From contig JANQPF010000021.1 in assembly GCA_028285415.1 (NCBI GenBank), positions 62,001 to 126,000 of the forward strand: 64,000 nt of DNA, read 5' to 3'. Position 1 is the stretch's first letter, and each line of letters opens with the position of its first letter. The notes under the pieces are model-generated. The model did no database searches, was not told the DNA's origin, and was given only the letters and a program-made list of their open reading frames with translations. Shown one piece after another: positions 1 to 64,000 of the stretch. Position numbers and translations under genes: made by a program. Source of the DNA: Pseudomonadales bacterium. Its GTDB lineage: Bacteria; Pseudomonadota; Gammaproteobacteria; Pseudomonadales; Azotimanducaceae.

Positions 1-1
1 C

Positions 2-1315
2 TCGACGAGCTTTGCGCTTACGTGTACTGGTATCGGGGGTGTGACCGATGCGACGGTTGCTGTAATCGTTGGCGGTCAGCCGCAGCCGGATGCACCCACC
101 ATATCCCTGTCAGCCAGCGCATCACAGATTGAAGCGGGAGATACGGTTGATTTGTCGTGGTCGAGCACGGGAGCTACGGCTTGCACCGCCAGCGGCGGCT
201 GGAGTGGCAGCCGCGAAACGAGCGGGCAGATACAGGTTGGTCCCCTGCAGGCAAGCACCAGTTTCTCGTTGAGCTGCTCTGGTGATGGCGGCAGCGCTTC
301 TGATGCCGTCACGGTGTCAGTTGTGACGTCCGCCCCTGTGCCCACGGTAGCGATAACGGCCAGCGCTTCGCAAGTGGGGGCGGGCGATAGCGTGACGCTT
401 TCCTGGTCGAGCAGTAACGCCAACAGCTGTGCAGCCTCGGGGGCCTGGAGCGGCGTGCGCAGCACATCCGGTTCGGCCAGCGTCGGCCCCCTTCAAGCTG
501 ACAGCACCTTTGTGCTCAACTGCTCGGGTGCTGGCGGCTCGGCTAGCGATACGGTCAGCGTGACCGTCGATTCGGTGCCGCTTAATCCTCCCAGCGTGAG
601 CTTGACCGCAAACACCACACAGGTGGGCGCTGGTGACAGCGTGACACTCAGCTGGTCCAGCAGTAACGCCGATAGCTGTCTGGCGTCTGGAGACTGGAGC
701 GGCGCACGGAATACGACCGGTTCGATGAGCGTTGGGCCGCTACAAGCTGAAAGCACGTTTGTGATCTCGTGCACGGGTGATGGTGGTAACGCTTCCGATA
801 CAGTTGACGTTTCGGTCGCGGCGGTAGACCCGCCAACCCTATCGCTTGCTGTAAGCACTACTCAAATCGAATCCGGGCAGAGTGTGACGCTCACCTGGAG
901 CACAGCCGATGCGGACAGCTGTTCCGCCTCTGGTGGATGGAGCGGCGCGCGCGCGACCAACGGACAGGAGGTTATTGCTAACTTGCAGAATACCACCACG
1001 TTCACGCTTTCTTGCGCCAACTCAGGTGGTAATGTTGTCGAGATGGTCAACGTGGCGGTAGTCGGATCACTTGATTTGAGTTGGCAGGCACCCACTGAGA
1101 ATACCGATGGCTCGGCTCTCACGCCCATTTCTGCCTACCGCATCTACTATGGTACGAGCACCCGCAACTACGACGACTTCGTGGAAGTCAGCGGTTCGAA
1201 TACCAGTCACACGCTACAGCTGCTGCAGGGTGACTACTATTTGGCCGTCACCGCGGTCAATAGCCAGGCCGAAGAGAGCGGCTATTCCAATGAGATCCTG
1301 AGAAGCGCCCGTTAG
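2..1315 (+). CDS. Ig-like repeat surface protein, C-terminal part (5' truncated by window)
   Basis: The reading frame is open to the first base of the window, and the residues before the first possible start (GTG at 41) continue the repeat pattern, so the gene begins upstream. Four complete repeats of about 80 residues start near 95, 341, 590 and 833, preceded by the tail of a fifth. Each has a Ser/Gly-rich core with a GWSG-like motif and two cysteines about 40 residues apart, as in Ig-like domains with an internal disulfide. A fibronectin-III-like segment (about 1070-1315, with a YRIYYG motif) closes the protein. It is probably secreted or surface exposed, but the function is unknown. It converges on the export genes to its right. 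Confidence 0.75.
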   Translation, partial: STSFALTCTGIGGVTDATVAVIVGGQPQPDAPTISLSASASQIEAGDTVDLSWSSTGATACTASGGWSGSRETSGQIQVGPLQASTSFSLSCSGDGGSASDAVTVSVVTSAPVPTVAITASASQVGAGDSVTLSWSSSNANSCAASGAWSGVRSTSGSASVGPLQADSTFVLNCSGAGGSASDTVSVTVDSVPLNPPSVSLTANTTQVGAGDSVTLSWSSSNADSCLASGDWSGARNTTGSMSVGPLQAESTFVISCTGDGGNASDTVDVSVAAVDPPTLSLAVSTTQIESGQSVTLTWSTADADSCSASGGWSGARATNGQEVIANLQNTTTFTLSCANSGGNVVEMVNVAVVGSLDLSWQAPTENTDGSALTPISAYRIYYGTSTRNYDDFVEVSGSNTSHTLQLLQGDYYLAVTAVNSQAEESGYSNEILRSAR

Positions 1316-1320
1316 GGCGC

Positions 1321-2619
1321 TTATGAGGGGGGTGTTGGCAGCTGACGGAGCGCGTAGCTGATTCTGACAAAGCCTACGGATTCATCGTATTCCCTGCCGG
1401 TGCCGCTGGTTTCGCTGTCCTGTTCTTCCATGCGAGCACCCACCGCAAGCTGTAGTCGTGGGGTGGCCTGCCAGGTCAAATCGAAGTTTCCCCGGAAGGA
1501 ATCGGTACTTTCGCCCTCGTCCAAGAAATCGCGCTCATCGTAGCCCAGGCCCAAAGACAACGTTATTGAGGGGGTCAGCGTCCGTTGCAGACTTACCGTA
1601 TAGCCTAATCGCTCGGTGTCTCGTTGTGCGTCCTCATAGTCCTCCTCGTCGTATTGGGCCACAATCTGCAAGTCTGTACGCGCATTGATCGCTTTGGCCC
1701 AGGAAATGCTCGCTCGGTTGTTGAAGAACACTTCGCCCAAATCGGAATCAACGGGAAAAAAGAGATCGTCAGCCAGACTCCCGGTACGCAGAGAGATAGG
1801 GCTGTCGCGAATCTCGCGCGCTATGCCCAACGTAACCAGATCACTCGGTGACGCCTGCCATTCTACTTCTACATCGAATGTGAACCCATCCACGTCATCG
1901 AGATCAGTGCGTTTTGTTTGCGTGTATCCGCCTTGTAAAGCGTAGATCACATCGCGAGCGGTACGATCCCACGTAATTTGCCCGATTGAGTACTCGAGGT
2001 CCGGGATGGACTCGTTCTCGTACTGCACCTCGCGACGTATTCCTTCAAACGTCACGACATTCGTAGTCGACGACGTCAGGCCATAGCGGGTACTGAACTC
2101 ATGTGTGATTGCATCGTCTTCGGTATTCTCGCTGTTCCGATCGCCCCACTCGTACTGGAACTCCAGGGTATCCTGGCCGCGAGGATTAAATCGCAGAATC
2201 GGGCCGGCGGTTGTGGTTATCGTCTCGTCCCGGTTATCCGGAGTTAACACTTCAATAGACCGGATCGTCGATTGGGTGCGCGTATGGTTGGCAACGAAAT
2301 CTAGACGGTCTGGCAAGGCGCGCCAGACGAGATCCGCAGTACCGCTGGCGACAGTTTCGTCGTCGAAAACATCCTGCTGGTAGATCTCCCGGAAAACCTC
2401 GTAGTCGACGCTGAGATCATAGCTGGGTCCGCTATGCTCTGCTTGCAGTTGGACGCCCGGTTGATGCACCCACTCTTCGATTTCGTTGTCCGATGTCCTG
2501 GCGCTGTTGGTTGTGTACTCGGACACCTCGCGTAGTACGACACCCCATTCCAGCGCGTGCGCTTGCGAGGTCGCGACTAGGAGTGCACTTGCAAACAAGC
2601 GTTCTATGGTCTTGCGCAT
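1321..2619 (-). CDS. outer-membrane beta-barrel protein of an exopolysaccharide locus
   Basis: A 432-residue protein with an N-terminal signal peptide (MRKTIERLF...SQAHA) followed by many alternating-hydrophobicity strands rich in Tyr, Arg and Glu, as expected of a large barrel (BBP2-like or PEP-CTERM-associated OMP type). I start it at the ATG at 2619 because an AGGAGA ribosome site lies just upstream; a longer frame to 2808 would overlap the preceding gene and lacks a signal peptide. It follows the Wza-like lipoprotein by 10 bases, so the two form an operon, which suggests a role in polysaccharide secretion. The exact subfamily is not certain. Confidence 0.7.
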   Translation of the reverse strand: MRKTIERLFASALLVATSQAHALEWGVVLREVSEYTTNSARTSDNEIEEWVHQPGVQLQAEHSGPSYDLSVDYEVFREIYQQDVFDDETVASGTADLVWRALPDRLDFVANHTRTQSTIRSIEVLTPDNRDETITTTAGPILRFNPRGQDTLEFQYEWGDRNSENTEDDAITHEFSTRYGLTSSTTNVVTFEGIRREVQYENESIPDLEYSIGQITWDRTARDVIYALQGGYTQTKRTDLDDVDGFTFDVEVEWQASPSDLVTLGIAREIRDSPISLRTGSLADDLFFPVDSDLGEVFFNNRASISWAKAINARTDLQIVAQYDEEDYEDAQRDTERLGYTVSLQRTLTPSITLSLGLGYDERDFLDEGESTDSFRGNFDLTWQATPRLQLAVGARMEEQDSETSGTGREYDESVGFVRISYALRQLPTPPS

Positions 2620-2629
2620 ACTTGTTCTC

Positions 2630-3268
2630 CTAGAAAGCCCTTTCTGGAACCGTGACCACGTCACCGGGTAGGAGCGGGTAGTTTGTGCGCATATCGCCAC
2701 GTTGCAGGATGCCGCGCAAATCGATCGGCAGGCGCTCTCCGCCCTCGCGGTAGAGTGTAGCTTTGGTCGCGTTTGCGAACTCTGTGAGTCCACCTGCTTC
2801 GAGCACAACGTCCAACACTGTCATTCCTTGCCGAAACGGGGCGGACAACGGAGTTGCAACTGCGCCCGTAACACGAACTCGTGATCGATATTCATCGCTG
2901 CCCATGTTGGTGACGATAACGGTCACGTTCGGTTGGCGGATGTAGGTAGAAAGGCGCTCAGTTATTGAGGCGCTCACCTCTTCGGGTGTTCTACCGCCCA
3001 CAACCACGTCACCAGCCAGGGGCACCGAGATTTTCCCATCGGGTCTTACTGGAACTTCAATGCTCAGGTCTTCATTGCGCCAGACGTTGACATTGACCGT
3101 GTCTCCAACGCCGATCCGATATTCCTCTGTGTAGTCAGCTTCAGGGGCGGTTGAAGCCGCGGGCGGGGGGGCGGTAGTAGATGTACACGCGCCTAGCACC
3201 AGTGTGCAGATGGCCAACACCCACATCCATTGTCGGTTGCGCTGTCCCGACTCATCCCTTGTGGTCAC
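2630..3268 (-). CDS. polysaccharide export lipoprotein (Wza-like, Poly_export/SLBB)
   Basis: A 212-residue protein with a lipoprotein signal (LVLGAC lipobox near residue 28), a Pro/Ala linker, then a polysaccharide-export domain (YRIGVGDTVNVNVWRNEDLS and VRPDGKISVPLAGDV motifs) and one SLBB-type beta-grasp region (RVRVTGAVATP, MTVLDVVLEAGGLTEFA). Members form the outer-membrane channel for capsule or exopolysaccharide. The start is a GTG at 3268 preceded by AGAGGGGA; a downstream ATG at 3226 would still leave a signal peptide. The remainder of the polysaccharide cluster is not in the window on this side. Confidence 0.88.
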   Translation of the reverse strand: MTTRDESGQRNRQWMWVLAICTLVLGACTSTTAPPPAASTAPEADYTEEYRIGVGDTVNVNVWRNEDLSIEVPVRPDGKISVPLAGDVVVGGRTPEEVSASITERLSTYIRQPNVTVIVTNMGSDEYRSRVRVTGAVATPLSAPFRQGMTVLDVVLEAGGLTEFANATKATLYREGGERLPIDLRGILQRGDMRTNYPLLPGDVVTVPERAF

Positions 3269-3411
3269 TGTAGTGGTCCCCTCTAATTCTTATTAAGTAC
3301 TAGATCATACCCTCATTAGATCATCTTGTGCCAAGCGGTATAAAAGCCACTTACATCTCGGCACATTGCTCGGACAGTCTCCTCAACCATGATGTTGGAG
3401 ACTAGGGGAGT

Positions 3412-3446
3412 CGGTTTCGACGCGGGCGGAGGCTGCCGTGAAACCG
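3412..3446 (-). terminator. hairpin downstream of the crotonase-like gene
   Basis: A CGGTTTC/GAAACCG inverted repeat with a 21-base GC-rich loop lies beyond the stop of the gene ending at 3478. A second hairpin (AGTCTCC/GGAGACT, 3376-3403) follows. Neither has a T-run, so they may be weak terminators or leader structure for the export operon. Between 3269 and 3375 I see only an AT-rich presumed promoter. Confidence 0.3.
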
Positions 3447-3477
3447 TTTGCGGGCCGGCGTGGTCTTTGGGGCAGGG

Positions 3478-4278
3478 TCATCGGCCCTCGAAGAGTGGGG
3501 TTCTCTTTTCTCCAAAGGCGCGCCGGCCTTCTTTGTAGTCCTCGCTGTCAAAGCAGCCCTTTACCAGCGTATCGACGGCGGCAATCTCATCTGCCCTGCC
3601 ACCGCGTTCCCACGCGTTCATCGCCGCCTTCGCCGCACGTACGGTGAGAGGTGCGTTTCCTGCAATCCTTGTGGCGTATGCCAGACACTCGGCTTCGATG
3701 CTTTCGCGGCTGCTCACGAAATTGATGAGGCCGAGCCTCAGGGCTTCGTCCGCCTCCAGAAAGCGGGCAGAAAAAAGTATGTCCCGGGCGCTGCTTGGAC
3801 CCACAATGCGTGCGAGCTTGGCAAGTCCGCCGTACTCATACCCGAGACCGAGCTTGGCCGCTGGAATGCCGAACCGGCTGTCCGGGGTGGCCATTCGCAC
3901 GTCTGCAGCAAGTGCGGTAGCCAGACCGCCGCCGATGCAGTAGCCCTCGATGAGCGCAATCAGCGGTTTCTCCAGCTGATTGAGGCGCCTGCTCGCGCGG
4001 CCCGCCACCTCGCCATAGTCAGCCTGCTGGGAAGCATTGGCCCGTTTTTCGTCAAACTCTGAAATGTCGGCACCGGAAACAAAGGCTTTGCCCCCGGCGC
4101 CGCGCATGACGACCACGCGCACCGCGTCGTCCGCAGCAAAGCGTTCGAGGATGTCGCCCATGCCCTGCCACATCTCGAGGCTGAGCGCGTTGTGACGGGC
4201 GGGGTTATTGAAAATCATCCAGCCGATGCCGTCCTCAATGCGGGCCTGCATGCGTTGTGTATCGAGCGTAATATCCAT
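3478..4278 (-). CDS. crotonase-superfamily protein lacking both hydratase glutamates
   Basis: A 266-residue enoyl-CoA hydratase/isomerase-like protein. The CoA-binding and oxyanion-hole segments are clear (KAFVSGADISEF near residues 63-75; YCIGGGLATAL near 105-115). Gapless comparison with the rat mitochondrial hydratase sequence as I recall it puts Ala at both positions that hold the catalytic glutamates (GGGCE becomes GGGLA; QPE becomes IPA), so ordinary enoyl-CoA hydration is doubtful. It is the last gene of a three-gene leftward operon with a CoA-ester lyase and a MaoC hydratase, so a role in the same acyl-CoA pathway is likely. Confidence 0.85.
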   Translation of the reverse strand: MDITLDTQRMQARIEDGIGWMIFNNPARHNALSLEMWQGMGDILERFAADDAVRVVVMRGAGGKAFVSGADISEFDEKRANASQQADYGEVAGRASRRLNQLEKPLIALIEGYCIGGGLATALAADVRMATPDSRFGIPAAKLGLGYEYGGLAKLARIVGPSSARDILFSARFLEADEALRLGLINFVSSRESIEAECLAYATRIAGNAPLTVRAAKAAMNAWERGGRADEIAAVDTLVKGCFDSEDYKEGRRAFGEKRTPLFEGR

Positions 4279-4285
4279 GGGATTC

Positions 4286-5191
4286 CTACTGTGTCAGTTG
4301 TTCGATCTGCCTGGCCCGTGCCAGGGTTTTGCGCGCCCGGGTGAGATGAGGCACATCTACCATCTGGCCTTCGAAGCTGATGGCCATGAGCCCTTGCGCC
4401 TCGGCTTCGGCAAAGGCTTCGACCAGGCGTTGGGCGGTCGCTACGTCTTCCTGTGACGGCGAGAACGCGGCATTTACAATTCCGATCTGGTCGGGATGAA
4501 TGGTTATTTTGCCGGTGAATCCCATCCAGGCTGCCTCGCGGCACTCCGCGGCCAGCCCGGCGTCGTCTTTGAAGTCCACATAAACCGTGTCCATGGGCTG
4601 AACCTCGCCCGCCACCGCGCTCAAGAGCGTCATGGTGCGGCAATACTTGAAGGGTTCCAGGTAGTCACCTGCGGGGGTGCGGTTGCGCGTTCCGCCGAGC
4701 GCCGCTGACAGATCCTCTGCGCCCCAGGACAGGCAAACGACCCGCTTGCATTCGGTAAACGTTGGCAAATTCAGCGCGCCGAGCGGCGTTTCGGTGCTCA
4801 CCAGCAGCAGTTCCACGCTGCCTGCCTCGTGCCCGTACTCGTGCTCCCAGTGAGTCAACTCCCGATCGATGCGTTCGAGCTCGGTGAGCGTCGAAACCTT
4901 GGGCACTACGTAGACATCGGGTGGGTGACGCATGGTCACTTCGAGATCCTCGAGCCCCCATGGCGTGTCCAGCGGGTTCATGCGCACCGCACGTTCTTTG
5001 CCTTCGAAGTCGACTTCGCCGAGCCAGCCGCTGACGATCTCGCGTGCGCTGTCTTTGTTGTCCGGCGTCACCGCGTCTTCGAGATCGAGGATCAGGCAGT
5101 CCGCAGCCGTTGCAATGGACTTCTGTAGCATCTTCTCGTTCGCCCCGGGCACGAAGTGCGCGGAGCGGCGCAGGCGCTCCGCCCCGCTCAC
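4286..5191 (-). CDS. HpcH/HpaI-family CoA-ester lyase (CitE/citramalyl-CoA lyase type)
   Basis: A 301-residue TIM-barrel aldolase-type lyase. It has the FVPGANEKML start motif, the LDLEDAVTP metal-site motif near residues 35-43 and a C-terminal KITIHPDQI motif, all typical of CitE-like, malyl-CoA and citramalyl-CoA lyases. The start chosen is the GTG at 5191, which overlaps the TGA of the MaoC gene by four bases; the longer frame to 5233 lies wholly inside that gene. The reaction is expected to be retro-Claisen cleavage of a 3-hydroxyacyl-CoA dicarboxylate to acetyl-CoA plus a 2-oxoacid; the substrate is inferred only from neighbours. A second paralogue is at 13884-14795. Confidence 0.85.
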   Translation of the reverse strand: MSGAERLRRSAHFVPGANEKMLQKSIATAADCLILDLEDAVTPDNKDSAREIVSGWLGEVDFEGKERAVRMNPLDTPWGLEDLEVTMRHPPDVYVVPKVSTLTELERIDRELTHWEHEYGHEAGSVELLLVSTETPLGALNLPTFTECKRVVCLSWGAEDLSAALGGTRNRTPAGDYLEPFKYCRTMTLLSAVAGEVQPMDTVYVDFKDDAGLAAECREAAWMGFTGKITIHPDQIGIVNAAFSPSQEDVATAQRLVEAFAEAEAQGLMAISFEGQMVDVPHLTRARKTLARARQIEQLTQ

Positions 5192-5640
5192 GCAGCCTGT
5201 CTCATCATCATGGCGCCGCGCACGCAGGAACATACGAGCTCACCGCGCTGGTTGGTTGCCGTATGTTCGAACGTGACGATGCCGCGATCGAGCTTGGTTT
5301 TGCTCTCGCGTTTGTCGACGACCCGAGTGCTGACGGTGAGGGTATCGCCGATGAAAACGGGGTTCGGAAAGACGGTTTTGTCGAAGCCGAGATTGCCGAG
5401 GGTAGTGCCGAGGGTGGTGTCACCCACAGACAGGCCCACCACCAGGCCGAGTGTAAAGATGCTGTTGACGAGGATCTGCCCGTGAATCGATGCCCTGGCA
5501 AACTCCGCGTCGAGATGCAGTGGCTGAGGGTTGAGCGTCAGGGTGCTGAACAGTAAGTTATCGGTTTCGGTGACCGTTCTGCTGGGCTGGTGGTCAAAAC
5601 TGTCCCCAACGTTCAGTTCCTCGAAATACTTTCCAGGCAT
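5188..5640 (-). CDS. MaoC-like acyl-CoA hydratase
   Basis: A 150-residue single hot-dog-fold protein. The opening (YFEELNVGDSF) and the substrate loop (LNPQPLHLDAEFA near residue 40) match MaoC/R-hydratases. The usual Asp of the D-x-N-P-x-H motif is not in its standard place, as in the branch that includes mesaconyl/itaconyl-CoA-type hydratases. The ATG at 5640 follows a GGGAGGAA ribosome site. It is translationally coupled to the CoA-ester lyase, and is divergent from an acyl-CoA dehydrogenase 80 bases away. Hydration of an unsaturated dicarboxyl-CoA followed by lyase cleavage is the natural reading, but is inferred. Confidence 0.82.
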   Translation of the reverse strand: MPGKYFEELNVGDSFDHQPSRTVTETDNLLFSTLTLNPQPLHLDAEFARASIHGQILVNSIFTLGLVVGLSVGDTTLGTTLGNLGFDKTVFPNPVFIGDTLTVSTRVVDKRESKTKLDRGIVTFEHTATNQRGELVCSCVRGAMMMRQAA

Positions 5641-5719
5641 TGTGTTTCCTCCCGTGGGAGAAGGTACATTGCCTCATCAGAAAAAGCCAAGCGGGCATCA
5701 ACGGCAACCGGGGGGAGCC

Positions 5720-6886
5720 ATGAATTTTGAATTAACCGACGATCAGATCCTGATCCGAGACTCGGTGGCGAAGCTCTGCGCCAGCTATCCCGACGAGTAT
5801 TGGGCTGAAAAAGACAAGCAGCACGAGTTCCCCTGGGACTTCTACGAGGCGATGGCGGAAGCCGGTTGGATCGGGATTGCCATTCCGGAAGCGTATGGCG
5901 GCTCGGGGCAGGGTATCACCGAGGCAAGCCTGGTTCTGGAGACGGTGTGTGAAAGCGGTGCGGCCATGAACGGCGCCACGCCGCTGCACCTATCGATCTT
6001 CGGCATGCACCCGGTGGTGCGACACGGCAGCGAGGACATGAAGCAGAAGTATCTGCCGCGCGTGGCCAACGGCGATCTGCACGTGGCGTTCGGTGTCACC
6101 GAGCCGGACGCCGGCACGGATACCACTTCCATATCCACGGCGGCGCGGCTGGAGGGGGATACGTACATCGTCAAAGGTCGCAAGGTCTGGACGACCAAGG
6201 CGCTGCAGTCGGAGCGCGTGCTGCTCTTGGTCAGAACCACGCCCAAAGACAAAGTCGAGAAGCGCACGGACGGGCTGACGTTGCTGCTGGCGGAGCTGCA
6301 GCGGCCGGAGGTTGCCATCTCGCCGATCGACAAAGTCGGGCGCAATGCCGTCGCTACCTGTGAAGTGGTCTACGACGATCTGCCGGTGCACATTACCGAT
6401 CGCGTGGGCGAGGAGGGCAAAGGTTTCCGCTATATCCTGGATGGCATGAACGCCGAGCGGATTCTCATTGCCGCCGAAGCGCTGGGGATTGGCCGTGCCG
6501 CGCTCAGGCGGGCTGTGAACTATGCCAACGAACGCGTGGTGTTCGGGCGGCCGATTGGCAAAAACCAGGGCATCGCGTTTCCGCTCGCCGAAGCGAAGAT
6601 GCGTCTCGACGCTGCCGAGCTGGTCGTGCGCAAGGCAAGCTGGCTGATCGATAACGGGCTACCCTGCGGCGAAGAGGCCAACATGGCCAAATGGCTTGCG
6701 GCGGACGCCGCTTTTTTTGCCGCGGATCGCGCCATGCAGACGCACGGCGGATTCGGCTACGCGAGTGAGTACCACGTCGAACGCTACTGGCGCGAAGCGA
6801 GGCTCATGAAAATAGCGCCGATCTCACAAGAGATGATCCAGAACTTCGTGAGCGAGCACGTGCTCGGCCTGCCAAGGTCTTACTGA
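5720..6886 (+). CDS. acyl-CoA dehydrogenase
   Basis: A 388-residue flavoprotein of the acyl-CoA dehydrogenase family. Seen: the N-terminal helical part, the FAD/substrate motif FGVTEPDAGTDTT (near residue 130), the VVFGRPIG motif and the TGGFGYASEYHVERYWREAR-like C-terminal region. The IYEGT-type segment that carries the usual catalytic glutamate is replaced by KIAPISQE, which marks a subfamily whose base lies elsewhere or whose substrate differs. The ATG at 5720 has a GGGGGAG ribosome site; the longer frame from 5531 is the reverse shadow of the MaoC gene. It probably acts with the divergent MaoC/lyase operon. Confidence 0.9.
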   Translation: MNFELTDDQILIRDSVAKLCASYPDEYWAEKDKQHEFPWDFYEAMAEAGWIGIAIPEAYGGSGQGITEASLVLETVCESGAAMNGATPLHLSIFGMHPVVRHGSEDMKQKYLPRVANGDLHVAFGVTEPDAGTDTTSISTAARLEGDTYIVKGRKVWTTKALQSERVLLLVRTTPKDKVEKRTDGLTLLLAELQRPEVAISPIDKVGRNAVATCEVVYDDLPVHITDRVGEEGKGFRYILDGMNAERILIAAEALGIGRAALRRAVNYANERVVFGRPIGKNQGIAFPLAEAKMRLDAAELVVRKASWLIDNGLPCGEEANMAKWLAADAAFFAADRAMQTHGGFGYASEYHVERYWREARLMKIAPISQEMIQNFVSEHVLGLPRSY

Positions 6887-6908
6887 ACCGCGCCGATTTG
6901 TCGGTTGC

Positions 6909-7709
6909 TCAAGGTTTGCGGGCTGCAACTATGTGCGCGGAGGTTGGAAAGACGGCTTCGCCCGAGGCTTCGACAAAGCCCGCGAGACGTTCGTCTGCCG
7001 CGCCGAGCACCGTTTCAATCTCCGCGTCCGTCAGCACAATGTCGAAGAGTGGTAGCCACCCGCGCAGGTCAGCCTCGACAAGCACCCGTGCGCTCGGAAA
7101 CCTTGCGGAATCCGACATCGTGTTGACCGTGATGTCGCTGAATCCAGCGCCTGCCAGCGGTCCGGTCACGTCATCCGGGTTGCCGAGACTGTAGGGGACC
7201 CGCAGCGCCTCTGCCGCCGCCGGGCTCACCAGCTCTTCGAGGAGTGCTGTGATGTCTACGTATGCGGGATTTGCAGCCACGCTGTTCCAGACGGCCACTG
7301 CCAGGCGCCCACCGGGTTTCAGCACCCGGAACATCTCGCCGGCGGAGGCGACGCGGTCGAAGAACATCATCCCGAACTGGCTGATGACCGCATCAAACGC
7401 GGCGTCATCGACGGGCAACGCCTCGGCGGTGCCGGCGAGCCACTCCACGCCCGGTTCTATCTGCGCGGCGATCGCGAGCATGCCTGGTCCTGGATCGACG
7501 CCGACGACTCTGCCGCTGTTACCGACGCGGGGCAGGGCGTTGCGTGCCAGCACGCCCGTCCCACAGGCAAGGTCCAGTACCTGGTCGCCGGGTTTGAGGC
7601 CGGCAGCGTCCGCTACCGGTCCTGTCCAGGGCGCAAAAAGTGCGGGTACGAACAGGTCTTCGTAGCCCCGGCCGGCGTCCATGAGTTCCTTCGATACGTC
7701 AGCGTCCAT
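6909..7709 (-). CDS. class I SAM-dependent methyltransferase
   Basis: A 266-residue protein with motif I VLDLACGTGVLA near residues 44-55, the acidic strand-2 residue in VVGVDPGPGML and a post-II region (AFDAVISQFGMMFF) characteristic of UbiE/Methyltransf_11 enzymes. The substrate is unknown; small-molecule or lipid methylation is likely. It begins 24 bases after the stop of the upstream hydrolase gene, so it is probably the last gene of the leftward AAA-VWA-hydrolase operon. It converges on the acyl-CoA dehydrogenase gene with only 22 bases between stops. Confidence 0.85.
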   Translation of the reverse strand: MDADVSKELMDAGRGYEDLFVPALFAPWTGPVADAAGLKPGDQVLDLACGTGVLARNALPRVGNSGRVVGVDPGPGMLAIAAQIEPGVEWLAGTAEALPVDDAAFDAVISQFGMMFFDRVASAGEMFRVLKPGGRLAVAVWNSVAANPAYVDITALLEELVSPAAAEALRVPYSLGNPDDVTGPLAGAGFSDITVNTMSDSARFPSARVLVEADLRGWLPLFDIVLTDAEIETVLGAADERLAGFVEASGEAVFPTSAHIVAARKP

Positions 7710-7733
7710 GCCAGAATCCTCCTCAGTGTGGGT

Positions 7734-8600
7734 TCAGTGCAAAGCGAGATCGCTCAGAAATCCAGTGATGGCCCGCTCCGCCTCCGGTTCGTCGAGGATC
7801 GGGGCGTGGCCGCGGTTGGTCAGCTCCACCAGGCGCATGCCCGGATGACGGCGCTGCATCTCTGCCGTGCAGGCGCTGCTCAGAATGTCGGATAGTGCAC
7901 CGCGCACGAGCAGCAGCGGCTGGTCTGCAAGCTTCTCGAACACCGACCAGAGATCGGCTGGCACCGCTGCCGCATCCGACTGCGTCATCGGTTGGGAGAT
8001 GGCCGGGTCGTAGGCGAGACGCGGTACGCCGTGCTCGTCTTCGCGGTAAAGCGCGCGGGTGAACTGACGCCAGCTGTCGTCACTGAAATCCGGGAACGCC
8101 GGACCCTGGGCTTCGCGGTTCTGGCGCACGGCCTCTTCCCAGCTGCTCACCGGTGGAGACTTGCCGACGCGAGCTTGAATGCGTGCCAGGCCTGCAGGGT
8201 CTACCTCAGGTCCGATGTCGTTCAGGATGACCGCTTCAACGGCCGCCGGACGCGCCGCATTGATCAGCATGGCCATCAGGCCGCCCATGGACGTGCCGAG
8301 CAGAATCGCCCGGTTGATGCCAAGATGATCGAGCAGCGTGAACATATCCTCCACGTAGGTGCCGGGTCGGTAGTTGGCCGGGTTGGGGTCGTAGGCTGAG
8401 TGCCCCCTGCCGCGCTGATCGGGAACGACCACCCGGAAGTTCGCGTTGAGAACGCTGGCGATGTGTTCGAAGTCCTGTGAGTTCCGGGTCAGGCCGTGCA
8501 GACAGAGCACGACATGCCCGGCGGTTGCATGGGGGTAATCCCGCGCGTAGAGGCGCAAACCGTCCGCTGAGGGGTAGTAAATGTCCTCGTAACCGCTCAC
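7734..8600 (-). CDS. alpha/beta-fold hydrolase
   Basis: A 288-residue hydrolase with HG oxyanion motif (LCLHGLTRNS), nucleophile elbow GTSMGG near residue 115, acid DIGPEVD region and catalytic His in NRGHAP near the C-terminus. The frame is open to 8777, but its first 59 residues lie inside the VWA gene and are low-complexity Ser/Arg, so I start at the GTG at 8600, ten bases after the VWA stop. The family includes esterases, haloalkane dehalogenase-like enzymes and C-C bond hydrolases; the substrate cannot be named. Confidence 0.85.
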   Translation of the reverse strand: MSGYEDIYYPSADGLRLYARDYPHATAGHVVLCLHGLTRNSQDFEHIASVLNANFRVVVPDQRGRGHSAYDPNPANYRPGTYVEDMFTLLDHLGINRAILLGTSMGGLMAMLINAARPAAVEAVILNDIGPEVDPAGLARIQARVGKSPPVSSWEEAVRQNREAQGPAFPDFSDDSWRQFTRALYREDEHGVPRLAYDPAISQPMTQSDAAAVPADLWSVFEKLADQPLLLVRGALSDILSSACTAEMQRRHPGMRLVELTNRGHAPILDEPEAERAITGFLSDLALH

Positions 8601-8610
8601 AACCGCGCGA

Positions 8611-10608
8611 TCAACGGCCGAGCTTTTTGCGCTTGTTCTCGACGTAGTCGACCAGGATGTACTCGCCGAGCTGGTCGGGTGAGGTGTAGAACACCCGACC
8701 GCCGTTGATGCGGGCCACCTCCTGCATGAACGCGCGCAGGTATTCGCTCGATTCGAGCATGAAGGTGTTGATGGCAATGCCCTTCGTAGTGCAGCGCTTC
8801 ACGGCGCGGAACGTCGCGCGAATGGTCTGCGGCGTGGGCGGATAGGCAAACATCGCCTGGCCGTTTTCCAGGTGCGCCGTCGGCTCACCGTCGGAGATCA
8901 TGATGATCTGCTTGCTGCCTGCGGGATGCTTGGCCAGGAGCTTCTCCGCCAGCAGCAGCGCGTGCTGCATGTTCGTGCCGAGCACGTACTCGTCCCACTG
9001 CAGGTAAGGCAGGTCGTGGGCTTTGAGCTCTTTGGCATAGGCGGCAAAGCCGATGATGTAGAAGCTGTCCTTGGGGTACTGGCTGGTGATGAGGTTGTGC
9101 AGTGCCAGCGCAACCTTCTTCGCCGCCTGGAACGAACCCCTGAGCGCCATCGACCAGGACAGATCCACCAGCATGGCGGTGGCGGTGGAGGTGATCTGCT
9201 CGCTGCGGTAAATCTCGAAGTCTTCGGGTTTCAGCTGCACCGGCGCGCCGGGTCCGTTGCGATCAATGGCATTGCGCAGCGTTTTCGGCATGTGCAGATG
9301 AAAAGGATCGCCGAACTCGTAGGGTTTGGTCTGCTCGATGCGTTCGCCGAAGCGGCCTTCTTCAGGTATGGCATGGTTGCCGAGACTCTGGCGCTTCAAG
9401 CGCTGGTAGATTTCTCCCAGCGCCTTCTGGCCGATCACGCGCGAGCCCCGAGGCGTCAACTCCCAGCCGTTGTCGTCGTTGGGTCTGACGTAGCCCGCGT
9501 CCTCCAGCATTTTCATGAGCTTCTCGAGCTCTTCCAGCTGATCCGCTTCCTCGTCGCCGAGCACGTCACGCAGCAGATCTTTGTTGATGCCGTCGAGATC
9601 GCCGCGTCGCTCCGCATCCTGCATCTGGCCGATGAGGTCGTCCATCTCGTGCATCTCGCGCATGACCTGCATGGCCGCTTCGAGATCGAGAGATTCTTCG
9701 CCGTTGAAGCGGTAGCGCTGGCTGTCCGGCGTCAGGAAATCGAGCTCCTTCGCGAGCTTGGCCATTTCCGCTTCGAGCTCCGGGTCACCGAAGCGACCGG
9801 CGAACATCTCCTGCAACGCCTGTCGCTGTTCGGGAGACATGGAGTTCATCAGTGACTGTGCCGCGGCCATCTGCTGGCGCATCTGCTCGAGGAGTTCATC
9901 GAGACTCTGCGGTGGGTTGTCGCCGAACATGTCACCGAACTCTTCCATGAACTTGTCGAACTCGGGATCTTCACCGGCGATCTGTTTCACCAGCATGTCG
10001 TTCAACGCCTTCAACATGTCCTTCATGCGCTCGATGTCGCCGTCGGACAGATTGTTGACCATGTTCTCGATGTCCTGGAAGAACGTATTGGTCATCGCCT
10101 TCTTGAGCTCGTTCAGAAGCTCGAGAAATTTCTTCTGCGCGTCGGTGTTGATGAACTCGAACGATTCGAGCGCTTTGATCTGCGAAGGAATGTCCTCCGG
10201 CAGCTCATCGAGCGCCTTTTCGTTGCGCTCTGCGATGTCTTTCAGGAGCGAATCGCTGAAGTTGTCCGGACCGGCTTCCGCGGCGCGCTGCTTCCATTCC
10301 TCGATCTGCTGGCGCTCCATGTCGATGATCTCGTCGAGGCGCTCACGGAAGCTTTCGAAGATGGAATCCAGATTGAAGCGTTTCAGCTGACGCTGCTTCT
10401 GCTCCTTCAGGCGGCGGATCATGTCCCGCAGGCCCTGCTGGTAGCCGCCCTGGGGAATCTGCATGCCGTGGGACATGAGGTTGCGCATCGCCCAGCGCAG
10501 GTCGCCGTATTCGATGATGTCGTCGGCCAGCGCTTTCATCACATCCTCAGCGTCCCACGGTATGTTCTGTGAGCCGTCCCAGGCGCTGTAGCGGTGTCGA
10601 CGTGGCAT
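8611..10608 (-). CDS. VWA-domain protein partner of a MoxR/chelatase-like AAA+ ATPase
   Basis: A 665-residue protein. Residues 1 to about 470 are strongly charged, helical and rich in Glu, Lys, Met and Gln. The C-terminal part (about 475-650) is a von Willebrand factor A domain with an intact MIDAS (VDLSWSMALRG, a DxSxS motif), a threonine region (GTNMQHAL) and the ISDGEP segment. No signal peptide, so cytoplasmic. The ATG at 10608 has a GAGGAAG ribosome site. It follows the AAA+ gene by 30 bases, the standard pairing in which the ATPase and VWA protein act as a chaperone or cofactor-insertion machine. The pair resembles, from memory, Rv0958/Rv0959 of Mycobacterium in length and order; the target is unknown. 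Confidence 0.85.
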   Translation of the reverse strand: MPRRHRYSAWDGSQNIPWDAEDVMKALADDIIEYGDLRWAMRNLMSHGMQIPQGGYQQGLRDMIRRLKEQKQRQLKRFNLDSIFESFRERLDEIIDMERQQIEEWKQRAAEAGPDNFSDSLLKDIAERNEKALDELPEDIPSQIKALESFEFINTDAQKKFLELLNELKKAMTNTFFQDIENMVNNLSDGDIERMKDMLKALNDMLVKQIAGEDPEFDKFMEEFGDMFGDNPPQSLDELLEQMRQQMAAAQSLMNSMSPEQRQALQEMFAGRFGDPELEAEMAKLAKELDFLTPDSQRYRFNGEESLDLEAAMQVMREMHEMDDLIGQMQDAERRGDLDGINKDLLRDVLGDEEADQLEELEKLMKMLEDAGYVRPNDDNGWELTPRGSRVIGQKALGEIYQRLKRQSLGNHAIPEEGRFGERIEQTKPYEFGDPFHLHMPKTLRNAIDRNGPGAPVQLKPEDFEIYRSEQITSTATAMLVDLSWSMALRGSFQAAKKVALALHNLITSQYPKDSFYIIGFAAYAKELKAHDLPYLQWDEYVLGTNMQHALLLAEKLLAKHPAGSKQIIMISDGEPTAHLENGQAMFAYPPTPQTIRATFRAVKRCTTKGIAINTFMLESSEYLRAFMQEVARINGGRVFYTSPDQLGEYILVDYVENKRKKLGR

Positions 10609-10638
10609 AAACTTCCTCGTAACGGTTGACCCGAGCGA

Positions 10639-12027
10639 TCAGCCGGAATAAGTGGCGCGGCCGGAAACCGCGTATTTGTTCAGTAGCTTGTTGAGATGCA
10701 GTCCCTCGAGAATGAACTCCACCTCCGCGGCGCGGGTACCCGGCGTGGTCGCCGTGATGCGGTCCGCCATCCCCGGAATCTTGTCGATGATCGTCGCGTA
10801 ATCTTCGGCGTACACCGCTTCGCCAATCTCGATGGTCAACCCTTCGTTGAAGGCATCTGAGATCGGCTGCAGATCGTGCAGGTCGTGAATCTGATCGAAG
10901 ACGCTCTTGGTGGCTGCCTGGATGATCTTGCTCGTGATCTTGTCCTCAGCCCCTTCCTCCATGGCTTCGAATTCCACTTTGCCCTGGAACGACGAGGCGA
11001 TGTAGTCGAGGTCCGATATCCGTGGCACCACCTCAGCTTCGTTCAGCACCAGCGCGCGTCGGAATGCGTTCGCAACCAGCACCTCGTAGTTGCTGATCGA
11101 GGCCCGCACCGATACGCCGGACCGCTGGTTGATATCCGGCGAGCGGCGGGCGGTGTGCGTGACCTCAGCGATGATCTCTTTCATGAATTCCGGCACGTTG
11201 ACCTGAAAGTCCGACAGCGCGAGCACGTTGGCTTCCTGCTCGACGATCGCAATTTCCTGGTCGATGGTTTCCGGGTAGTGGGTGCGGATCTGTGCACCAT
11301 AGCGGTCTTTCAGCGGCGTGATGATGCGTCCGCGATTGGTGTAATCCTCGGGATTTGCGGTGGCCACGATGAATACGTCGATCGGCAGCCGCACCTTGTG
11401 ACCGCGGATCTGCACGTCGCGCTCCTCGAGGAGGTTCAGGAGCCCCACCTGGATGCGCTCGGCCAGATCCGGCAGCTCGTTGATTGCAAAGATGCCTTTG
11501 TTCATGCGCGGCACCAGACCGTAGTGCAGCGTCAGCTCGTCCGAAAGGTAGCGGCCTTCCGCGACTTTGATGGGGTCCACTTCACCGATGATGTCGGCGA
11601 TGGTGATGTCCGGCGTCGCGAGCTTCTCGCCGTAGCGATCATCCCGGTGCACCCACCTGATGGGCGCGTCGTCGCCTTTCTCCTCGACCAGCGTGCGGCC
11701 GGCCTGGGTAATGGGGTGGAGCGGATCCTCGGGAATTTCGGTGTCGGCAAGCACGGGTGACCATTCGTCCAGGAGGGAGGTGAGGCTCCTGACCATGCGC
11801 GACTTCGCCTGGCCGCGCTCACCCAGAAAGATGATGTCCTGACAGCCCAGGAGCGCGTTGACGATCTGTGGTTCGACCGTTGCCTCGTAGCCCATGATGC
11901 CCGGGAACAGCGGCTCCGCGCGGGACAGCTTCATGATGAGGTTCTGGCGTAGTTCTTCCTTGACCGGCTTTGACTGATAGCCGCTCGCTTTGAGTTCACC
12001 CAAGGTCTGCGCACCTGGTTCTGACAC
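10639..12027 (-). CDS. magnesium-chelatase/MoxR-like AAA+ ATPase
   Basis: A 462-residue AAA+ protein. Walker A reads GERGQAKSR (near residue 72) and the chelatase-I type Walker B/sensor region reads KGIFAINELPDL, followed by GLLNLLEERDVQIRG and VATANPEDYTNRG. This matches the ChlI/MoxR clade rather than the sigma-54 activators. The GTG at 12027 is preferred because AGGGGAA stands seven bases before it; a TTG at 12045 would add six residues. It is the first gene of the operon with the VWA protein, the hydrolase and perhaps the methyltransferase. The physiological client is not evident. Confidence 0.85.
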   Translation of the reverse strand: MSEPGAQTLGELKASGYQSKPVKEELRQNLIMKLSRAEPLFPGIMGYEATVEPQIVNALLGCQDIIFLGERGQAKSRMVRSLTSLLDEWSPVLADTEIPEDPLHPITQAGRTLVEEKGDDAPIRWVHRDDRYGEKLATPDITIADIIGEVDPIKVAEGRYLSDELTLHYGLVPRMNKGIFAINELPDLAERIQVGLLNLLEERDVQIRGHKVRLPIDVFIVATANPEDYTNRGRIITPLKDRYGAQIRTHYPETIDQEIAIVEQEANVLALSDFQVNVPEFMKEIIAEVTHTARRSPDINQRSGVSVRASISNYEVLVANAFRRALVLNEAEVVPRISDLDYIASSFQGKVEFEAMEEGAEDKITSKIIQAATKSVFDQIHDLHDLQPISDAFNEGLTIEIGEAVYAEDYATIIDKIPGMADRITATTPGTRAAEVEFILEGLHLNKLLNKYAVSGRATYSG

Positions 12028-12122
12028 TGCTGACTTCCCCTGCAAGACTGCTCGCTTGAGTCTACGATGGATCGTAGGCGGATGACCAATGGTTCCTTGG
12101 CGGAATCCGGTTGCCGTTTCTT

Positions 12123-12704
12123 TTAGTCCAACAATGCGGCAACGCGCGCCTGTATTTCAGGCACGAGCTCCGCTTCCACCCAGGGATTGCGCTTGAGCCA
12201 GAGCGTGTTGCGCGGGCTGGGATGCGGCAGGGGGACGATTTCGGGCCAGCGGGATCGCCAGCCCGCAACCACGGCCGCGAGCGTCTCTTTTTTCGCCGGG
12301 TTGAGGTGCCAATCGATGGCGTAGCGGCCAACGGCAATGGTCAGTTGCACGTTGTTGAGGTGTGCGAGCAGCGCTTCGCGCCAGGTCGGCGCGCATTCGG
12401 GTCGCGGTGGCAGGTCGCCGCCGCGTCCGCGCCCGGGGTAGCAAAATCCCATCGGCACGAGCGCAATCTGCTTCGCATCATAGAAGGTATCTTTGTCGAC
12501 GCCCATCCACCGCCGCAGTCGATCGCCGCTCGGGTCGTTGAAGGGAATCCCGGTCTCGTGCACCGCGGTACCCGGGGCCTGGCCGACGACCAGCACTCTC
12601 GCTTCGGGGTGGGCCTGAAAGACGGGGCGGGGTCCGAGGGGCAGTTGCGCCTCGCAGAGGGTGCAGGCCTTGATCTCATCAACCAGGCGGACGAAGGGTT
12701 TCAA
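12123..12704 (-). CDS. uracil-DNA-glycosylase-like Fe-S protein
   Basis: A 193-residue protein of the UDG superfamily. Four cysteines at 14, 17, 88 and 104 have the CxxC...C-x15-C layout of the 4Fe-4S cluster in family 4/5 glycosylases. Motif A is GQAPG instead of the family-4 GEAPG, and the C-terminal His motif is HPSPRN near residue 161. The acid normally used in catalysis is thus a Gln, so its glycosylase activity is open. The start is a TTG at 12704 that overlaps the TGA of the acyl-CoA dehydrogenase by four bases, so it is translated as part of that operon. The 77 bases to the AAA+ gene are non-coding. Confidence 0.8.
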   Translation of the reverse strand: MKPFVRLVDEIKACTLCEAQLPLGPRPVFQAHPEARVLVVGQAPGTAVHETGIPFNDPSGDRLRRWMGVDKDTFYDAKQIALVPMGFCYPGRGRGGDLPPRPECAPTWREALLAHLNNVQLTIAVGRYAIDWHLNPAKKETLAAVVAGWRSRWPEIVPLPHPSPRNTLWLKRNPWVEAELVPEIQARVAALLD

Positions 12705-13882
12705 GCGTTGGCGCGTTGCGTGGGTTTGCCGAGCAGCCGGTCGGAGACGATGCGCAGCTGGATTTCGCTGGTGCCTTCGAAGATTTTCGTCAGCCTGGCA
12801 TCACGCCAGTAACGCTCCATGGCGTGCAGCTTCGTATAACCGGCCCCGCCGAGAATCTGCAGCCCGTCCGAAGTCACTCGCTCGGCCATCTCTGCCGCGT
12901 ACCACTTCAGCATCGACGCCTCTTTGTCGCAGGTCTGGCCGGCGTCCATTTTTGTACAGACGTCGTACATCAGCGCCCGCGCGGCTTCGATCTCCGCCGC
13001 CATCCGTGCAATCTTGAAGCGGGTTTCCTGGAAGTCGCTGATGGGAACGCCGAACTGCACGCGCTCGTGGCTGTAGGCCATGGCGTCTTCGAGCGCGCCG
13101 CGGGCCAGTCCAATCGAGCGCGCCGCCGTATGCGCACGCGCCACGTTCAGCATGTTGACCGTGTTCTTGAAGCCTTCACCACCGCCGCCGGTGATGATGT
13201 TCTCTTTGGGGATGCGGCATTCGTCGAATGCCAGCTCGAAGGTGTTCCAGCCGAAGTAGCCGATCTTGGGAATGGCCGAGCCCTGGCAGCCCGCGGGCAG
13301 CTCACCGCGCGGTTTTTCGATGATGAAAGAACGCAGACCCTTGTAGCGTTCCTCTTCACCCGGCGCTTCGACGCGCGCCAGCAGATTGATGTAGTCCGCC
13401 TCGTCGGCAAAGGTGCACCAGTATTTGTTGCCGGTAATGACCCACTCGTCGCCGTCGAGCACGGCTTTACAACTGACCGCCGCGAGATCGCTGCCGACGT
13501 TGGGTTCGGACAGGGACACGGCGGCCAGATACTCTCCCTGGGCCGCCTTGGCGGTCAGGTCCCGGCGTTTGTCCTCTGGCCAGCCACCAACCGCCATCAG
13601 CGAGGACGCGCGAGCGATGATGCTTGCCACGCTCATCCAGCCCCGCGCGAGCTCTTCGGCAATCAGGCAGTACTCGAAGACGCCGAGGCCCAGTCCGCCA
13701 TGCTCCTCGGGCATGCGAATGCCGAAGTAGCCCATCTCCCCGAGCTTCGCTCTGAGCGCCATGGGAATTTTGCCCTGCACCGGATCCAGCTCGTTGGCAA
13801 CCGGCAATACCTCGCGCATCGTGAAATCGCGGGCCACCTCCTGAATCATCAGGCGCTCGTCGGTGAGATAGTGGTCGCTCAT
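12701..13882 (-). CDS. acyl-CoA dehydrogenase
   Basis: A 393-residue acyl-CoA dehydrogenase with the FAD motif (AVSLSEPNVGSDLA near residue 130), the VQFGVPISDFQ region and the canonical TKIFEGTSEIQ segment holding the catalytic glutamate. It resembles glutaryl-CoA/short-branched-chain dehydrogenases in its YTKLHAMERYWRDA stretch. The ATG at 13882 starts one base after the TGA of the CoA-ester lyase; a TTG at 13894 would overlap that gene. It sits in a leftward operon: PrpD-like protein, lyase, dehydrogenase, UDG-like protein. Confidence 0.9.
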   Translation of the reverse strand: MSDHYLTDERLMIQEVARDFTMREVLPVANELDPVQGKIPMALRAKLGEMGYFGIRMPEEHGGLGLGVFEYCLIAEELARGWMSVASIIARASSLMAVGGWPEDKRRDLTAKAAQGEYLAAVSLSEPNVGSDLAAVSCKAVLDGDEWVITGNKYWCTFADEADYINLLARVEAPGEEERYKGLRSFIIEKPRGELPAGCQGSAIPKIGYFGWNTFELAFDECRIPKENIITGGGGEGFKNTVNMLNVARAHTAARSIGLARGALEDAMAYSHERVQFGVPISDFQETRFKIARMAAEIEAARALMYDVCTKMDAGQTCDKEASMLKWYAAEMAERVTSDGLQILGGAGYTKLHAMERYWRDARLTKIFEGTSEIQLRIVSDRLLGKPTQRANA

Positions 13883-13883
13883 T

Positions 13884-14795
13884 TCAGATGCCAATCAGAT
13901 CCGCACGATCGATGACGTTCTGCACGATGCGGATGCTTGCGGCATCCACCATCACGCCGTCGACGTTGATGGCACCGAGGCCTTCCGCCAGCGCCTGATC
14001 GTAGGCTTCTTTCTGTTTGCGCGCCGTCGCCACGTCCTCAGCGGTCGGCGCAAATACTTCCTGGGCGATGTCCACCTGGCTCGGATGGATGGCCCACTTG
14101 CCGACCATGCCCAGGACGTTGGAGCGCTCCGCCTCTTTCTGGTACGCCTCCGGATTTCTGAAGTTGGCGTACGGCCCGTCCACGGGATCGATGCCGTTGG
14201 CGCGGCAGGCGATGGTCATTTTGTAGCGCGGGTAGTGCCAGACGTCGGGGGGATAGCCACCCGTGCTGCCGACCGATGCAAGCTGCATCTGCTGGCTGGC
14301 GGAGTAGTCACCCATGCCGAAGACGAGGCACTCCAGGCGGTCGGAGCAGGCGGCAATCTCTTCCACGTTCATCATGCCTTCCACCTCTTCGATCAGGCAT
14401 TCGATGCCGATACGGCGGGTGAGTTTCAGCTTCTGCTCCAACTGGTCGAGCATCAGATGCACGAAGCGCACGTCGGCGGCACTCTTGGCCTTGGTCAACA
14501 TGATGGTGTCGAGCTTCTCCCCGGCGCCTGTGACAACCTCGATGATGTCATCGTGGCACCACTCGGTCTCCACGTCGTTGATGCGCACGCAGACGGTCCG
14601 TGGCGTCCACTCGAGGTTGTTGATGGCCTCCACAATCATGCCTCGCGCGCCGGGTTTGGCGCTCGGCGCGACGGCGTCTTCCAGGTCGAGAAAGACGTGG
14701 TCGACTTCCAGCGCCGCGGCTTTGGTCATCATCTTCTCGGAGCTGCCGGGTACCGACAGCTGGCAGCGTCGTGCGCGCCTGGGTTGTTTGTTCAT
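13884..14795 (-). CDS. HpcH/HpaI-family CoA-ester lyase (malyl/citramalyl-CoA lyase type)
   Basis: A 303-residue TIM-barrel lyase with the QLSVPGSSEKMM entry motif, FLDLEDAVAPS metal motif near residue 37, CLIEEVEGMMNV and GKWAIHPSQVDIA motifs. It is closer to the malyl-CoA/citramalyl-CoA lyase branch than the paralogue at 4286-5191 (for example in the GYPPDVWHYPRYKM segment). Expected role: cleavage or condensation of a hydroxy-dicarboxyl-CoA with acetyl-CoA or glyoxylate/pyruvate as partner. It follows the MmgE/PrpD gene by 27 bases. Confidence 0.87.
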   Translation of the reverse strand: MNKQPRRARRCQLSVPGSSEKMMTKAAALEVDHVFLDLEDAVAPSAKPGARGMIVEAINNLEWTPRTVCVRINDVETEWCHDDIIEVVTGAGEKLDTIMLTKAKSAADVRFVHLMLDQLEQKLKLTRRIGIECLIEEVEGMMNVEEIAACSDRLECLVFGMGDYSASQQMQLASVGSTGGYPPDVWHYPRYKMTIACRANGIDPVDGPYANFRNPEAYQKEAERSNVLGMVGKWAIHPSQVDIAQEVFAPTAEDVATARKQKEAYDQALAEGLGAINVDGVMVDAASIRIVQNVIDRADLIGI

Positions 14796-14822
14796 CGCTA
14801 CTTCCTTCTGGTGAGGTTTTTG

Positions 14823-16157
14823 TCAGGCCGCAACGGCGTCGAAGAGCGGGCTCAGATCGTCGAGCTCGTCCAGGCGGCGGCACAGGTCAATGATCCTGGC
14901 AGCCCGCTCCGCGCCGAGCCGGGGTACCACGAGCGCGCGAAACTTGCGCTCGAGCTTCTGCCACTGCAGTTCCAGGTCGGTGAGCGGGATCGCCACGTTG
15001 AACGCCTGCTCGAAGGTCATACCGTCCTCGGTTTCGATGCGGACGATCGTGTCGGGGGTTGGCGTCTCGTGAGCGACAACGCTGATCTTGTCGCGGAAAT
15101 GCGTGACGTCCGCGGCCTGGGTCAGCTCGTCGGTGAAGATGTCGATGCTCGACGTATCGAGCCCGGCCAGCGCCATCGCCACGGTCAGCCGCAGCGAAAA
15201 CTTGGCTTCGAGACCCGTGCTCGGCTCCTGGATGTTGCAGACTTTGAAGTGGCCTGCGTCGACCAACACGGTCACGGCCTTGATCTTCCCGGGATCGAAC
15301 GCGTTCTGCTCGCACAGGAGGTTCGTGGCTTCGATGGCCGAGTGTGTGAGGTAACAGGCCGCGTGGTACTTGAAGCAGATGTCCTGTGTATACGATGGAT
15401 CTTCGAGTGCCCGGTCGAACTTCGCGGGGTCGGCGCTCGTTGCCTGCGTATCCATGAAACCCTGCTCCGCTTCGAGAATGTCGGTGCGGCTGCTGAACCC
15501 TTTTGCCGCCAGATTGGCAGCCTGCGCCCCCGTTGCCGCGGCGTGTCCGGCGTGCAGCGGTTTGCACATAGTCCCGAACTGGGATTTCAGACCCGCAGCC
15601 TGAGTGCCCGCGATTCCAAGCGCCTTGGCGGTGGCGTCTTCGTCCAGGTTGAGGCTGACGGCGGCCGCGGCGGCAGCGCCGAACGAACCCAGGGTTCCCG
15701 TCGAATGCCAGCCCTGCTGGTAGTGGGCGTTGCCCGCGAAACGCGCGACGATGCACTCGGCGTCGACCCCGGTGGCGAAGGCGCTGATCACTTCTGCGCC
15801 GCTCAAACGGTTCTGCTCTGCCAGGGCCAGCACAACTGGAGCTACCGGCACCGTTGGGTGTCCTGTCATCGCGGTTGCGACGTCATCATAGTCGTGTGCA
15901 TGGCCGGCGGAGCCGTTGATGAGCGCTGCCTGCTGGACCGAGGTGCGCTCGCTGGTGCCGATGATGGTCGCCTGCGGGTGTCCGCCCTGCTCCAGCGCTT
16001 CTTCGCGCAGGATCCGTGCCAGCGGCTCCTCCATGCCGGCAATCGTGACGCCAATGAAATCGAGCAGCGCCTGCTTGCTGACTTCGCGGGCGTTTTCGGG
16101 AATGGTGGCGAAATCGGCCGCCGCAACGCGCGCGGCCAGGCGTCTGGTTTCGTGCAT
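14823..16157 (-). CDS. MmgE/PrpD-family protein
   Basis: A 444-residue protein with the family's all-helical N-terminal domain (DFIGVTIAGMEEPLA, HAHDYDDV, GHPTVPVAP, GWHSTGTLGSFGAAAAAAV) and C-terminal lid domain. The family contains 2-methylcitrate dehydratase, cis-aconitate decarboxylase and dicarboxylate hydro-lyases or isomerases. As itaconate clusters also contain an MmgE/PrpD gene, the adjacent lyase and dehydrogenase point to C4-C6 dicarboxylate metabolism, but the substrate is not set by sequence. The ATG at 16157 has an AGAGAGGA ribosome site. It heads the operon. Confidence 0.87.
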   Translation of the reverse strand: MHETRRLAARVAAADFATIPENAREVSKQALLDFIGVTIAGMEEPLARILREEALEQGGHPQATIIGTSERTSVQQAALINGSAGHAHDYDDVATAMTGHPTVPVAPVVLALAEQNRLSGAEVISAFATGVDAECIVARFAGNAHYQQGWHSTGTLGSFGAAAAAAVSLNLDEDATAKALGIAGTQAAGLKSQFGTMCKPLHAGHAAATGAQAANLAAKGFSSRTDILEAEQGFMDTQATSADPAKFDRALEDPSYTQDICFKYHAACYLTHSAIEATNLLCEQNAFDPGKIKAVTVLVDAGHFKVCNIQEPSTGLEAKFSLRLTVAMALAGLDTSSIDIFTDELTQAADVTHFRDKISVVAHETPTPDTIVRIETEDGMTFEQAFNVAIPLTDLELQWQKLERKFRALVVPRLGAERAARIIDLCRRLDELDDLSPLFDAVAA

Positions 16158-16207
16158 GGGAAATCCTCTCTCGCGAGAGACTTAAGCTAACCCAAAGGGG
16201 AGGGAAG

Positions 16208-17068
16208 TCAATCGTCGCGGAAGCGGGTCCGGCCGCGTTTGAGATCGCGGGTGACGAAACGCCGCAGCTTGTGGGTCAGCGTGGCAGCATCCAACTTCGA
16301 GTGGATCGGCTCGCCAATCTTGAGGTGGTAGCGCTGTCCGGACTTGTTCAAGAGCTCGCGGAAGAGGGTCATGTCCTTGAGCTCGGTGTTGAGGAACCAG
16401 AAGAAGTAGTACAGCGCGCTGTTGTGACCTTTGATGTGCATGGGCACGATCGGGCAATCGTACTTCTGCGCGAGGCCTACCCCCGATTCCAGCCATTCAC
16501 GCTCGACCAGACCAATCGGGGTGGGGCGCGCCAGACGCCCGGAGGGAAAAATGACGATCAGGCGGTCATCCTTGAAAGCGCGCACCATGTTGCGCACCGT
16601 CTCTTTGGTTTTGGCGTGGTTGCGTCGCTCTTCCATCCACTCCACGGGAATGATGATCTCGGCGAGATTGTGCTGACAGCGCACGGCATCGCGGTTGGCG
16701 AAAAAGGTCATATCCGGTCGCAGATGCTTGATGGCGTCGAAGACGGCGATGCCATCGGCGATGCCGGCGGGGTGGTTCGGCATGAGCACCGCGCGGCCAT
16801 CGGCGGGCAGGTGCTCGAGCCCCTCTACGGTCACCCGCATCTTGAGCAGGTCGCTCATGTGCTCGAACACCGCAAAGCCGCTCATACCCTGAACCTCGTC
16901 CACGAGGTCAATGGCGGTCTGATAGCCGAGCACCGGGTAGAGGTACTTTTGGACCATCGCCCAGATGCGCGGGCTCTGACGCAGCTTCTCCGCGCGTTCC
17001 TCGATGAGCTCGTCGACGATGTGCTTTTCGCGCAGCGCGTCGGTGAGTTGCGGGGTCGCTTCGCTCAT
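16208..17068 (-). CDS. lysophospholipid/glycerol-phosphate acyltransferase (PlsC-like)
   Basis: A 286-residue acyltransferase. Motif I appears as PNHPAGIADG near residue 99 (an NHxxxxxD variant), the substrate motif as FANRDAVRC, and motif III as VIFPSGRLARPT near residue 175. These are diagnostic of the PlsC superfamily that acylates lysophosphatidic acid or related acceptors at the inner membrane. There is no long hydrophobic segment, so membrane association is peripheral. The ATG overlaps the stop of the upstream hydrolase by four bases, so the two genes are coupled. Confidence 0.85.
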   Translation of the reverse strand: MSEATPQLTDALREKHIVDELIEERAEKLRQSPRIWAMVQKYLYPVLGYQTAIDLVDEVQGMSGFAVFEHMSDLLKMRVTVEGLEHLPADGRAVLMPNHPAGIADGIAVFDAIKHLRPDMTFFANRDAVRCQHNLAEIIIPVEWMEERRNHAKTKETVRNMVRAFKDDRLIVIFPSGRLARPTPIGLVEREWLESGVGLAQKYDCPIVPMHIKGHNSALYYFFWFLNTELKDMTLFRELLNKSGQRYHLKIGEPIHSKLDAATLTHKLRRFVTRDLKRGRTRFRDD

Positions 17069-17877
17069 GCGGTGTGTCGCCTGATGAAGTTGGTCACCTC
17101 GGCGTTAAAGCCGCTGGCGTCCTCCATGTTGACGCCGTGTCCGGCGTCGAGGCTGACGACGCTCAAGCCCGCCATGTTGGCCTCAGCCCATTGGCGCGAC
17201 GGCGCAAAGCGCTTTTCGTGCCGGCCGCAGCACAGCAGCGCCGGGCGCGGATTCCCGGCGGCGATATTGCGCACGCTCACACCGGGGGTCGTGTACCGGA
17301 TGGTGTTGGCAACGCCGGCCGGTTTCAGCTTGGCGGTGTCTTCGAGGAGCATCTCGCGCACCGGATCCGGTAACCGCCGTGCAAAGCGGGGATGCACGGG
17401 GATACGGCGGATGGCTGCGGCGCCGCGCTCGGCGATGCGCAGCGCGCTCTCCTCGGCATCCGCCTGCCAGGTCTCAATCTGCTCGGTATCGGCGAATCCC
17501 GATGCGGAATTGGTGAAAACGTGGGCAATGGTGCGGTCAGGAAAGTCGTGGGCGTAGCGAATAGTGATGCCGGCGCCGATGGAGTAGCCGCACAAAAACC
17601 ACCGTTCGGCGTCAATGTCTGCCCGCACGCGCTCGAGCGCCGCAACGTAGCCGGCGGGGCCATAGGCGGGCGGGTCGTCTGGAGCGGGTGAATCACCGTG
17701 TCCCCAGAGCTCGATGGTCACGGGTGTGCAGACGGTTGCCAGCGCCTCGAGGTCCTGGCTCCACTGGCGTCCTGAGGACAAAAAGCCGTGCAAGAGGCCC
17801 AGATACGGACCGTTGCCGGCGTGGACGGTATAGGCAAGCTGTGGGGCTGACAATGTCGTTTCAAGAGGTACTTCCAA
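17065..17877 (-). CDS. alpha/beta-fold hydrolase
   Basis: A 270-residue hydrolase with LLHGFLSSGRQW oxyanion region, nucleophile motif GYSIGAG near residue 100 and the catalytic His in DAGHGVNMED near residue 246. The segment ELWGHGDS is typical of the MenH/BioH-like branch. The start is uncertain: the frame opens with a TTG at 17877 and has a second TTG ten codons in; neither has a strong ribosome site. It is coupled to the acyltransferase downstream, which suggests lipid or acyl-ester turnover. Confidence 0.82.
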   Translation of the reverse strand: MEVPLETTLSAPQLAYTVHAGNGPYLGLLHGFLSSGRQWSQDLEALATVCTPVTIELWGHGDSPAPDDPPAYGPAGYVAALERVRADIDAERWFLCGYSIGAGITIRYAHDFPDRTIAHVFTNSASGFADTEQIETWQADAEESALRIAERGAAAIRRIPVHPRFARRLPDPVREMLLEDTAKLKPAGVANTIRYTTPGVSVRNIAAGNPRPALLCCGRHEKRFAPSRQWAEANMAGLSVVSLDAGHGVNMEDASGFNAEVTNFIRRHTA

Positions 17878-17921
17878 GGCTACATGCTACCATGTCCCGC
17901 CCCCTTAATTGAGGTACGACG

Positions 17922-18410
17922 GTGGATGACACCATTGCCGTTCTGACCACTGGTGGCACGATCGACAAGGTCTATTTCGACGCCAAAAGCGAGTTTGCCG
18001 TCGGCGATTCCGTGGTGGAGGATCTGCTGCGCGAAGCCCACGTCGACCGGCCGCACCGGCTGGTCGAGGTGATGCGCAAAGACAGTCTGGAGATTACCGC
18101 AGCCGATCGGGCCGAGATTCTGGCAGCGGTGCAAGCGTGTCCGGAGCGCGCCGTAGTCATTACTCACGGTACCGACACCATGGCGCAGACAGCCGAAGCG
18201 CTCGTCGGCGCGACGGACAAGACAATTGTGCTGACGGGCGCGCTCTCACCCGCTCGCTTTGCCAAGAGTGACGCCACCTTTAACGTGGGCATGGCGTTTG
18301 CCACCGTGCAGACGGCCGCACCAGGTGTCTACATTGTCATGAACGGACAGGTTTTCGCCGCCGGTGAGGTTCGCAAAGACACCACCAGGAACGCGTTTGT
18401 CAGGAGTTAG
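17922..18410 (+). CDS. single-domain asparaginase-like protein
   Basis: A 162-residue protein covering only the N-terminal domain of an L-asparaginase. The first catalytic threonine motif (TTGGTIDK, residues 9-16) and the second (THGTDTM near 87-93) are intact. The C-terminal domain that completes the active site in ordinary ~330-residue asparaginases is absent, and the sequence stops cleanly without a remnant. Such short forms exist as a stand-alone family. GTG start with GAGGT upstream. The neighbour on the same strand is a D-aminoacylase-like enzyme, so amide or D-amino-acid turnover is possible. Confidence 0.8.
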   Translation: MDDTIAVLTTGGTIDKVYFDAKSEFAVGDSVVEDLLREAHVDRPHRLVEVMRKDSLEITAADRAEILAAVQACPERAVVITHGTDTMAQTAEALVGATDKTIVLTGALSPARFAKSDATFNVGMAFATVQTAAPGVYIVMNGQVFAAGEVRKDTTRNAFVRS

Positions 18411-18492
18411 TCCCACCGGGAAGAAAAAGCGCGCTAACAACGTTTTTGTTCGGTGTTAGACTCAATCCTTCAACTCTGGGGAGAGTAACGAT

Positions 18493-20181
18493 ATGTACGA
18501 TCTGCTGATCAAAAACGGCACCATCGTGGATGGCTCCGGGGGCGCTGCCTATCGTGCTGACCTTGCCGTGCAGGATGGCCGCGTTGCGGCCATCGGCCGT
18601 GTCAACGAGAAGGCCAGGCAGACCATCGACGCGGAGGGTCACGTCGTGAGCCCGGGTTTTGTCGACGGCCACACCCATATGGACGCTCAGGTGTTCTGGG
18701 ATCCGATTGGATCCTGCTCCTGTTACCACGGCGTGACGAGCGTTGTCATGGGCAACTGCGGCTTTACGCTCGCGCCGTGCAGGCAGGAAGACGCGGACCT
18801 CGTGTTTCGAAACCTCGAGCGTGCGGAAGACCTTTCTCGTGAAGCGATGCTCACCGGCATCGACTGGACGTGGGAGACGTTCCCGCAGTTTCTCGACGCC
18901 GTAGACAATCTACCCAAGGGCATCAACTACGCCGGCTACATTGGACATTCGGCGCTCAGAACGTACGTGATGGGAGAGCGCGCGTTTGCCGACGAAGCGG
19001 GCGAAGACGACGTCAGACGCATGCAGGATCTCGTCAAAGAGGCCATGCACGCGGGCGCCATCGGTTTCTCCACCTCGCGTACGTTCAACCACACCACCGC
19101 GGACGACCGCCCCGTCGCCAGCCGGCTGGCCAACTGGGAGGAGGTGCGCGCGATCGTCAACGCGGTCGGCGAGACCGGCAAAGGCATCTTCGAGATTGCG
19201 GGCGAAGCGCCGGGACGGGATCCCGAGCGTATTCGCGAGTATCACGAGCGGCTGCGGGATCTGGCCGTGGAATCCGGCGTTACCCAGACCTGGGGGATGT
19301 TCAGCGTCAGGGTTGCCCCCGACCTGTGGCGTCCGTACTTTGACTTGTTGGACGAAACCGCCGCCGCCGGTGGCCGCATGTTCGCCCAGGTGCACAGCCG
19401 CGGTCTCAACAACATCCTGTCTTTCGAAAGCAATCTGCCGTACGACAACTGGGACGTCTGGAAAGACATCCGCACGCTGCCGCTGGCCGAGCAGAAGGCC
19501 AGGCTCGAAGATCCGGCCATCCGTGCGAAGCTCGTCGAGGTGGCCAACCAGGAATATACCGGTCCGCGTATCGTGGGCGCGGAGCTCAGGCCGCCAAAGT
19601 GGGATCTCGTTTATCCCATGGACGACATGGTCTACGACAAACCCTCCATGGCAGACCTCGCCGCGCAGAAAGGGGTTGATCCGGTTGAGCTCATGATCGA
19701 CATGGCGTTGGAGAAGGACCTGAAGATGTTCTTCCGCACGCCCATTGCGAACGAGAACCAGGATCACGTGCTGGAGATGATGCAGCACCCCCGCTCGGTG
19801 GTGACCTTTTCCGACTCCGGCGCGCACGTGTCGCAGATCATGGACAGCTCGCTGCAGACCCATCTGCTGAGCTACTGGGTGCGTGAGAAAAAGGCGCTGA
19901 CGCTCGAAGATGCCATCCGGCAGATCACCTACAACACGGCCACCGTATGGGGCCTGCACGACCGCGGCCTTCTGCGCACCGGCATGGCGGCCGACATTGT
20001 GATCTTCGATCCGGACACCATCGGGCCGCGGCTGCCGGAAGTGGTGCACGATCTGCCGGCTGGGGCGATCCGTCTCAAGCAGACGGCTGACGGCATTAAA
20101 AACACGATCGTCAACGGTGAAGTGGTGCTGACGGACAATGAGTATGGTGGCGCCACGCCTGGGCGCTTGCTGCGCAGCTGA
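18493..20181 (+). CDS. D-aminoacylase/N-acyl-D-amino-acid deacylase-like amidohydrolase
   Basis: A 562-residue metal-dependent amidohydrolase. Seen in order: beta-sandwich start (LLIKNGTIVDGSGG), HTHMD metal motif near residue 58, GNCGF with the cysteine ligand characteristic of D-aminoacylases, GHSALR, and the SDSGAH aspartate motif near residue 440. The sequence is longer than classical D-aminoacylases (about 480). Expected to hydrolyse N-acyl-D-amino acids or related amides in the cytoplasm. The ATG is preceded by GGGGAGAG. The 82 bases upstream contain only an imperfect hairpin. Confidence 0.85.
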   Translation: MYDLLIKNGTIVDGSGGAAYRADLAVQDGRVAAIGRVNEKARQTIDAEGHVVSPGFVDGHTHMDAQVFWDPIGSCSCYHGVTSVVMGNCGFTLAPCRQEDADLVFRNLERAEDLSREAMLTGIDWTWETFPQFLDAVDNLPKGINYAGYIGHSALRTYVMGERAFADEAGEDDVRRMQDLVKEAMHAGAIGFSTSRTFNHTTADDRPVASRLANWEEVRAIVNAVGETGKGIFEIAGEAPGRDPERIREYHERLRDLAVESGVTQTWGMFSVRVAPDLWRPYFDLLDETAAAGGRMFAQVHSRGLNNILSFESNLPYDNWDVWKDIRTLPLAEQKARLEDPAIRAKLVEVANQEYTGPRIVGAELRPPKWDLVYPMDDMVYDKPSMADLAAQKGVDPVELMIDMALEKDLKMFFRTPIANENQDHVLEMMQHPRSVVTFSDSGAHVSQIMDSSLQTHLLSYWVREKKALTLEDAIRQITYNTATVWGLHDRGLLRTGMAADIVIFDPDTIGPRLPEVVHDLPAGAIRLKQTADGIKNTIVNGEVVLTDNEYGGATPGRLLRS

Positions 20182-20225
20182 CTAAGAAACGTCTGAGCGA
20201 ATTATGCTGCCGTAAACTGATCGAT

Positions 20226-20248
20226 GTTTTGCGGCATCGCCGCAAAAC
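20226..20248. terminator. perfect hairpin between amidohydrolase and tRNA-Arg
   Basis: GTTTTGCGGC and GCCGCAAAAC form a perfect 10-bp stem around a 3-base loop. It lies 45 bases after the amidohydrolase stop and, read leftwards, 32 bases beyond the tRNA 3' end, so it could end either transcript. There is no clear T-run on either side. Confidence 0.55.
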
Positions 20249-20280
20249 TCGCTAAGGCTGCTACTAAAGTGGCAACCGAC

Positions 20281-20357
20281 TGGCGCACCCGGCAGGACTC
20301 GAACCTGCAACCCTCTGGTTCGAAGCCAGATGCGCTATCCAGTTGCGCCACGGGTGC
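20281..20357 (-). tRNA. tRNA-Arg (anticodon TCG)
   Basis: The reverse strand folds into a standard 77-nt cloverleaf. Seven-bp acceptor GCACCCG/CGGGTGC, D stem GCGC/GCGC, anticodon stem TCTGG/CCAGA with loop CTTCGAA (anticodon TCG, reading CGA), T stem GCAGG/CCTGC with loop TTCGAGT, discriminator G and an encoded CCA. No integrase or repeated tRNA end is visible nearby, so there is no sign of an integrated element here. Confidence 0.97.
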
Positions 20358-20400
20358 GTGGTCGTGAGTTTATCTGATTTTGAGTGGATAGGTCTCTAAC

Positions 20401-21273
20401 ATGGCTTCAAGAGCCCGCTCTTTGGAAGAAATGAAAGCCCAGCCGCCGCTGTTTACCAAAGAAGGTATGCAGGCGGGGTTGAGCATCGAGCTCGAGCCAA
20501 GCGACGTGGTGATCTCACCCTTCGGCAAAAGCGGCACCACCTGGACGCAGCAGATTGTGCATACGCTGCGCACCCGCGGTGACATGGACTTCGACGACAT
20601 CTCGAGGGTCGTGCCCTGGATCGAGGTCAGCGCCGATCTCGGCATTGACCTGAATGCGGAACAGCGTGCCAGGCCGCGAGCGTTCAAGAGCCATCTGCCC
20701 TGGGATCCCATGCCGAAAGGCGGGCGCTACATCATCGTCGTGCGTGATCCGGGCGATGCAGCGGTGTCTTCATTCAAGTTCAGTGAAGGCTGGTTCCTGG
20801 AGCCCGGCGCCATCTCGATGGATGAGTTCGTAACCCAGGGTTTTCTGCGAAAGCGCGAGTACTACAAACATCTGCGCTCCTGGTGGGCACACAAGGACGA
20901 TGAGAACGTGCTGATGCTCGCCTACGAGCACATGCTCACCAATTCCGAGCGTGCGATCGAGCGCATCGCCGAGTTCATTGGCATTAAGCTCGATGATGAG
21001 CTTCGGGCTATTACGCTCGAGCACTCTTCGCTGGATTTCATGCTGAAGCACAAAGACCGCTTCGACGATGCGCTGATACGCACACTCAGCGAAGCGGTGA
21101 TGGGGCTGCCGCCCGGCAGCGACAGCGCCAAGGTGCGGCTGGGTAAGTCGGGTACGCTGACGGATCTCTCCGTAGAGACCCGGACCCTGCTCGATGAAGT
21201 CTGGCAGGAGGAAATTGCAAGTGCGCTCGGTTTAGCGGACTACGGGGCGCTCCTGGAGGCTTTGCCGCTCTGA
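20401..21273 (+). CDS. sulfotransferase-domain protein
   Basis: A 290-residue PF00685-type sulfotransferase. The 5'-phosphosulfate loop reads SPFGKSGTTWTQQ (near residue 40) and the 3'-phosphate motif RDPGDAAVSSF (near residue 118), both as in PAPS-dependent cytosolic enzymes. It should transfer sulfate from PAPS to a hydroxyl or amine of a small molecule; the acceptor is unknown. It starts 43 bases from the tRNA, on the opposite strand, and converges on the marR gene with only one base between stops. A second, unrelated TPR-type sulfotransferase is at 24617. Confidence 0.87.
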   Translation: MASRARSLEEMKAQPPLFTKEGMQAGLSIELEPSDVVISPFGKSGTTWTQQIVHTLRTRGDMDFDDISRVVPWIEVSADLGIDLNAEQRARPRAFKSHLPWDPMPKGGRYIIVVRDPGDAAVSSFKFSEGWFLEPGAISMDEFVTQGFLRKREYYKHLRSWWAHKDDENVLMLAYEHMLTNSERAIERIAEFIGIKLDDELRAITLEHSSLDFMLKHKDRFDDALIRTLSEAVMGLPPGSDSAKVRLGKSGTLTDLSVETRTLLDEVWQEEIASALGLADYGALLEALPL

Positions 21274-21274
21274 G

Positions 21275-21778
21275 TCAGCCAAGCTGGCTGCCGGGTGGAT
21301 GGTCGATGGGGTCGCCGACGTGCAGCACGGGTGAGGCGTCAATCTCTTCTGCATTCATCATGGTCGCAACCCGCTGCAGGGCGGCAACAATCATCGACTG
21401 CTCCCAGTCCGCCAGCGCCACAAACTGTTTGCTGAACGTATCCTGCAGCGGCGTGGGCGCCGCTTCGACCTTTTTGACGCCTTCTTCAGTGAGGGTGGCG
21501 TGGACGACGCGACGGTCCTCGGTGCTGCGGTGACGTGCAACGAGGCCGCGCCCCTCGAGCCGGTCGATGATATTGGTCACCGTCGCCTGGCTGAGGCTGA
21601 CTTCCTGGGAGAGTTTGGAAATGGAAACGGCACCCATGCGCAGCACAGCTTGCAGGATGAGCAGTTGTGGCGCAGTCAAGCCCACCTGCTTGCTCAGGTG
21701 GCGTGAGTAGATATCAGTGGCCCTGATGATCTGTCGCAGGTTGATGAGCACCTGCTCTTCCTGATTGATTTCCGTCAT
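21275..21778 (-). CDS. MarR-family transcriptional regulator
   Basis: A 167-residue winged-helix protein. The recognition helix region SISKLSQEVSLSQATVTNIIDRLE-type segment (near residues 52-75) and the wing (ARHRSTEDRRVV) are typical of MarR. It is divergent from the TonB-receptor gene across 204 bases and so is the likely local regulator of the receptor/sulfotransferase/transporter operon, perhaps sensing the imported compound. The ATG at 21778 is used. Confidence 0.9.
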   Translation of the reverse strand: MTEINQEEQVLINLRQIIRATDIYSRHLSKQVGLTAPQLLILQAVLRMGAVSISKLSQEVSLSQATVTNIIDRLEGRGLVARHRSTEDRRVVHATLTEEGVKKVEAAPTPLQDTFSKQFVALADWEQSMIVAALQRVATMMNAEEIDASPVLHVGDPIDHPPGSQLG

Positions 21779-21844
21779 GCCGTCTACCTTTCCGGGGCTG
21801 CAAGCATAGTGCCGGAACCACCAACCGCCAATACTTCGAGTTGT

Positions 21845-21982
21845 ATGTATAATGCGACCGATTCATTAGGGTTCTACGCAGTTCCTGAACCCTGAAATGG
21901 CTAAAAATAAGTGAATGGCGGCGATATGGCGCCGTAATTCTGAACAAAACATAGTTTCACTACTATGGAATCAGGGGGAAAA
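21845..21982. promoter_or_regulatory. marR/TonB-receptor divergent regulatory region
   Basis: The intergenic stretch contains a TATAAT hexamer at 21848-21853 without a matching -35 box, a GC-rich dyad at about 21919-21934, and a CATAGT/ACTATG inverted repeat (21950-21967) over the ATG at 21965. This repeat is a plausible MarR operator and one reason to prefer a downstream start for the receptor. Binding is not shown by sequence alone. Confidence 0.35.
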
Positions 21983-24613
21983 TTGGAGTTCCAACGCACC
22001 AAAATCAACCAGGCGGTTCTGGCCGCCCTGGGCGCTATGACCGCAACACAGGGTCTGGGACAGGAAGCTGCGCAGAATCGCGAGATCGAAGAAGTGGTCG
22101 TGACCGCCACGAAACGGGCCGTGCCGTTGCAGGACGTTCCCGTTGCCGTTCAAGCGCTGACCGAAGACACCATGGACGATCTTGGAATCGACAATTTCGA
22201 GGACTATCTCATCCAGCTGCCCGGGGTCACCGCTGGTGGCAGTGGTCCCGGACAGAATACGATCTACATTCGCGGACTGGCATCGACCACGCCAAACCTG
22301 ACGACTGCCGGCGTTGCGGGCCTTGCACCGAACGTTGCGTTTTACCTGGATGAGCAGCCGCTTTCCCAGCCCGGTCGTAACCTCGATGTGTACGCGGCAG
22401 ATCTCAATCGCATTGAGGTGCTGTCCGGTCCCCAGGGCACACTTTTCGGCGCGAGCTCCCAGGCGGGTAATGTGCGACTCATCACCAACAAGCCTGATCC
22501 GACAGGCAGGTATGGCAGCGTCGACGTCGGTACTTCCTACACTAAAGACGGCGATCCGAGCGGTAAGCTGGAAGCGGTTCTGAACCTCGCGCTGGCAGAT
22601 AATTTTGCCCTGCGTCTGGTCGGCTACAACGATGTGCAGGGTGGCTACATCGATCAGGTGTCCGGTACACGTAACGCCAGCGAAAGCGCGCGCTTCAGGC
22701 CCGTCGGCACGGTGCGGGATAACGGCGTACCTGTGTCTGCAGGACGCGGCGGCTTTCAAGCGGGCGCGGATTTGAGCAGCGTGACGTTTCTCGAAGCGAA
22801 TTCCCGGCGCGAAAGCAATGTGAACGAGACGAAATACCAGGGCGGCCGCCTGGGTGCGTTGTGGGACGTCAATGAGGACTGGAGCGTCAACGTATCCACC
22901 ATGCGCCAAACCCTCGATGCGGATGGTGTATTTTTCTCAGATCCGGAGCTCGGCGAGACGGAAATCGAGCGGTTTGCCGACGACAACATCGATGACGAGT
23001 TCACCAACACGAACTGGACCATCGAAGGCCGTATCGCCGCGCTCGAGGTGCTGTATACCGGCGCCTACACCGACCGCGAGACGGACCAGATTGTCGACTA
23101 CACCGATTATCTTTTTGTCGGCCAGTACCTGCCGTACTACATCTGTGACAGCTCGGTGACTTATCCGGGCGCCGCGCCGCCCAGTGGCGTTTGCCAGGCG
23201 CCGAATCTGTTCGTGAATTCCGCGACGGAAACCGAGGTGATTTCCCACGAGCTGCGCCTCACAACCCCGATAGAGCACTCCATCCGTGCGACGGGCGGCG
23301 TATTCTTCAGTGATCTCGAGCTCCGTGAGCGCAACGATTTCACCTACCCCGGCACCACCAGTGCCAACGTTTTCGGCAGCCTTGGATTCTTTCCCAACTT
23401 TCCAATGGCACCCGGCGACGTTTCCGATCCCGGGCCGTTCCCCGCGGACGTGATTTTCCGTAACGACGTCGAACGCACCGACGAACAATTCGGCGTTTTT
23501 GGTGAGGTGACTTTCGATCTGAACGAGTCCTGGTCGATTACGGCCGGCGCGCGCTGGTACGACATCGAGGTGGACTTCAAAGGCAGCGCCAACAGCTCCT
23601 TCTGTAACTCGTTTGCCCCGGATTCGGACAAGTTCGGTACCAACATCAGTGATCTCTACGATGGGAACGGCGAGTTTACCTATCGCGGCGGTACCAGCGC
23701 CGGCACCTGCGCGCCGAATATCACGTTCACCCTCGATGACTCGCTGGCTGACATCGAAGCTGCCGGTCTGTCATCCGCGCAGGCTTCCGCGGTGTTCAAC
23801 GCGTTACGGGCGCCGGATTCGGCTGAAACCGACGGTGTGATCGGCAAGCTCAGTGTCAGTTATATCCCGAACGACAATGCACTGCTCTATGTCACCTGGT
23901 CCGAAGGGTTTCGACCGGGTCTCTTGAACCGGCCGGGCGGTGCTTCCGGGCCCAACGGCTACACGGTGCCGTTCGATCTGGATACGGACGACGTGGTTAA
24001 CTTCGAAGCCGGCTGGAAGCTCGATCTGCTGGACCGCACCCTGCGCTTCAATGGCAGCATCTTCTACGCCGAGATCGAGAATCTGCAGACGACAATCTTC
24101 GATCCGAGCATCGTGAACCTCTTCTTCTCGGACAACGCTGCTGATGCCGAGATTCTGGGCATTGAGGGCGACTTCATCTGGAATGCGTCGGAGAATCTGA
24201 CCATCAGCGGTGCCTTCTCGGTCCTCGACACCGAAATCACCAAAGTGATTACGCCGACCAACGACGTGCGCAAGGGCGACGAGCTGGCCTACGCGCCGGA
24301 ATTGCAGGGTAACCTGCGGGCGCGCTACCACTGGTACCTCGACAACGGCATGACCATGCATGTGATGCCGCATGTCTCGTTCTCGTCCGAAGCGCAGAGT
24401 GACGTCATCATCATCAACAACTCCGAAGTCGACAGCTGGGTGCTGACGGGTCTGACCATGGGCGTCTCCAAAGACGAGTGGTCGGCGGAGCTCTTCATCG
24501 ACAACCTCTTCGATGAAGAAGCCGAGCTTGCCCGCAGCTTCGTGTTCGACCGGGAGCGGGTCACCTATGCGCGTCCACAGACCGTTGGACTGCGCTTTTC
24601 TTATGACTTCTGA
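21983..24613 (+). CDS. TonB-dependent outer-membrane receptor
   Basis: An 876-residue receptor. A signal peptide precedes QEAAQ; the TonB-box-like IEEVVVTATKR leads into the plug domain (VPVAVQAL, LPGVTAGG, IYIRGL, RIEVLSGPQGTLFG), followed by a 22-strand barrel region ending in SYDF, with the terminal Phe used for barrel assembly. I choose the TTG at 21983 because AGGGGG stands four bases upstream; an ATG at 21965 would add six residues but has no ribosome site. The branch is that of receptors for hydrophobic or carbohydrate substrates rather than classical siderophores. The next gene starts 3 bases after its stop. Confidence 0.92.
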   Translation: MEFQRTKINQAVLAALGAMTATQGLGQEAAQNREIEEVVVTATKRAVPLQDVPVAVQALTEDTMDDLGIDNFEDYLIQLPGVTAGGSGPGQNTIYIRGLASTTPNLTTAGVAGLAPNVAFYLDEQPLSQPGRNLDVYAADLNRIEVLSGPQGTLFGASSQAGNVRLITNKPDPTGRYGSVDVGTSYTKDGDPSGKLEAVLNLALADNFALRLVGYNDVQGGYIDQVSGTRNASESARFRPVGTVRDNGVPVSAGRGGFQAGADLSSVTFLEANSRRESNVNETKYQGGRLGALWDVNEDWSVNVSTMRQTLDADGVFFSDPELGETEIERFADDNIDDEFTNTNWTIEGRIAALEVLYTGAYTDRETDQIVDYTDYLFVGQYLPYYICDSSVTYPGAAPPSGVCQAPNLFVNSATETEVISHELRLTTPIEHSIRATGGVFFSDLELRERNDFTYPGTTSANVFGSLGFFPNFPMAPGDVSDPGPFPADVIFRNDVERTDEQFGVFGEVTFDLNESWSITAGARWYDIEVDFKGSANSSFCNSFAPDSDKFGTNISDLYDGNGEFTYRGGTSAGTCAPNITFTLDDSLADIEAAGLSSAQASAVFNALRAPDSAETDGVIGKLSVSYIPNDNALLYVTWSEGFRPGLLNRPGGASGPNGYTVPFDLDTDDVVNFEAGWKLDLLDRTLRFNGSIFYAEIENLQTTIFDPSIVNLFFSDNAADAEILGIEGDFIWNASENLTISGAFSVLDTEITKVITPTNDVRKGDELAYAPELQGNLRARYHWYLDNGMTMHVMPHVSFSSEAQSDVIIINNSEVDSWVLTGLTMGVSKDEWSAELFIDNLFDEEAELARSFVFDRERVTYARPQTVGLRFSYDF

Positions 24614-24616
24614 CGG

Positions 24617-26566
24617 GTGTCGGAACTCGCCGAGGTAAAACGCAAGCTCGTTGATGGCGAGCTTGCGTCGGCCCTGCGTGATCTCGATGAGGTGCTCGCG
24701 CGCGCACCCGAAGATGTCGATGCGCTCTACATGCGGGCGGTTGCCCTGCGCTACAGTGGTGCGTGCGACCAGGCGCTCGATACGCTGGAGATCCTCAAAC
24801 GCCTGGCGCCTTCCCACAGTCGCGCGCACCAGGAAGAAGGTCATACGCTCCGAGACCTCGGACGCAATGACGCGGCACTCGCTGCATACGCACGCGCGCT
24901 CGCGCTGAATCCTGCGCTAGAGGCCTGTCTGGTGGAGAGCATCAAGCTCCTGGGTGCCAGCGGCCGCGAGCGATCGGCCGTCCACCTCAAGGTGCAGCTG
25001 GAAGCGCTGCAGCGCCTGCCGCAGCCGCTCCGCGCGGTGATGGAGCTGACGGCGCAGAACAAGCTCCTCAAAGCGGAAGAGCTGTGCCGCCGCTACCTGC
25101 AGCAACATCCGGATGATGTGGCAGGCATGCGTCTCCTGGCCGACATCGGCGTACGGCTGGGTGTGCTCGAAGACGCGGAATTTCTGCTGGAAAGCGCCGT
25201 CGCGTTTGCCCCCGACAACCTTCAGGTGCAGATGGAGTACGTGCAGGTGCTGCGCAAGCGGCAGAAGTTTCAGGCTGCGCTCGAACAGGCGGAGAAGCTC
25301 CTGCAGATGCATCCCGACAATCCGCAGATCATGTCCATCTGCGCCATCGAGCACATGCAGACCGGCGCCTATGACGAGGCCATGCGGCTTCTGGACGAGG
25401 TGCTGGTCCGGGTCCCTGGTGACGCCCGTACGCTGGTCACCTACGGGCACGCACTCAAGACCAGAGGCAGAACGGAAGAGGCCATTGCGCGTTATCGTGA
25501 CGCGATGACGCAGCATCCTGAGCATGGCGAAGCCTACTATTCGCTGGCCAACCTCAAAACCTACCGCTTCGACGACGCCGAGGTTGAACACATGGCTTCT
25601 GTGGAGACGAATGTCAATCTCGGCTTCATGGACCGGACCTATCTCGACTTTGCGCTGGCCAAGGCGTACGAAGACCGTGGTGAGCACGACCTGGCCTTTT
25701 CTTATTACGCGAAAGGCAACACCCTGAAGAAGGCGCAGAGCCGCTACGATGCGGACAAGATGCACGACGAGCTGGCTGCCATCCGCCGCGTCTGCGACGA
25801 AGCGTTTTTTACAGCGCGACAAGGTTGGGGCTGCGCCCAGCCGGATCCCATCTTTGTCGTGGGCCTGCCGCGTGCGGGCTCGACGCTCCTCGAGCAGATC
25901 CTGTCGTCCCACAGTCAGGTGGACGGCACGCTCGAGCTGCCGAATATCCTCTCGCTCTCACAGCGGCTGCGCCGCCGCAGCGGTGGCTACCCGGAGGTTC
26001 TGCACACGCTGACGACGGATGAGTGCATGGCGTTTGGTGACGCGTATATCGAAGACACGCGGATCCACCGCGCCGGTGCGCCGTTTTTTGTCGACAAGAT
26101 GCCCAACAACTTCCGCCACATCGGTCTCATCAAGCTGATCCTGCCGAACGCAAAGATCATCGACGCCCGGCGTGAGCCGATGGCCTGCTGCTTCAGCGGC
26201 TTCAAACAGCTCTTCGCCGAAGGTCAGGAGTTCTCTTACGATCTCGAGGACATCGGTCGTTACTATCGTGACTACGAGAACCTCTTAGCGCACTGGGACG
26301 AGGTGCTGCCGGGGTACGTGCTGCGCGTACAGCATGAAGACGTGGTTGCCGACCTGGAGGCTCAGGTGCGGCGGATTCTCGATTTCTGCGGTCTGCCGTT
26401 CGAAGAGGCGTGTCTGCGCTACTACGAGACCGAACGCAACATCAGGACGCCAAGCTCCGAGCAGGTGCGTCAGCCGATCTTTACTGACAGCGTTGAACAA
26501 TGGCGCCACTTCGAGCCGTGGCTCGAACCTTTGAAATCGGCATTGAGCGGAGAAGTACATGCCTGA
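24617..26566 (+). CDS. TPR-repeat sulfotransferase
   Basis: A 649-residue fusion. Residues 1 to about 340 are six or more tetratricopeptide repeats (for example ALDTLEILKRLAPSHSRAH). The C-terminal part is a sulfotransferase domain of the Sulfotransfer_3 type with P-loop FVVGLPRAGSTLLEQIL near residue 415 and 3'-phosphate motif DARREPMACCFSGF near residue 515. GTG start three bases after the receptor stop, and the gene overlaps the BCCT transporter by eight bases. TPR-sulfotransferases are frequently found beside TonB receptors in marine proteobacteria; the sulfated acceptor is not known. Confidence 0.88.
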   Translation: MSELAEVKRKLVDGELASALRDLDEVLARAPEDVDALYMRAVALRYSGACDQALDTLEILKRLAPSHSRAHQEEGHTLRDLGRNDAALAAYARALALNPALEACLVESIKLLGASGRERSAVHLKVQLEALQRLPQPLRAVMELTAQNKLLKAEELCRRYLQQHPDDVAGMRLLADIGVRLGVLEDAEFLLESAVAFAPDNLQVQMEYVQVLRKRQKFQAALEQAEKLLQMHPDNPQIMSICAIEHMQTGAYDEAMRLLDEVLVRVPGDARTLVTYGHALKTRGRTEEAIARYRDAMTQHPEHGEAYYSLANLKTYRFDDAEVEHMASVETNVNLGFMDRTYLDFALAKAYEDRGEHDLAFSYYAKGNTLKKAQSRYDADKMHDELAAIRRVCDEAFFTARQGWGCAQPDPIFVVGLPRAGSTLLEQILSSHSQVDGTLELPNILSLSQRLRRRSGGYPEVLHTLTTDECMAFGDAYIEDTRIHRAGAPFFVDKMPNNFRHIGLIKLILPNAKIIDARREPMACCFSGFKQLFAEGQEFSYDLEDIGRYYRDYENLLAHWDEVLPGYVLRVQHEDVVADLEAQVRRILDFCGLPFEEACLRYYETERNIRTPSSEQVRQPIFTDSVEQWRHFEPWLEPLKSALSGEVHA

Positions 26567-28535
26567 TCCAGGCGATAAGCCCAACTCGGCGCCCATCAAT
26601 CCGCCGGTATTCTATGGTGCCGTGGTGGCGCTGGTGGTGGTGCTGGGCGGCTCGGCGATTGCACCGGAGGCGGCCGGCGAGCTCTTTGCCGGCATTCAGG
26701 ATTCGATTGTCATCAACGGCAGCTGGTATTACGTGCTGGTCGTGGCCATCATCCTGGTGAGTTCTTTTGTCATCGCGATGACCCGGTACGGCGAGATCAA
26801 GCTCGGCCCGGACAATGCCGAGCCCGAGTATTCGCTCGTGTCCTGGTTTGCGATGCTCTTTGCCGCGGGCATGGGTATTGGCCTCATGTTTTTCGGCGTG
26901 GCCGAGCCGGTCAATCACTTTCTCGCCCCGCCGCAGGGCGAAGGCGGTACGGTGGACGCCGCCCGGGAAGCGCTCAATCTGACCTTTTTCCATTGGGGGC
27001 TGCATGCCTGGGCAACCTACGGCATTGTTGCCGTCATCCTTGCCTATTTCGGCTTCCGTCACGATCTGCCGCTCACGCTGCGCTCGGCGCTCTACCCCCT
27101 GATCGGTGAGCGCATCTATGGACCGCTTGGCACGGTGGTGGACATCTTCGCCATCCTGAGCACAACCTTCGGCGTCGCCACGTCGCTTGGATTTGGTGTC
27201 GAGCAGATCAACTCCGGGCTCAACTTCCTCTTCGACGTGCCGAAGTCGGTGGGCGTGCAGTTGGGTCTGGTTGTGCTCACGACGGCGCTGGCGACCATTT
27301 CCGTGGTGCTTGGCCTGGATGTTGGCATCAAGCGGCTGTCGGAGATCAACATCGTGCTGGCCGTGGCGCTCCTGCTGGGTGTCCTGGCCTTTGGTCCGAC
27401 GGTGTATCTCCTGCAGATGTTCATGCAGAACACCGGCGGCTATCTGGCGGACCTCGTCGGCAAGACGTTCAATCTCTATGCCTACGAACCAACCGACTGG
27501 CTTGGCGGGTGGACCATCTTCTACTGGGGCTGGTGGATCAGCTGGGCGCCGTTTGTGGGGCTCTTCATTGCGCGCATTTCCCGCGGCCGCACGCTCAGGG
27601 AATTTGTCTTCGGTGCGCTGGCAGCGCCGACCCTCTTTACGCTCCTGTGGATGACCGTGTTCGGCAACTCGGCAATTTCTCTCATTCTCGATCAGGGTGT
27701 GACCGACCTTGCGCTTGCGGTGCAGCAGGATGAGTCTGTGGCGCTGTTCAAGTTTCTCGAGAACTTTCCGGCGTCGTCGCTGCTGTCGATGCTGGCGGTG
27801 CTGATGGTGTTCGTCTTTTTCATCACGTCGGCCGATTCCGGAGCGATGATTCTGAACATGTTGTCTTCCAACGGACGCGACGACACGCCCATCATCCGGC
27901 GCGTGTTCTGGATGGCGATGATTGGCGCTTCGGCACTCCTGCTTCTGCTCGCTGGCGGACTTCCGGCGCTGCAGACCGCAGCCATCGCAAGCGCGCTGCC
28001 GTTCTCTCTGGTGATCCTGTTTGCCATCTGGGGATTCGTACGCGCGCTGTCCGTCGATTATGCTAAGCGTCAAACACTCACGTTCGCGCATATCGGGCCG
28101 TCGGGCGGCCCGAAGTCCACGGATTGGAAAGCGCGACTCGGTAACCTGTTGCGTTACCCGACCCAGCGCGACGTGCAGGGCTACGTCAAGGATACGGTGT
28201 TGCCGGCCATGCGTGAGTTTGCCGGTGAGCTCAAAAACCATGGGCTCGAGGTGCGTGTGGACCTGGAGGCGGATGGCACCCAGGCGACATTGACGGTGCT
28301 GCATGGTGGGGAGATTGACTTTCAATACGCCGTCGTCAGCCGGCTGCACCGAAGGCCGGATGATGCGCTGGTACCGGACGAGAACGGCGCCCTGCCCGAA
28401 TATCATCGGGCAGAGGTGCAGCTGAACGAAAGTTGTCAGGACTACGACGTGATGGGTTGGTCACACGAGCACATCGTGCACGATCTACTCGCTCAGTACG
28501 AAAAACACCTGCATTTCCTGCACGTCCTGCGCTAG
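26559..28535 (+). CDS. BCCT-family betaine/carnitine/choline-type transporter
   Basis: A 658-residue secondary transporter with twelve predicted membrane segments in residues 10-500, the Gly-rich AAGMGIGLMFFGVAEP stretch and the BCCT signature WTIFYWGWWISWAPFVG. Residues about 500-658 form a cytoplasmic C-terminal domain, as in BetT-like members where it senses osmotic state. The substrate is probably a quaternary ammonium or sulfonium compound. Its start lies inside the end of the TPR-sulfotransferase gene, so the two are translationally coupled. Confidence 0.92.
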   Translation: MPDPGDKPNSAPINPPVFYGAVVALVVVLGGSAIAPEAAGELFAGIQDSIVINGSWYYVLVVAIILVSSFVIAMTRYGEIKLGPDNAEPEYSLVSWFAMLFAAGMGIGLMFFGVAEPVNHFLAPPQGEGGTVDAAREALNLTFFHWGLHAWATYGIVAVILAYFGFRHDLPLTLRSALYPLIGERIYGPLGTVVDIFAILSTTFGVATSLGFGVEQINSGLNFLFDVPKSVGVQLGLVVLTTALATISVVLGLDVGIKRLSEINIVLAVALLLGVLAFGPTVYLLQMFMQNTGGYLADLVGKTFNLYAYEPTDWLGGWTIFYWGWWISWAPFVGLFIARISRGRTLREFVFGALAAPTLFTLLWMTVFGNSAISLILDQGVTDLALAVQQDESVALFKFLENFPASSLLSMLAVLMVFVFFITSADSGAMILNMLSSNGRDDTPIIRRVFWMAMIGASALLLLLAGGLPALQTAAIASALPFSLVILFAIWGFVRALSVDYAKRQTLTFAHIGPSGGPKSTDWKARLGNLLRYPTQRDVQGYVKDTVLPAMREFAGELKNHGLEVRVDLEADGTQATLTVLHGGEIDFQYAVVSRLHRRPDDALVPDENGALPEYHRAEVQLNESCQDYDVMGWSHEHIVHDLLAQYEKHLHFLHVLR

Positions 28536-28567
28536 CGCAGGACGTTGCGGCCGCACACGGCGGCCGC
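28522..28567. terminator. double palindrome ending two convergent genes
   Basis: A 24-bp perfect palindrome (28522-28545, arms of 11 bp around TA) contains the stop codon of the BCCT gene. It is followed by a GCGGCCG/CGGCCGC hairpin (28547-28567). The Spy-like gene ends at 28577 from the other side, so this is a natural bidirectional terminator, though without T-runs. Confidence 0.6.
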
Positions 28568-28576
28568 TCCTGTCGG

Positions 28577-29035
28577 TTACAAGACGATGGCTTTAGACGT
28601 CAAGAGATAGGCAAACTCTTCCCGTTGATCCGGATCGAGCACCACGGCCATCTGTTGTATGGCCCTCGCCACAGCGAGCTGCAGCCGCTCCGCAGCCTCA
28701 ACGCGCGGCGCCAGCGCCTCTTTCAGCATATCGACGCTCAAGTCCGTATTGGTGACGAGCTCCGCCAGATCGGAAACGGTGCGGCTTTCGTCGAGCTTGG
28801 CCTGTTCCCGCTCGTTTTTCAGCTGATCCAGGATGGCCGCAACCTTGCGGACCTGGGTTTCGTCGAGCTCGAGGTGATAGGTCAGATAGCGTAGCGGTCG
28901 TCGCACGCCGAATCTTCCGTGTCCGTGACGGCGCGATTCATACGTATGCTCGGAACGAGATTTGCGGTGACGCCGCGAGGTAGGGCTGCAGGCATATGCA
29001 TAACCCGGCCCCCATCTACGAGAGTAGTGAAACAT
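28577..29035 (-). CDS. Spy/CpxP-like LTxxQ-motif protein without signal peptide
   Basis: A 152-residue protein. The C-terminal two thirds is helical and carries two LTxxQ-like motifs (LELDETQVRKV near residue 54 and LDPDQREEFAYLL near residue 133), the mark of the Spy/CpxP/zinc-resistance family. The N-terminal 50 residues are rich in Arg, His, Tyr and Gly and contain no signal peptide, unlike periplasmic Spy. The ATG at 29035 follows a perfect GGAGG. Role unknown; perhaps a cytoplasmic relative used in metal or stress response. Confidence 0.7.
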   Translation of the reverse strand: MFHYSRRWGPGYAYACSPTSRRHRKSRSEHTYESRRHGHGRFGVRRPLRYLTYHLELDETQVRKVAAILDQLKNEREQAKLDESRTVSDLAELVTNTDLSVDMLKEALAPRVEAAERLQLAVARAIQQMAVVLDPDQREEFAYLLTSKAIVL

Positions 29036-29223
29036 GATGTTTCCTCCATTTTCAGGGCTGGCTCGTGCGAGCGCTCCCTTACTGGGGTTTCATGCCGGAG
29101 GCTTGAGCCTTCCGACGCTTTAGTGTGCGGGCGTTTTGCCGCGCACCCTCTAAAAATACGCCTTCTGGCGCACCGGTCAAGCGTACCGTAGGGCCAATCA
29201 GTGCACACATTGAGTAATCCCGC

Positions 29224-29252
29224 TTGACAGCCGAAAAGAAATGGAATATTTT
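29224..29252 (+). promoter_or_regulatory. sigma-70 promoter of the DUF5666 operon
   Basis: A perfect TTGACA (29224-29229), a 17-base spacer and TATTTT (29247-29252) give a near-consensus promoter with a start expected near 29259, about 58 bases before the ATG at 29317. Confidence 0.75.
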
Positions 29253-29278
29253 CCCTGTGAATAGGGAAATATTTCCCT
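29245..29278 (+). promoter_or_regulatory. palindromic operator/5' leader hairpin
   Basis: AGGGAAATATTTCCCT (29263-29278) is a perfect 16-bp palindrome just after the promoter. Overlapping it, AATATTTTCCCT (29245-29256) pairs with AGGGAAATATT (29263-29273) with one bulged base. The site spans about -14 to +20, where a repressor would act; alternatively it is a leader hairpin. Confidence 0.55.
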
Positions 29279-29316
29279 TTGGGAGCACCAACCAGTACAT
29301 TGATGAGGAAAGAGAG

Positions 29317-30834
29317 ATGTTGTTACGAGTGTTTGCGCTGATGGTGTTGAGTCTTGCGGCAGTTGCCTGTGGCGGCGGTGGCGGTGGCGGCGGCGATGGT
29401 CAAACCCCTGCTGCACCAGCTCCCAGCGGCGGGGGTGGTGGAAGTACGTCGCCGCCGCCGCCATCGTCTCCCGGCCCGGGTACCGACGTCATTCGTGGTG
29501 TCATCACGGGATTTGGCAGCGTTTTCATCGACGGCACCCGCTTCAATACCGACGCTGCGACGTTCAGCAAGGACGATGACGAGGTCACTCAGGATGACCT
29601 CAGCGTCGGCATGGTGGTTGAGCTGCAGGGTGATCTCGATGCCCGCACCGCGACCATGGTGAAATTCGAAGAAGACATCAAAGGCCCCGTTGACGCCGTA
29701 AGCGCAGACGAGCTGACGGTGATGGGGCAGACGGTGGTCATTACCCCGCAGACGATCTTCGACGACAGTCTGGACCCGGCCACCATCAACGTCGGTGATC
29801 TGCTGGAAATCAGCGGTTTGCGCGGCGTCAACGACGCGCTCGAAGCCACCTACATCGAAGACAAGACGGGCGATGCGATAAATGCCTACAAAGTCATTGG
29901 TCAGGTGCGCGATCACGATGGCACTGCACGCACGTTTCGCATCGGCGGTCTCGTGGTCGACTACAGCGTTGCAGAGCTAGACGACATTGCCGCGCTCAGT
30001 GACGGCATGACGGTTGAAGTCAAAGATTCGAACCTGGCCTACAACCCGGGTGATCTCACGTTGCTCGCTACCAAGGTTGAGCCCGCCGGGCTGGGCCAGG
30101 GCGGTCTGCCGGACGACGATGACGACAACGGTGGTAACGACGACGGGGACGACAGAGACGACGACGATCGTGAATATCAGGTAGAAGGCCTGATCACGGT
30201 AATTGTCGACGACACCACCTTCGAGCTGGGTGGCATTGTGGTCCACCACGGCACCAACACGCGGTTCGTTTTCGGTGATGCCACCAAGCTGGCGGTCGGC
30301 ACCAAGGTGCAAGTCGAGGGCGTTACCGGCGACAATGGCAGCATCAATGCCGTCAAGATCAAGTTCTCCGACAACAGCGCCCGCATCGATGGCGTCATCG
30401 AGCTTACGAATATGGACGACAATACGCTGGTGGTCTTCGGCGTGACGGTGGTCGTCGGGTCAGACGCTGAGATCGAGGACGATGAGGGCCTCATCAGCTT
30501 TGCCGATCTGAGCGCCGGTGACTTCGTCGAGGTGGAAGGATCCGCCACCGAGAATCGCGTCTTCGCAAGCGAAGTGGAACGCGACGAGGCGGATGACACC
30601 AGCCTGCGCGGCGCCGCGCAGGATGTGGATGCCGAGAATCGCTCACTCAGCATTCTCGGGATTGCGATCGTGACTTCGGCAAGTACGCAATATGAAGGTT
30701 TCAACGACGAACCCATGACCGCCGAGGCGTTCTTTGCAGCGCTTTCTGACGGCCAGACGCTGGTCGAGGCTGAGTGGGACGGCACCGTGACGGATCCAAC
30801 CGTTGCCGTGCGCGAGCTGTCGCTGGAAGACTGA
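29317..30834 (+). CDS. DUF5666-repeat lipoprotein
   Basis: A 505-residue lipoprotein: signal LRVFALMVLSLAAVAC, then a Gly-rich and a Ser/Pro-rich linker, then repeated DUF5666-type beta modules (motifs such as VITGFGSVFIDGTRFN, VEVEGS, VTVVVGSDAEIEDDE). An Asp-rich acidic linker (about residues 262-285) separates two halves. I use the ATG at 29317 with GAGGAAAGAG before it; the frame upstream to 29224 is leader. First gene of an operon with DUF6502 and a second DUF5666 lipoprotein. Molecular function unknown. Confidence 0.82.
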   Translation: MLLRVFALMVLSLAAVACGGGGGGGGDGQTPAAPAPSGGGGGSTSPPPPSSPGPGTDVIRGVITGFGSVFIDGTRFNTDAATFSKDDDEVTQDDLSVGMVVELQGDLDARTATMVKFEEDIKGPVDAVSADELTVMGQTVVITPQTIFDDSLDPATINVGDLLEISGLRGVNDALEATYIEDKTGDAINAYKVIGQVRDHDGTARTFRIGGLVVDYSVAELDDIAALSDGMTVEVKDSNLAYNPGDLTLLATKVEPAGLGQGGLPDDDDDNGGNDDGDDRDDDDREYQVEGLITVIVDDTTFELGGIVVHHGTNTRFVFGDATKLAVGTKVQVEGVTGDNGSINAVKIKFSDNSARIDGVIELTNMDDNTLVVFGVTVVVGSDAEIEDDEGLISFADLSAGDFVEVEGSATENRVFASEVERDEADDTSLRGAAQDVDAENRSLSILGIAIVTSASTQYEGFNDEPMTAEAFFAALSDGQTLVEAEWDGTVTDPTVAVRELSLED

Positions 30835-30860
30835 CGAAGGACAGGGTGTGGTAGCGCTGC

Positions 30861-31703
30861 ATGAGTGAATCGGAACTGGAATCGAGTTTACTTCGTGCAG
30901 CGCGCCGCATTCTTCGACCGCTCGTGCGCATTCTCTTGCGCAACGGCATCACCGCCAACGTCTTTCAGGAGCTCGCTCGCAAAGTGTTTGTAGACGTGGC
31001 ATACGACGAGTTCGGCATTGACGGCAAACCGCAGACGCTTGCCAGGGTGTCGGTCATCACCGGACTGAATCGCAAGGAAGTCGCGCGTCTTCACAAACTC
31101 GAAGACGTTGCCGATTCTGATCGCACCTGGTGGAACCGGGCGGGCACGGTGATAGCCGGGTGGACAACCGACGAGACCTTTCAGACCTCGGCCGGGTATC
31201 CGCTGGACCTGCCGTTTGCCGGTCCGTCTCCGAATTTCAGCGACCTCGTGAAACGCTACAGCGGGGACATGTATCCACGCTCGGTGGCTGATGAGCTCCT
31301 GCGTCTTGGTGCGATCGAGGAAGTGGAGGGCCGCTATCGGCTGAGCAACCGCGGCTATGTCCCAGGCGCCGATCCGGCTGCCATGGTGGACATTCTCGGC
31401 CTCGATACGTCGGAGTTCATTACGACGATTGATCACAACCTGCAGTCGGAAGAAAAGCTGCTGCAGGCGAAAGTGCTCGCCAACAACCTGCCGGAAACGC
31501 ATCTGCAGGCGTTCAACGCCTTCTCCCGGCGGGTTTCGTTGAATGCCATCGACGAGATCGCCCATTGGCTGAATGAGCACGATGCGGGCAAAGACAGCGG
31601 CGGAACGGATGCGCGCTTTGCCGCGGGCATTGGTTTTTTTCAAATCAACCGAGTTGTGCGTCCCGCGCAGGACGACGATGCGGAAGACGGAGAATCGTTA
31701 TGA
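30861..31703 (+). CDS. DUF6502-family protein
   Basis: A 280-residue soluble protein. The N-terminus (LRPLVRILLRNGITANVFQELARKVFVDVAYDEF) and the motif ARVSVITGLNRKEVARL resemble a winged-helix or regulator-like fold, and the middle contains a DLPFAGPSPNFSDLV stretch conserved in DUF6502 as I remember it. No signal peptide. It sits between two DUF5666 lipoproteins and overlaps the second by four bases (ATGA), which suggests that it controls or assists them. Confidence 0.75.
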   Translation: MSESELESSLLRAARRILRPLVRILLRNGITANVFQELARKVFVDVAYDEFGIDGKPQTLARVSVITGLNRKEVARLHKLEDVADSDRTWWNRAGTVIAGWTTDETFQTSAGYPLDLPFAGPSPNFSDLVKRYSGDMYPRSVADELLRLGAIEEVEGRYRLSNRGYVPGADPAAMVDILGLDTSEFITTIDHNLQSEEKLLQAKVLANNLPETHLQAFNAFSRRVSLNAIDEIAHWLNEHDAGKDSGGTDARFAAGIGFFQINRVVRPAQDDDAEDGESL

Positions 31704-33256
31704 GTATGCGCGCCTGTTTGTGGCTCGCCATCAGCCTGAGCCTGACCGCCTGTGGTGGCGGTGGCCGTGGTGGTGGCGGCGGCAATAATCCGCCGCCGAA
31801 CAATCCGCCGCCTGGCAATCCGCCCCCGGCCGGCGGTACCCAGATAGACGGCGGTCTCATATCCGGTGGCGTGCGCCTGCAGGTTGATACCGGCGTTGTC
31901 GGCGTAGAGCTCGACGTTGCCGTCGGCGGGACGGGTATGGTGGCCGGTGACATTCAGGACTTCGGCAGTGTCATCGCCAACGACATCACCTCCGACACCG
32001 ACACCGCTGAGTTCATTGTCGAAGGCGCTGTGTCCAGTCAGGCGGCGCTCAAACAGGGTCAGCAGGTGCTGATTGTCGGCAACGCAACGACGAACGTGGC
32101 GACTCAGGTCCTTTACCGCGCCAACGTGAAAGGTCCCGCCACCAGCGTGACCGTCGTCGATGCACTCCTGGGTCGTGCAGAGTTCACGGTCTTTGGACAG
32201 ACCGTCTCGACGGATGCCACGACCACGTTCGTCAACGGTGACCTCACCGTGCTGGCGCCGAACGATCTGCTGGAAATCAGCGGAACGGTTGAGGCCAATG
32301 GGGATATCCAGGCCTCGTTTGTCGAGAGAAACACCAGCCTCAGCGAGTACAAGGCGCTTGGCACCGTGGCCGGCCTGACCGCAACAACCTTCACGCTCGG
32401 AGGCTTGTCCGTGGACTATGCGAGCGCCACTCTCGATGAGTTCGACGGGGCTGCCATTGCCGACGGGGACATTGTCGAGATACGCGGGCCGGCGGGTAAT
32501 TTCAGCGCGCCGGATCAGTTCACGGCCGAGCGCGTTGAGCTGCTGCCAACGCTGATCGTCGGCGGGGACGCAATCGGACGCGTGGAGGGGTTTATCGACC
32601 GGTTTGTGTCAGCGGCCGACTTTGATGTGCAGACCACCCCCATTACGACGGACGGTAATACGGTTTATGTGAATGGCGATGCCTCGAGCCTGGCGCTCAA
32701 CGTCAAGGTGCAGGTAGAAGGCACGGCGGACGGCAACGGTCCGCTGCTCGCCGAGCGGATAGTGATCCAGGAAACCAACGCCGTTCGCGCCGAGGGTAAC
32801 GTGGAAGACGTGGACGTTGCCGGTCGGACCGTACGGGTGCTTGGCGTTACGTTCAGCATCCGTGACAACACCGAGATCGAAGACGGTAGCGCCGCCCGGC
32901 TCGATCCGTTCGATCTCACCGATCTGTCCACGGGGGACGAGGTAGAGGTGCGCGGCTACATCGACGGGACGTCTGTCGTTGCGGTCGAGGTCGAGCGTGA
33001 GGACGCTGAGGACAGGGCGGAGCTGCGCGGACCGGTCACTGCAGAGGATGCCGGTGCAGAGACTCTTGAGCTCCTGGGGGTGGCCATCACTACCTCGTCG
33101 AGTACCGATTACGAGGACGAAAACGACAACACGATTACCGCCGCCGAGTTTTTTACCAGGGTGGCGCTCGGTGATTTTGTCGAAGCCCGCTGGGATGTCT
33201 TCTCCGACACGAGTCAGGCGGTGGACCAGCTCACCATCACCGGAGACGACGACTGA
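31700..33256 (+). CDS. DUF5666-repeat lipoprotein (second copy)
   Basis: A 518-residue lipoprotein with signal MRACLWLAISLSLTAC, a Gly-rich then Asn/Pro-rich linker (NNPPPNNPPPGNPPP) and repeated DUF5666 modules. It shares with the first copy the ends of modules (LELLGVAITTSSSTDYEDEND versus LSILGIAIVTSASTQYEGF), so the two are diverged duplicates. Probably anchored to the outer membrane. Coupled to the DUF6502 gene by a four-base overlap. Confidence 0.82.
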   Translation: MSMRACLWLAISLSLTACGGGGRGGGGGNNPPPNNPPPGNPPPAGGTQIDGGLISGGVRLQVDTGVVGVELDVAVGGTGMVAGDIQDFGSVIANDITSDTDTAEFIVEGAVSSQAALKQGQQVLIVGNATTNVATQVLYRANVKGPATSVTVVDALLGRAEFTVFGQTVSTDATTTFVNGDLTVLAPNDLLEISGTVEANGDIQASFVERNTSLSEYKALGTVAGLTATTFTLGGLSVDYASATLDEFDGAAIADGDIVEIRGPAGNFSAPDQFTAERVELLPTLIVGGDAIGRVEGFIDRFVSAADFDVQTTPITTDGNTVYVNGDASSLALNVKVQVEGTADGNGPLLAERIVIQETNAVRAEGNVEDVDVAGRTVRVLGVTFSIRDNTEIEDGSAARLDPFDLTDLSTGDEVEVRGYIDGTSVVAVEVEREDAEDRAELRGPVTAEDAGAETLELLGVAITTSSSTDYEDENDNTITAAEFFTRVALGDFVEARWDVFSDTSQAVDQLTITGDDD

Positions 33257-33263
33257 GCCGGCT

Positions 33264-34082
33264 CTACTGCGACATGTACCAGCCGCCGTTGGGCGACAAG
33301 GTCTGACCGGTCATGAACTTGGCTTCCTCGCTCGCAAGATAAACCGCAGCCCAAGCGATGTCGTTGGTGTCGCCGAGCCGCCCCATGGGTGTTGCCGCGC
33401 GGATCATCGGGTGCATCGGCTCGAGCGGGTCGGTCATGTCGGTGTGGATCCAGCCCGGCGCGATGGCGTTGACGCGAATATTGAGGTCGACCACCTCGTG
33501 CGCGAGTGCACGGGTAAAACCCAGGATGCCGGCCTTGGCGGCGCAATACGCGGTACCGCCGCCGCGACCGAAGGTACCCATGATGCTGCCGAGGTTGATG
33601 ATGTTGCCGCTCTGCTGCGGCGTCATGATCTTGAGCGCTTCACGGCTGCAGAAGAACGTGCCGTCCATGTGCACGCCAATCATCTTGTGCCAGTCCTCGT
33701 CGGTGGTCTCAATCGTCTGATTCGAGGGCTCTACGGGCTGGCCGGCGGCCGCCTGCTCAGCGCGCTCGACGTTCTTCAGGATACGGTCGCGGGCGTCATT
33801 GTCACCCTCGAGACCGCTGATACCGGCATTGTTGACCAGAATGTCGAGACGCTCGGTCATGCCCGCAACCTGCTCGAACATGGCCGCGACGGACGCGGAA
33901 TCGGCAACGTTTGCCGCCACTGCCTGGCCACCCAGCGCTTCTGCCGTTGCCGCTGCGGGCGCGAGATTCAGGTCGTTGATGATGACGTTCGCGCCTTCGT
34001 CGACGAAGCGCTCGGCGATGGCGCGTCCGAGCCCGCGGGCGGCGCCGGTAATGAGCGCCGTCTGGCCCTTGAGTCTGTCCAT
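33264..34082 (-). CDS. SDR-family NAD(P)-dependent oxidoreductase
   Basis: A 272-residue short-chain dehydrogenase with the cofactor motif TGAARGLG (residues 11-18), NNAG near residue 90, catalytic Ser in NLGSIMG and YCAAK (Y-x3-K). There is a long insertion around residues 95-125. The ATG at 34082 has an AAGGGGA site; the longer frame to 34163 lies in the promoter region. Substrate unknown. It converges on the DUF5666 gene with 7 bases between stops. Confidence 0.9.
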   Translation of the reverse strand: MDRLKGQTALITGAARGLGRAIAERFVDEGANVIINDLNLAPAAATAEALGGQAVAANVADSASVAAMFEQVAGMTERLDILVNNAGISGLEGDNDARDRILKNVERAEQAAAGQPVEPSNQTIETTDEDWHKMIGVHMDGTFFCSREALKIMTPQQSGNIINLGSIMGTFGRGGGTAYCAAKAGILGFTRALAHEVVDLNIRVNAIAPGWIHTDMTDPLEPMHPMIRAATPMGRLGDTNDIAWAAVYLASEEAKFMTGQTLSPNGGWYMSQ

Positions 34083-34143
34083 GGTTTTCCCCTTTTTGTT
34101 GTGAGCCGGGCAAACCTTTTCGGACGCTCCGGCGACATAACCT

Positions 34144-34180
34144 GTGACTGTAAGGATCGTCACCGGATTCTAACAGTCAT
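34144..34180. promoter_or_regulatory. inverted repeat in the SDR/ribB divergent region
   Basis: TGACTGT (34145-34151) and ACAGTCA (34173-34179) form an inverted repeat with a 21-base spacer, extending imperfectly one or two bases outward. It lies 60-100 bases upstream of the SDR start and is a possible operator. Confidence 0.3.
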
Positions 34181-34214
34181 GTTTATCCCTTATTGGAATC
34201 GATCTTGGTTCGCA

Positions 34215-34239
34215 AGCCCGCTTCATGCGGGCTTTTTTT
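34215..34239 (+). terminator. rho-independent terminator upstream of ribB
   Basis: AGCCCGC/GCGGGCT stem, 5-base loop and seven T in a row (34233-34239): a textbook terminator on the + strand. No + strand gene precedes it, so it must end a short leader or small RNA that starts in the SDR/ribB intergenic region. Confidence 0.75.
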
Positions 34240-34332
34240 CATGTTGAACGCGAATTTCATGAGACGTACGGCACCGCTCCCTGTGTTACCCTCCTGCGCC
34301 CTGATTTTGAGCATTCACATAAAGAGAACGAC

Positions 34333-35436
34333 ATGAGTGACGCCGACGCGAAGTTCGACTCCATCGAGGACGCCATCGCCGCCATCAAGCGTGGTGAGAT
34401 GATTGTCGTGGTTGACGACGACGACCGCGAAAACGAGGGTGACCTCATCATGGCTGCGAGCAAGGCGACCCCTGAAGCGGTGGCGTTCATGATCCGCCAC
34501 ACGAGCGGCATTCTCTGCGCGCCGTTGTTCGAAGATCTGGCCCAGCGCCTGCATCTCGATCCGATGGTGGCGAGGAACGATGCCCCGATGAGCACGGCCT
34601 TCACCGTCTCGATCGACTACAAACACGGATTGACGACGGGTATTTCCGCCGAAGAGCGCGCCGCCACCGTGCAGGCGCTCACCAACAGCAACGTCTCCGC
34701 GGACGACTTTGTGCGCCCTGGACACATCTTTCCTCTGGTAGCCCGTCAGGGTGGGGTGCTCGTGCGCTCCGGACATACCGAAGCCGGTGCGGACCTTTCG
34801 GTGCTGGCGGATCTGCCGCCGGTCAGCCTGCTTGCGGAGCTCGTCAACGACGACGGCACGGTGCAGCGGCTGCCGGAGCTCCTGGAATTTGCCAGACAGC
34901 ACGAGCTCAAGATCATCACCATCGCGGATCTCATCGCCTATCGGCAGACGCGCGAGCATCTGGTGGAGCGGGCCTATGACTTCACGGTGCAGACGCGCAT
35001 CGGCGAAGCCAAAGCTTTTGCGTTCCGAACCCGGTTTGAAGAAGGTGAGCACCTGGCGCTCGTGTTCGGTGAAATCGAGAACATCGAAGACGGCGTACCC
35101 GTGCGGATTCACCGGGAGAAACTGGTGGACGACGTCTTTGGTCCACAGACGGCGGAGCACGAGCAGAATCTGCTGAACGCGTCGCTCGACCGCATCGGCG
35201 AGCTCGGTGGCGGCGTGCTCATCTATTTACGCACGGGGCTTGTGGGTGTGCCGCAGGAAAGCCTGGCCCAGACCAAGGAAGAAGAGCGTCGCAGCGAATG
35301 GCTGGAGGTGGGCGTTGGTGCGCAGATTCTGCGTGACCTCGGGCTGAACAGAATCCGCCTGATTGCCGGTCGGGAAGTCGCCTATGTGGGTGTCAGCGGT
35401 TTTGGTCTGACCCTCGAATCCACGGAAATCCTTTAG
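34333..35436 (+). CDS. ribB: 3,4-dihydroxy-2-butanone-4-phosphate synthase with degenerate GTP cyclohydrolase II domain
   Basis: A 367-residue riboflavin-pathway enzyme. Residues 1-205 are RibB: DDDDRENEGDLIMAA, RHTSGILCAP and RSGHTEAGADL motifs with the acidic and His residues needed to convert ribulose 5-phosphate. Residues 206-367 resemble RibA, but the zinc cysteines are absent (the corresponding stretch is DDVFGPQTAEHEQNL), so cyclohydrolase II activity should be lost; this is the RibBX form common in proteobacteria. The ATG at 34333 has AAAGAGA upstream. No FMN riboswitch is apparent in the leader. Confidence 0.92.
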   Translation: MSDADAKFDSIEDAIAAIKRGEMIVVVDDDDRENEGDLIMAASKATPEAVAFMIRHTSGILCAPLFEDLAQRLHLDPMVARNDAPMSTAFTVSIDYKHGLTTGISAEERAATVQALTNSNVSADDFVRPGHIFPLVARQGGVLVRSGHTEAGADLSVLADLPPVSLLAELVNDDGTVQRLPELLEFARQHELKIITIADLIAYRQTREHLVERAYDFTVQTRIGEAKAFAFRTRFEEGEHLALVFGEIENIEDGVPVRIHREKLVDDVFGPQTAEHEQNLLNASLDRIGELGGGVLIYLRTGLVGVPQESLAQTKEEERRSEWLEVGVGAQILRDLGLNRIRLIAGREVAYVGVSGFGLTLESTEIL

Positions 35437-35446
35437 ACGAGGACGC

Positions 35447-35746
35447 TCAACGGCCTGCCGGATCGGCGCCAGCCGGACTGTCCAGCAGGTCCGGCGACCG
35501 CTCGCGCGCTGCGCGGCTGTAGCGGAATTCGGCGTTGCGGCCGCCGGGACCAACGTACACGATGCGCAGCGCCTGGCTGCGCTGACCGCACGCGGTGCAA
35601 CTCAGTCGCATGCGCACGCGGTCGAGCGGATAGTCACCACCTTCGCGTTCGATCAGCGCCGTCAGATCCACGTTGGCGACGCGCTGGCACGGTTCACATA
35701 CGGCGTAGAGGCGGAAAGCCTCGGCAAGTTGCTGTAAGGTCTGCAC
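35447..35746 (-). CDS. small zinc-ribbon protein
   Basis: A 99-residue protein with two CxxC knuckles (CEPC near residue 17 and CTAC near residue 50) flanking LTALIEREGGDYPLDRVRMRL, so a zinc ribbon is likely. The last 25 residues look disordered. GTG start. A LexA-box-like site lies 33 bases upstream. Families with this architecture are of unknown function. It ends 10 bases from ribB, convergent. Confidence 0.6.
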   Translation of the reverse strand: MQTLQQLAEAFRLYAVCEPCQRVANVDLTALIEREGGDYPLDRVRMRLSCTACGQRSQALRIVYVGPGGRNAEFRYSRAARERSPDLLDSPAGADPAGR

Positions 35747-35778
35747 GCGTCCAACCCGAGATGAGCTCCCATTAAGAT

Positions 35779-35798
35779 AACTGGATATACATACAGTA
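35779..35798. promoter_or_regulatory. LexA (SOS) box-like site
   Basis: CTGG-N8-ACAG with an alternating A/T core matches the gammaproteobacterial LexA consensus (TACTGT-(AT)4-ACAGTA) at 17 of 20 positions. It lies between the divergent zinc-ribbon gene and pdxA, close enough to control either. Confidence 0.5.
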
Positions 35799-35823
35799 TC
35801 AAGCGCAGCTGGGTGTCACCGCA

Positions 35824-36810
35824 GTGACTCGCCCGCTGGTCATCACGCTCGGGGATCCTGCCGGTATTGGCCCCGAGGTGCTCGCACGAACGCTGGCAGC
35901 AGCGACACCCGAGGTGCCGTGGCTCCTGGTGGGCACACGCTGGGCGCTGGAGCAGGGCGCGGCGGTGGCCGGTGTGACGCTGCCGGACATTCCGGATGTT
36001 GCAGATGCCGGGACCATGAGCGGCAGACTGGGCCTGCATGATATCGGTGTCGCGTGTCCGGCGGACTTTCGCTATGGCGAGGTGCAGGCCGGCTGCGGTG
36101 AGTGCGCGGTTGCAGCGGTCGAATGGGCTGCCCGGGCGTGCCTCGCCGGTGACGTGGCGGCCATGGTGACCTGTCCGCTCAACAAGGAAGCCATCCACGC
36201 TGCCGGCTATGTCGACGATCTCGGACATCAGGAAATCCTGGCCCGGCTGTCCGGCGCGCAGTGGACAGCAACCCTGTTGATGACGCCGGGTTTGCGCGTG
36301 GCGCATCTGTCCACGCACAAATCGCTCATCGAGGCGGCGCGTTACGTGACCCGGGACAACGTCCTCGAAAAGCTGCGCCTCGTGCACGAGACGCTCACGA
36401 CGTGGGGGATCGCCACACCGCGGATTGCGGTCGCGGCGCTCAATCCGCACGGTGGCGAAGGCGGCATTCTCGGCCGGGAGGAGATTGACGAGCTCGTGCC
36501 CGCGGTTGCGGACGCTGTGTCCGAAGGTTTGCGGGTGAGCGGACCGATCCCGGCGGATTCGGTCTTCAACCGAGCCATTGACGGTGAATTCGACGTGGTG
36601 CTTGCGCTCTATCACGATCAGGGCCACATCGCGATCAAGGTGCACAACTTCCATGCCTCGACGACGGCGACGCTCGGTATTCCCTTCGTGCGCACCTCTG
36701 TCGATCATGGCACGGCCTTCGACATTGCCGGTCAGGGACGCGCAAATCCGGCAGGTCTCGCCGCCGCCATCGAAGCGGCGCAGCAGATCGTGGCGGGACG
36801 GCTCCAGTAG
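35824..36810 (+). CDS. pdxA: 4-hydroxythreonine-4-phosphate dehydrogenase family
   Basis: A 328-residue enzyme of the PdxA family (vitamin B6 synthesis, NAD-dependent oxidation of 4-phosphohydroxy-threonine). Motifs: TLGDPAGIGPEV at the start, NKEAIHAAG, metal His in GHQEILA (GHTE in most PdxA), HDQGHI and the C-terminal VRTSVDHGTAFDIAG. The T-to-Q change beside the metal His leaves the ligand itself intact. GTG start at 35824. Length normal for the family. Confidence 0.88.
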   Translation: MTRPLVITLGDPAGIGPEVLARTLAAATPEVPWLLVGTRWALEQGAAVAGVTLPDIPDVADAGTMSGRLGLHDIGVACPADFRYGEVQAGCGECAVAAVEWAARACLAGDVAAMVTCPLNKEAIHAAGYVDDLGHQEILARLSGAQWTATLLMTPGLRVAHLSTHKSLIEAARYVTRDNVLEKLRLVHETLTTWGIATPRIAVAALNPHGGEGGILGREEIDELVPAVADAVSEGLRVSGPIPADSVFNRAIDGEFDVVLALYHDQGHIAIKVHNFHASTTATLGIPFVRTSVDHGTAFDIAGQGRANPAGLAAAIEAAQQIVAGRLQ

Positions 36811-36811
36811 C

Positions 36812-36842
36812 CGACAACCGCCAACAATCGCCAACAACCGCC
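36812..36842. repeat. three short tandem 10-bp repeats
   Basis: Three copies of a 10-bp unit of the type CCAACAACCG follow the pdxA stop. The remaining bases to 36929 hold only the GGGGGAG ribosome site of the next gene. Confidence 0.5.
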
Positions 36843-36929
36843 CCCGCCTCTTGATCAGCCGCCCTCTGGTACTTTTCACCCGGGCCCTTTACTCTGACTC
36901 CTTATTGACGAAAAGAAGGGGGAGTACCA

Positions 36930-38012
36930 GTGAAAGCTGCAGTTTTTCGTGAAGTGAACACGCCCATGGAGATCGAGGATATTGAGGTCTCCAAACCCGG
37001 CCCGCGTGAGGTGCTGGTCAGGACCCAGGCGGCCGGTATCTGTCACAGCGACATGCATTTCTTCAACGGCACCTATCCCGGCGCGGTGCCGATGGTGCTG
37101 GGACACGAAAGCGCCGGCATTGTCGAAGAGGTTGGCAGTGACGTCCACTACGTCAAGCCGGGTGATCACGTCATCACCTGTCTGTCGGTATTCTGCGGTC
37201 ACTGCGAACATTGCCTGACGGGACACATGTCGCTTTGCCAGGAACCGGAAACCAAGCGCGGCAAGGATGAAGAACCGCGCCTGCATCAGGGAGAACAGAT
37301 GCTTCAGCAGTTCGCCCAGCTCGGCTCGTTTGCCGAAATGATGCTCGTCCACGAACATGCGGTGGTGAAGATTCGCGATGACATGCCGATGGACCGCGCT
37401 GCGCTCATCGGCTGTGGCGTGACGACGGGCGTGGGCTCGGTCATACACACTGCCGCCGTGGAGCCGGGCGCAACCGTTGCGGTCATCGGCTGCGGCGGTA
37501 TCGGGCTCTCATGCATCAACGGTGCGGCCATTGCCGGCGCCGCTCGCATTTTTGCCGTCGACATGGTGCCTTCGAAGCTGGAGCTTGCCCGCAAATTTGG
37601 TGCTACGGACGTGGTTGATGCCAGCAACGGCGATGCGGTCGAGCAGGTCATCGAAGCCACCGGCGGGGGCGTGCACTACTCGTTCGAGGCGATTGGTCTC
37701 AAGGCGACCGCGGAGCAGGCGTTCCGGATGCTCAAGGCGGGCGGCACCGCCACGGTCATCGGCATGATACCGCCGGGCGAAATGGTGGCGGTGCATGGCG
37801 TCGATTTCCTTTCCGAGAAGAAAATCCAGGGTTCGATGATGGGTTCGAACCGCTTCCGCGTGGACATGCCCCGCTTCGTGGATTTCTACCTGCAGGGCCG
37901 TCTGCACCTCGATGACCTCGTGTCCAACCGCATCAAGCTCTCCGACATCAACGAAGGTATGGCGGCGCTCGAAACCGGGGAGGTGGCGCGCAGCGTCATC
38001 ATGTTCGACTGA
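36930..38012 (+). CDS. zinc-dependent alcohol dehydrogenase (MDR family)
   Basis: A 360-residue medium-chain dehydrogenase. Catalytic zinc ligands are visible in GICHSDMHF and GHESAG, the structural zinc lobe in CGHCEHCLTGHMSLC, and the Rossmann motif in VIGCGGIGLSC near residue 190. Similar to class III/aryl-alcohol or NDMA-dependent-type alcohol dehydrogenases. GTG start with GGGGGAG. The next gene starts within its stop codon, forming an operon with an FAH hydrolase and a CoxL-like oxidoreductase, which suggests stepwise oxidation of an alcohol or aldehyde. Confidence 0.9.
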   Translation: MKAAVFREVNTPMEIEDIEVSKPGPREVLVRTQAAGICHSDMHFFNGTYPGAVPMVLGHESAGIVEEVGSDVHYVKPGDHVITCLSVFCGHCEHCLTGHMSLCQEPETKRGKDEEPRLHQGEQMLQQFAQLGSFAEMMLVHEHAVVKIRDDMPMDRAALIGCGVTTGVGSVIHTAAVEPGATVAVIGCGGIGLSCINGAAIAGAARIFAVDMVPSKLELARKFGATDVVDASNGDAVEQVIEATGGGVHYSFEAIGLKATAEQAFRMLKAGGTATVIGMIPPGEMVAVHGVDFLSEKKIQGSMMGSNRFRVDMPRFVDFYLQGRLHLDDLVSNRIKLSDINEGMAALETGEVARSVIMFD

Positions 38013-38860
38013 TGCGCTGGCTGTCTTTTGTCCGTGACGGGCGGACATCCTTCGGCTATGTCACGTCCGACGGCGAAGGGGTCGTCGACGTGGCTTCGAA
38101 GACTGAGTACGCCACGCTCCGTGAGGCGATCGCGGCGGATGCGTTGACCACGCTAGCCGAGCGCTCAGGAGATGAGGCAGATCTGCCGCTCGAGGGTTTG
38201 ACCTTTGCGCCAACCATCACCGATCCGAAGAAGATTCTCTGCGTTGGGCTCAACTACAAAGCGCACCAGGAGGAGACGGGCCGAGGCGGTGAGGGCGTGC
38301 CGACGATATTTGTGCGTTTCGCCGCGGCCCAGGTGGCGCACGAGCAGCCGATGATTACCCCGCGGGAATCCAATACCCTCGACTTCGAAGGTGAAATTGC
38401 CATGGTCATCGGCACGGGCGGGCGGCGCATCTCGCAGGCTGACGCCATGAACCACGTGGTGGGATTTGGTATCTACAACGACGGCAGCGTCCGCGAATAT
38501 CAGCGTCACACGAGCCAGTTCACGCCGGGCAAAAATTTCACTGCCACGGGAGGGTTTGGCCCGTGGATGATGACGCTCGACGAAATCGGCGATATCAGCC
38601 AGATGGAAGTCACCACGCGCCTGAACGGTGAGGTCATGCAGAACGCCAAAGCGGAGCTCATGGTGCATGGCTTCGAAGAGCTGATTGAGTTCTGCTCGAC
38701 ATTCATCGAGCTCGAGCCGGGTGACGTCATTGTCACCGGTACGCCGGGTGGCGTCGGCGCTGCGCGTAATCCACCGGTATTCATGCAGCACGGCGACCGG
38801 ATCGAGATAGAAGTCACCCCCATCGGTACGCTCAGTAATCCCGTAGTCGGCGAAAATTGA
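38012..38860 (+). CDS. fumarylacetoacetate hydrolase-family protein
   Basis: A 282-residue FAH-superfamily enzyme. N-terminal small domain, then ILCVGLNYKAHQEE, the metal-binding E-x-E pair in LDFEGEIAMV, the third acid in YNDGSVRE, and GDVIVTGTPGGVG. Members hydrolyse or decarboxylate acylpyruvates or isomerise ring-cleavage products. The ATG shares one base with the preceding stop; its own stop overlaps the next gene's TTG start by four bases. Confidence 0.9.
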   Translation: MRWLSFVRDGRTSFGYVTSDGEGVVDVASKTEYATLREAIAADALTTLAERSGDEADLPLEGLTFAPTITDPKKILCVGLNYKAHQEETGRGGEGVPTIFVRFAAAQVAHEQPMITPRESNTLDFEGEIAMVIGTGGRRISQADAMNHVVGFGIYNDGSVREYQRHTSQFTPGKNFTATGGFGPWMMTLDEIGDISQMEVTTRLNGEVMQNAKAELMVHGFEELIEFCSTFIELEPGDVIVTGTPGGVGAARNPPVFMQHGDRIEIEVTPIGTLSNPVVGEN

Positions 38861-41151
38861 AATTCGGGATCGGCCAGAGCGTACCGCGCACCGAAGATCC
38901 CCGGCTGGTCACCGGTGGCGGCCGGTTCACCGATGACATCAACCTGCCGGGCCAGGTTTATCTGAAGGTTCTCCGCTCGCCGTTCAGTCACGGGCGCGTC
39001 AACGCCATTGACATCGAGACCGCGGCTGCGGCACCTGGTGTGCTGGCGGTCTACACCGCCGCCGATCTCAAGGAATTGGGTGGCCTGCCTTGTCGGGCAG
39101 TCCTGCAAGACGCGAACGGTGAGCCTGCGTTCATTCCGCGCCGCCCCGTGCTTGCCGAAGACAAAGTCTGCTTTGCCGGCCAGGCGGTGGCGGCGGTGGT
39201 GGCAGAGTCCCCGGCGGCGGCAGCAAACGCGGTTGAGCTCATAGGCCTCGATGTCGACGACCTGCCGGCGAATGCCGATCCGGCCCTCGCCTTGTCACCG
39301 GACGCACCCACAATTCACGAAGCACGCGGCGACAACCTCTGCGTGCATTACCAGGTTGGATCCGCTTCCGCGGTAGACACCGCCCTCGAAGCCTCGACAC
39401 ACCAGGTGAGTCTCGATCTCGTCAACAATCGCGTCGCGCCAAGCCCGCTCGAACCGAGAGCGAGCCTCGGTAGTTTCGAGGACGGCAGGTACGTGCTCTA
39501 CAACCCGAGTCAGGGGGCTGTCGCTCAGCAGGGCGTGCTGGCCAAGGCCATCTTCAACGTAGACCTCGACCTGGTGAGGGTCGTCTCACCGGACACGGGC
39601 GGCGGCTTCGGCATTCGCGGTGAAGTGCATCCGGAGGCGGTGCTCTGCCTTTTTGCCGCCAGGGCGCTCGGACGCCCGGTCAAGTACTCCGGCGATCGTT
39701 CGGAGATGTTTCTGGCGGATTCCCACGGTCGCGACAATCTGACGCGGGTGACTGCGGGATTCGACAATCAGGGCCTCTGCATGGCGCTCAGGGTCGAGAC
39801 GACCGCGAACCTGGGTGCGTTCTGCACCGCGGTGGGTCCCTTCGTGCCAACCATGGCAGGCGGCCGCGTTGTGGGCACCGTGTACCGCATCCCCCATGTG
39901 CACCATTCGGTGCGCACCGTCTTTACGAACACCATGCCGGTTGCCGCGTACCGCGGCGCAGGTCGTCCGGAGGCCTGCTATGTGATGGAGCGACTCATGG
40001 AGGCGGCGGCAAACGTCACCGGCATCGACGCCCTTGAGCTCCGGCGCCGCAACTTTGTCATGCCGGACGAAATGCCCTATACCATGCCGTCGGGCGTGGC
40101 GCTGACCGGCGGTAACTTCGCCGAGACGCTCACCATTGGCCTCGAACGGGCCGATTGGGACGGATTTGCCGAGCGACAAGCCCGGAGCGCCGCACAGGGG
40201 CTGCTCCGCGGGCGCGGCGTCGGATACTACGTCGAATCGAGCGGCGGCGGGCCGGAAGAAGAGGCAGTCATCACGCTGCGCGCGGACGGTGACGTCGACG
40301 TGGTCGTCGGTACGTTCAGCCACGGTCAGGGTCATCGAACGACGTATGCGCAGGTGCTGAGTGAGGCGCTGGACATTGATTTCGAGCGGATCCATATCCA
40401 TCAAGGTGACACCGACATAGTGGCCTTTGGGGGTGGTACGGGCGGCTCGCGCTCTTCGCAAATGGGCGGGATTGCCGTGCGTCAGGCGAGCGCTGCGGTC
40501 ATGGCGGATGCCCGGGACGTCGCGGCGGAACTTCTGCAGGCGCCGCGCGACACGCTCACCTACGCAGATGGCGTGTTCCGCCATGGTGAGGCGGAGGTCG
40601 CGCTTGCGCAGGTGGCTCAGGCTGCCGAGGAGGAGTTTGGTGGCACCGGGCTCACGAAGACCCACCGCTACAATCGCGGCGCCGGTTTTACGTTCCCCAA
40701 CGGCTGTCACGTTGCCGAAGTGGAAATTGATCCGGAGACGGGCGTTGTGCGCGTCGTCAGGTACACCGCCGTCGATGACTGCGGACGCGTCATCAACCCG
40801 CTCCTTGCCGGCGGTCAGGTGCACGGCGGTGTGGCGATGGGCGTGGGCCAGACGCTGGTCGAACATGCCGTTTACGATGACGCAGGGCAGCTCATCACCG
40901 GCTCCCTCATGGATTATGCGATGCCGCGCGCGTCGCACCTGACGGACATCGACGTTTCCTTCAACGAAGTGCTCGACCCCAACAACGAGTTGGGCGTCAA
41001 AGGCATTGGCGAAGGTGGCGCATGTGGCGCGCCACCGGCGGTGATGAACGCCGTGCTGGATGCGGTGAAGCCGCTCGGCATCACGCGTATGGACATGCCG
41101 CTGACGCCGGAGTCGGTTTGGCGTACGCTGAAACTGGCAGGTCGGCGTTAG
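38857..41151 (+). CDS. xanthine dehydrogenase/aldehyde oxidase-type molybdenum subunit (form II CoxL-like), without partner subunits
   Basis: A 764-residue molybdopterin-binding large subunit. Seen: RTEDPRLVTGGGRFTDD start, AYRGAGRPEA (the form II CoxL pattern, not the AYxCSFR of true CO dehydrogenase), TGGGFGIRGEVHPEA, and the catalytic glutamate in KGIGEGGACGAP near the C-terminus. No FAD (CoxM) or 2Fe-2S (CoxS) subunit gene is next to it, so it must borrow partners from elsewhere. TTG start coupled to the FAH gene. Probably oxidises an aldehyde or heterocycle. Confidence 0.9.
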   Translation: MKFGIGQSVPRTEDPRLVTGGGRFTDDINLPGQVYLKVLRSPFSHGRVNAIDIETAAAAPGVLAVYTAADLKELGGLPCRAVLQDANGEPAFIPRRPVLAEDKVCFAGQAVAAVVAESPAAAANAVELIGLDVDDLPANADPALALSPDAPTIHEARGDNLCVHYQVGSASAVDTALEASTHQVSLDLVNNRVAPSPLEPRASLGSFEDGRYVLYNPSQGAVAQQGVLAKAIFNVDLDLVRVVSPDTGGGFGIRGEVHPEAVLCLFAARALGRPVKYSGDRSEMFLADSHGRDNLTRVTAGFDNQGLCMALRVETTANLGAFCTAVGPFVPTMAGGRVVGTVYRIPHVHHSVRTVFTNTMPVAAYRGAGRPEACYVMERLMEAAANVTGIDALELRRRNFVMPDEMPYTMPSGVALTGGNFAETLTIGLERADWDGFAERQARSAAQGLLRGRGVGYYVESSGGGPEEEAVITLRADGDVDVVVGTFSHGQGHRTTYAQVLSEALDIDFERIHIHQGDTDIVAFGGGTGGSRSSQMGGIAVRQASAAVMADARDVAAELLQAPRDTLTYADGVFRHGEAEVALAQVAQAAEEEFGGTGLTKTHRYNRGAGFTFPNGCHVAEVEIDPETGVVRVVRYTAVDDCGRVINPLLAGGQVHGGVAMGVGQTLVEHAVYDDAGQLITGSLMDYAMPRASHLTDIDVSFNEVLDPNNELGVKGIGEGGACGAPPAVMNAVLDAVKPLGITRMDMPLTPESVWRTLKLAGRR

Positions 41152-41162
41152 AGGAGGCGCGG

Positions 41163-41426
41163 GTGGATCTCGACGAATTAAAAGGCACGCTCAAATCGCT
41201 GCATGAGGAACTCGCACGCGAGACTGAGGTTGACCAGGAGCTGAAAGATCTCCTGACCACCCTGGACGAAGACATTCACCAGCTGGTCGAACCGCCCACC
41301 GAGCCGGCTGACGGCGGTGTGCTCGAACAGGCGGAAAGTCTGGCCGCGCGGTTTGCCGCGGCTCATCCTCGCCTCGAATCGATGATGCAGGAGGTGGTGG
41401 CAGCCCTAGCCAAGATGGGCGTTTGA
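41163..41426 (+). CDS. DUF4404-like small coiled-coil protein
   Basis: An 87-residue acidic helical protein beginning with a GTG after a perfect GAGGAGG site, 11 bases past the CoxL-like stop. Heptad-like LKGTLKSLHEELAR and the C-terminal HPRLESMMQEVVAALAKMG are typical of DUF4404. The longer frame from 41022 overlaps the CoxL-like gene. Function unknown. Confidence 0.75.
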   Translation: MDLDELKGTLKSLHEELARETEVDQELKDLLTTLDEDIHQLVEPPTEPADGGVLEQAESLAARFAAAHPRLESMMQEVVAALAKMGV

Positions 41427-41456
41427 CTTGTCTTCTTGCGGGATTCGCTGGAGAGT

Positions 41457-42377
41457 TCACCGCAGCGCCGTTCGCGCTGACGCGATGGCCGCAAGTCCCC
41501 GGTCGTGATCGCCGACGAAGCGCAGCACAATGTGCTCTGCACCCGCATCGACAAATCCCTGCAGGAAATCCAGTACCTGATCCAACGGTCCGCCACAGCA
41601 GGCCTGAAAACTGCGCATGATGTTGCCGGGCATGCCGTAGTACTCGAAGAGGTAATCGTCAATCGCCTGCTCGGCGGCTGCCGGGTCTTCCATGATGGCG
41701 ATGGTGGCGTAAACGGCGGTGGTGATCGGCTTGTCACCCCGATGTCCCAGGAGCTCTGCCCGCTTCGATCGTATGGTGGTGGCGTCCGGTCCAATCGGGA
41801 ACCATCCGTCGAAATGCTCGGCTGTCCGCCTCAGCCCGGCGTCGCTCGCCGTGCCGATCCAGATGCGCGGGCCGCCTGTTTGAAAAGGCAATGGTGCAAG
41901 CGATTGATCTTCGAGCGGCCAGCGGCCCTCCCAGCTCACGGGTTCGCCGCTCCAGAGCGCGCGCATGAGGCGGAATCCCTCCATGAAACGCCCCACGCGT
42001 TTTTCGAAGGGGACCCCGGCTGCGGCAAATTCCGCGCGCACGGTTGGCGCGTCCGCGGCGATGCCCGCACCGACGATCAGCCGGCCTTCGGCCAGTTGGT
42101 CAATCGTCGCAAGCTGTTGGGCCAGAACCACCGGATTACGCAGCGCGGGCAAGAGCACCGCGGTGCCGAGCTCAACGCCGTCGATGGCCGTTGCGAGACC
42201 GGCCAGCATCGTCAGCGGATCGTGCCGCGGCCGCGCGGTCAGAGAGTCGCCGACCCACAGTGAATCCAAGCCGAGATCGGCAGCCCTGCGACCTGCGTCG
42301 ATCAGGGTGCGCGCGCTATGCTCCCCACGCATGATGTGTTCGCGGGTAGGAATCAGATAGCCGAGTTTAGTTGCCAC
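41457..42377 (-). CDS. LLM-class flavin-dependent oxidoreductase
   Basis: A 306-residue luciferase-like monooxygenase (TIM barrel using FMN or F420). Motifs: DAGRRAADLGLDSLWVGD near residue 30, ELGTAVLLPALRNPVVLAQQLATID and GRLIVGAGIAA. The GTG at 42377 follows GAGGTGA and is preferred to upstream ATGs. Substrate unknown. It is divergent from the cupin gene and convergent with the DUF4404 gene. Confidence 0.85.
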   Translation of the reverse strand: MATKLGYLIPTREHIMRGEHSARTLIDAGRRAADLGLDSLWVGDSLTARPRHDPLTMLAGLATAIDGVELGTAVLLPALRNPVVLAQQLATIDQLAEGRLIVGAGIAADAPTVRAEFAAAGVPFEKRVGRFMEGFRLMRALWSGEPVSWEGRWPLEDQSLAPLPFQTGGPRIWIGTASDAGLRRTAEHFDGWFPIGPDATTIRSKRAELLGHRGDKPITTAVYATIAIMEDPAAAEQAIDDYLFEYYGMPGNIMRSFQACCGGPLDQVLDFLQGFVDAGAEHIVLRFVGDHDRGLAAIASARTALR

Positions 42378-42475
42378 GAATTCACCTCGATTGTGTTGAT
42401 CTTTCATCATAACCGAGCCCGCCGGCCGCAACGCGTGAGTTAGACTACGGCGATTGCTGACCGCTGGAGCCTCGC

Positions 42476-42973
42476 ATGGCAGACCACTACCGTCCCGTAA
42501 TCAACGTCCGCGATCTCGAGCGACAGCCTTACCAGAACGGCGAACTGTATGAGGCAGTGGACGGCTACATTGCCGACGTGCTCGCGCTCACCCAGATTGG
42601 CGCGGTTTATACCGAGCTACCCCCGGGAAAATCCGCCTGTCCCTTCCACGTCCATCACGTCGAGGACGAGCTTTTTGTGGTCCTGGAAGGCGAGGGAGAA
42701 TACCGGTTTGGCGATGAGGTTTACCCGGTCCGCTCCGGCGATCTCCTGGGAGCGCCGAGGGGCGGACCCGAGTTCGCTCACAAGCTGACGAACACCGGAC
42801 CGGAGGTGCTGCGTTACATTGCCATATCCAGCAAGTCAGACACTGAGATCTGCGAGTATCCCGACAGCGGCAAATTCATGGTGCGCCGCAACAACGCCGG
42901 TCCCTACAAAGGCTTCCACTTCGTAGGCCGCGATGACATGAAGCTCGATTACTGGGACGGCGAAGAGACCTGA
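42476..42973 (+). CDS. cupin-domain protein
   Basis: A 165-residue single cupin. Motif 1 reads CPFHVHHVEDELFVVLEGEGEY with the HxH and Glu metal ligands (near residues 61-75); motif 2 is centred on GPEFAHKLTN near residue 100. Probably a metal-dependent small-molecule enzyme or sensor. ATG start at 42476. It converges on the VOC gene with six bases between stops. Confidence 0.85.
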   Translation: MADHYRPVINVRDLERQPYQNGELYEAVDGYIADVLALTQIGAVYTELPPGKSACPFHVHHVEDELFVVLEGEGEYRFGDEVYPVRSGDLLGAPRGGPEFAHKLTNTGPEVLRYIAISSKSDTEICEYPDSGKFMVRRNNAGPYKGFHFVGRDDMKLDYWDGEET

Positions 42974-42979
42974 GCGTCG

Positions 42980-43504
42980 TCAGCCGGCCGAGTGGGTCTC
43001 GATTTTGGCCGGTGGTGGTGAGAATTCGGGTTCCGTGGTCGTCAGCTGCGCCAGCGCGTTTTCGCGGTCCGCTTCGGTGAAGCTGCCGGTTGTCAGGCAG
43101 AACTCCACGAGGTTGTCGTTGGGATCTTTCGTGTAGATCGAGTAACACCAGTTGTGATCGATCTCCATCACGTCGAGACCCGCATCCAGCCAGCGCTGTT
43201 TGCGCGCGTCGAGCTCCGCGGCGTCAGCGACATCGAATGCGATGTGATTGATGTGATCAGGCAGGCCCGCCGCTTTAGAGATATTGGTTTCGAAGTGCTC
43301 GTCGACCCCCGGAAAATCGTGCATCTCCCAGAAGGCGATGAACTTGGAATTGTCCTCCATGCGGTAGAAGAAGTGCTTGGCCCAGCCGCCCTCCGGAGAG
43401 GGCCCAACCTCGGTTTTTACCAGCTGAAAGCCCATGATGTGCTCGTAGAAATTGTGGATGGCTTCCATATCCTTCGCGGCCATTGCGAGGTGGTGGTATC
43501 CCAT
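42980..43504 (-). CDS. VOC-family (glyoxalase/extradiol dioxygenase-like) protein
   Basis: A 174-residue vicinal-oxygen-chelate protein. Ligand positions are filled by His in YHHLAM (start), His in HINHIAFDV and Glu in NLVEFCL, so metal binding should be intact. The fragment FYEHIMGFQLVKTE is typical of fold-1 repeats. I start at the ATG at 43504; the frame above it is a shadow of the transporter gene. Substrate unknown; a glyoxalase or epimerase role is possible. Confidence 0.87.
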   Translation of the reverse strand: MGYHHLAMAAKDMEAIHNFYEHIMGFQLVKTEVGPSPEGGWAKHFFYRMEDNSKFIAFWEMHDFPGVDEHFETNISKAAGLPDHINHIAFDVADAAELDARKQRWLDAGLDVMEIDHNWCYSIYTKDPNDNLVEFCLTTGSFTEADRENALAQLTTTEPEFSPPPAKIETHSAG

Positions 43505-43548
43505 GTGTCTGTCCTGGAATGTCGTGTGGTGGGTAATGTATCCCCTGG

Positions 43549-45102
43549 TCAGCTGGTAGTGAAGACCTGCAGAGATGCGCAAATTGCCAGAATGAGGAGT
43601 GCCATGAAACCAAGACCGCGTACGCTCGGCTGCCAGGCGGGATAACGCCAGCTGGCGGTTGCGGCGGATCCTCCCAGCAACGGATTCAGGCTCAGCGTGG
43701 TACCCGCTGCGACGACAAAGCCAATCACGTTCCACCACAGCCAGGACACGTCCTGCGCCAGCACGGCCACCGCCAGGTTGGCACAGAGACCCGCGAAAAA
43801 ACCGGTCAGCGCGGCTGCCTGGCGAATGCCGTTCAGCAACACGGCGGTGCCGAAGAGCGCAAGCAGGGGACCGTTTGCCATGGAACCCACCTTGTTGATG
43901 GCTTCAAGGACGGTGGGCGCGATGGCCTCAACCTGAAACGACAGCGCCAGGCTGAAAACTCCCCAGCCAAGCGTTGCCAGACGTGACGTCCACAGCAATT
44001 GCCCGCCCGACAAATCCGTGAACGGTTTGACGAAGTCCTCCACTGTCGCGGCCGACAGGCTGTTGATGGCGGAGTCGATCGAGGACATCGCCGCAGCCAT
44101 CAGCCCCACCATCACGAGGCCAACGAATCCCGGGGCGAAGTTCTCCAGCACATAGAGCGGGAACACGAGGTTGTAGTTCGGTTCGCCAGCCTGATTTTCC
44201 GGAAGCGCTGCGACGAAGTCGGCGTGACCCGCGGCAAACGCTGCGAGCCCGAGACCCAGCAGACAGTAGCTCAGCACCAATGGGAAGCGGAAGCAGCCGT
44301 TGAAGAACAGCACCCGCTGTACGGCCCGGTCGTCTTTTGCTGCAAGTACGCGCTGCGCCTGGCTCTGGTCGCAGCCGTAGTAGGCCATGTACAGGAAAAA
44401 GCCGCCGATGAGCATCGGCCAGAAGCCGTAGTCGTTGCCGGTCACGCCCCAGTCGTTGACGAGCGTCTCGGTGCGGGCCTCGAAGAATGCGGACCACGAA
44501 ACGACGTCGGCAATCAGGAAGAGGCTCACGAGCACCGTCACGCTCAGCAGCGCAAGCTGGACGACGTCGCTGACGACCACCGCGCGCAGCCCGCCGAGGA
44601 GATCGTAGGCAATGGTGATGACCATGAGGAGCGCCACGGCCGCGGTGAAGGAGATGTCCAGAAGCAGCGCGAGCACAATTGCGACACCGTAAATCGTGAC
44701 GCCCGTGGCGACGCCGCGGAAGAGCAGGAAAGACGCGCTCGCAACGCGACGGCTGGCGACGCCGAGACGGTCCTCCAGTAGGGCATAAATGGAGGTGGCT
44801 CCGGTCTGGCGTGCCGGAATCATGAGGAAAATGAGCGCCGCCATGGCGAGCGGCACTGCGAGCTCGTACTGCAGCCACAGGAGGCCGCCGCCGCTGACAA
44901 AACCGACGAACGCCGGTGCACCCATGAGCGAGTTCGTCGAGCACTGGGTCGCGATGGTGGACGCTGCGAGGCTTGCGCTGCTCATGTTGTTGCCGGCAAG
45001 AAAGTAATCCTGCGCATGGCGCTGGCTGCGGCCGATGAAGGCAGCCAGCAAGAGCATGCCAAACAGATAGAGGGCCATCACACCCCAGTCGAGCCACGTC
45101 AT
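43549..45102 (-). CDS. sodium:solute symporter (SSS family)
   Basis: A 517-residue membrane protein with about 13 hydrophobic helices, starting DWGVMALYLFGMLLLAAFIG, with the SSS hallmark QDYFLAGNNMSSASLAASTIATQCS and GGLRAVVVSDVVQ. It takes up a small solute (sugar, amino acid or organic acid) with sodium. It is divergent from the glucosylglycerate-phosphorylase-like gene, so import of glucosylglycerate or a related glucoside is a reasonable inference, not proved. Confidence 0.88.
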   Translation of the reverse strand: MTWLDWGVMALYLFGMLLLAAFIGRSQRHAQDYFLAGNNMSSASLAASTIATQCSTNSLMGAPAFVGFVSGGGLLWLQYELAVPLAMAALIFLMIPARQTGATSIYALLEDRLGVASRRVASASFLLFRGVATGVTIYGVAIVLALLLDISFTAAVALLMVITIAYDLLGGLRAVVVSDVVQLALLSVTVLVSLFLIADVVSWSAFFEARTETLVNDWGVTGNDYGFWPMLIGGFFLYMAYYGCDQSQAQRVLAAKDDRAVQRVLFFNGCFRFPLVLSYCLLGLGLAAFAAGHADFVAALPENQAGEPNYNLVFPLYVLENFAPGFVGLVMVGLMAAAMSSIDSAINSLSAATVEDFVKPFTDLSGGQLLWTSRLATLGWGVFSLALSFQVEAIAPTVLEAINKVGSMANGPLLALFGTAVLLNGIRQAAALTGFFAGLCANLAVAVLAQDVSWLWWNVIGFVVAAGTTLSLNPLLGGSAATASWRYPAWQPSVRGLGFMALLILAICASLQVFTTS

Positions 45103-45128
45103 GAAGACGGCACCTGGAAGGTGAGCAC

Positions 45129-45165
45129 GCTTTTTGCATTATCCATATATGCATACGCAAAAAGC
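45129..45165. promoter_or_regulatory. 9-bp inverted repeat in the transporter/phosphorylase divergent region
   Basis: GCTTTTTGC (45129-45137) and GCAAAAAGC (45157-45165) form a perfect inverted repeat with a 19-base AT-rich spacer that contains the palindrome TATGCATA. The site sits midway between the divergent starts at 45102 and 45193 and is a good candidate for a shared operator. Confidence 0.5.
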
Positions 45166-45192
45166 CTGGTATGGTGTCGCCGCCGTTTAGTC

Positions 45193-46959
45193 ATGAACCA
45201 CACGTTGAGCTCGGAAACCACACGACAGAACGGACGCGCACGGCGTCTGCCAAGGAACCAGCAGGAATATGAGCTCCTGCAGTTGCTGACGAACCTTTAC
45301 GGCGATGGCATGGGTGATGAGCTTGCCAGCCGGCTTCTGCAGATTGCGGAGAACGTCAGCGTGCCGCCGTCGCGACCGCTGACGTTGTCCGCCGAGCAGG
45401 TGCTTCTGATCACTTACGGTGACACCGTCAGCGAGTCCGGTCGGCCGCCCCTCGCGACGCTGAAAACATTTGCGGACGCTCACCTCGAAACGGCGTTCAG
45501 CGGCATCCACGTGCTGCCGTTTTACCCCTATACCTCCGACGATGGCTTCGCAGTCTGCGACTACGGTGCCGTGCGCGAGGACCTCGGCACGTGGGCGGAC
45601 GTGACCGATCTTGCCGAGCGCTTCGACCTGATGTTCGATCTTGTCATCAATCACTGCTCGCGCGAGCACCTGTGGTTCGCCGACTTCATCAGCGGCCGCG
45701 TCCCCGGTAAAGATTTTTTTATCGAGGTGCCCGCTGATACCGAACTTGATGCGGTGGTGCGCCCGCGCAACACGCCGCTCCTGAGCCCGGTGCAGACTTA
45801 TGGCGGGACGCGCCATGTCTGGACGACGTTCAGCGACGATCAGGTAGATCTCAACTTTGCCAATCCGGACGTGCTTGGCGCGTTCGTCGAGATCCTCTTC
45901 GACTACGTTGAGCGCGGCGCACGTTACATCCGCCTCGACGCCATTGCCTTTCTCTGGAAGCGGGTCGGCACCTCCTGCATGAGCCTGCCGGAGACGCATA
46001 TGGTGGTCAAAATCATGCGGCTGCTGCTCGACATCAGCGGCGCTGATGCGCGGCTCCTGACCGAAACCAACGTCCCCCATGCGGAAAACGTCAGCTACTT
46101 CGGTGCACGGGACGAGGCGCATATGGTGTATCAGTTCAGTCTCGCGCCGCTGCTGCTCTACGCCTATCTCTTCCAGGACGGCAGCTACCTGCAGGATTGG
46201 GCACGGACGCTGGACGCGCCGCCCGCGGGCTGCGCGTATCTCAATTTCATCGCCTCGCACGACGGGATCGGGCTGAGGCCCCTCGAAGGCTTGGTGCCGG
46301 AGGCGGATGTGGCGTCGCTGATCGAGCTTGTGCATGAGCGCGGTGGTTTCGTCAGCATGCGCAGCACGGCGGACGGCACGGAGCGCGCTTACGAGCTCAA
46401 CATTTCGCTCTTTTCCGCGTTCGGCGGGGATGCAGCGGACGTGCCGGCGTTCATCGGTGCGCATCAGCTCCTCTGCGCCTTCCAGGGTGTGCCGGCCATT
46501 TACCTGAACGCGCTGCTCGGGCAGGCCAACGATCTCGGTGAAGTGGAACACACCGGCCGTACGCGATCGATCAACCGAGGCAAGCTCGAGCTGGCGGAGG
46601 TCCTCGAGCGTCTGCAGGATCCCACGCTGCCGGAACGGCAGGTATTTGAGGGTTTGACTCACAGCCTGGCTTTGCGCAGACAGCAGAGTGCGTTCAGTCC
46701 CGAGGCGCGGCAGGAGGTGCTGTCCACACCCGCCTCTCAGCTTGCGCTCCTGCGCGCAAGCGAAAGCCAGCGCATTCTGGTCATCGCCTCTTTTCTGCCG
46801 ACGGCGCAGCGTGTGTCGATAGAGGAGCTCGTCCCGGGACACGTCTTTGACGGCGCGCGCTGCGACATTCTGACGGGCGCCTGGCACGATGCTGCCGAGC
46901 CGCTGCATCTCGCGCCGTACCAGGTGGTCTGGCTGGACTTAGACCGCCGCCAGGATTGA
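45193..46959 (+). CDS. GH13 glucosylglycerate phosphorylase-like enzyme (sucrose-phosphorylase family)
   Basis: A 588-residue GH13 subfamily-18-type enzyme. Catalytic elements: nucleophile Asp in IRLDAIAFLWK, acid/base Glu in LLTETNVPH, and transition-state Asp in ASHDGIGLRP; SGIHVLPFYPYTSDDGF is the sucrose-phosphorylase signature. The TETNVPHAEN variant and the neighbouring GpgS and phosphatase genes favour glucosylglycerate as substrate, giving glucose 1-phosphate and glycerate. The ATG at 45193 is used. Its last 21 bases overlap the end of the convergent synthase gene. Confidence 0.85.
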   Translation: MNHTLSSETTRQNGRARRLPRNQQEYELLQLLTNLYGDGMGDELASRLLQIAENVSVPPSRPLTLSAEQVLLITYGDTVSESGRPPLATLKTFADAHLETAFSGIHVLPFYPYTSDDGFAVCDYGAVREDLGTWADVTDLAERFDLMFDLVINHCSREHLWFADFISGRVPGKDFFIEVPADTELDAVVRPRNTPLLSPVQTYGGTRHVWTTFSDDQVDLNFANPDVLGAFVEILFDYVERGARYIRLDAIAFLWKRVGTSCMSLPETHMVVKIMRLLLDISGADARLLTETNVPHAENVSYFGARDEAHMVYQFSLAPLLLYAYLFQDGSYLQDWARTLDAPPAGCAYLNFIASHDGIGLRPLEGLVPEADVASLIELVHERGGFVSMRSTADGTERAYELNISLFSAFGGDAADVPAFIGAHQLLCAFQGVPAIYLNALLGQANDLGEVEHTGRTRSINRGKLELAEVLERLQDPTLPERQVFEGLTHSLALRRQQSAFSPEARQEVLSTPASQLALLRASESQRILVIASFLPTAQRVSIEELVPGHVFDGARCDILTGAWHDAAEPLHLAPYQVVWLDLDRRQD

Positions 46960-48186
46960 CGGCTGCGGGCCGAACGCGTCGCTGTCGGCTGCGACGGCAG
47001 CTTTGATGTCGGCGAAGACGTCCGGGTAGACGCTCGTGACGCGGTTCCAGGACGGGATGAACGGCGTCTCCTCACCGCTTTCCAGGAACGATTCGCCGGC
47101 CTTGAGAATGTTGCTTGCAAAAAGCTCCACGGCCCGCTCCTCCGCGTCGCGGTCCAGCGACAGGCCGTTCATTTCAGCGTCGTTGGCGTAGGACTCGATG
47201 AGGTCTAGTGCGATCCGCAGGTACGTGGCTTTGATGGTACGCACGGCGCCGGCGTCGAACACCGTGCCGTAGGTAGCGAGCTTCTTGAAGAGCGACTTGG
47301 CGATATCCATGCTCATGCGCGACAGTCCTCGGCTGACGTCGTCCGCCGACAGCGGCTGGTGCTTGTGATCGTAGTTGTCCGCAACCTCAACCTGACACAG
47401 CCGGTTCGTTGAATAGTTGCGGTAGACTTCCGAGAGCACGCCGATCTCCAGTCCCCAGTCGGACGGTATCCGCAGGTCTTTGATGACGTCCATCTGCATC
47501 GAAAACTCGCCGGCCAGGGGATAGCGGAAGCTGTCTAGATATTCGAGATATGGATGCTCGCCGTGCACCTTTTTCATGGTGCGTATGAGCGGAGAGACCA
47601 GGAGGCGGCTGACCCTGCCGTTCAGCTTGCCTTCCGCGACGCGTGCATAGAAACCTTTGCAGAACTCGTAGTTGAATCGCGGGTGCGCCACCGGATAGAA
47701 GAGGCGTGCAAGCATGCCGCGGTCGTAGGTGGTGATGTCGCAGTCGTGCAGCGCCACGGCGTGAGCTTCGCCGACGGCCTGAACGTAGCCAAAGCAGTAC
47801 CAGACGTTGCAGCCTTTGCCGAGCTCACCCGGCGCCAGACTGAGCGCCTCGAGTTGTTCCTGAATCTGCCGCATGCGTGGGCCGTCGTTCCAGATGACGG
47901 TATGTTTCTGCGGAAGACGTGAGAAATAGCTGAGCGCGTGGCGGTACTGCGCTTCGTCCGCCCGGTCGAGACCGATGACGATTTCACCGACGTAACGTGC
48001 CTTGGACAACTCGTCCACGATGTGGGCGAGCGCAGGATGCTCGAGTTCGGAGTAAAGACACGGTAACACCAGGGTCATCGGCCGCTGTTGAGCGTACGTC
48101 TCGAGTTCCGCCTCCAGATCTTCGAGCGGCCGGTTGGCCAGGTTGTGCAGGGTGGTGATGATGCCGTTCTGAAAAAAGTCGCTCAT
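46939..48186 (-). CDS. gpgS: glucosyl-3-phosphoglycerate synthase (GT81)
   Basis: A 415-residue GT-A fold glycosyltransferase. The N-terminal LVLPCLYSELEHPAL, the metal motif HDCDITTYD near residue 147 and the NYEFCKGFYARV and PLAGEFSM segments match the GpgS family, which joins NDP-glucose to 3-phosphoglycerate. It runs in an operon 15 bases after the HAD phosphatase that would remove the phosphate. It overlaps the convergent phosphorylase gene tail to tail. Confidence 0.85.
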   Translation of the reverse strand: MSDFFQNGIITTLHNLANRPLEDLEAELETYAQQRPMTLVLPCLYSELEHPALAHIVDELSKARYVGEIVIGLDRADEAQYRHALSYFSRLPQKHTVIWNDGPRMRQIQEQLEALSLAPGELGKGCNVWYCFGYVQAVGEAHAVALHDCDITTYDRGMLARLFYPVAHPRFNYEFCKGFYARVAEGKLNGRVSRLLVSPLIRTMKKVHGEHPYLEYLDSFRYPLAGEFSMQMDVIKDLRIPSDWGLEIGVLSEVYRNYSTNRLCQVEVADNYDHKHQPLSADDVSRGLSRMSMDIAKSLFKKLATYGTVFDAGAVRTIKATYLRIALDLIESYANDAEMNGLSLDRDAEERAVELFASNILKAGESFLESGEETPFIPSWNRVTSVYPDVFADIKAAVAADSDAFGPQPSILAAV

Positions 48187-48201
48187 GCTCGTTGCTCTCC
48201 G

Positions 48202-49017
48202 TCAGCTCGCTGCGCACCGGGTCAAGGCCGCGTTGACCGCCGCATCCCAGCCGCGCGGTCCGGCTGCGCGGGCCTGAACCGCCGGGATTTCTGGAATGCT
48301 CAGGTAGTCGCCGTTACGTCCAGGGCAGATCACACAAACGTCGGCAACTCTGAATAGCGGTAGATCGTTGGGACTGTCGCCGCAGGCAACGGTGTGCTTC
48401 GCGTGTCCCTGCATGTAGCGGTACACGCGCCGGACGCGCTTCGCGGCGCTGCCTTTGTCAGTCTGCGGCATGACATGTCGAAAACGTCCGCCTTCGACGA
48501 TCTTGAGAGACAGATCGGCAAGGGCGAGGGTGAACTCGTCGAGGCGGGTGGCGCTGTCCTGCCAGACGATGGGTTCGCTCACCAGACGGTCTTTGGCCTG
48601 ATGGGCACCCAGCGTTGTGAGCCCGGTGGTGTTCGCAACGTCCAGCGCGCTCATGTCCGCAAATCCGTGGAACGCGAAACCGTGCCGTTTGCGCAGCGCC
48701 GCCAGCAGTCTGCAGATTTCTGCATAACCCGGTTCGTGCAGCTCGATGGCGCGCCCGAACTTCTGGACGAATGAGCCCGCCGGGGTGAGATCCTGCGGCC
48801 AGGCAATGCCGGCGCCGTTTTCGAAGATCCATGGGGTGGGCACGTCGATGAAGGCAGCGAGCGCCGCCAGCTCCGGCAGCGTTTTACTCGACACCGGAAC
48901 CACCGCAACGTTGCGCGCCTGCAAGGCGTTGATCGCCTCCGCAGCGGTTTCGAGGTCGTAGCCGTCGTCGAGCAACGTGCCGTCTAAGTCGGTGAAGACC
49001 AGCGCGGCGGGTGTCAT
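48202..49017 (-). CDS. HAD phosphatase, mannosyl/glucosyl-3-phosphoglycerate phosphatase family
   Basis: A 271-residue HAD-IIB phosphatase. Motif I FTDLDGTLL (residues 8-16), motif II SSKT (VPVSSKTLPEL), and motifs III/IV in TDKGSAAKRV and ACGDSPNDLPLF. The ENGAGI stretch is typical of mannosyl-3-phosphoglycerate phosphatases. With GpgS downstream it would finish glucosylglycerate synthesis. The ATG at 49017 is chosen as it starts the HAD fold; no strong ribosome site is seen, and a start farther up (frame to 49071) cannot be excluded. Confidence 0.82.
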   Translation of the reverse strand: MTPAALVFTDLDGTLLDDGYDLETAAEAINALQARNVAVVPVSSKTLPELAALAAFIDVPTPWIFENGAGIAWPQDLTPAGSFVQKFGRAIELHEPGYAEICRLLAALRKRHGFAFHGFADMSALDVANTTGLTTLGAHQAKDRLVSEPIVWQDSATRLDEFTLALADLSLKIVEGGRFRHVMPQTDKGSAAKRVRRVYRYMQGHAKHTVACGDSPNDLPLFRVADVCVICPGRNGDYLSIPEIPAVQARAAGPRGWDAAVNAALTRCAAS

Positions 49018-49065
49018 GAGCGGGGGTCGATTTGATCTGACATGAGGTGCGCCTCCCATTGCGCC

Positions 49066-49081
49066 TGGCACAGCTGATGCA
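49066..49081 (+). promoter_or_regulatory. sigma-54 promoter facing the urease operon
   Basis: TGGCAC-N5-ATGCA has the GG-N10-GC spacing of -24/-12 promoters and one mismatch to TGGCAC-N5-TTGCA. The start would be near 49092, about 140 bases upstream of ureD. Confidence 0.6.
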
Positions 49082-49098
49082 GTGCTTTCTCTGAATAA

Positions 49099-49115
49099 TG
49101 CAAAGAGTCTGCCAG
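49099..49115 (-). promoter_or_regulatory. sigma-54 promoter facing the glucosylglycerate synthesis operon
   Basis: On the minus strand CTGGCAG-N5-TTGCA matches TGGCAC-N5-TTGCA at all but one position, with GG-N10-GC spacing. The start would be near 49088, about 70 bases upstream of the phosphatase ATG. It faces the plus-strand promoter at 49066. Confidence 0.6.
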
Positions 49116-49146
49116 GCGCTGCGTATGCCGCGCTGGTGCGGGTGGT

Positions 49147-49206
49147 GCGTCGCTATGACGCGATTCACGCCCCAAAATGAGGCTCGCGCGCACCGCTTTG
49201 GTGCGC
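49147..49206. promoter_or_regulatory. NtrC-box-like enhancer pair
   Basis: GCGCACC-N5-GGTGCGC (49188-49206) contains a perfect GCACC-N5-GGTGC core, the NtrC consensus. A weaker dyad of the same geometry, GCGTC-N5-GACGC (49147-49161), is centred 43 bases away. Centres are about 110 and 67 bases upstream of the minus-strand sigma-54 start. Confidence 0.55.
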
Positions 49207-49230
49207 CAAATGTGGATGAGAGGAAACCGA

Positions 49231-50067
49231 ATGGCCGTGGATGCATCCCGGGTAAGACACCGTACGCCTGGCTGGCAGGCGGCGCTGACGCTGCGCTATG
49301 CCGAGCTGGGCGGGCGTACGCTGCTGCGTCACGAGCACGTTGGCCCGCTGCGGGTGCAGCGGCCGTTCTTTCCGGAAGACGGTGTCAATCACACCTATCT
49401 CCTGCATCCGCCCGGTGGCCTGGTCGGTGATGACGAGCTCCGCATTCAAGCCGATGTCGAAGCAGGGGCACATAGCCTCATCACGACGCCGGGCGCCACC
49501 AAGGCGTATCGCAACGTGTGCTCGGGGGCGCGGGTTACGCAGCGTTTCAACGTGCAGGGTGCGCTCGAGTTCCTGCCGCAGGAGACAATCCTCTTTGATG
49601 GCGCGCGCCTGCGTTCGCACACGCACTTCGAGTTGGGGCAGGCCGCCCGGTTCGTGAGCTGGGAAACGCTTTGTCTCGGCAAGGTCGCCGACGAACAGCG
49701 CTTCACGACGGGGTATGCCGACTTCCGTACGACCATTGCGGGACCGTCCGGTCTCCTCTACGACGACCGTCTTGTTCTGGAAGGCGGATCCGCCTTGTTG
49801 CGCGAGCCCTGGGGTCTGGGCGGCAGCCCCGTCTCTGGCGTGATGCTTGCATATCCTGCGGATGAACAGCTCCTTGGCATTGCGCGTGAGCGGCTGCGCG
49901 TTGATGCCGAAGGATTTGCGGCAACGCTGCTGGACCAACTGCTGGTAGTGCGTGCGCTAGTGCGTCAGAGCCAGGCGGCGTTGAGTGCCTTTCGTGAAGT
50001 GTGGTCTGCGATCCGGCCGAGCCTGCTCGGCCCGACACCCTGCGCACCGCGCATCTGGTCGACTTGA
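49231..50067 (+). CDS. ureD: urease accessory protein UreD
   Basis: A 278-residue UreD/UreH. Characteristic motifs: [50 protein letters not shown] and [14 protein letters not shown]. It scaffolds UreF and UreG on the apo-urease and lines the nickel-delivery tunnel. The ATG at 49231 has GAGAGG upstream; an in-frame ATG at 49177 lies before the NtrC-like hairpin and has no ribosome site. First gene of the urease operon. Confidence 0.93.
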
Positions 50068-50089
50068 GAACAATGAGGGGGGAATCGTC

Positions 50090-50722
50090 GTGCAATTGAC
50101 ACCGCGAGAAAAAGACAAGCTGTTGCTCTTCACGGCGGCGCTGGTTGCAGAGCAGCGTTTGGCGCGCGGGGTGAAGCTGAATTATCCGGAGGCGGTTGCC
50201 CTCATTTCCAACGCCATCGTGGAAGGTGCACGGGATGGGCGTCGCGTCGCAGATCTCATGCAATACGGCACGACGCTCCTGAGCCACGACCAGGTGATGG
50301 ACGGCGTGGCGGAAATGATGGATGAGATTCAGGTTGAGGCCACCTTTCCCGACGGCACGAAGCTCGTCACCGTGCACAACCCCATCCCGCATACGCCGGC
50401 GCGCGTGCCTGGTGAGATTCTGCCGGAGCGCGGTGACATAGAGATCAACGCCGGCTTGGACACGCTGCGGGTGACCGTCGTCAACACGGGTGATCGCCCC
50501 ATACAGGTGGGCTCTCACTATCACTTCTATGAAACAAATCCGGCGCTCGACTTTCCACGCCCCGACACGCAGGGCATGCGCCTCAACATCCCCGCCGGGA
50601 CGGCGGTCCGGTTCGAGCCGGGACAGAGCCGCGACGTCGAGCTGGTTGCTTTTGCCGGAGACCGCCTGGCGTTCGGCTTCCGCGGCGAGGTCATGGGCGC
50701 AATGGACGGAGCAACCTCATGA
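50090..50722 (+). CDS. ureAB: fused urease gamma-beta subunit (UreA-UreB)
   Basis: A 210-residue fusion. Residues 1-100 are the gamma subunit ([40 protein letters not shown]); residues about 108-210 are the beta subunit ([42 protein letters not shown]). Such fusions are known from Helicobacter and scattered proteobacteria and actinobacteria; most have separate genes. GTG start with AGGGGGGA upstream. It overlaps ureC by four bases. Confidence 0.93.
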
Positions 50723-52422
50723 CCCGGATGACCCGCGCGGCGTACGCAGAGATGTTTGGTCCTACGACCGGTGATCGCGTGCGCCTGGGGGATACCAACC
50801 TCGTCATCGAAGTCGAAAAAGACTACACGCGCTACGGCGACGAGGTGAAGTTTGGCGGTGGCAAAGTCATTCGCGACGGCATGGGTCAGAGTCAGCGCCC
50901 TGCGGACGAGGTGATGGACTGTGTCATCACCAACGCGTTGATCCTCGACCATTGGGGCATCGTCAAAGCCGACGTGGGTATCAAAAACGGCCGCGTTGCC
51001 GGGATCGGCAAGGCCGGGAATCCGGATACGCAGGCGGGCGTCGACATTGTCATTGGACCGGGCACCGAAGCCATTGCCGGTGAGGGGTGCATATTGACCG
51101 CGGGTGGCATCGATGCACACATTCACTTCATCTGTCCCCAGCAGGTTGATGAGGCGCTGATGTCGGGAGTGACCACCATGCTGGGCGGTGGCACCGGCCC
51201 GGCCACGGGCACCAACGCAACGACCTGCACGCCCGGGCCCTGGAACATCCACCAGATGTATCGCGCGGCCGACGATTTACCGATGAACGTCGGCTTCCTC
51301 GGCAAAGGTAACGCCAGCCTGCCGCTCGCGCTCGATGAGCAGCTTGTCGCGGGCGCAATGGGCCTGAAGCTTCACGAGGACTGGGGGACAACCCCGGCTG
51401 CCATCGATAACTGTCTGAACGTCGCTGAACGCTTCGACGTGCAGGTGGCCATTCACACGGATACGCTCAACGAGTCCGGCTTCGTCGAAGATACCATCGC
51501 CGCCTTCAAAGGACGGACGATTCACACCTACCATACGGAAGGCGCGGGCGGCGGACATGCGCCGGACATCATCAAAGCCTGCGGTTCCCCCAACGTGCTG
51601 CCGTCGAGCACCAATCCGACGCGACCGTACACGGTGAATACGATTGATGAGCACCTCGACATGCTCATGGTGTGTCATCACCTCGATCCGGGCATTGCCG
51701 AAGACGTTGCGTTCGCCGAGTCGCGCATCCGGCGGGAGACCATTGCCGCGGAGGACATTCTTCACGATCTTGGCGCGTTCTCGATGATTGCGAGCGATTC
51801 GCAGGCCATGGGACGGGTGGGTGAGGTGGTATGCCGCACGTGGCAGACGGCGCACAAAATGAAAGCCCAGCGCGGTCCGCTCGCGCCGGACACGGAACGC
51901 AACGACAACTTCCGCGCGAAACGGTATATCGCCAAATACACCATCAATCCGGCGTTGACCCACGGCATTGCGCACGAAGTGGGATCGGTGGAAGTGGGCA
52001 AGCTCGCGGACCTTGTCCTCTGGCAACCGCGCTTTTTTGCCACCAAACCCAATCTGATCATCAAAGGCGGCTTCATCGTAGCAGCTGCCATGGGCGATCC
52101 GAACGCATCCATTCCGACACCGCAGCCCGTTCACTATCGCAATATGTTCGGTGCAATGGGGGGTGCGCGGAACGCAACGTGTGTCAGCTTCGTCTCCCAG
52201 GCTGCGTTGGACGACGGTCTGGGCGAGCGCCTGCAGCTGAAGCACCGGCTGGTTGCAGTCAGCGGCTGCCGCGACGTGCAGAAGGGTGACATGGTGCTGA
52301 ATGGTTATGAGCCGGTCATGGAAGTGGATCCCGAAACCTACGAAGTGCGCTGTGATGGTGAGCTTCTGACCTGCGAGCCGGCGGCTGAGCTACCGCTGGC
52401 GCAGCGGTACTTCCTGTTCTGA
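50719..52422 (+). CDS. ureC: urease alpha subunit
   Basis: A 567-residue catalytic subunit hydrolysing urea to ammonia and carbamate. All active-site parts are present: nickel His in DAHIHFI, the lysine to be carbamylated in GLKLHEDWG, His in AIHTDTLNE and [10 protein letters not shown], flap Cys-His in MVCHHLDPG, and nickel Asp in [11 protein letters not shown]. Length is normal. ATGA overlap with ureAB. Confidence 0.97.
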
Positions 52423-52427
52423 CCGCA

Positions 52428-52871
52428 ATGCTGGAGCTGACGGAAAAACTGAACGACGCTGACAAGCATGTCGACGGCGTGCTCTGTCTCCCTTACGAGG
52501 TGCGGCAGAAGAGCCGTTTTCGCGCCCGGCTGGAGGACGGTACGGAAGTGGGTGTAATCATCGAGCGGGGCTCGGTGCTGCGTGGTGGGGATACGCTGAC
52601 CGGCCCTGCGGGTCGCCGAATTCGCGTTCGCGCGGCGGAAGAAGCGGTTACAACGGTATCGTCCAACGACGTTCGCCAGCTCGCCAGTGGTGCGTATCAC
52701 CTCGGCAACCGCCATGTTCCGCTGCAGATTGGCAACGGCTGGGTGCGGTACCTGCGCGACCATGTGCTCGACGACATGTGCAGGCAGCTCGGATTGGAAG
52801 TCACCTGCGAGGTAGCCTGCTTCGAGCCGGAATCCGGCGCTTACGGGCATCACGGGCACCCGCATGAGTGA
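52428..52871 (+). CDS. ureE: urease accessory protein UreE (nickel chaperone)
   Basis: A 147-residue metallochaperone. The conserved YHLGNRHVPLQI motif near residue 90 carries the dimer-interface nickel His, and the C-terminus is His-rich (GHHGHPHE), a nickel-storage tail. N-terminal LPYEVRQKSRFRARLEDG matches UreE. It begins five bases after ureC and overlaps ureF by eight. Confidence 0.93.
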   Translation: MLELTEKLNDADKHVDGVLCLPYEVRQKSRFRARLEDGTEVGVIIERGSVLRGGDTLTGPAGRRIRVRAAEEAVTTVSSNDVRQLASGAYHLGNRHVPLQIGNGWVRYLRDHVLDDMCRQLGLEVTCEVACFEPESGAYGHHGHPHE

Positions 52872-53526
52872 GCTTTCGACCTGGCGTTTGTGGCAGTTGA
52901 TCAGCCCTGCGCTGCCGGTCGGTGCGTACGCCTATTCGGGTGGTCTCGAAGCGGCCGTGACAAAAGGGATTGTCTGCGATGCCGCCAGCTGCGCGACGTG
53001 GCTCGAAGGGCTCATGGCACAGAACATGACTCACATCGACCTGCCGGTATACCTGCGCCTGTACGATGCCTGGCAGGCCGGCAGGTTGGACGTGGTCGAT
53101 CAATGGACACGGCAGTTACAGGCCTTGCGCGAGACCCATGAGCTCCTGGCTGAGGACCGGCACATGGGCAGAGCGCTGCAGCGGCTGCTCGTGGATCTGC
53201 GGATTGCGGGTGCCGGGGGCCCTGTGCAGCCGAGTTTTACAACCCTGTACGCGCTTGCCTGCGTGCGCTGGCACGTTGAGTGCAGTGCAGGCGCCCGCGG
53301 TCTGGTCTGGTCGTGGCTCGAGAACCAGGTGGCTGCAGCCATCAAGCTCGTACCGTTGGGGCAGACCGACGGTCAACGCCTGCTGGGCGAGATGTTGCCG
53401 ATGGCCGAGGCAGCCGTCACCCGGGCGGTGTCTTTGCAAGACGAAGACCTCGGTCGGTCGCTGCCGGGCCTTGCCATCTTGAGCGCCCGGCACGAGGACC
53501 AGTACAGCCGTCTGTTTCGCAGTTAG
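52864..53526 (+). CDS. ureF: urease accessory protein UreF
   Basis: A 220-residue all-helical protein with [21 protein letters not shown] at the start, the hallmark of UreF, which acts with UreD and UreG in nickel insertion and gates UreG GTPase. ATG at 52864 inside the end of ureE. UreG starts 11 bases after its stop. Confidence 0.94.
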
Positions 53527-53537
53527 GAGAGATCATC

Positions 53538-54143
53538 ATGACAAAGCAAGCCCTTCGCGTGGGGATCGGTGGCCCGGTAGGATCCGGCAAGACGGCCCTG
53601 ACCCTGGCGCTGTGTCGCGCGCTGCGAGAGCAATACAGCATTGCGGTCGTGACCAACGACATCTATACCCAGGAGGATGCTCAGTTCCTCACCCGCCACG
53701 ATGCGCTGCCGTCGGAGCGAATCCGCGGCGTCGAAACGGGCGGCTGTCCTCACACTGCCATTCGGGAAGACGCGTCGATGAATCTGACGGCCATTGCCGA
53801 GCTGCAGGATCTGCACGGATCACTTGATGTGATTTTTGTGGAAAGCGGAGGTGACAACCTGAGCGCAACTTTCAGCCCGGAGCTGTCGGACCTCACCCTG
53901 TACGTCATCGACGTTTCCGCGGGTGACAAGATCCCGCGCAAGGGCGGACCCGGCATTACCCGCTCCGATCTTCTGATCATCAACAAGATTGATCTTGCCC
54001 CCCTGGTTGGCGCATCTCTGGACGTCATGTCCCGGGATGCCCGGCAGATGCGCGGCGATAAGCCGTTCGTATTCAGTAACCTCAAGGATCAAACCGGTCT
54101 CCCGGACATCGTCTCGTTCGTGACCCGCGAAGGCATGTTGTAG
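53538..54143 (+). CDS. ureG: urease accessory GTPase UreG
   Basis: A 201-residue SIMIBI-class GTPase. P-loop [11 protein letters not shown] (residues 10-20), metal motif CPH in [13 protein letters not shown] near residue 70, G3 ESGGDNL, and NKID (IINKIDLA) near residue 148. It hands nickel to the UreDF-urease complex on GTP hydrolysis. The ATG at 53538 has AGGAGA upstream. Last gene of the operon. Confidence 0.96.
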
Positions 54144-54182
54144 CCGGTTGACACGGCTTGCTTTCTGCGGTGCAGGCGGTAA

Positions 54183-54221
54183 TATAACCAAATGGTTATA
54201 GAACAATCTGGTTATTTAACC
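54183..54221 (+). promoter_or_regulatory. twin palindromic operator over the ArsR-type gene start
   Basis: TATAACCA-AA-TGGTTATA (54183-54200) is a perfect dyad that includes the ATG at 54192. A second dyad GGTTA-TT-TAACC (54210-54221) is centred 24 bases downstream, inside the coding region. Both share the GGTTA half-site, as expected for autorepression by the encoded ArsR-type protein. Confidence 0.6.
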
Positions 54222-54578
54222 GAGTCTCAGCTCGATGGCATCTTCGGCGCGCTGGCGGATCCCACGCGACGGGCCATGCTCAAGCAGCTTGCCGGGGGTG
54301 CGGCGACGGTGACGGAGCTTGCCGCGCCGTTTGCGATGAGTCAGCCGGCCATCTCGAAGCATCTGAAGGTGCTCGAACACGCGGGGCTGGTGGAGCGCGA
54401 TATCGACCGCCAGCGCCGTCCCGCACGCTTGAACGGTGCGCAGCTGGCAGCAGCGGTCGCCTGGCTCGAAGCGTTGCAGGCGTTCTGGGAAGGCAGTTTC
54501 GACCAGCTGGACGCGGTGCTCGCCGAGATGCAGTCGACGGCCCAACTCACACAACGCAAACAGAGGAAACCAACATGA
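54192..54578 (+). CDS. ArsR-family winged-helix regulator
   Basis: A 128-residue regulator with DPTRRAMLKQLAGGAATVTELAAPF and the recognition helix MSQPAISKHLKVLEHAGLVER (residues about 25-75). No cysteine metal site is visible, so it belongs to the metal-independent branch often paired with SRPBCC proteins. The only reasonable start, ATG 54192, lies within a palindrome, so the message is probably leaderless or very short-led. Its stop overlaps the SRPBCC gene. Confidence 0.87.
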   Translation: MVIEQSGYLTESQLDGIFGALADPTRRAMLKQLAGGAATVTELAAPFAMSQPAISKHLKVLEHAGLVERDIDRQRRPARLNGAQLAAAVAWLEALQAFWEGSFDQLDAVLAEMQSTAQLTQRKQRKPT

Positions 54579-55075
54579 GCGACCTGCCGGAATACACACT
54601 CGACCGGAGCTTTGCCGCACCCCGTGAGCTCGTCTGGCGTGCCTGGACGGATCCTGAGCTATTGAATCGCTGGTACGGCCCGGGTGCGGACACGGTGATT
54701 CACGAGTTCGAACTCGAGCCCGGCGGTTGCTGGTTGAACGAAATGCGCTGGGGCGAAACCTCCAATTTCCAGAAAGTGGTGTTCCTGGAGGTTGATCCTC
54801 CGGCGAAGATGGTCTGGCAGCATCACTCGTCCACGGATGCCGAGTGGAACGACGCGCCCAATCCGATGATGCCGGACTGGCCGCGCGTGTTCATCACGAC
54901 GGTGACGTTTACGGACCGGGGCGAGCGCACCGACGTGCGCCTGTCACAGGTGCCACACGAGGCGACCGATGCCGAAATTGCGTGCTTCGCCGAAGCGATG
55001 TCCAACATGGACGGCGGCTGGGGCAGCGGCTACGCCATGATCGACGAGATTCTCGCTGAGCTTCAGGCCGGCTGA
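54575..55075 (+). CDS. SRPBCC (AHSA1-like) domain protein
   Basis: A 166-residue START/SRPBCC-fold protein with the family motif LDRSFAAPRELVWRAWTDPELLNRWYGP at the N-terminus and DGGWGSGYAMIDEIL at the C-terminus. Such proteins bind hydrophobic ligands in a deep cavity; coupling to an ArsR regulator (ATGA overlap) is a frequent arrangement of unknown purpose. It converges on the LLM oxidoreductase with one base between stops. Confidence 0.88.
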   Translation: MSDLPEYTLDRSFAAPRELVWRAWTDPELLNRWYGPGADTVIHEFELEPGGCWLNEMRWGETSNFQKVVFLEVDPPAKMVWQHHSSTDAEWNDAPNPMMPDWPRVFITTVTFTDRGERTDVRLSQVPHEATDAEIACFAEAMSNMDGGWGSGYAMIDEILAELQAG

Positions 55076-55076
55076 G

Positions 55077-56312
55077 TCATTCCACCGCCTGGGAAGCCGT
55101 GCGGCCTGAAGTACCGGCCACCATATCCCGGGCTTCCTTGGTGGATTTCTGCGTCGGCTCGCGACCGCGGGAGATGTTGAACGGCTCGGTGTCGATGTCC
55201 TCGAGCTCGATCTCGCCGTTCAGCACGGCCTGTTTCCAGGCCTGGTGCTCGTCTTCCCGCGCGTGGAACTCCGGCATGACTTCTTTCGCGAAGAGCTCCA
55301 GAGAGTCGCAGATGTCCTTGTGCGTATTCTTCCCGGCTTGATTCAGGAGAATGACCTGGTCGACGTTGGCGTCCTCGAGCTCTTTCAGCCGTTCGCGGAT
55401 GGTATCCGGTGAACCGATGAGCTCGCTGCCGCTGCGCTTCTGTCCGGCAGGCGTCTGTTTCCACTCCTGGTATCGTTCCCAGAAATTCACCTCACCGGGC
55501 TCGAACGGGCCTTCTTTGCCGTAAAGCTGCAGCGCAAACTGGAAAAAGGTCCAGCCGTCGGCTTTCTGCCAAGCCTCTTCGTCGGTTTCAGCGCACATGA
55601 AGCCGCCGACAACCGCGATGTTGGGATTGGCAGCGTAGTCGGCCAGCTTTTCCTGATGGTGCAGGAACGTGTTGTAGTACGCGTTCACCCAAGCTTCCGC
55701 TGCGGCGAGGTTGACGAACTTGAAGCAGAGCGCGCCCATGCCGCGGTGCGCGGAATACTTGATCGTGTCGAGCTGGGAGCAGGCGACCCACAGCGGCGGA
55801 TGCGGTTTCTGCAGCGGCTTTGGCACGACCGCCCGTTTCGGAAAGTGGAAGTATTCACCTTCGTATTCCCAGCCGTGGTTGTACATCATCGGCAGCGTGC
55901 AGCGCACGGCGTCTTCCCATACGTCACGCTTGTCGCGAAAGCGCAGGTTGAACGGGTGCAGTTCGGTGACCGATGAGCCTTCACCCAGGCCCATCTCCAC
56001 CCGTCCGTTGGAAACTAGATCCAGCGTGGCTACTCGTTCGGCCACGCGCGCTGGATGGTTGGTGGTCAGCTGGATGATGCCGTGGCCGAGGCGGATGTTC
56101 CTGGTGCGCTGGCTGGCGGCGGCAAGAAACACCTCGGGTGCGGAGGAATGGGAATACTCCTCCATGAAATGGTGTTCAACTTCCCACGCGTAGTCATAGC
56201 CGAGCTGATCAGCGAGCTCAATCTGCGCCAGCGAGTTCTGAATCAGCTGATGTTCGCTGAAGTCCTCCCAGTCGCGGGGTAACTGGTGTTCGTAGAAAAT
56301 ACCGAATTTCAT
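55077..56312 (-). CDS. LLM-class flavin-dependent monooxygenase
   Basis: A 411-residue luciferase-like protein (alkanal monooxygenase alpha type). Motifs: FGIFYEHQLPRDW, YDYAWEVEHHFMEEYSHSSAPEVFLAAAS, RVEMGLGEGSS and the C-terminal IGSPDTIRERLKE. The ATG at 56312 follows GAGAGGAC; the frame to 56393 is non-coding leader. Likely oxidises a hydrophobic or carboxylic substrate with FMNH2; substrate unknown. The last 40 residues are a hydrophilic tail. Confidence 0.87.
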   Translation of the reverse strand: MKFGIFYEHQLPRDWEDFSEHQLIQNSLAQIELADQLGYDYAWEVEHHFMEEYSHSSAPEVFLAAASQRTRNIRLGHGIIQLTTNHPARVAERVATLDLVSNGRVEMGLGEGSSVTELHPFNLRFRDKRDVWEDAVRCTLPMMYNHGWEYEGEYFHFPKRAVVPKPLQKPHPPLWVACSQLDTIKYSAHRGMGALCFKFVNLAAAEAWVNAYYNTFLHHQEKLADYAANPNIAVVGGFMCAETDEEAWQKADGWTFFQFALQLYGKEGPFEPGEVNFWERYQEWKQTPAGQKRSGSELIGSPDTIRERLKELEDANVDQVILLNQAGKNTHKDICDSLELFAKEVMPEFHAREDEHQAWKQAVLNGEIELEDIDTEPFNISRGREPTQKSTKEARDMVAGTSGRTASQAVE

Positions 56313-56590
56313 GTCCTCTCCCTCATATCCCGGATCTTTCAACCATCCATACTCGCGCGGGATTGCGGATACTGTCAAACGCGGGATAACCACAGGCGTG
56401 TGTTATCGGATCGCACGGGAGATCCAGCCGGAATTCACGTACCGTCGTCGGGAGCGCGAGGATCGTTCGGCGATCTATTGGTTATGCCGGGATTGCTCAG
56501 TTTTTTACGAAGTATCTTCTCCAAATTCCTGAATGGCGTCCGCGATCGAGAGACTCTATGCTCGCCGCTTTTATCGCGGCGGTTTAGATA
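56313..56590. other. 278-bp intergenic region before the carbonic anhydrase
   Basis: AT-richer than its surroundings. I see no convincing gene; frames of 70-100 codons here lack ribosome sites and family motifs. A CGCCGC/GCGGCG hairpin (56563-56581) stands just before the ATG at 56591 and may influence its translation. Confidence 0.4.
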
Positions 56591-57382
56591 ATGAAATACC
56601 TGGTTCTCGTCACGGCGACTATTTTTGCGGCGCTGGCTCTCGAAGCTCGGGCAGACAATCACGGCAAGGCAGAGCTCTGCCTGGACGCGGGGCCGCAGAC
56701 GCCGCGTGACATCTCCAACGGCTACGGATTGAACCAGGTGACCTTTCCTATGGCGCCGCCCAGCTCGGAAATGAACCTTTGTAACATTCACTCCCATACC
56801 CAGGCGGAACACAGGGGCCCCGGCTTTAACCTCGCCGTGGTTGACGGTGACGCGGGGTTTGCATGTAACGACAGCCGCGACCTGACGGACGCGGAGCTCG
56901 CGCCTGCACCGGGTGCTTACAAAGACGTCAAGCCCGGGGACACGATCGAGGTCCACTGGGTGCACACCTCCTGTGACGCAACGCCTGGCGAAGGGCTCGG
57001 TGCGTGTGTCCCGGAAAACTGTGAAAGCCCGCTCCTGCGGGTCGAAACTCAGGTGTTTCTCGTCGTAAACGACGCCCACGCCCTCGATTTCATGGACATG
57101 GCGTACCAGGGCAACAAAGAGAACGGTTTTCACCAGCCGCGCAGCCTGCCCGTTTCCACCGGTCTGCCGGTGGAGTTTCTCGGTTCGACCACCGGGCCCA
57201 GCTATACCCAGTCTGCGTGTTCGCCTGCCCAGGTCACCTGGAGCGTGCGGCCGCAATGCGAAAAGCTGGACATCCATTCGCTGCATCGCTGGGCAGAGAG
57301 CGACAACGTATTCAACGAGACCAAATCGCATGGTGTGCGCAAGCTTGTGACCGCGCCCGAGCTGCTGTCTACCATCCGGTAG
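56591..57382 (+). CDS. secreted delta-class carbonic anhydrase
   Basis: A 263-residue protein with a signal peptide (MKYLVLVTATIFAALALEARA). The mature part begins CLDAGPQTPRDI and contains MNLCNIHSHTQAEH and EVHWVHTSCDATPGEG. These are the His-rich metal motifs of the delta-class (diatom TWCA1-type) carbonic anhydrases and of their bacterial homologues. Several cysteines suggest disulfides and a periplasmic location. It would interconvert CO2 and bicarbonate. It stands alone, between the LLM gene and the amidohydrolase operon, with the urease operon 2.4 kb away. Confidence 0.8.
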   Translation: MKYLVLVTATIFAALALEARADNHGKAELCLDAGPQTPRDISNGYGLNQVTFPMAPPSSEMNLCNIHSHTQAEHRGPGFNLAVVDGDAGFACNDSRDLTDAELAPAPGAYKDVKPGDTIEVHWVHTSCDATPGEGLGACVPENCESPLLRVETQVFLVVNDAHALDFMDMAYQGNKENGFHQPRSLPVSTGLPVEFLGSTTGPSYTQSACSPAQVTWSVRPQCEKLDIHSLHRWAESDNVFNETKSHGVRKLVTAPELLSTIR

Positions 57383-57390
57383 TCGCTGAC

Positions 57391-57419
57391 CCCCCGGGGG
57401 CTGGTTGCCACCCCGGGGG
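57391..57419 (+). terminator. very stable GC hairpin
   Basis: CCCCCGGGGG (57391-57400) and CCCCGGGGG (57411-57419) pair through TGG/CCA around a short loop. It begins 8 bases after the carbonic-anhydrase stop and ends 3 bases before the next promoter. No T-run. Confidence 0.5.
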
Positions 57420-57422
57420 CGC

Positions 57423-57451
57423 TTGACACCTCCCACCCCGGTCGCGATAGT
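57423..57451 (+). promoter_or_regulatory. sigma-70 promoter of the amidohydrolase operon
   Basis: Perfect TTGACA (57423-57428), 17-base spacer and GATAGT (57446-57451). The start would fall near 57458, about 23 bases before the ATG, with GGGGAGGGG as ribosome site. Confidence 0.7.
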
Positions 57452-57480
57452 CGATTGTCCATCTCGGGGGAGGGGTAAAC

Positions 57481-58605
57481 ATGGCCGTACAGGGCTTTCC
57501 GGTAATCTCTGCGGATTCGCACATCACCGAACATCCGGATACGTACACCGCGTACATCGATCCAGAGTGGCGCGACAAGGCGCCAAAGATGGTGAACGCC
57601 GGTGAGAAGGGGGATCTTTTCATCATCGACGGCATGAAGCGCCCCATTGCGATGGGCCTCGTTGCCGCCGCCGGTAAAGATGCAGAAGAGCTGACCGAGA
57701 CCGGCGTGACCTTCGATCAGCTCCATCGCGGCGGCTGGGATCCGAAGGCGCGTATCGGGGAGCAGGAGCGGGACGGCGTCGCGGCGGAGATCATCTACCC
57801 GACCGTCGGCATGATGATCTGCAACCACAGCGATTTCGACTACAAGAAAGCCTGCTTTGATGCGTACAACCGCTGGATTGCCGAGTACTGCGCGGAGGAT
57901 CCGGTGCGACTTCTCGGCTGTGGTCAGACTGCCATGCGCTCTCCGGCCGAAGGGGTTGCCGACCTGCACGCTATCAAGGAGCTGGGCCTGCGCGGCGTCA
58001 TGATGCCGGGCGAACCGGCGCAAGAAGACTACGACTCGGAGATTTACAATCCCGTCTGGGAAACGGCGATCGAACTGGGTCTGCCGCTGTCCTTCCATAT
58101 CCTCACGATGAAAAATGCCCATACCCGTGGGCCGCGCATCAACACATTTCTCTCCATCATTCGCGGCAACCAGGACATCATGGGCACGATGATTTTCGGC
58201 GGGGTGTTCGAGCGCTATCCGGAGCTCAAGATTGTCTGTGTCGAAGCTGACGCCGGCTGGGTGCCGCACTACTTATATCGCATGGACCACGCCTACAAAC
58301 GCCACCGCAACTGGCTTGCGCCCGGGGTGACGCTCGAGAGATTGCCGTCCGAGTATTTCTCCGAGCATATCTACACGACGTTCCAGGACGACTGGGTGGC
58401 GTTTCAATGTGCCGATCAGATGAACTGGCGGCGGCTTCTCTGGGCCAACGACTTTCCGCACAGCGATTCCACGTGGCCCTGGTCCCAGGAGATGCTGGCG
58501 GAGCACACGAAACATCTCACCGACGAGCAGACCCGCGGCATTCTCTGCGACAACGTGGCTTCGCTCTACAACATCGACACTTCACAACTTAAGGCAGCCG
58601 CATGA
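57481..58605 (+). CDS. amidohydrolase_2-family metal-dependent hydrolase/decarboxylase
   Basis: A 374-residue TIM-barrel enzyme of the PF04909 type. Metal motif DSHITEHPDTY (residues 11-21), His in LPLSFHILTM near residue 203, and Asp in LWANDFPHSDSTWP near residue 322. The family includes ACMS and gamma-resorcylate decarboxylases and lactone hydrolases. First gene of an operon whose members overlap by one to four bases; the next is a ThDP-dependent enzyme. Confidence 0.87.
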   Translation: MAVQGFPVISADSHITEHPDTYTAYIDPEWRDKAPKMVNAGEKGDLFIIDGMKRPIAMGLVAAAGKDAEELTETGVTFDQLHRGGWDPKARIGEQERDGVAAEIIYPTVGMMICNHSDFDYKKACFDAYNRWIAEYCAEDPVRLLGCGQTAMRSPAEGVADLHAIKELGLRGVMMPGEPAQEDYDSEIYNPVWETAIELGLPLSFHILTMKNAHTRGPRINTFLSIIRGNQDIMGTMIFGGVFERYPELKIVCVEADAGWVPHYLYRMDHAYKRHRNWLAPGVTLERLPSEYFSEHIYTTFQDDWVAFQCADQMNWRRLLWANDFPHSDSTWPWSQEMLAEHTKHLTDEQTRGILCDNVASLYNIDTSQLKAAA

Positions 58606-60260
58606 GTTACACGGGAGCGGACCTCATCGCCGACGCGCTGGCGCAGCTGGGCGTCGAGCATGTGTTCGGCATTGTCAGCATTCACAACATGCCCATCATG
58701 GATGCCATCAACAGGCTGGGCAAAACCCGGATCATCGACGTGCGTCACGAACAAGCCGGCACACACGCAGCTGACGGCTATGCGCGGGCGACGGGAAAGC
58801 TGGGGGTGATGATTGCCTCCACCGGACCCGGCACGTCCAACACGGTGACGGGGCTGTATGAGGCGCAGTATGGCTCATCGCGGGTGATGGTGATCACCGG
58901 CCAGGCGGAGACCGCGTTTTACGGCAAAGGCCTGTCGTACGTGCACGAGGCAGAGAATCAGGTGCCGATGCTGGCGTCCGTTTGCCGACGTGTGGAAAGC
59001 CCGCGGCACATCTCGCAGCTGGGACTGTCTTTCGCCACCGTGTTGAACGACATGTTCACCGGGCGACCGGCGCCGGGCGCGCTGGAGATCCCTATTGATC
59101 TGCAGTACGCCGAAGCGGAGCGCATGGACTTTGCCTATCCGGACACGGGCGCCGAGTTCATGCCCGATGAGAAGCGCATCGATCAGGCCATCGACAAAAT
59201 CAAGAACAGCGGTCGCCGCGTCATCGTCGCCGGTGGCGGCGTGATCGCCGCGGGTGCCACGGCCGAGCTACAGGCGCTTGCGCAGAAGCTCGACTGCCCG
59301 GTGCTGACCACCGTTGATGGCCGCGGCATAATCCCCGAGGACCACGAACTCTGTGTCGGAAACTACTACAACAGCGCGGGTATCTACGACGCCATCCAGG
59401 GCGCGGATCTCACCATTGCGGTGGGTACCAAGTTTGCAGTGGGCGTGGACGGACAGTTCCAGGCGCAGACGCCGCCTGGAGAAATGATCCAGATCGACAT
59501 CGACGGCAACATGATCGGCCGCACCCACACCGCGCATCTCGGCATTCTCGGCGATGCGAAAGCCGCGCTCGCGGCCATCAATGCAGGACTCGATGAAACG
59601 CTGCCAAACGATGGACAGTTCAATCAGGTCGTGTGGGAAGCGCGGGACGGTGTACGCCACGCCATGCGCGCGCGCCTCGGCGAGGATTGGCCGCAGGTGA
59701 TGGACGCCATTCGTGCGAGGCTGCCGCGCGACGGTGTCTTCGTGCGCGACCAGACGATCTCCGCCTACAACTGGGGCAATCAGCAGTTTCCGATATACGA
59801 GCCGCGGACATCCATCAACCCGACGTCCGGAGCCATCGGGCCGGGCTTTCCCATGAGCGTGGGCGCTGCCATCGCAACGGGTAAGAAGACCGTGGTCATC
59901 CACGGCGACGGCGGATTCATGTTTCACGCCACCGAGCTTGCAACCTGCGCTCAGTACCAGGTGCCGCTCATCGTATGTGTCTTCAATGATTCGGGTTACG
60001 GCGTTCTGCGCTGGTTGCAGGATACCCGCTTCGGCCGCATCAACGAGACGGATCTCGGCAAGGTTGCGTTTGCGCAGATGGCGCAAAGCATGGGGGTACC
60101 CGCCGAACGGGTGCAGAGCGTTGCAGAGTTTGAGGCGGCTCTCGACACCGCCATGGCTGCGGATGGCCCGTACCTCATAGACGTCGACATGGAGCATTTT
60201 GCGCCGATGGAGATTTCGGTGATGCCGAAGAAGAAAGTTGAAGTTGATATCCGCAACTGA
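58602..60260 (+). CDS. thiamine-diphosphate-dependent enzyme (acetolactate synthase/oxalyl-CoA decarboxylase-like)
   Basis: A 552-residue ThDP enzyme with all three domains: N-terminal PYR domain with activating Glu in RHEQAGTHAADGYAR (near residue 50), a central nucleotide-fold domain (VIVAGGGVIAAG), and the C-terminal PP domain with GDGGFMFHATEL...NDSGYG (GDG-N motif). Resembles acetolactate synthases but no regulatory subunit gene is near, so a C-C lyase or ligase of another pathway is more likely. ATGA overlap with the amidohydrolase. Confidence 0.88.
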   Translation: MSYTGADLIADALAQLGVEHVFGIVSIHNMPIMDAINRLGKTRIIDVRHEQAGTHAADGYARATGKLGVMIASTGPGTSNTVTGLYEAQYGSSRVMVITGQAETAFYGKGLSYVHEAENQVPMLASVCRRVESPRHISQLGLSFATVLNDMFTGRPAPGALEIPIDLQYAEAERMDFAYPDTGAEFMPDEKRIDQAIDKIKNSGRRVIVAGGGVIAAGATAELQALAQKLDCPVLTTVDGRGIIPEDHELCVGNYYNSAGIYDAIQGADLTIAVGTKFAVGVDGQFQAQTPPGEMIQIDIDGNMIGRTHTAHLGILGDAKAALAAINAGLDETLPNDGQFNQVVWEARDGVRHAMRARLGEDWPQVMDAIRARLPRDGVFVRDQTISAYNWGNQQFPIYEPRTSINPTSGAIGPGFPMSVGAAIATGKKTVVIHGDGGFMFHATELATCAQYQVPLIVCVFNDSGYGVLRWLQDTRFGRINETDLGKVAFAQMAQSMGVPAERVQSVAEFEAALDTAMAADGPYLIDVDMEHFAPMEISVMPKKKVEVDIRN

Positions 60261-60583
60261 TGGCAATTCGCATGACCAAGCCGTGGATGAGTGCCGATGA
60301 GGCACTGTCCCGCCTGCACGGTCATCTCGGTGTTTTTCAACTGGCTGACGCTGATGGAAACGTACTTTTCATCGGCTTTGCCGGTGGCAGGGATATCTAC
60401 GGGCTCAAGGGCGTGGTTGCGGATGCGCTGGCGTCTCACCCTGAGGCCACACAGGTTCGCTACGAGCTCACAACCAGCTACCACACCCGCTATCGCGAGC
60501 TCCTCATGGTCCACGTGGCCGACCACGGCGAGCTGCCGATGGAGATTCCGCCCATCAGGCTCGGCAAGCTGAGTCCCGCGTAG
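60260..60583 (+). CDS. small protein with degenerate GIY-YIG-like pattern
   Basis: A 107-residue protein of no certain family. Residues 24-39 read GVF-x10-FIG, the spacing of the GIY-x10-YIG core, with both tyrosines replaced by phenylalanine. A conserved-looking Glu follows in RYRELLMVH. I read this as a possible non-catalytic GIY-YIG fold, perhaps a DUF7508-type protein. It is locked in the operon by single-base overlaps on both sides, which suggests a role as partner of the ThDP enzyme or the dehydrogenase. Confidence 0.6.
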   Translation: MAIRMTKPWMSADEALSRLHGHLGVFQLADADGNVLFIGFAGGRDIYGLKGVVADALASHPEATQVRYELTTSYHTRYRELLMVHVADHGELPMEIPPIRLGKLSPA

Positions 60584-61749
60584 TGGATCTGAACCTCACA
60601 GAAGAACAGGACATGATTGTCGGCATGGTGCGCCGCTATGTGCGTGAGGAAATCCTGCCACTCGAGCTCGACCTCGACCCTGATGCCGACGAGCTGCAGC
60701 CTGAGGACCGTGAGCGTCTCGTCGAGAAAACAAAAGAGATGGGTCTTTACGGGCTCGACATTCCTCCTACATACGGCGGCCCGGACATAGACCTCGTCAC
60801 CCGCACGCTCATTGCCATTGAAATGTCCCAGCACCGGGCCGGTCTGTATGCGCCTTGCTACGGCACCTTCGGTGGTGCCGGGCTTGCGCAGCTTTTCGAA
60901 GCGACGGACGAGCAGAAGGAGAAGTATCTGTATCCGACGCTGCGTGGGGAAAAGCGCGGCTTCTTCGGTTTGTCTGAACCCTCAGGTGGCTCGGATCCGG
61001 CACGCGCGATTCAGACCAAGGCGGTGCAGGACGGCGACGACTGGATCATCAACGGCGGCAAGCTCTGGATCAGCGGCGCCGACAAAGCGGACTACGGGCT
61101 CGTATTTGCGCGCACGGATGCGGACAAAGGCCGCAACGGCGTCACGTGCTTCGTTGTCGATACCGACACCCCCGGTTTTCATGTACGCCGCATCGTGCAC
61201 ACCCTGCGTTCCGCGCACTACGCCACCGAGCTGCAGTTCGAGGACATGCGCGTGCCGGCCGGCAATATTCTGGGTGAGCTCAATCGGGGCTTTGCCATCG
61301 CCAACGACCGGCTTACTCGTCAGCGCATTCCCTACGCCGCGGGCTGTATTGGCGTCGCCATCAAGGCGCAGGAGATGGCGCTCGAGTACGTGCCCCAGCG
61401 CGAGACGTTTGGCGCGCCTTTGTCCACCCGGCAGGCGATCCAATGGATGCTGGTCGATAACGAGATCGACATCAGGCAGGCGACCTGGATTACGCTCGAT
61501 GCGGCGAACAAGGCGAATCAGGGGCAGCCCTTCCGCAAAGAGGCGGCGATGGCCAAGCTCGTTGCCACCGAGGCTGGCGGCCGGGTGGTGGATCGTTGCA
61601 TGCAGATGTTCGGCGGCCTCGGCGTTGCCAAAGATCTGCCGTTCGAGCGCTGGTACCGCGAGATGCGCATCCGCCGCATTGGCGAGGGTCCGAACGAGGT
61701 GCAGCGGCACGTGATTGCGCGCGAGCTGCTGGGGGCCTCCTTGCGCTGA
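60583..61749 (+). CDS. acyl-CoA dehydrogenase
   Basis: A 388-residue acyl-CoA dehydrogenase. FAD motif FGLSEPSGGSDPARA near residue 128, ETFGAPLSTRQ, and the catalytic Glu in RRIGEGPNEVQRH (equivalent to IYEGTxEIQ). GTG start inside the preceding TAG. Third acyl-CoA dehydrogenase in the window. It is the last gene of the amidohydrolase-ThDP operon; the 40 bases after it hold the ribosome site of the next gene. Confidence 0.9.
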   Translation: MDLNLTEEQDMIVGMVRRYVREEILPLELDLDPDADELQPEDRERLVEKTKEMGLYGLDIPPTYGGPDIDLVTRTLIAIEMSQHRAGLYAPCYGTFGGAGLAQLFEATDEQKEKYLYPTLRGEKRGFFGLSEPSGGSDPARAIQTKAVQDGDDWIINGGKLWISGADKADYGLVFARTDADKGRNGVTCFVVDTDTPGFHVRRIVHTLRSAHYATELQFEDMRVPAGNILGELNRGFAIANDRLTRQRIPYAAGCIGVAIKAQEMALEYVPQRETFGAPLSTRQAIQWMLVDNEIDIRQATWITLDAANKANQGQPFRKEAAMAKLVATEAGGRVVDRCMQMFGGLGVAKDLPFERWYREMRIRRIGEGPNEVQRHVIARELLGASLR

Positions 61750-61788
61750 AATCTTTGCGCGCTAACATGGCTTCGGGAGGTACATCTC

Positions 61789-62337
61789 ATGGTACGTATA
61801 ATCGTTCAAATCCTCGGCGTGTTGGTGCTTTTGTTGCTGACAACCATTGTTACGCTGAGGATGAAAAATTCAGGCGCGGACGGTCCGTCCGTCTTGTTTC
61901 CCGGCGGTGAGCTGGTCTCCGGCGAGCTGCATACGGGGGCGGATCCGGACTGGTCGTTCACGGACGACGTTTTCACGATTGAGCTGCAGCTCAACGATCC
62001 CATGGCCTCGCGGCGCATATTTGTCATGGAGAGCGACGGCAAGGTGTATGTGCCGAGCGGGTACATGAAATCTTTCCTCGGCAGGATCTGGAAAGACTGG
62101 GCGTTCGAAGCGGAAGCGGGTAACAACCTCGGGGTGGCCCGGATTGAAGGTGTGCGCTACGAGCGTCAGCTCATACGGGTGAAAGACCCGGCAATCATCG
62201 AAGGGGTGGCGCAGAAGATGCTGCAGAAGTACGCGCCGGAAGGCGCGCCGCCGGATCTCATCGAGGAGTTCAGGCGCAGTATTGCCGAGGACGAAACCTG
62301 GATTTTCGAAATGGCGCCGAGGAGTAGCGAATCATGA
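61789..62337 (+). CDS. membrane-anchored protein of unknown function
   Basis: A 182-residue protein with one N-terminal membrane helix (IIVQILGVLVLLLLTTIV) and a periplasmic domain of mixed strands and helices. I do not recognise the family. The ATG follows GGGAGGT. It overlaps the next, 44-codon gene by four bases, so the two products may act together in the inner membrane. Confidence 0.65.
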   Translation: MVRIIVQILGVLVLLLLTTIVTLRMKNSGADGPSVLFPGGELVSGELHTGADPDWSFTDDVFTIELQLNDPMASRRIFVMESDGKVYVPSGYMKSFLGRIWKDWAFEAEAGNNLGVARIEGVRYERQLIRVKDPAIIEGVAQKMLQKYAPEGAPPDLIEEFRRSIAEDETWIFEMAPRSSES

Positions 62338-62468
62338 GCTGGAAGAATTACGCGATGACCTGTGCCGGTATTGCGGTGCTCTGGGCGGTGGGGCTCCTGG
62401 CGATTCCCGCGTTTGCCCAACTGATTGAAGGCGTGATGCTGCTGTTTCTTTCTACTCAGGCACGCTGA
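62334..62468 (+). CDS. 44-residue hydrophobic small protein
   Basis: MSWKNYAMTCAGIAVLWAVG begins a 44-residue product with a predicted membrane segment and an AFA motif that could serve as a signal-peptidase site. It is coupled to the preceding gene by an ATGA overlap. Its stop codon lies in the first unit of a 24-bp tandem repeat. Too short for many gene callers; no homologue recognised. Confidence 0.5.
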   Translation: MSWKNYAMTCAGIAVLWAVGLLAIPAFAQLIEGVMLLFLSTQAR

Positions 62469-62579
62469 AGGCTCTCAACCCAAGCACGCTGAAGGCTCTC
62501 TACCCAAGCACGCTGAAGGCTCTCTACCCAAGCACGCTGAAGGCTCTCTACCCGGGCACGCTGAGGGCTCTCAACCCAG
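62460..62579. repeat. five tandem 24-bp repeats
   Basis: Five units of the type GCACGCTGAAGG-CTCTCTACCCAA start at 62460, 62484, 62508, 62532 and 62556. Units 2 and 3 are identical, units 1 and 4 differ from them at one to two bases, and unit 5 is the most diverged. They fill nearly all the space between the two convergent genes. Each unit carries an in-frame TGA for the small ORF. Confidence 0.95.
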
Positions 62580-62586
62580 GAGCGCG

Positions 62587-63684
62587 CTACAGCGGTGCAA
62601 GGTCCGGTTCTGCATAGGTCACCCGGTAGATCACACCCTGCTGGTCGTCTGACACCAGCAGGCTGCCGTCGGGGGTGACCAACACGTCGTTCGGTCGACC
62701 GCTCACTTTTTCGTTCTCGAGCCAGCCTGTGATGAAGGGGGTATACTCGAGCGTGCCGTTGCGGTCGGTGACCACGCTCACCTGATAGCCGACTTTCTTG
62801 CTGCGGTTCCAGGAGCCATGCTCGGCGATGAAGAGAGCGTTCTGGAAACGCTGCGGGAACTGCTTGCCGGTATAAAAATCGAGGCCAAGCGCCGCGGAGT
62901 GTGCCTGGATTTTCACGATTGGTGCGACAAACGTCCTCCCTTCCGCGGCTTCATGGTCGCCATACTTCGGATCCGGGATGTCGCCTGCGTGCACGAACGG
63001 GTAACCGAAGTGCTGGCCTCGGCGCTCGATGACGTTGATCTCTTCGGCCGGCACGTCGTCGCCCATCATGTCGCGGCCGTTGTCGGAGAACCACAGCTTC
63101 GCGGTCGCGGGATGCCACGCGAAGCCGACCGTGTTGCGGATGCCTTCCGCCCAGACTTCGGTGTCGCCCGTGTCGGGATCCATCCGTAACAGACTGGCGT
63201 AGCGGGGATCGTCTTCCAGGCAGATGTTGCAGGGCGCACCCACCGGAACATACAGCTGCTCGTCCGGACCGAACTTCAGATACTTCCAGCCGTGGTGCGC
63301 ATCGTCGGGCAGCGCGTCGGTGATCGTCTCCGCCTTCGGATCGGGTTTGAGATTCCGCTCGATGTTGCGCACCCGCAGGATTTGCGAAACGGCGCCGATG
63401 TAGAGGTCACCTTCATACACGGCAACGCCGCTTGGCATGCGCAGATCATCAAAAAGCGTGATGACCTCGGGGTCGCTGTCGGTCAGCGCTCCCGGTACGG
63501 CGTACACGTTGCCCGCGCGGCGCGTTGCGACGATCAGGGTGCCGTTGTCGGTCAGCGCCATCTGCCGTGCGTTCGGCACGGCGAAGTTGAGCGTTTCAAT
63601 CTGAAATCCCACGGGCAGCGCAAGCTCCGTTGCGTGGACATGAGTGGCGGTCAGCAGCACCGCGATGATGAGGTTCTTTTTCAT
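62587..63684 (-). CDS. periplasmic PQQ-type sugar/sorbosone dehydrogenase-like protein
   Basis: A 365-residue beta-propeller protein with signal peptide (MKKNLIIAVLLTATHVHA). Features of the GSDH family: QMALTDNGTLIVATRRAGNVY, SGVAVYEGDLYIG, HGWKYLKFGPDEQLYVPVGAPCNIC and FIAEHGSWNRS. It probably oxidises a sugar or aldehyde with PQQ in the periplasm; no PQQ synthesis gene is in the window. The ATG at 63684 is chosen for the signal peptide; the frame opens with a TTG at 63723. Confidence 0.85.
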   Translation of the reverse strand: MKKNLIIAVLLTATHVHATELALPVGFQIETLNFAVPNARQMALTDNGTLIVATRRAGNVYAVPGALTDSDPEVITLFDDLRMPSGVAVYEGDLYIGAVSQILRVRNIERNLKPDPKAETITDALPDDAHHGWKYLKFGPDEQLYVPVGAPCNICLEDDPRYASLLRMDPDTGDTEVWAEGIRNTVGFAWHPATAKLWFSDNGRDMMGDDVPAEEINVIERRGQHFGYPFVHAGDIPDPKYGDHEAAEGRTFVAPIVKIQAHSAALGLDFYTGKQFPQRFQNALFIAEHGSWNRSKKVGYQVSVVTDRNGTLEYTPFITGWLENEKVSGRPNDVLVTPDGSLLVSDDQQGVIYRVTYAEPDLAPL

Positions 63685-63762
63685 GGCGCGCGGCAATCTC
63701 TCACACCCGGTGAAGTGACTCAACAGTGGCCACCAACATGTACGACAAGTAAGCTAGCCCCG

Positions 63763-64000
63763 ATGAACGGATCCGCCGCGCAGCCTGTCGCGAATCTCAC
63801 TTCAGAGCTCAAAGACAAGATTCAGACCGCCTATCGGTCCTGGCTGAACGCGCGCGGTTTCAAGGCGCGGCGCGGTCAGCGGGAGATGATCGCGCACGTG
63901 GCGCGGACGCTGGCAAGCGACGACAATCGCATTGCGGTCATCGAGGCAGGCACCGGGACCGGCAAAACGGCGGGTTACTGCCTGGCGGCGATACCCACCG
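63763..64000 (+). CDS. dinG: ATP-dependent DNA helicase DinG, N-terminal part (truncated by window)
   Basis: The first 79 residues of a superfamily-2, XPD-like helicase. Residues KARRGQREMIAHVARTLA lead into Walker A EAGTGTGKTAGY, as in DinG. The ATG at 63763 begins shortly after the divergent sugar-dehydrogenase gene. The iron-sulfur and motor domains lie beyond the window. No LexA box is visible in the 78 bases between the two starts. Confidence 0.85.
   Translation, partial: MNGSAAQPVANLTSELKDKIQTAYRSWLNARGFKARRGQREMIAHVARTLASDDNRIAVIEAGTGTGKTAGYCLAAIPT

Follow-up and report, generated by a model that had tools for sequence, protein, structure and literature searches.

The 213-bp region between the glucosylglycerate synthesis genes gpgP-gpgS and the urease operon, located in a 64-kb window (the whole stretch of DNA that was analysed, 64,000 nucleotides), very probably harbors an NtrC-activated sigma-54 promoter that drives gpgP-gpgS under nitrogen shortage, and the urease operon possibly uses a sigma-54 site on the opposite strand of the same region. 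On the minus strand, the candidate -24/-12 promoter of gpgP-gpgS reads TGGCAG-ACTCT-TTGCA at positions 49099..49114 and retains the GG-N10-GC core of TGGCACG-N4-TTGC; its single mismatch to the TGGCAC-N5-TTGCW form of the consensus (PMC3224663) is the TGGCAG, in place of TGGCAC, of the -24 element. Measured from the -12 element, transcription is predicted to start near position 49088, leaving a leader of about 71 bases. A pattern search also located an NtrC-type enhancer dyad, GCACCGCTTTGGTGC, at 49190..49204 (no strand), which matches GCACC-N5-GGTGC exactly and whose arms extend to 7 bp (GCGCACC/GGTGCGC, 49188-49206). The center of this dyad, at 49197, lies at -109 from the predicted gpg start and at about +105 from the predicted urease start. 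The latter, near 49092, is set by a putative plus-strand sigma-54 promoter that faces urease, TGGCAC-AGCTG-ATGCA at 49066..49081, which likewise keeps GG-N10-GC and has one mismatch (ATGC for TTGC). Both sites, their spacing and mismatch counts, and the 7-bp arms of the dyad had been described in the initial annotation and were confirmed here; the minus-strand site does start at 49099, but it ends at 49114 and not at 49115. A second dyad, GCGTC-N5-GACGC at 49147..49161 (no strand), is indeed centered 43 bp from the main one as had been described; however, 4 of its 10 arm positions depart from GCACC-N5-GGTGC, and its proposed identity as an NtrC site is doubtful. Dyad pairs 29-44 bp apart are present in several relatives.

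The genes on the gpg side were assigned by profile searches. The minus-strand gene gpgP (48202..49017) encodes a member of the HAD-IIB mannosyl-/glucosyl-3-phosphoglycerate phosphatase family (TIGR01486, 214.6 bits, cut-off 164.75), with a probable start at ATG 49017 and a possible alternative in-frame ATG at 49059. Following it on the same strand is gpgS (46939..48186), of the glucosyl-3-phosphoglycerate synthase family; the GpgS family is the best profile match of this protein (NF040724, 347.9 bits, E 6.8e-104), with a score short of the model's cut-off of 700. Judged by the family membership of both proteins, gpgP-gpgS would constitute a glucosylglycerate synthesis operon. Convergent with these genes is a plus-strand gene for a GH13_18-type phosphorylase (45016..46959, true start downstream of 45016), probably a glucosylglycerate phosphorylase, which scored 200.6 bits with the sucrose phosphorylase model TIGR03852, under its cut-off of 334.4. 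A minus-strand sodium:solute symporter gene (43549..45102, profile match) completes what appears as a conserved gpg cassette: the phosphorylase adjoins gpgS in 20/20 other same-genus loci read, and the symporter is beside gpgS in 19 of these 20, the remaining locus ending at a contig end.

On the other side of the intergenic region, the plus strand carries ureD (49231..50067; PF01774, 4.2e-44, run on the open reading frame from 49177), whose ATG at 49231 is preceded by the Shine-Dalgarno-like sequence GAGAGGA. It is followed on the same strand by ureAB, encoding fused urease gamma and beta subunits (50090..50722, start approximate; profile match), by ureC, encoding the alpha subunit (50719..52422; profile match), and by a ureE-ureF-ureG block (52428..54143) in which ureE (52428-52871) was named by its position between ureC and ureF and without a profile, ureF spans 52864-53526, and ureG extends to 54143.

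Both types of element are scarce in this DNA. The dyad GCACCGCTTTGGTGC is the sole exact GCACC-N5-GGTGC in the 64-kb window, and two of the four sigma-54 sites with at most one mismatch in the window fall in this one intergenic region. Genome-wide, 30 exact dyads were found, versus 8 for the reversed pattern. When dyad and promoter were combined into a composite pattern (GCAC-N7-GTGC, a gap of 65-95, and TGGCA-N6-TTGC), exactly two matches were obtained in the 5.97-Mb genome and none with the reversed-pattern control. The gap range was picked after both distances were known and therefore favors these two sites, but this does not explain the absence of other composite matches. The second match precedes a GlnII-type glutamine synthetase gene (E 1.4e-112, under its model's cut-off), which in turn has ntrB and ntrC downstream of it. 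Genes for both the activator and the sigma factor are present in the genome, NtrC scoring 720 bits, above its cut-off, and RpoN 229 bits.

The composite was then counted in 206 genomes of the family, where it gave 82 matches in 71 genomes versus 2 for the reversed pattern. Thirty-two of the 82 matches were read, made up of this genome's own two and 30 further loci, and tblastn placed a glutamine synthetase at 17 of them, an ammonium transporter relative at 3 (30-32% identity, and in one case not downstream of the composite) and urtA at 3. Three of the 32 lie before gpgP, and 6 received no assignment; by coordinates, 8 of all 82 lie before gpgP. Because the matches that were read hold glutamine synthetase, ammonium transporter relatives, urtA and gpgP, the composite, as judged from these gene neighborhoods, marks a nitrogen regulon that includes gpg.

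Conservation upstream of gpgP was examined directly. The gene gpgS occurs in 47/206 family genomes, at 49 places, of which 46 were read (those of G010, G147 and G162, at contig ends, were left out); 42 of the 46 offered 195 bp or more of sequence before gpgP and were counted as usable, and the 4 shorter ones were not counted. A looser architecture, defined as at most two mismatches per element with the dyad 60-145 bp upstream, was found in 22/42 usable family loci, 11 of them in the same genus and 11 in six others, so that 7 of the 11 genera with gpgS are represented. Dinucleotide shuffles gave a mean of 0.08; elsewhere in the same loci, 2/3802 stretches qualified (expected 0.02), as did 2/42 on the reverse strand. 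At the strictest setting, with at most one mismatch in each element, 12/42 loci were positive versus 0/3777 other stretches, and the sense-strand sigma-54 site by itself, with at most one mismatch, was present in 18/42 usable loci where 0.4 was expected. The mismatch thresholds and the distance range were fixed after a first look at some of the sites; the controls used the same thresholds. An exact dyad lies upstream of the sigma-54 site in eight loci, this one included, dyad centers across the family loci fall between -84 and -157 relative to the predicted gpg start, and several gpg loci carry two dyads about 31 bp apart. The initial annotation had named a lack of conservation in relatives as grounds for refutation; for the gpg promoter this check does not refute the proposal, and a chance match is ruled out for it by family conservation together with the genome-wide composite count.

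The architecture is missing from 20/42 usable family loci, including those of same-genus G004, G002, G014, G021, G037 and G022. In G036, in one of the two loci of G177 and in G178, a sigma-54 site occurs without a dyad of at most two mismatches at the right place, the G036 locus offering only 198 bp before a contig end cuts it. Outside the family, 1/16 gpg loci showed the architecture, and only at the loosest setting. The distribution, 22/42 within the family and 1/16 elsewhere, therefore argues that the predicted gpg architecture is characteristic of the family, some members of which have lost it or never acquired it. In one locus of another family (L065, G053), gpgP has a pair of NtrC-like dyads, spaced 43 bp apart, ahead of it; they are followed by TGGCACCCATCTTGAA, with a -12 element that lacks GC.

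Altogether, NtrC-sigma-54 control of glucosylglycerate synthesis, as had been proposed from the initial annotation, is well supported by the sequence comparisons, because the composite occurs just twice in the genome and is shared only with the glutamine synthetase gene, because the architecture recurs in 22/42 loci, and because NtrC and RpoN are both encoded. When nitrogen is short, phosphorylated NtrC would bind the dyad at 49190-49204, 109 bp upstream of the gpg start, would loop the DNA, and would open the sigma-54 polymerase parked at 49099-49114; the cell would then make a nitrogen-free osmolyte alongside glutamine synthetase and other nitrogen genes. This layout resembles NtrC-activated promoters of the glnA and glnK-amtB type, in which a TGGCA...TTGC promoter is preceded, at a distance of about 100 bp, by a GC-N11-GC dyad, and the GlnII-type glutamine synthetase gene of this genome has the same composite before it. 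In E. coli glnA, the NtrC sites are near -108 and -140. Unlike in those systems, the target here is osmolyte synthesis and not nitrogen uptake or assimilation, and gpg is a well-supported candidate for a new target of a known kind of promoter.

Glucosylglycerate accumulation has been reported under nitrogen starvation, and the clusters for its synthesis and recycling that have been reviewed contain the same enzyme set as this locus, i.e., gpgS, gpgP and the GH13_18 phosphorylase (PMC11009771, available text). However, words beginning with "regulat" are absent from the available text of that review, which thus names no regulator in those words. A search of the literature by title and abstract start, with most subscription journals outside its coverage, found no NtrC control of gpg, and no factor linking glucosylglycerate accumulation to nitrogen starvation was found in the literature searched. 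A promoter of the NtrC-sigma-54 type that is conserved ahead of gpgP would provide a direct, testable link between the two, in which the regulator expected to induce glutamine synthetase would also turn the cell to a nitrogen-free osmolyte.

The dyad also lies in the predicted leader of ureD; folded within a urease transcript, it would give a stem of 7 bp some 25 bases ahead of ureD. It might accordingly be read as an RNA hairpin, or as the operator of some other regulator, in place of an NtrC site. This is highly improbable: a crude scan found no terminator-like site between the two operons, and relatives without urease at this place keep dyads at a similar distance from their gpg sigma-54 site.

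The initial annotation had gone further and proposed that one enhancer serves both operons, with the plus-strand site as the urease promoter. For that proposal, the site has one mismatch, keeps GG and GC and faces ureD, and among single-strand stretches taken at random from family gpg loci, none longer than 330 bp, 74/7614 contained a match of its quality (about 1%). A crude scan also matched no sigma-70-like promoter in the intergenic region. Moreover, in Pseudomonas stutzeri the urease genes are NtrC-dependent, with a GC-N11-GC binding motif (PMC8443478, available text), and sigma-54 enrichment at urease genes has been described (PMC12316311, in the main text of which the string "glucosyl" is absent). 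The available parts of these two papers, the first on P. stutzeri A1501, describe an arrangement like the present one in that urease has an NtrC dyad and a sigma-54-like site next to it; unlike there, the dyad here lies downstream of the predicted urease start, and the urease promoter would face the gpg promoter.

The comparison with other loci speaks against a shared enhancer. Sixty-one other gpg loci were available, 45 from the family and 16 from other families, some of them shortened by contig ends; in none of the 61 was a urease match found beside gpg, and in none did an opposing sigma-54 site with at most one mismatch within 300 bp complete a face-to-face pair, the opposing site of L144 lying just beyond 300 bp. 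Among the 22 gpg sites, the base at the position that gives ATGC in the plus-strand -12 element is T in 17 and C in 5, and ATGC occurs in none. Upstream of ureD, 36 stretches selected from the urease places were searched, 3 of which gave no ureD match; a sense-strand site with at most one mismatch preceded ureD in 6/32 other ureD loci read, 5 of them in other families. Among genomes with a gpg cassette, the one whose urease is most closely related is G025, of the same genus; it carries gpg and urease on one contig, about 6 kb separating urease from the symporter end of the gpg cassette, and its ureD is preceded by no sigma-54 site of at most two mismatches and by just two weak NtrC-like dyads 30 bp apart. 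A conserved ureD promoter with an upstream NtrC dyad was therefore not what the plus-strand site proved to be, and the arrangement is unique here among the loci read. Neither the identity of the plus-strand site as the urease promoter nor the service of both operons by one enhancer is established by these counts. In the G025 stretch (L124, 4765-9437), urease is divergent from open reading frames that resemble, from their translations, a purine-type permease and a deaminase, with the weak dyads between them.

NtrC control of urease as such is credible in this family, because the composite precedes urtA in five family genomes, and in three of these (G152, G153 and G228) ureC follows at a greater distance. 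Five genomes of the genus g58 contain the composite, with urtA about 1.2 kb on in four of them, the fifth stretch (L210) ending too soon; in G228, of genus g66, it also precedes urtA. These loci count in favor of a shared enhancer here, as do the divergent layouts that recur at gpg loci. The gene galU, whose product makes UDP-glucose, a possible glucosyl donor, is divergent from gpgP in 7 same-genus loci with dyads between the two genes, and in G079 (L150, about 2500-2900) gpgP is divergent from glnK-amtB, again with NtrC-like dyads between. However, these cases are back-to-back and have -12 elements of their own without the standard GC: a sigma-54-like site of the TGGCACGAATCTTGTT type, which varies between genomes, points to galU, and a TGGCACAAATCTTGTA site, seen by eye, faces glnK in G079. 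By analogy, they would offer looser parallels to one enhancer with two operons. In G048, a gene of the phosphomannomutase/phosphoglucomutase family occupies the divergent position to gpgP. Divergent partners thus recur (galU, glnK-amtB and, in this genome, urease), which suggests that on repeated occasions the gpg enhancer came to lie next to genes that answer the same need.

A working urease promoter at the plus-strand site, with the downstream dyad activating both operons and overlapping start regions in competition, is on this evidence a tentative reading that we rate below even. We give even chances to the reading that the gpg promoter alone is real, that urease was moved in by rearrangement and uses another promoter, and that the plus-strand site arose by chance. 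Neither that site nor the gpg-urease adjacency is conserved, in keeping with such a rearrangement, and the symmetry of the two promoters is within chance as well: both -24 elements sit in a 10-bp inverted repeat (GCGCCTGGCA/TGCCAGGCGC), which is unremarkable as a designed feature because arms of at least 10 occurred in 107/3000 random 213-bp stretches of the window. Against it, the chance of a plus-type site in about 213 bp of one strand is only roughly 0.3-0.6% by arithmetic from the observed rates, and the scan for sigma-70-like promoters, though crude, leaves no match for the other promoter that it calls for. The plus-strand site is hence a possible but unproven urease promoter, and among the genomes examined only here would the urease operon, placed against the same enhancer, have such a site to use.

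The predicted urease start near 49092 falls within the 17-bp stretch that separates the two -12 elements, and therefore two open complexes would overlap. Mutual exclusion of the two promoters is thus predicted from geometry only. Since the two complexes could not coexist, a starved cell might switch between osmolyte synthesis and urea hydrolysis from a single NtrC enhancer with two overlapping, face-to-face promoters; we consider such a switch unlikely, and the urease and shared-switch part of the proposal is an attractive hypothesis drawn from a single genome.

Control of the phosphorylase and symporter pair by the same system was also considered and rejected, as 19/21 gaps between the GH13 and symporter genes, that of this window included, contain no sigma-54 site of at most two mismatches; only G006 and G030 have one. 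A one-mismatch NtrC-like dyad is present between the symporter and phosphorylase genes at 45110-45124, with no sigma-54 site there.

The gpgP gene itself changes far more quickly than gpgS. Identity of gpgP was 36-46% across all pairs of six family genomes, and the gpgS of the other five genomes was 67-84% identical to that of this genome. A recent replacement of gpgP here, as the 44% identity to G025 versus 84% for gpgS might imply, was dropped, with gpgP at 36-46% in every pair; because this range holds for all pairs of the six genomes, gpgP evolves fast. A GpgP scan of one genome collection returned a single distant relative. Finally, a minus-strand open reading frame of 9 codons (ATG 49043, preceded by GGAGG) lies within 49017-49059 and shares the sequence TCATGA with the probable start of gpgP, an overlap that would allow translational coupling.
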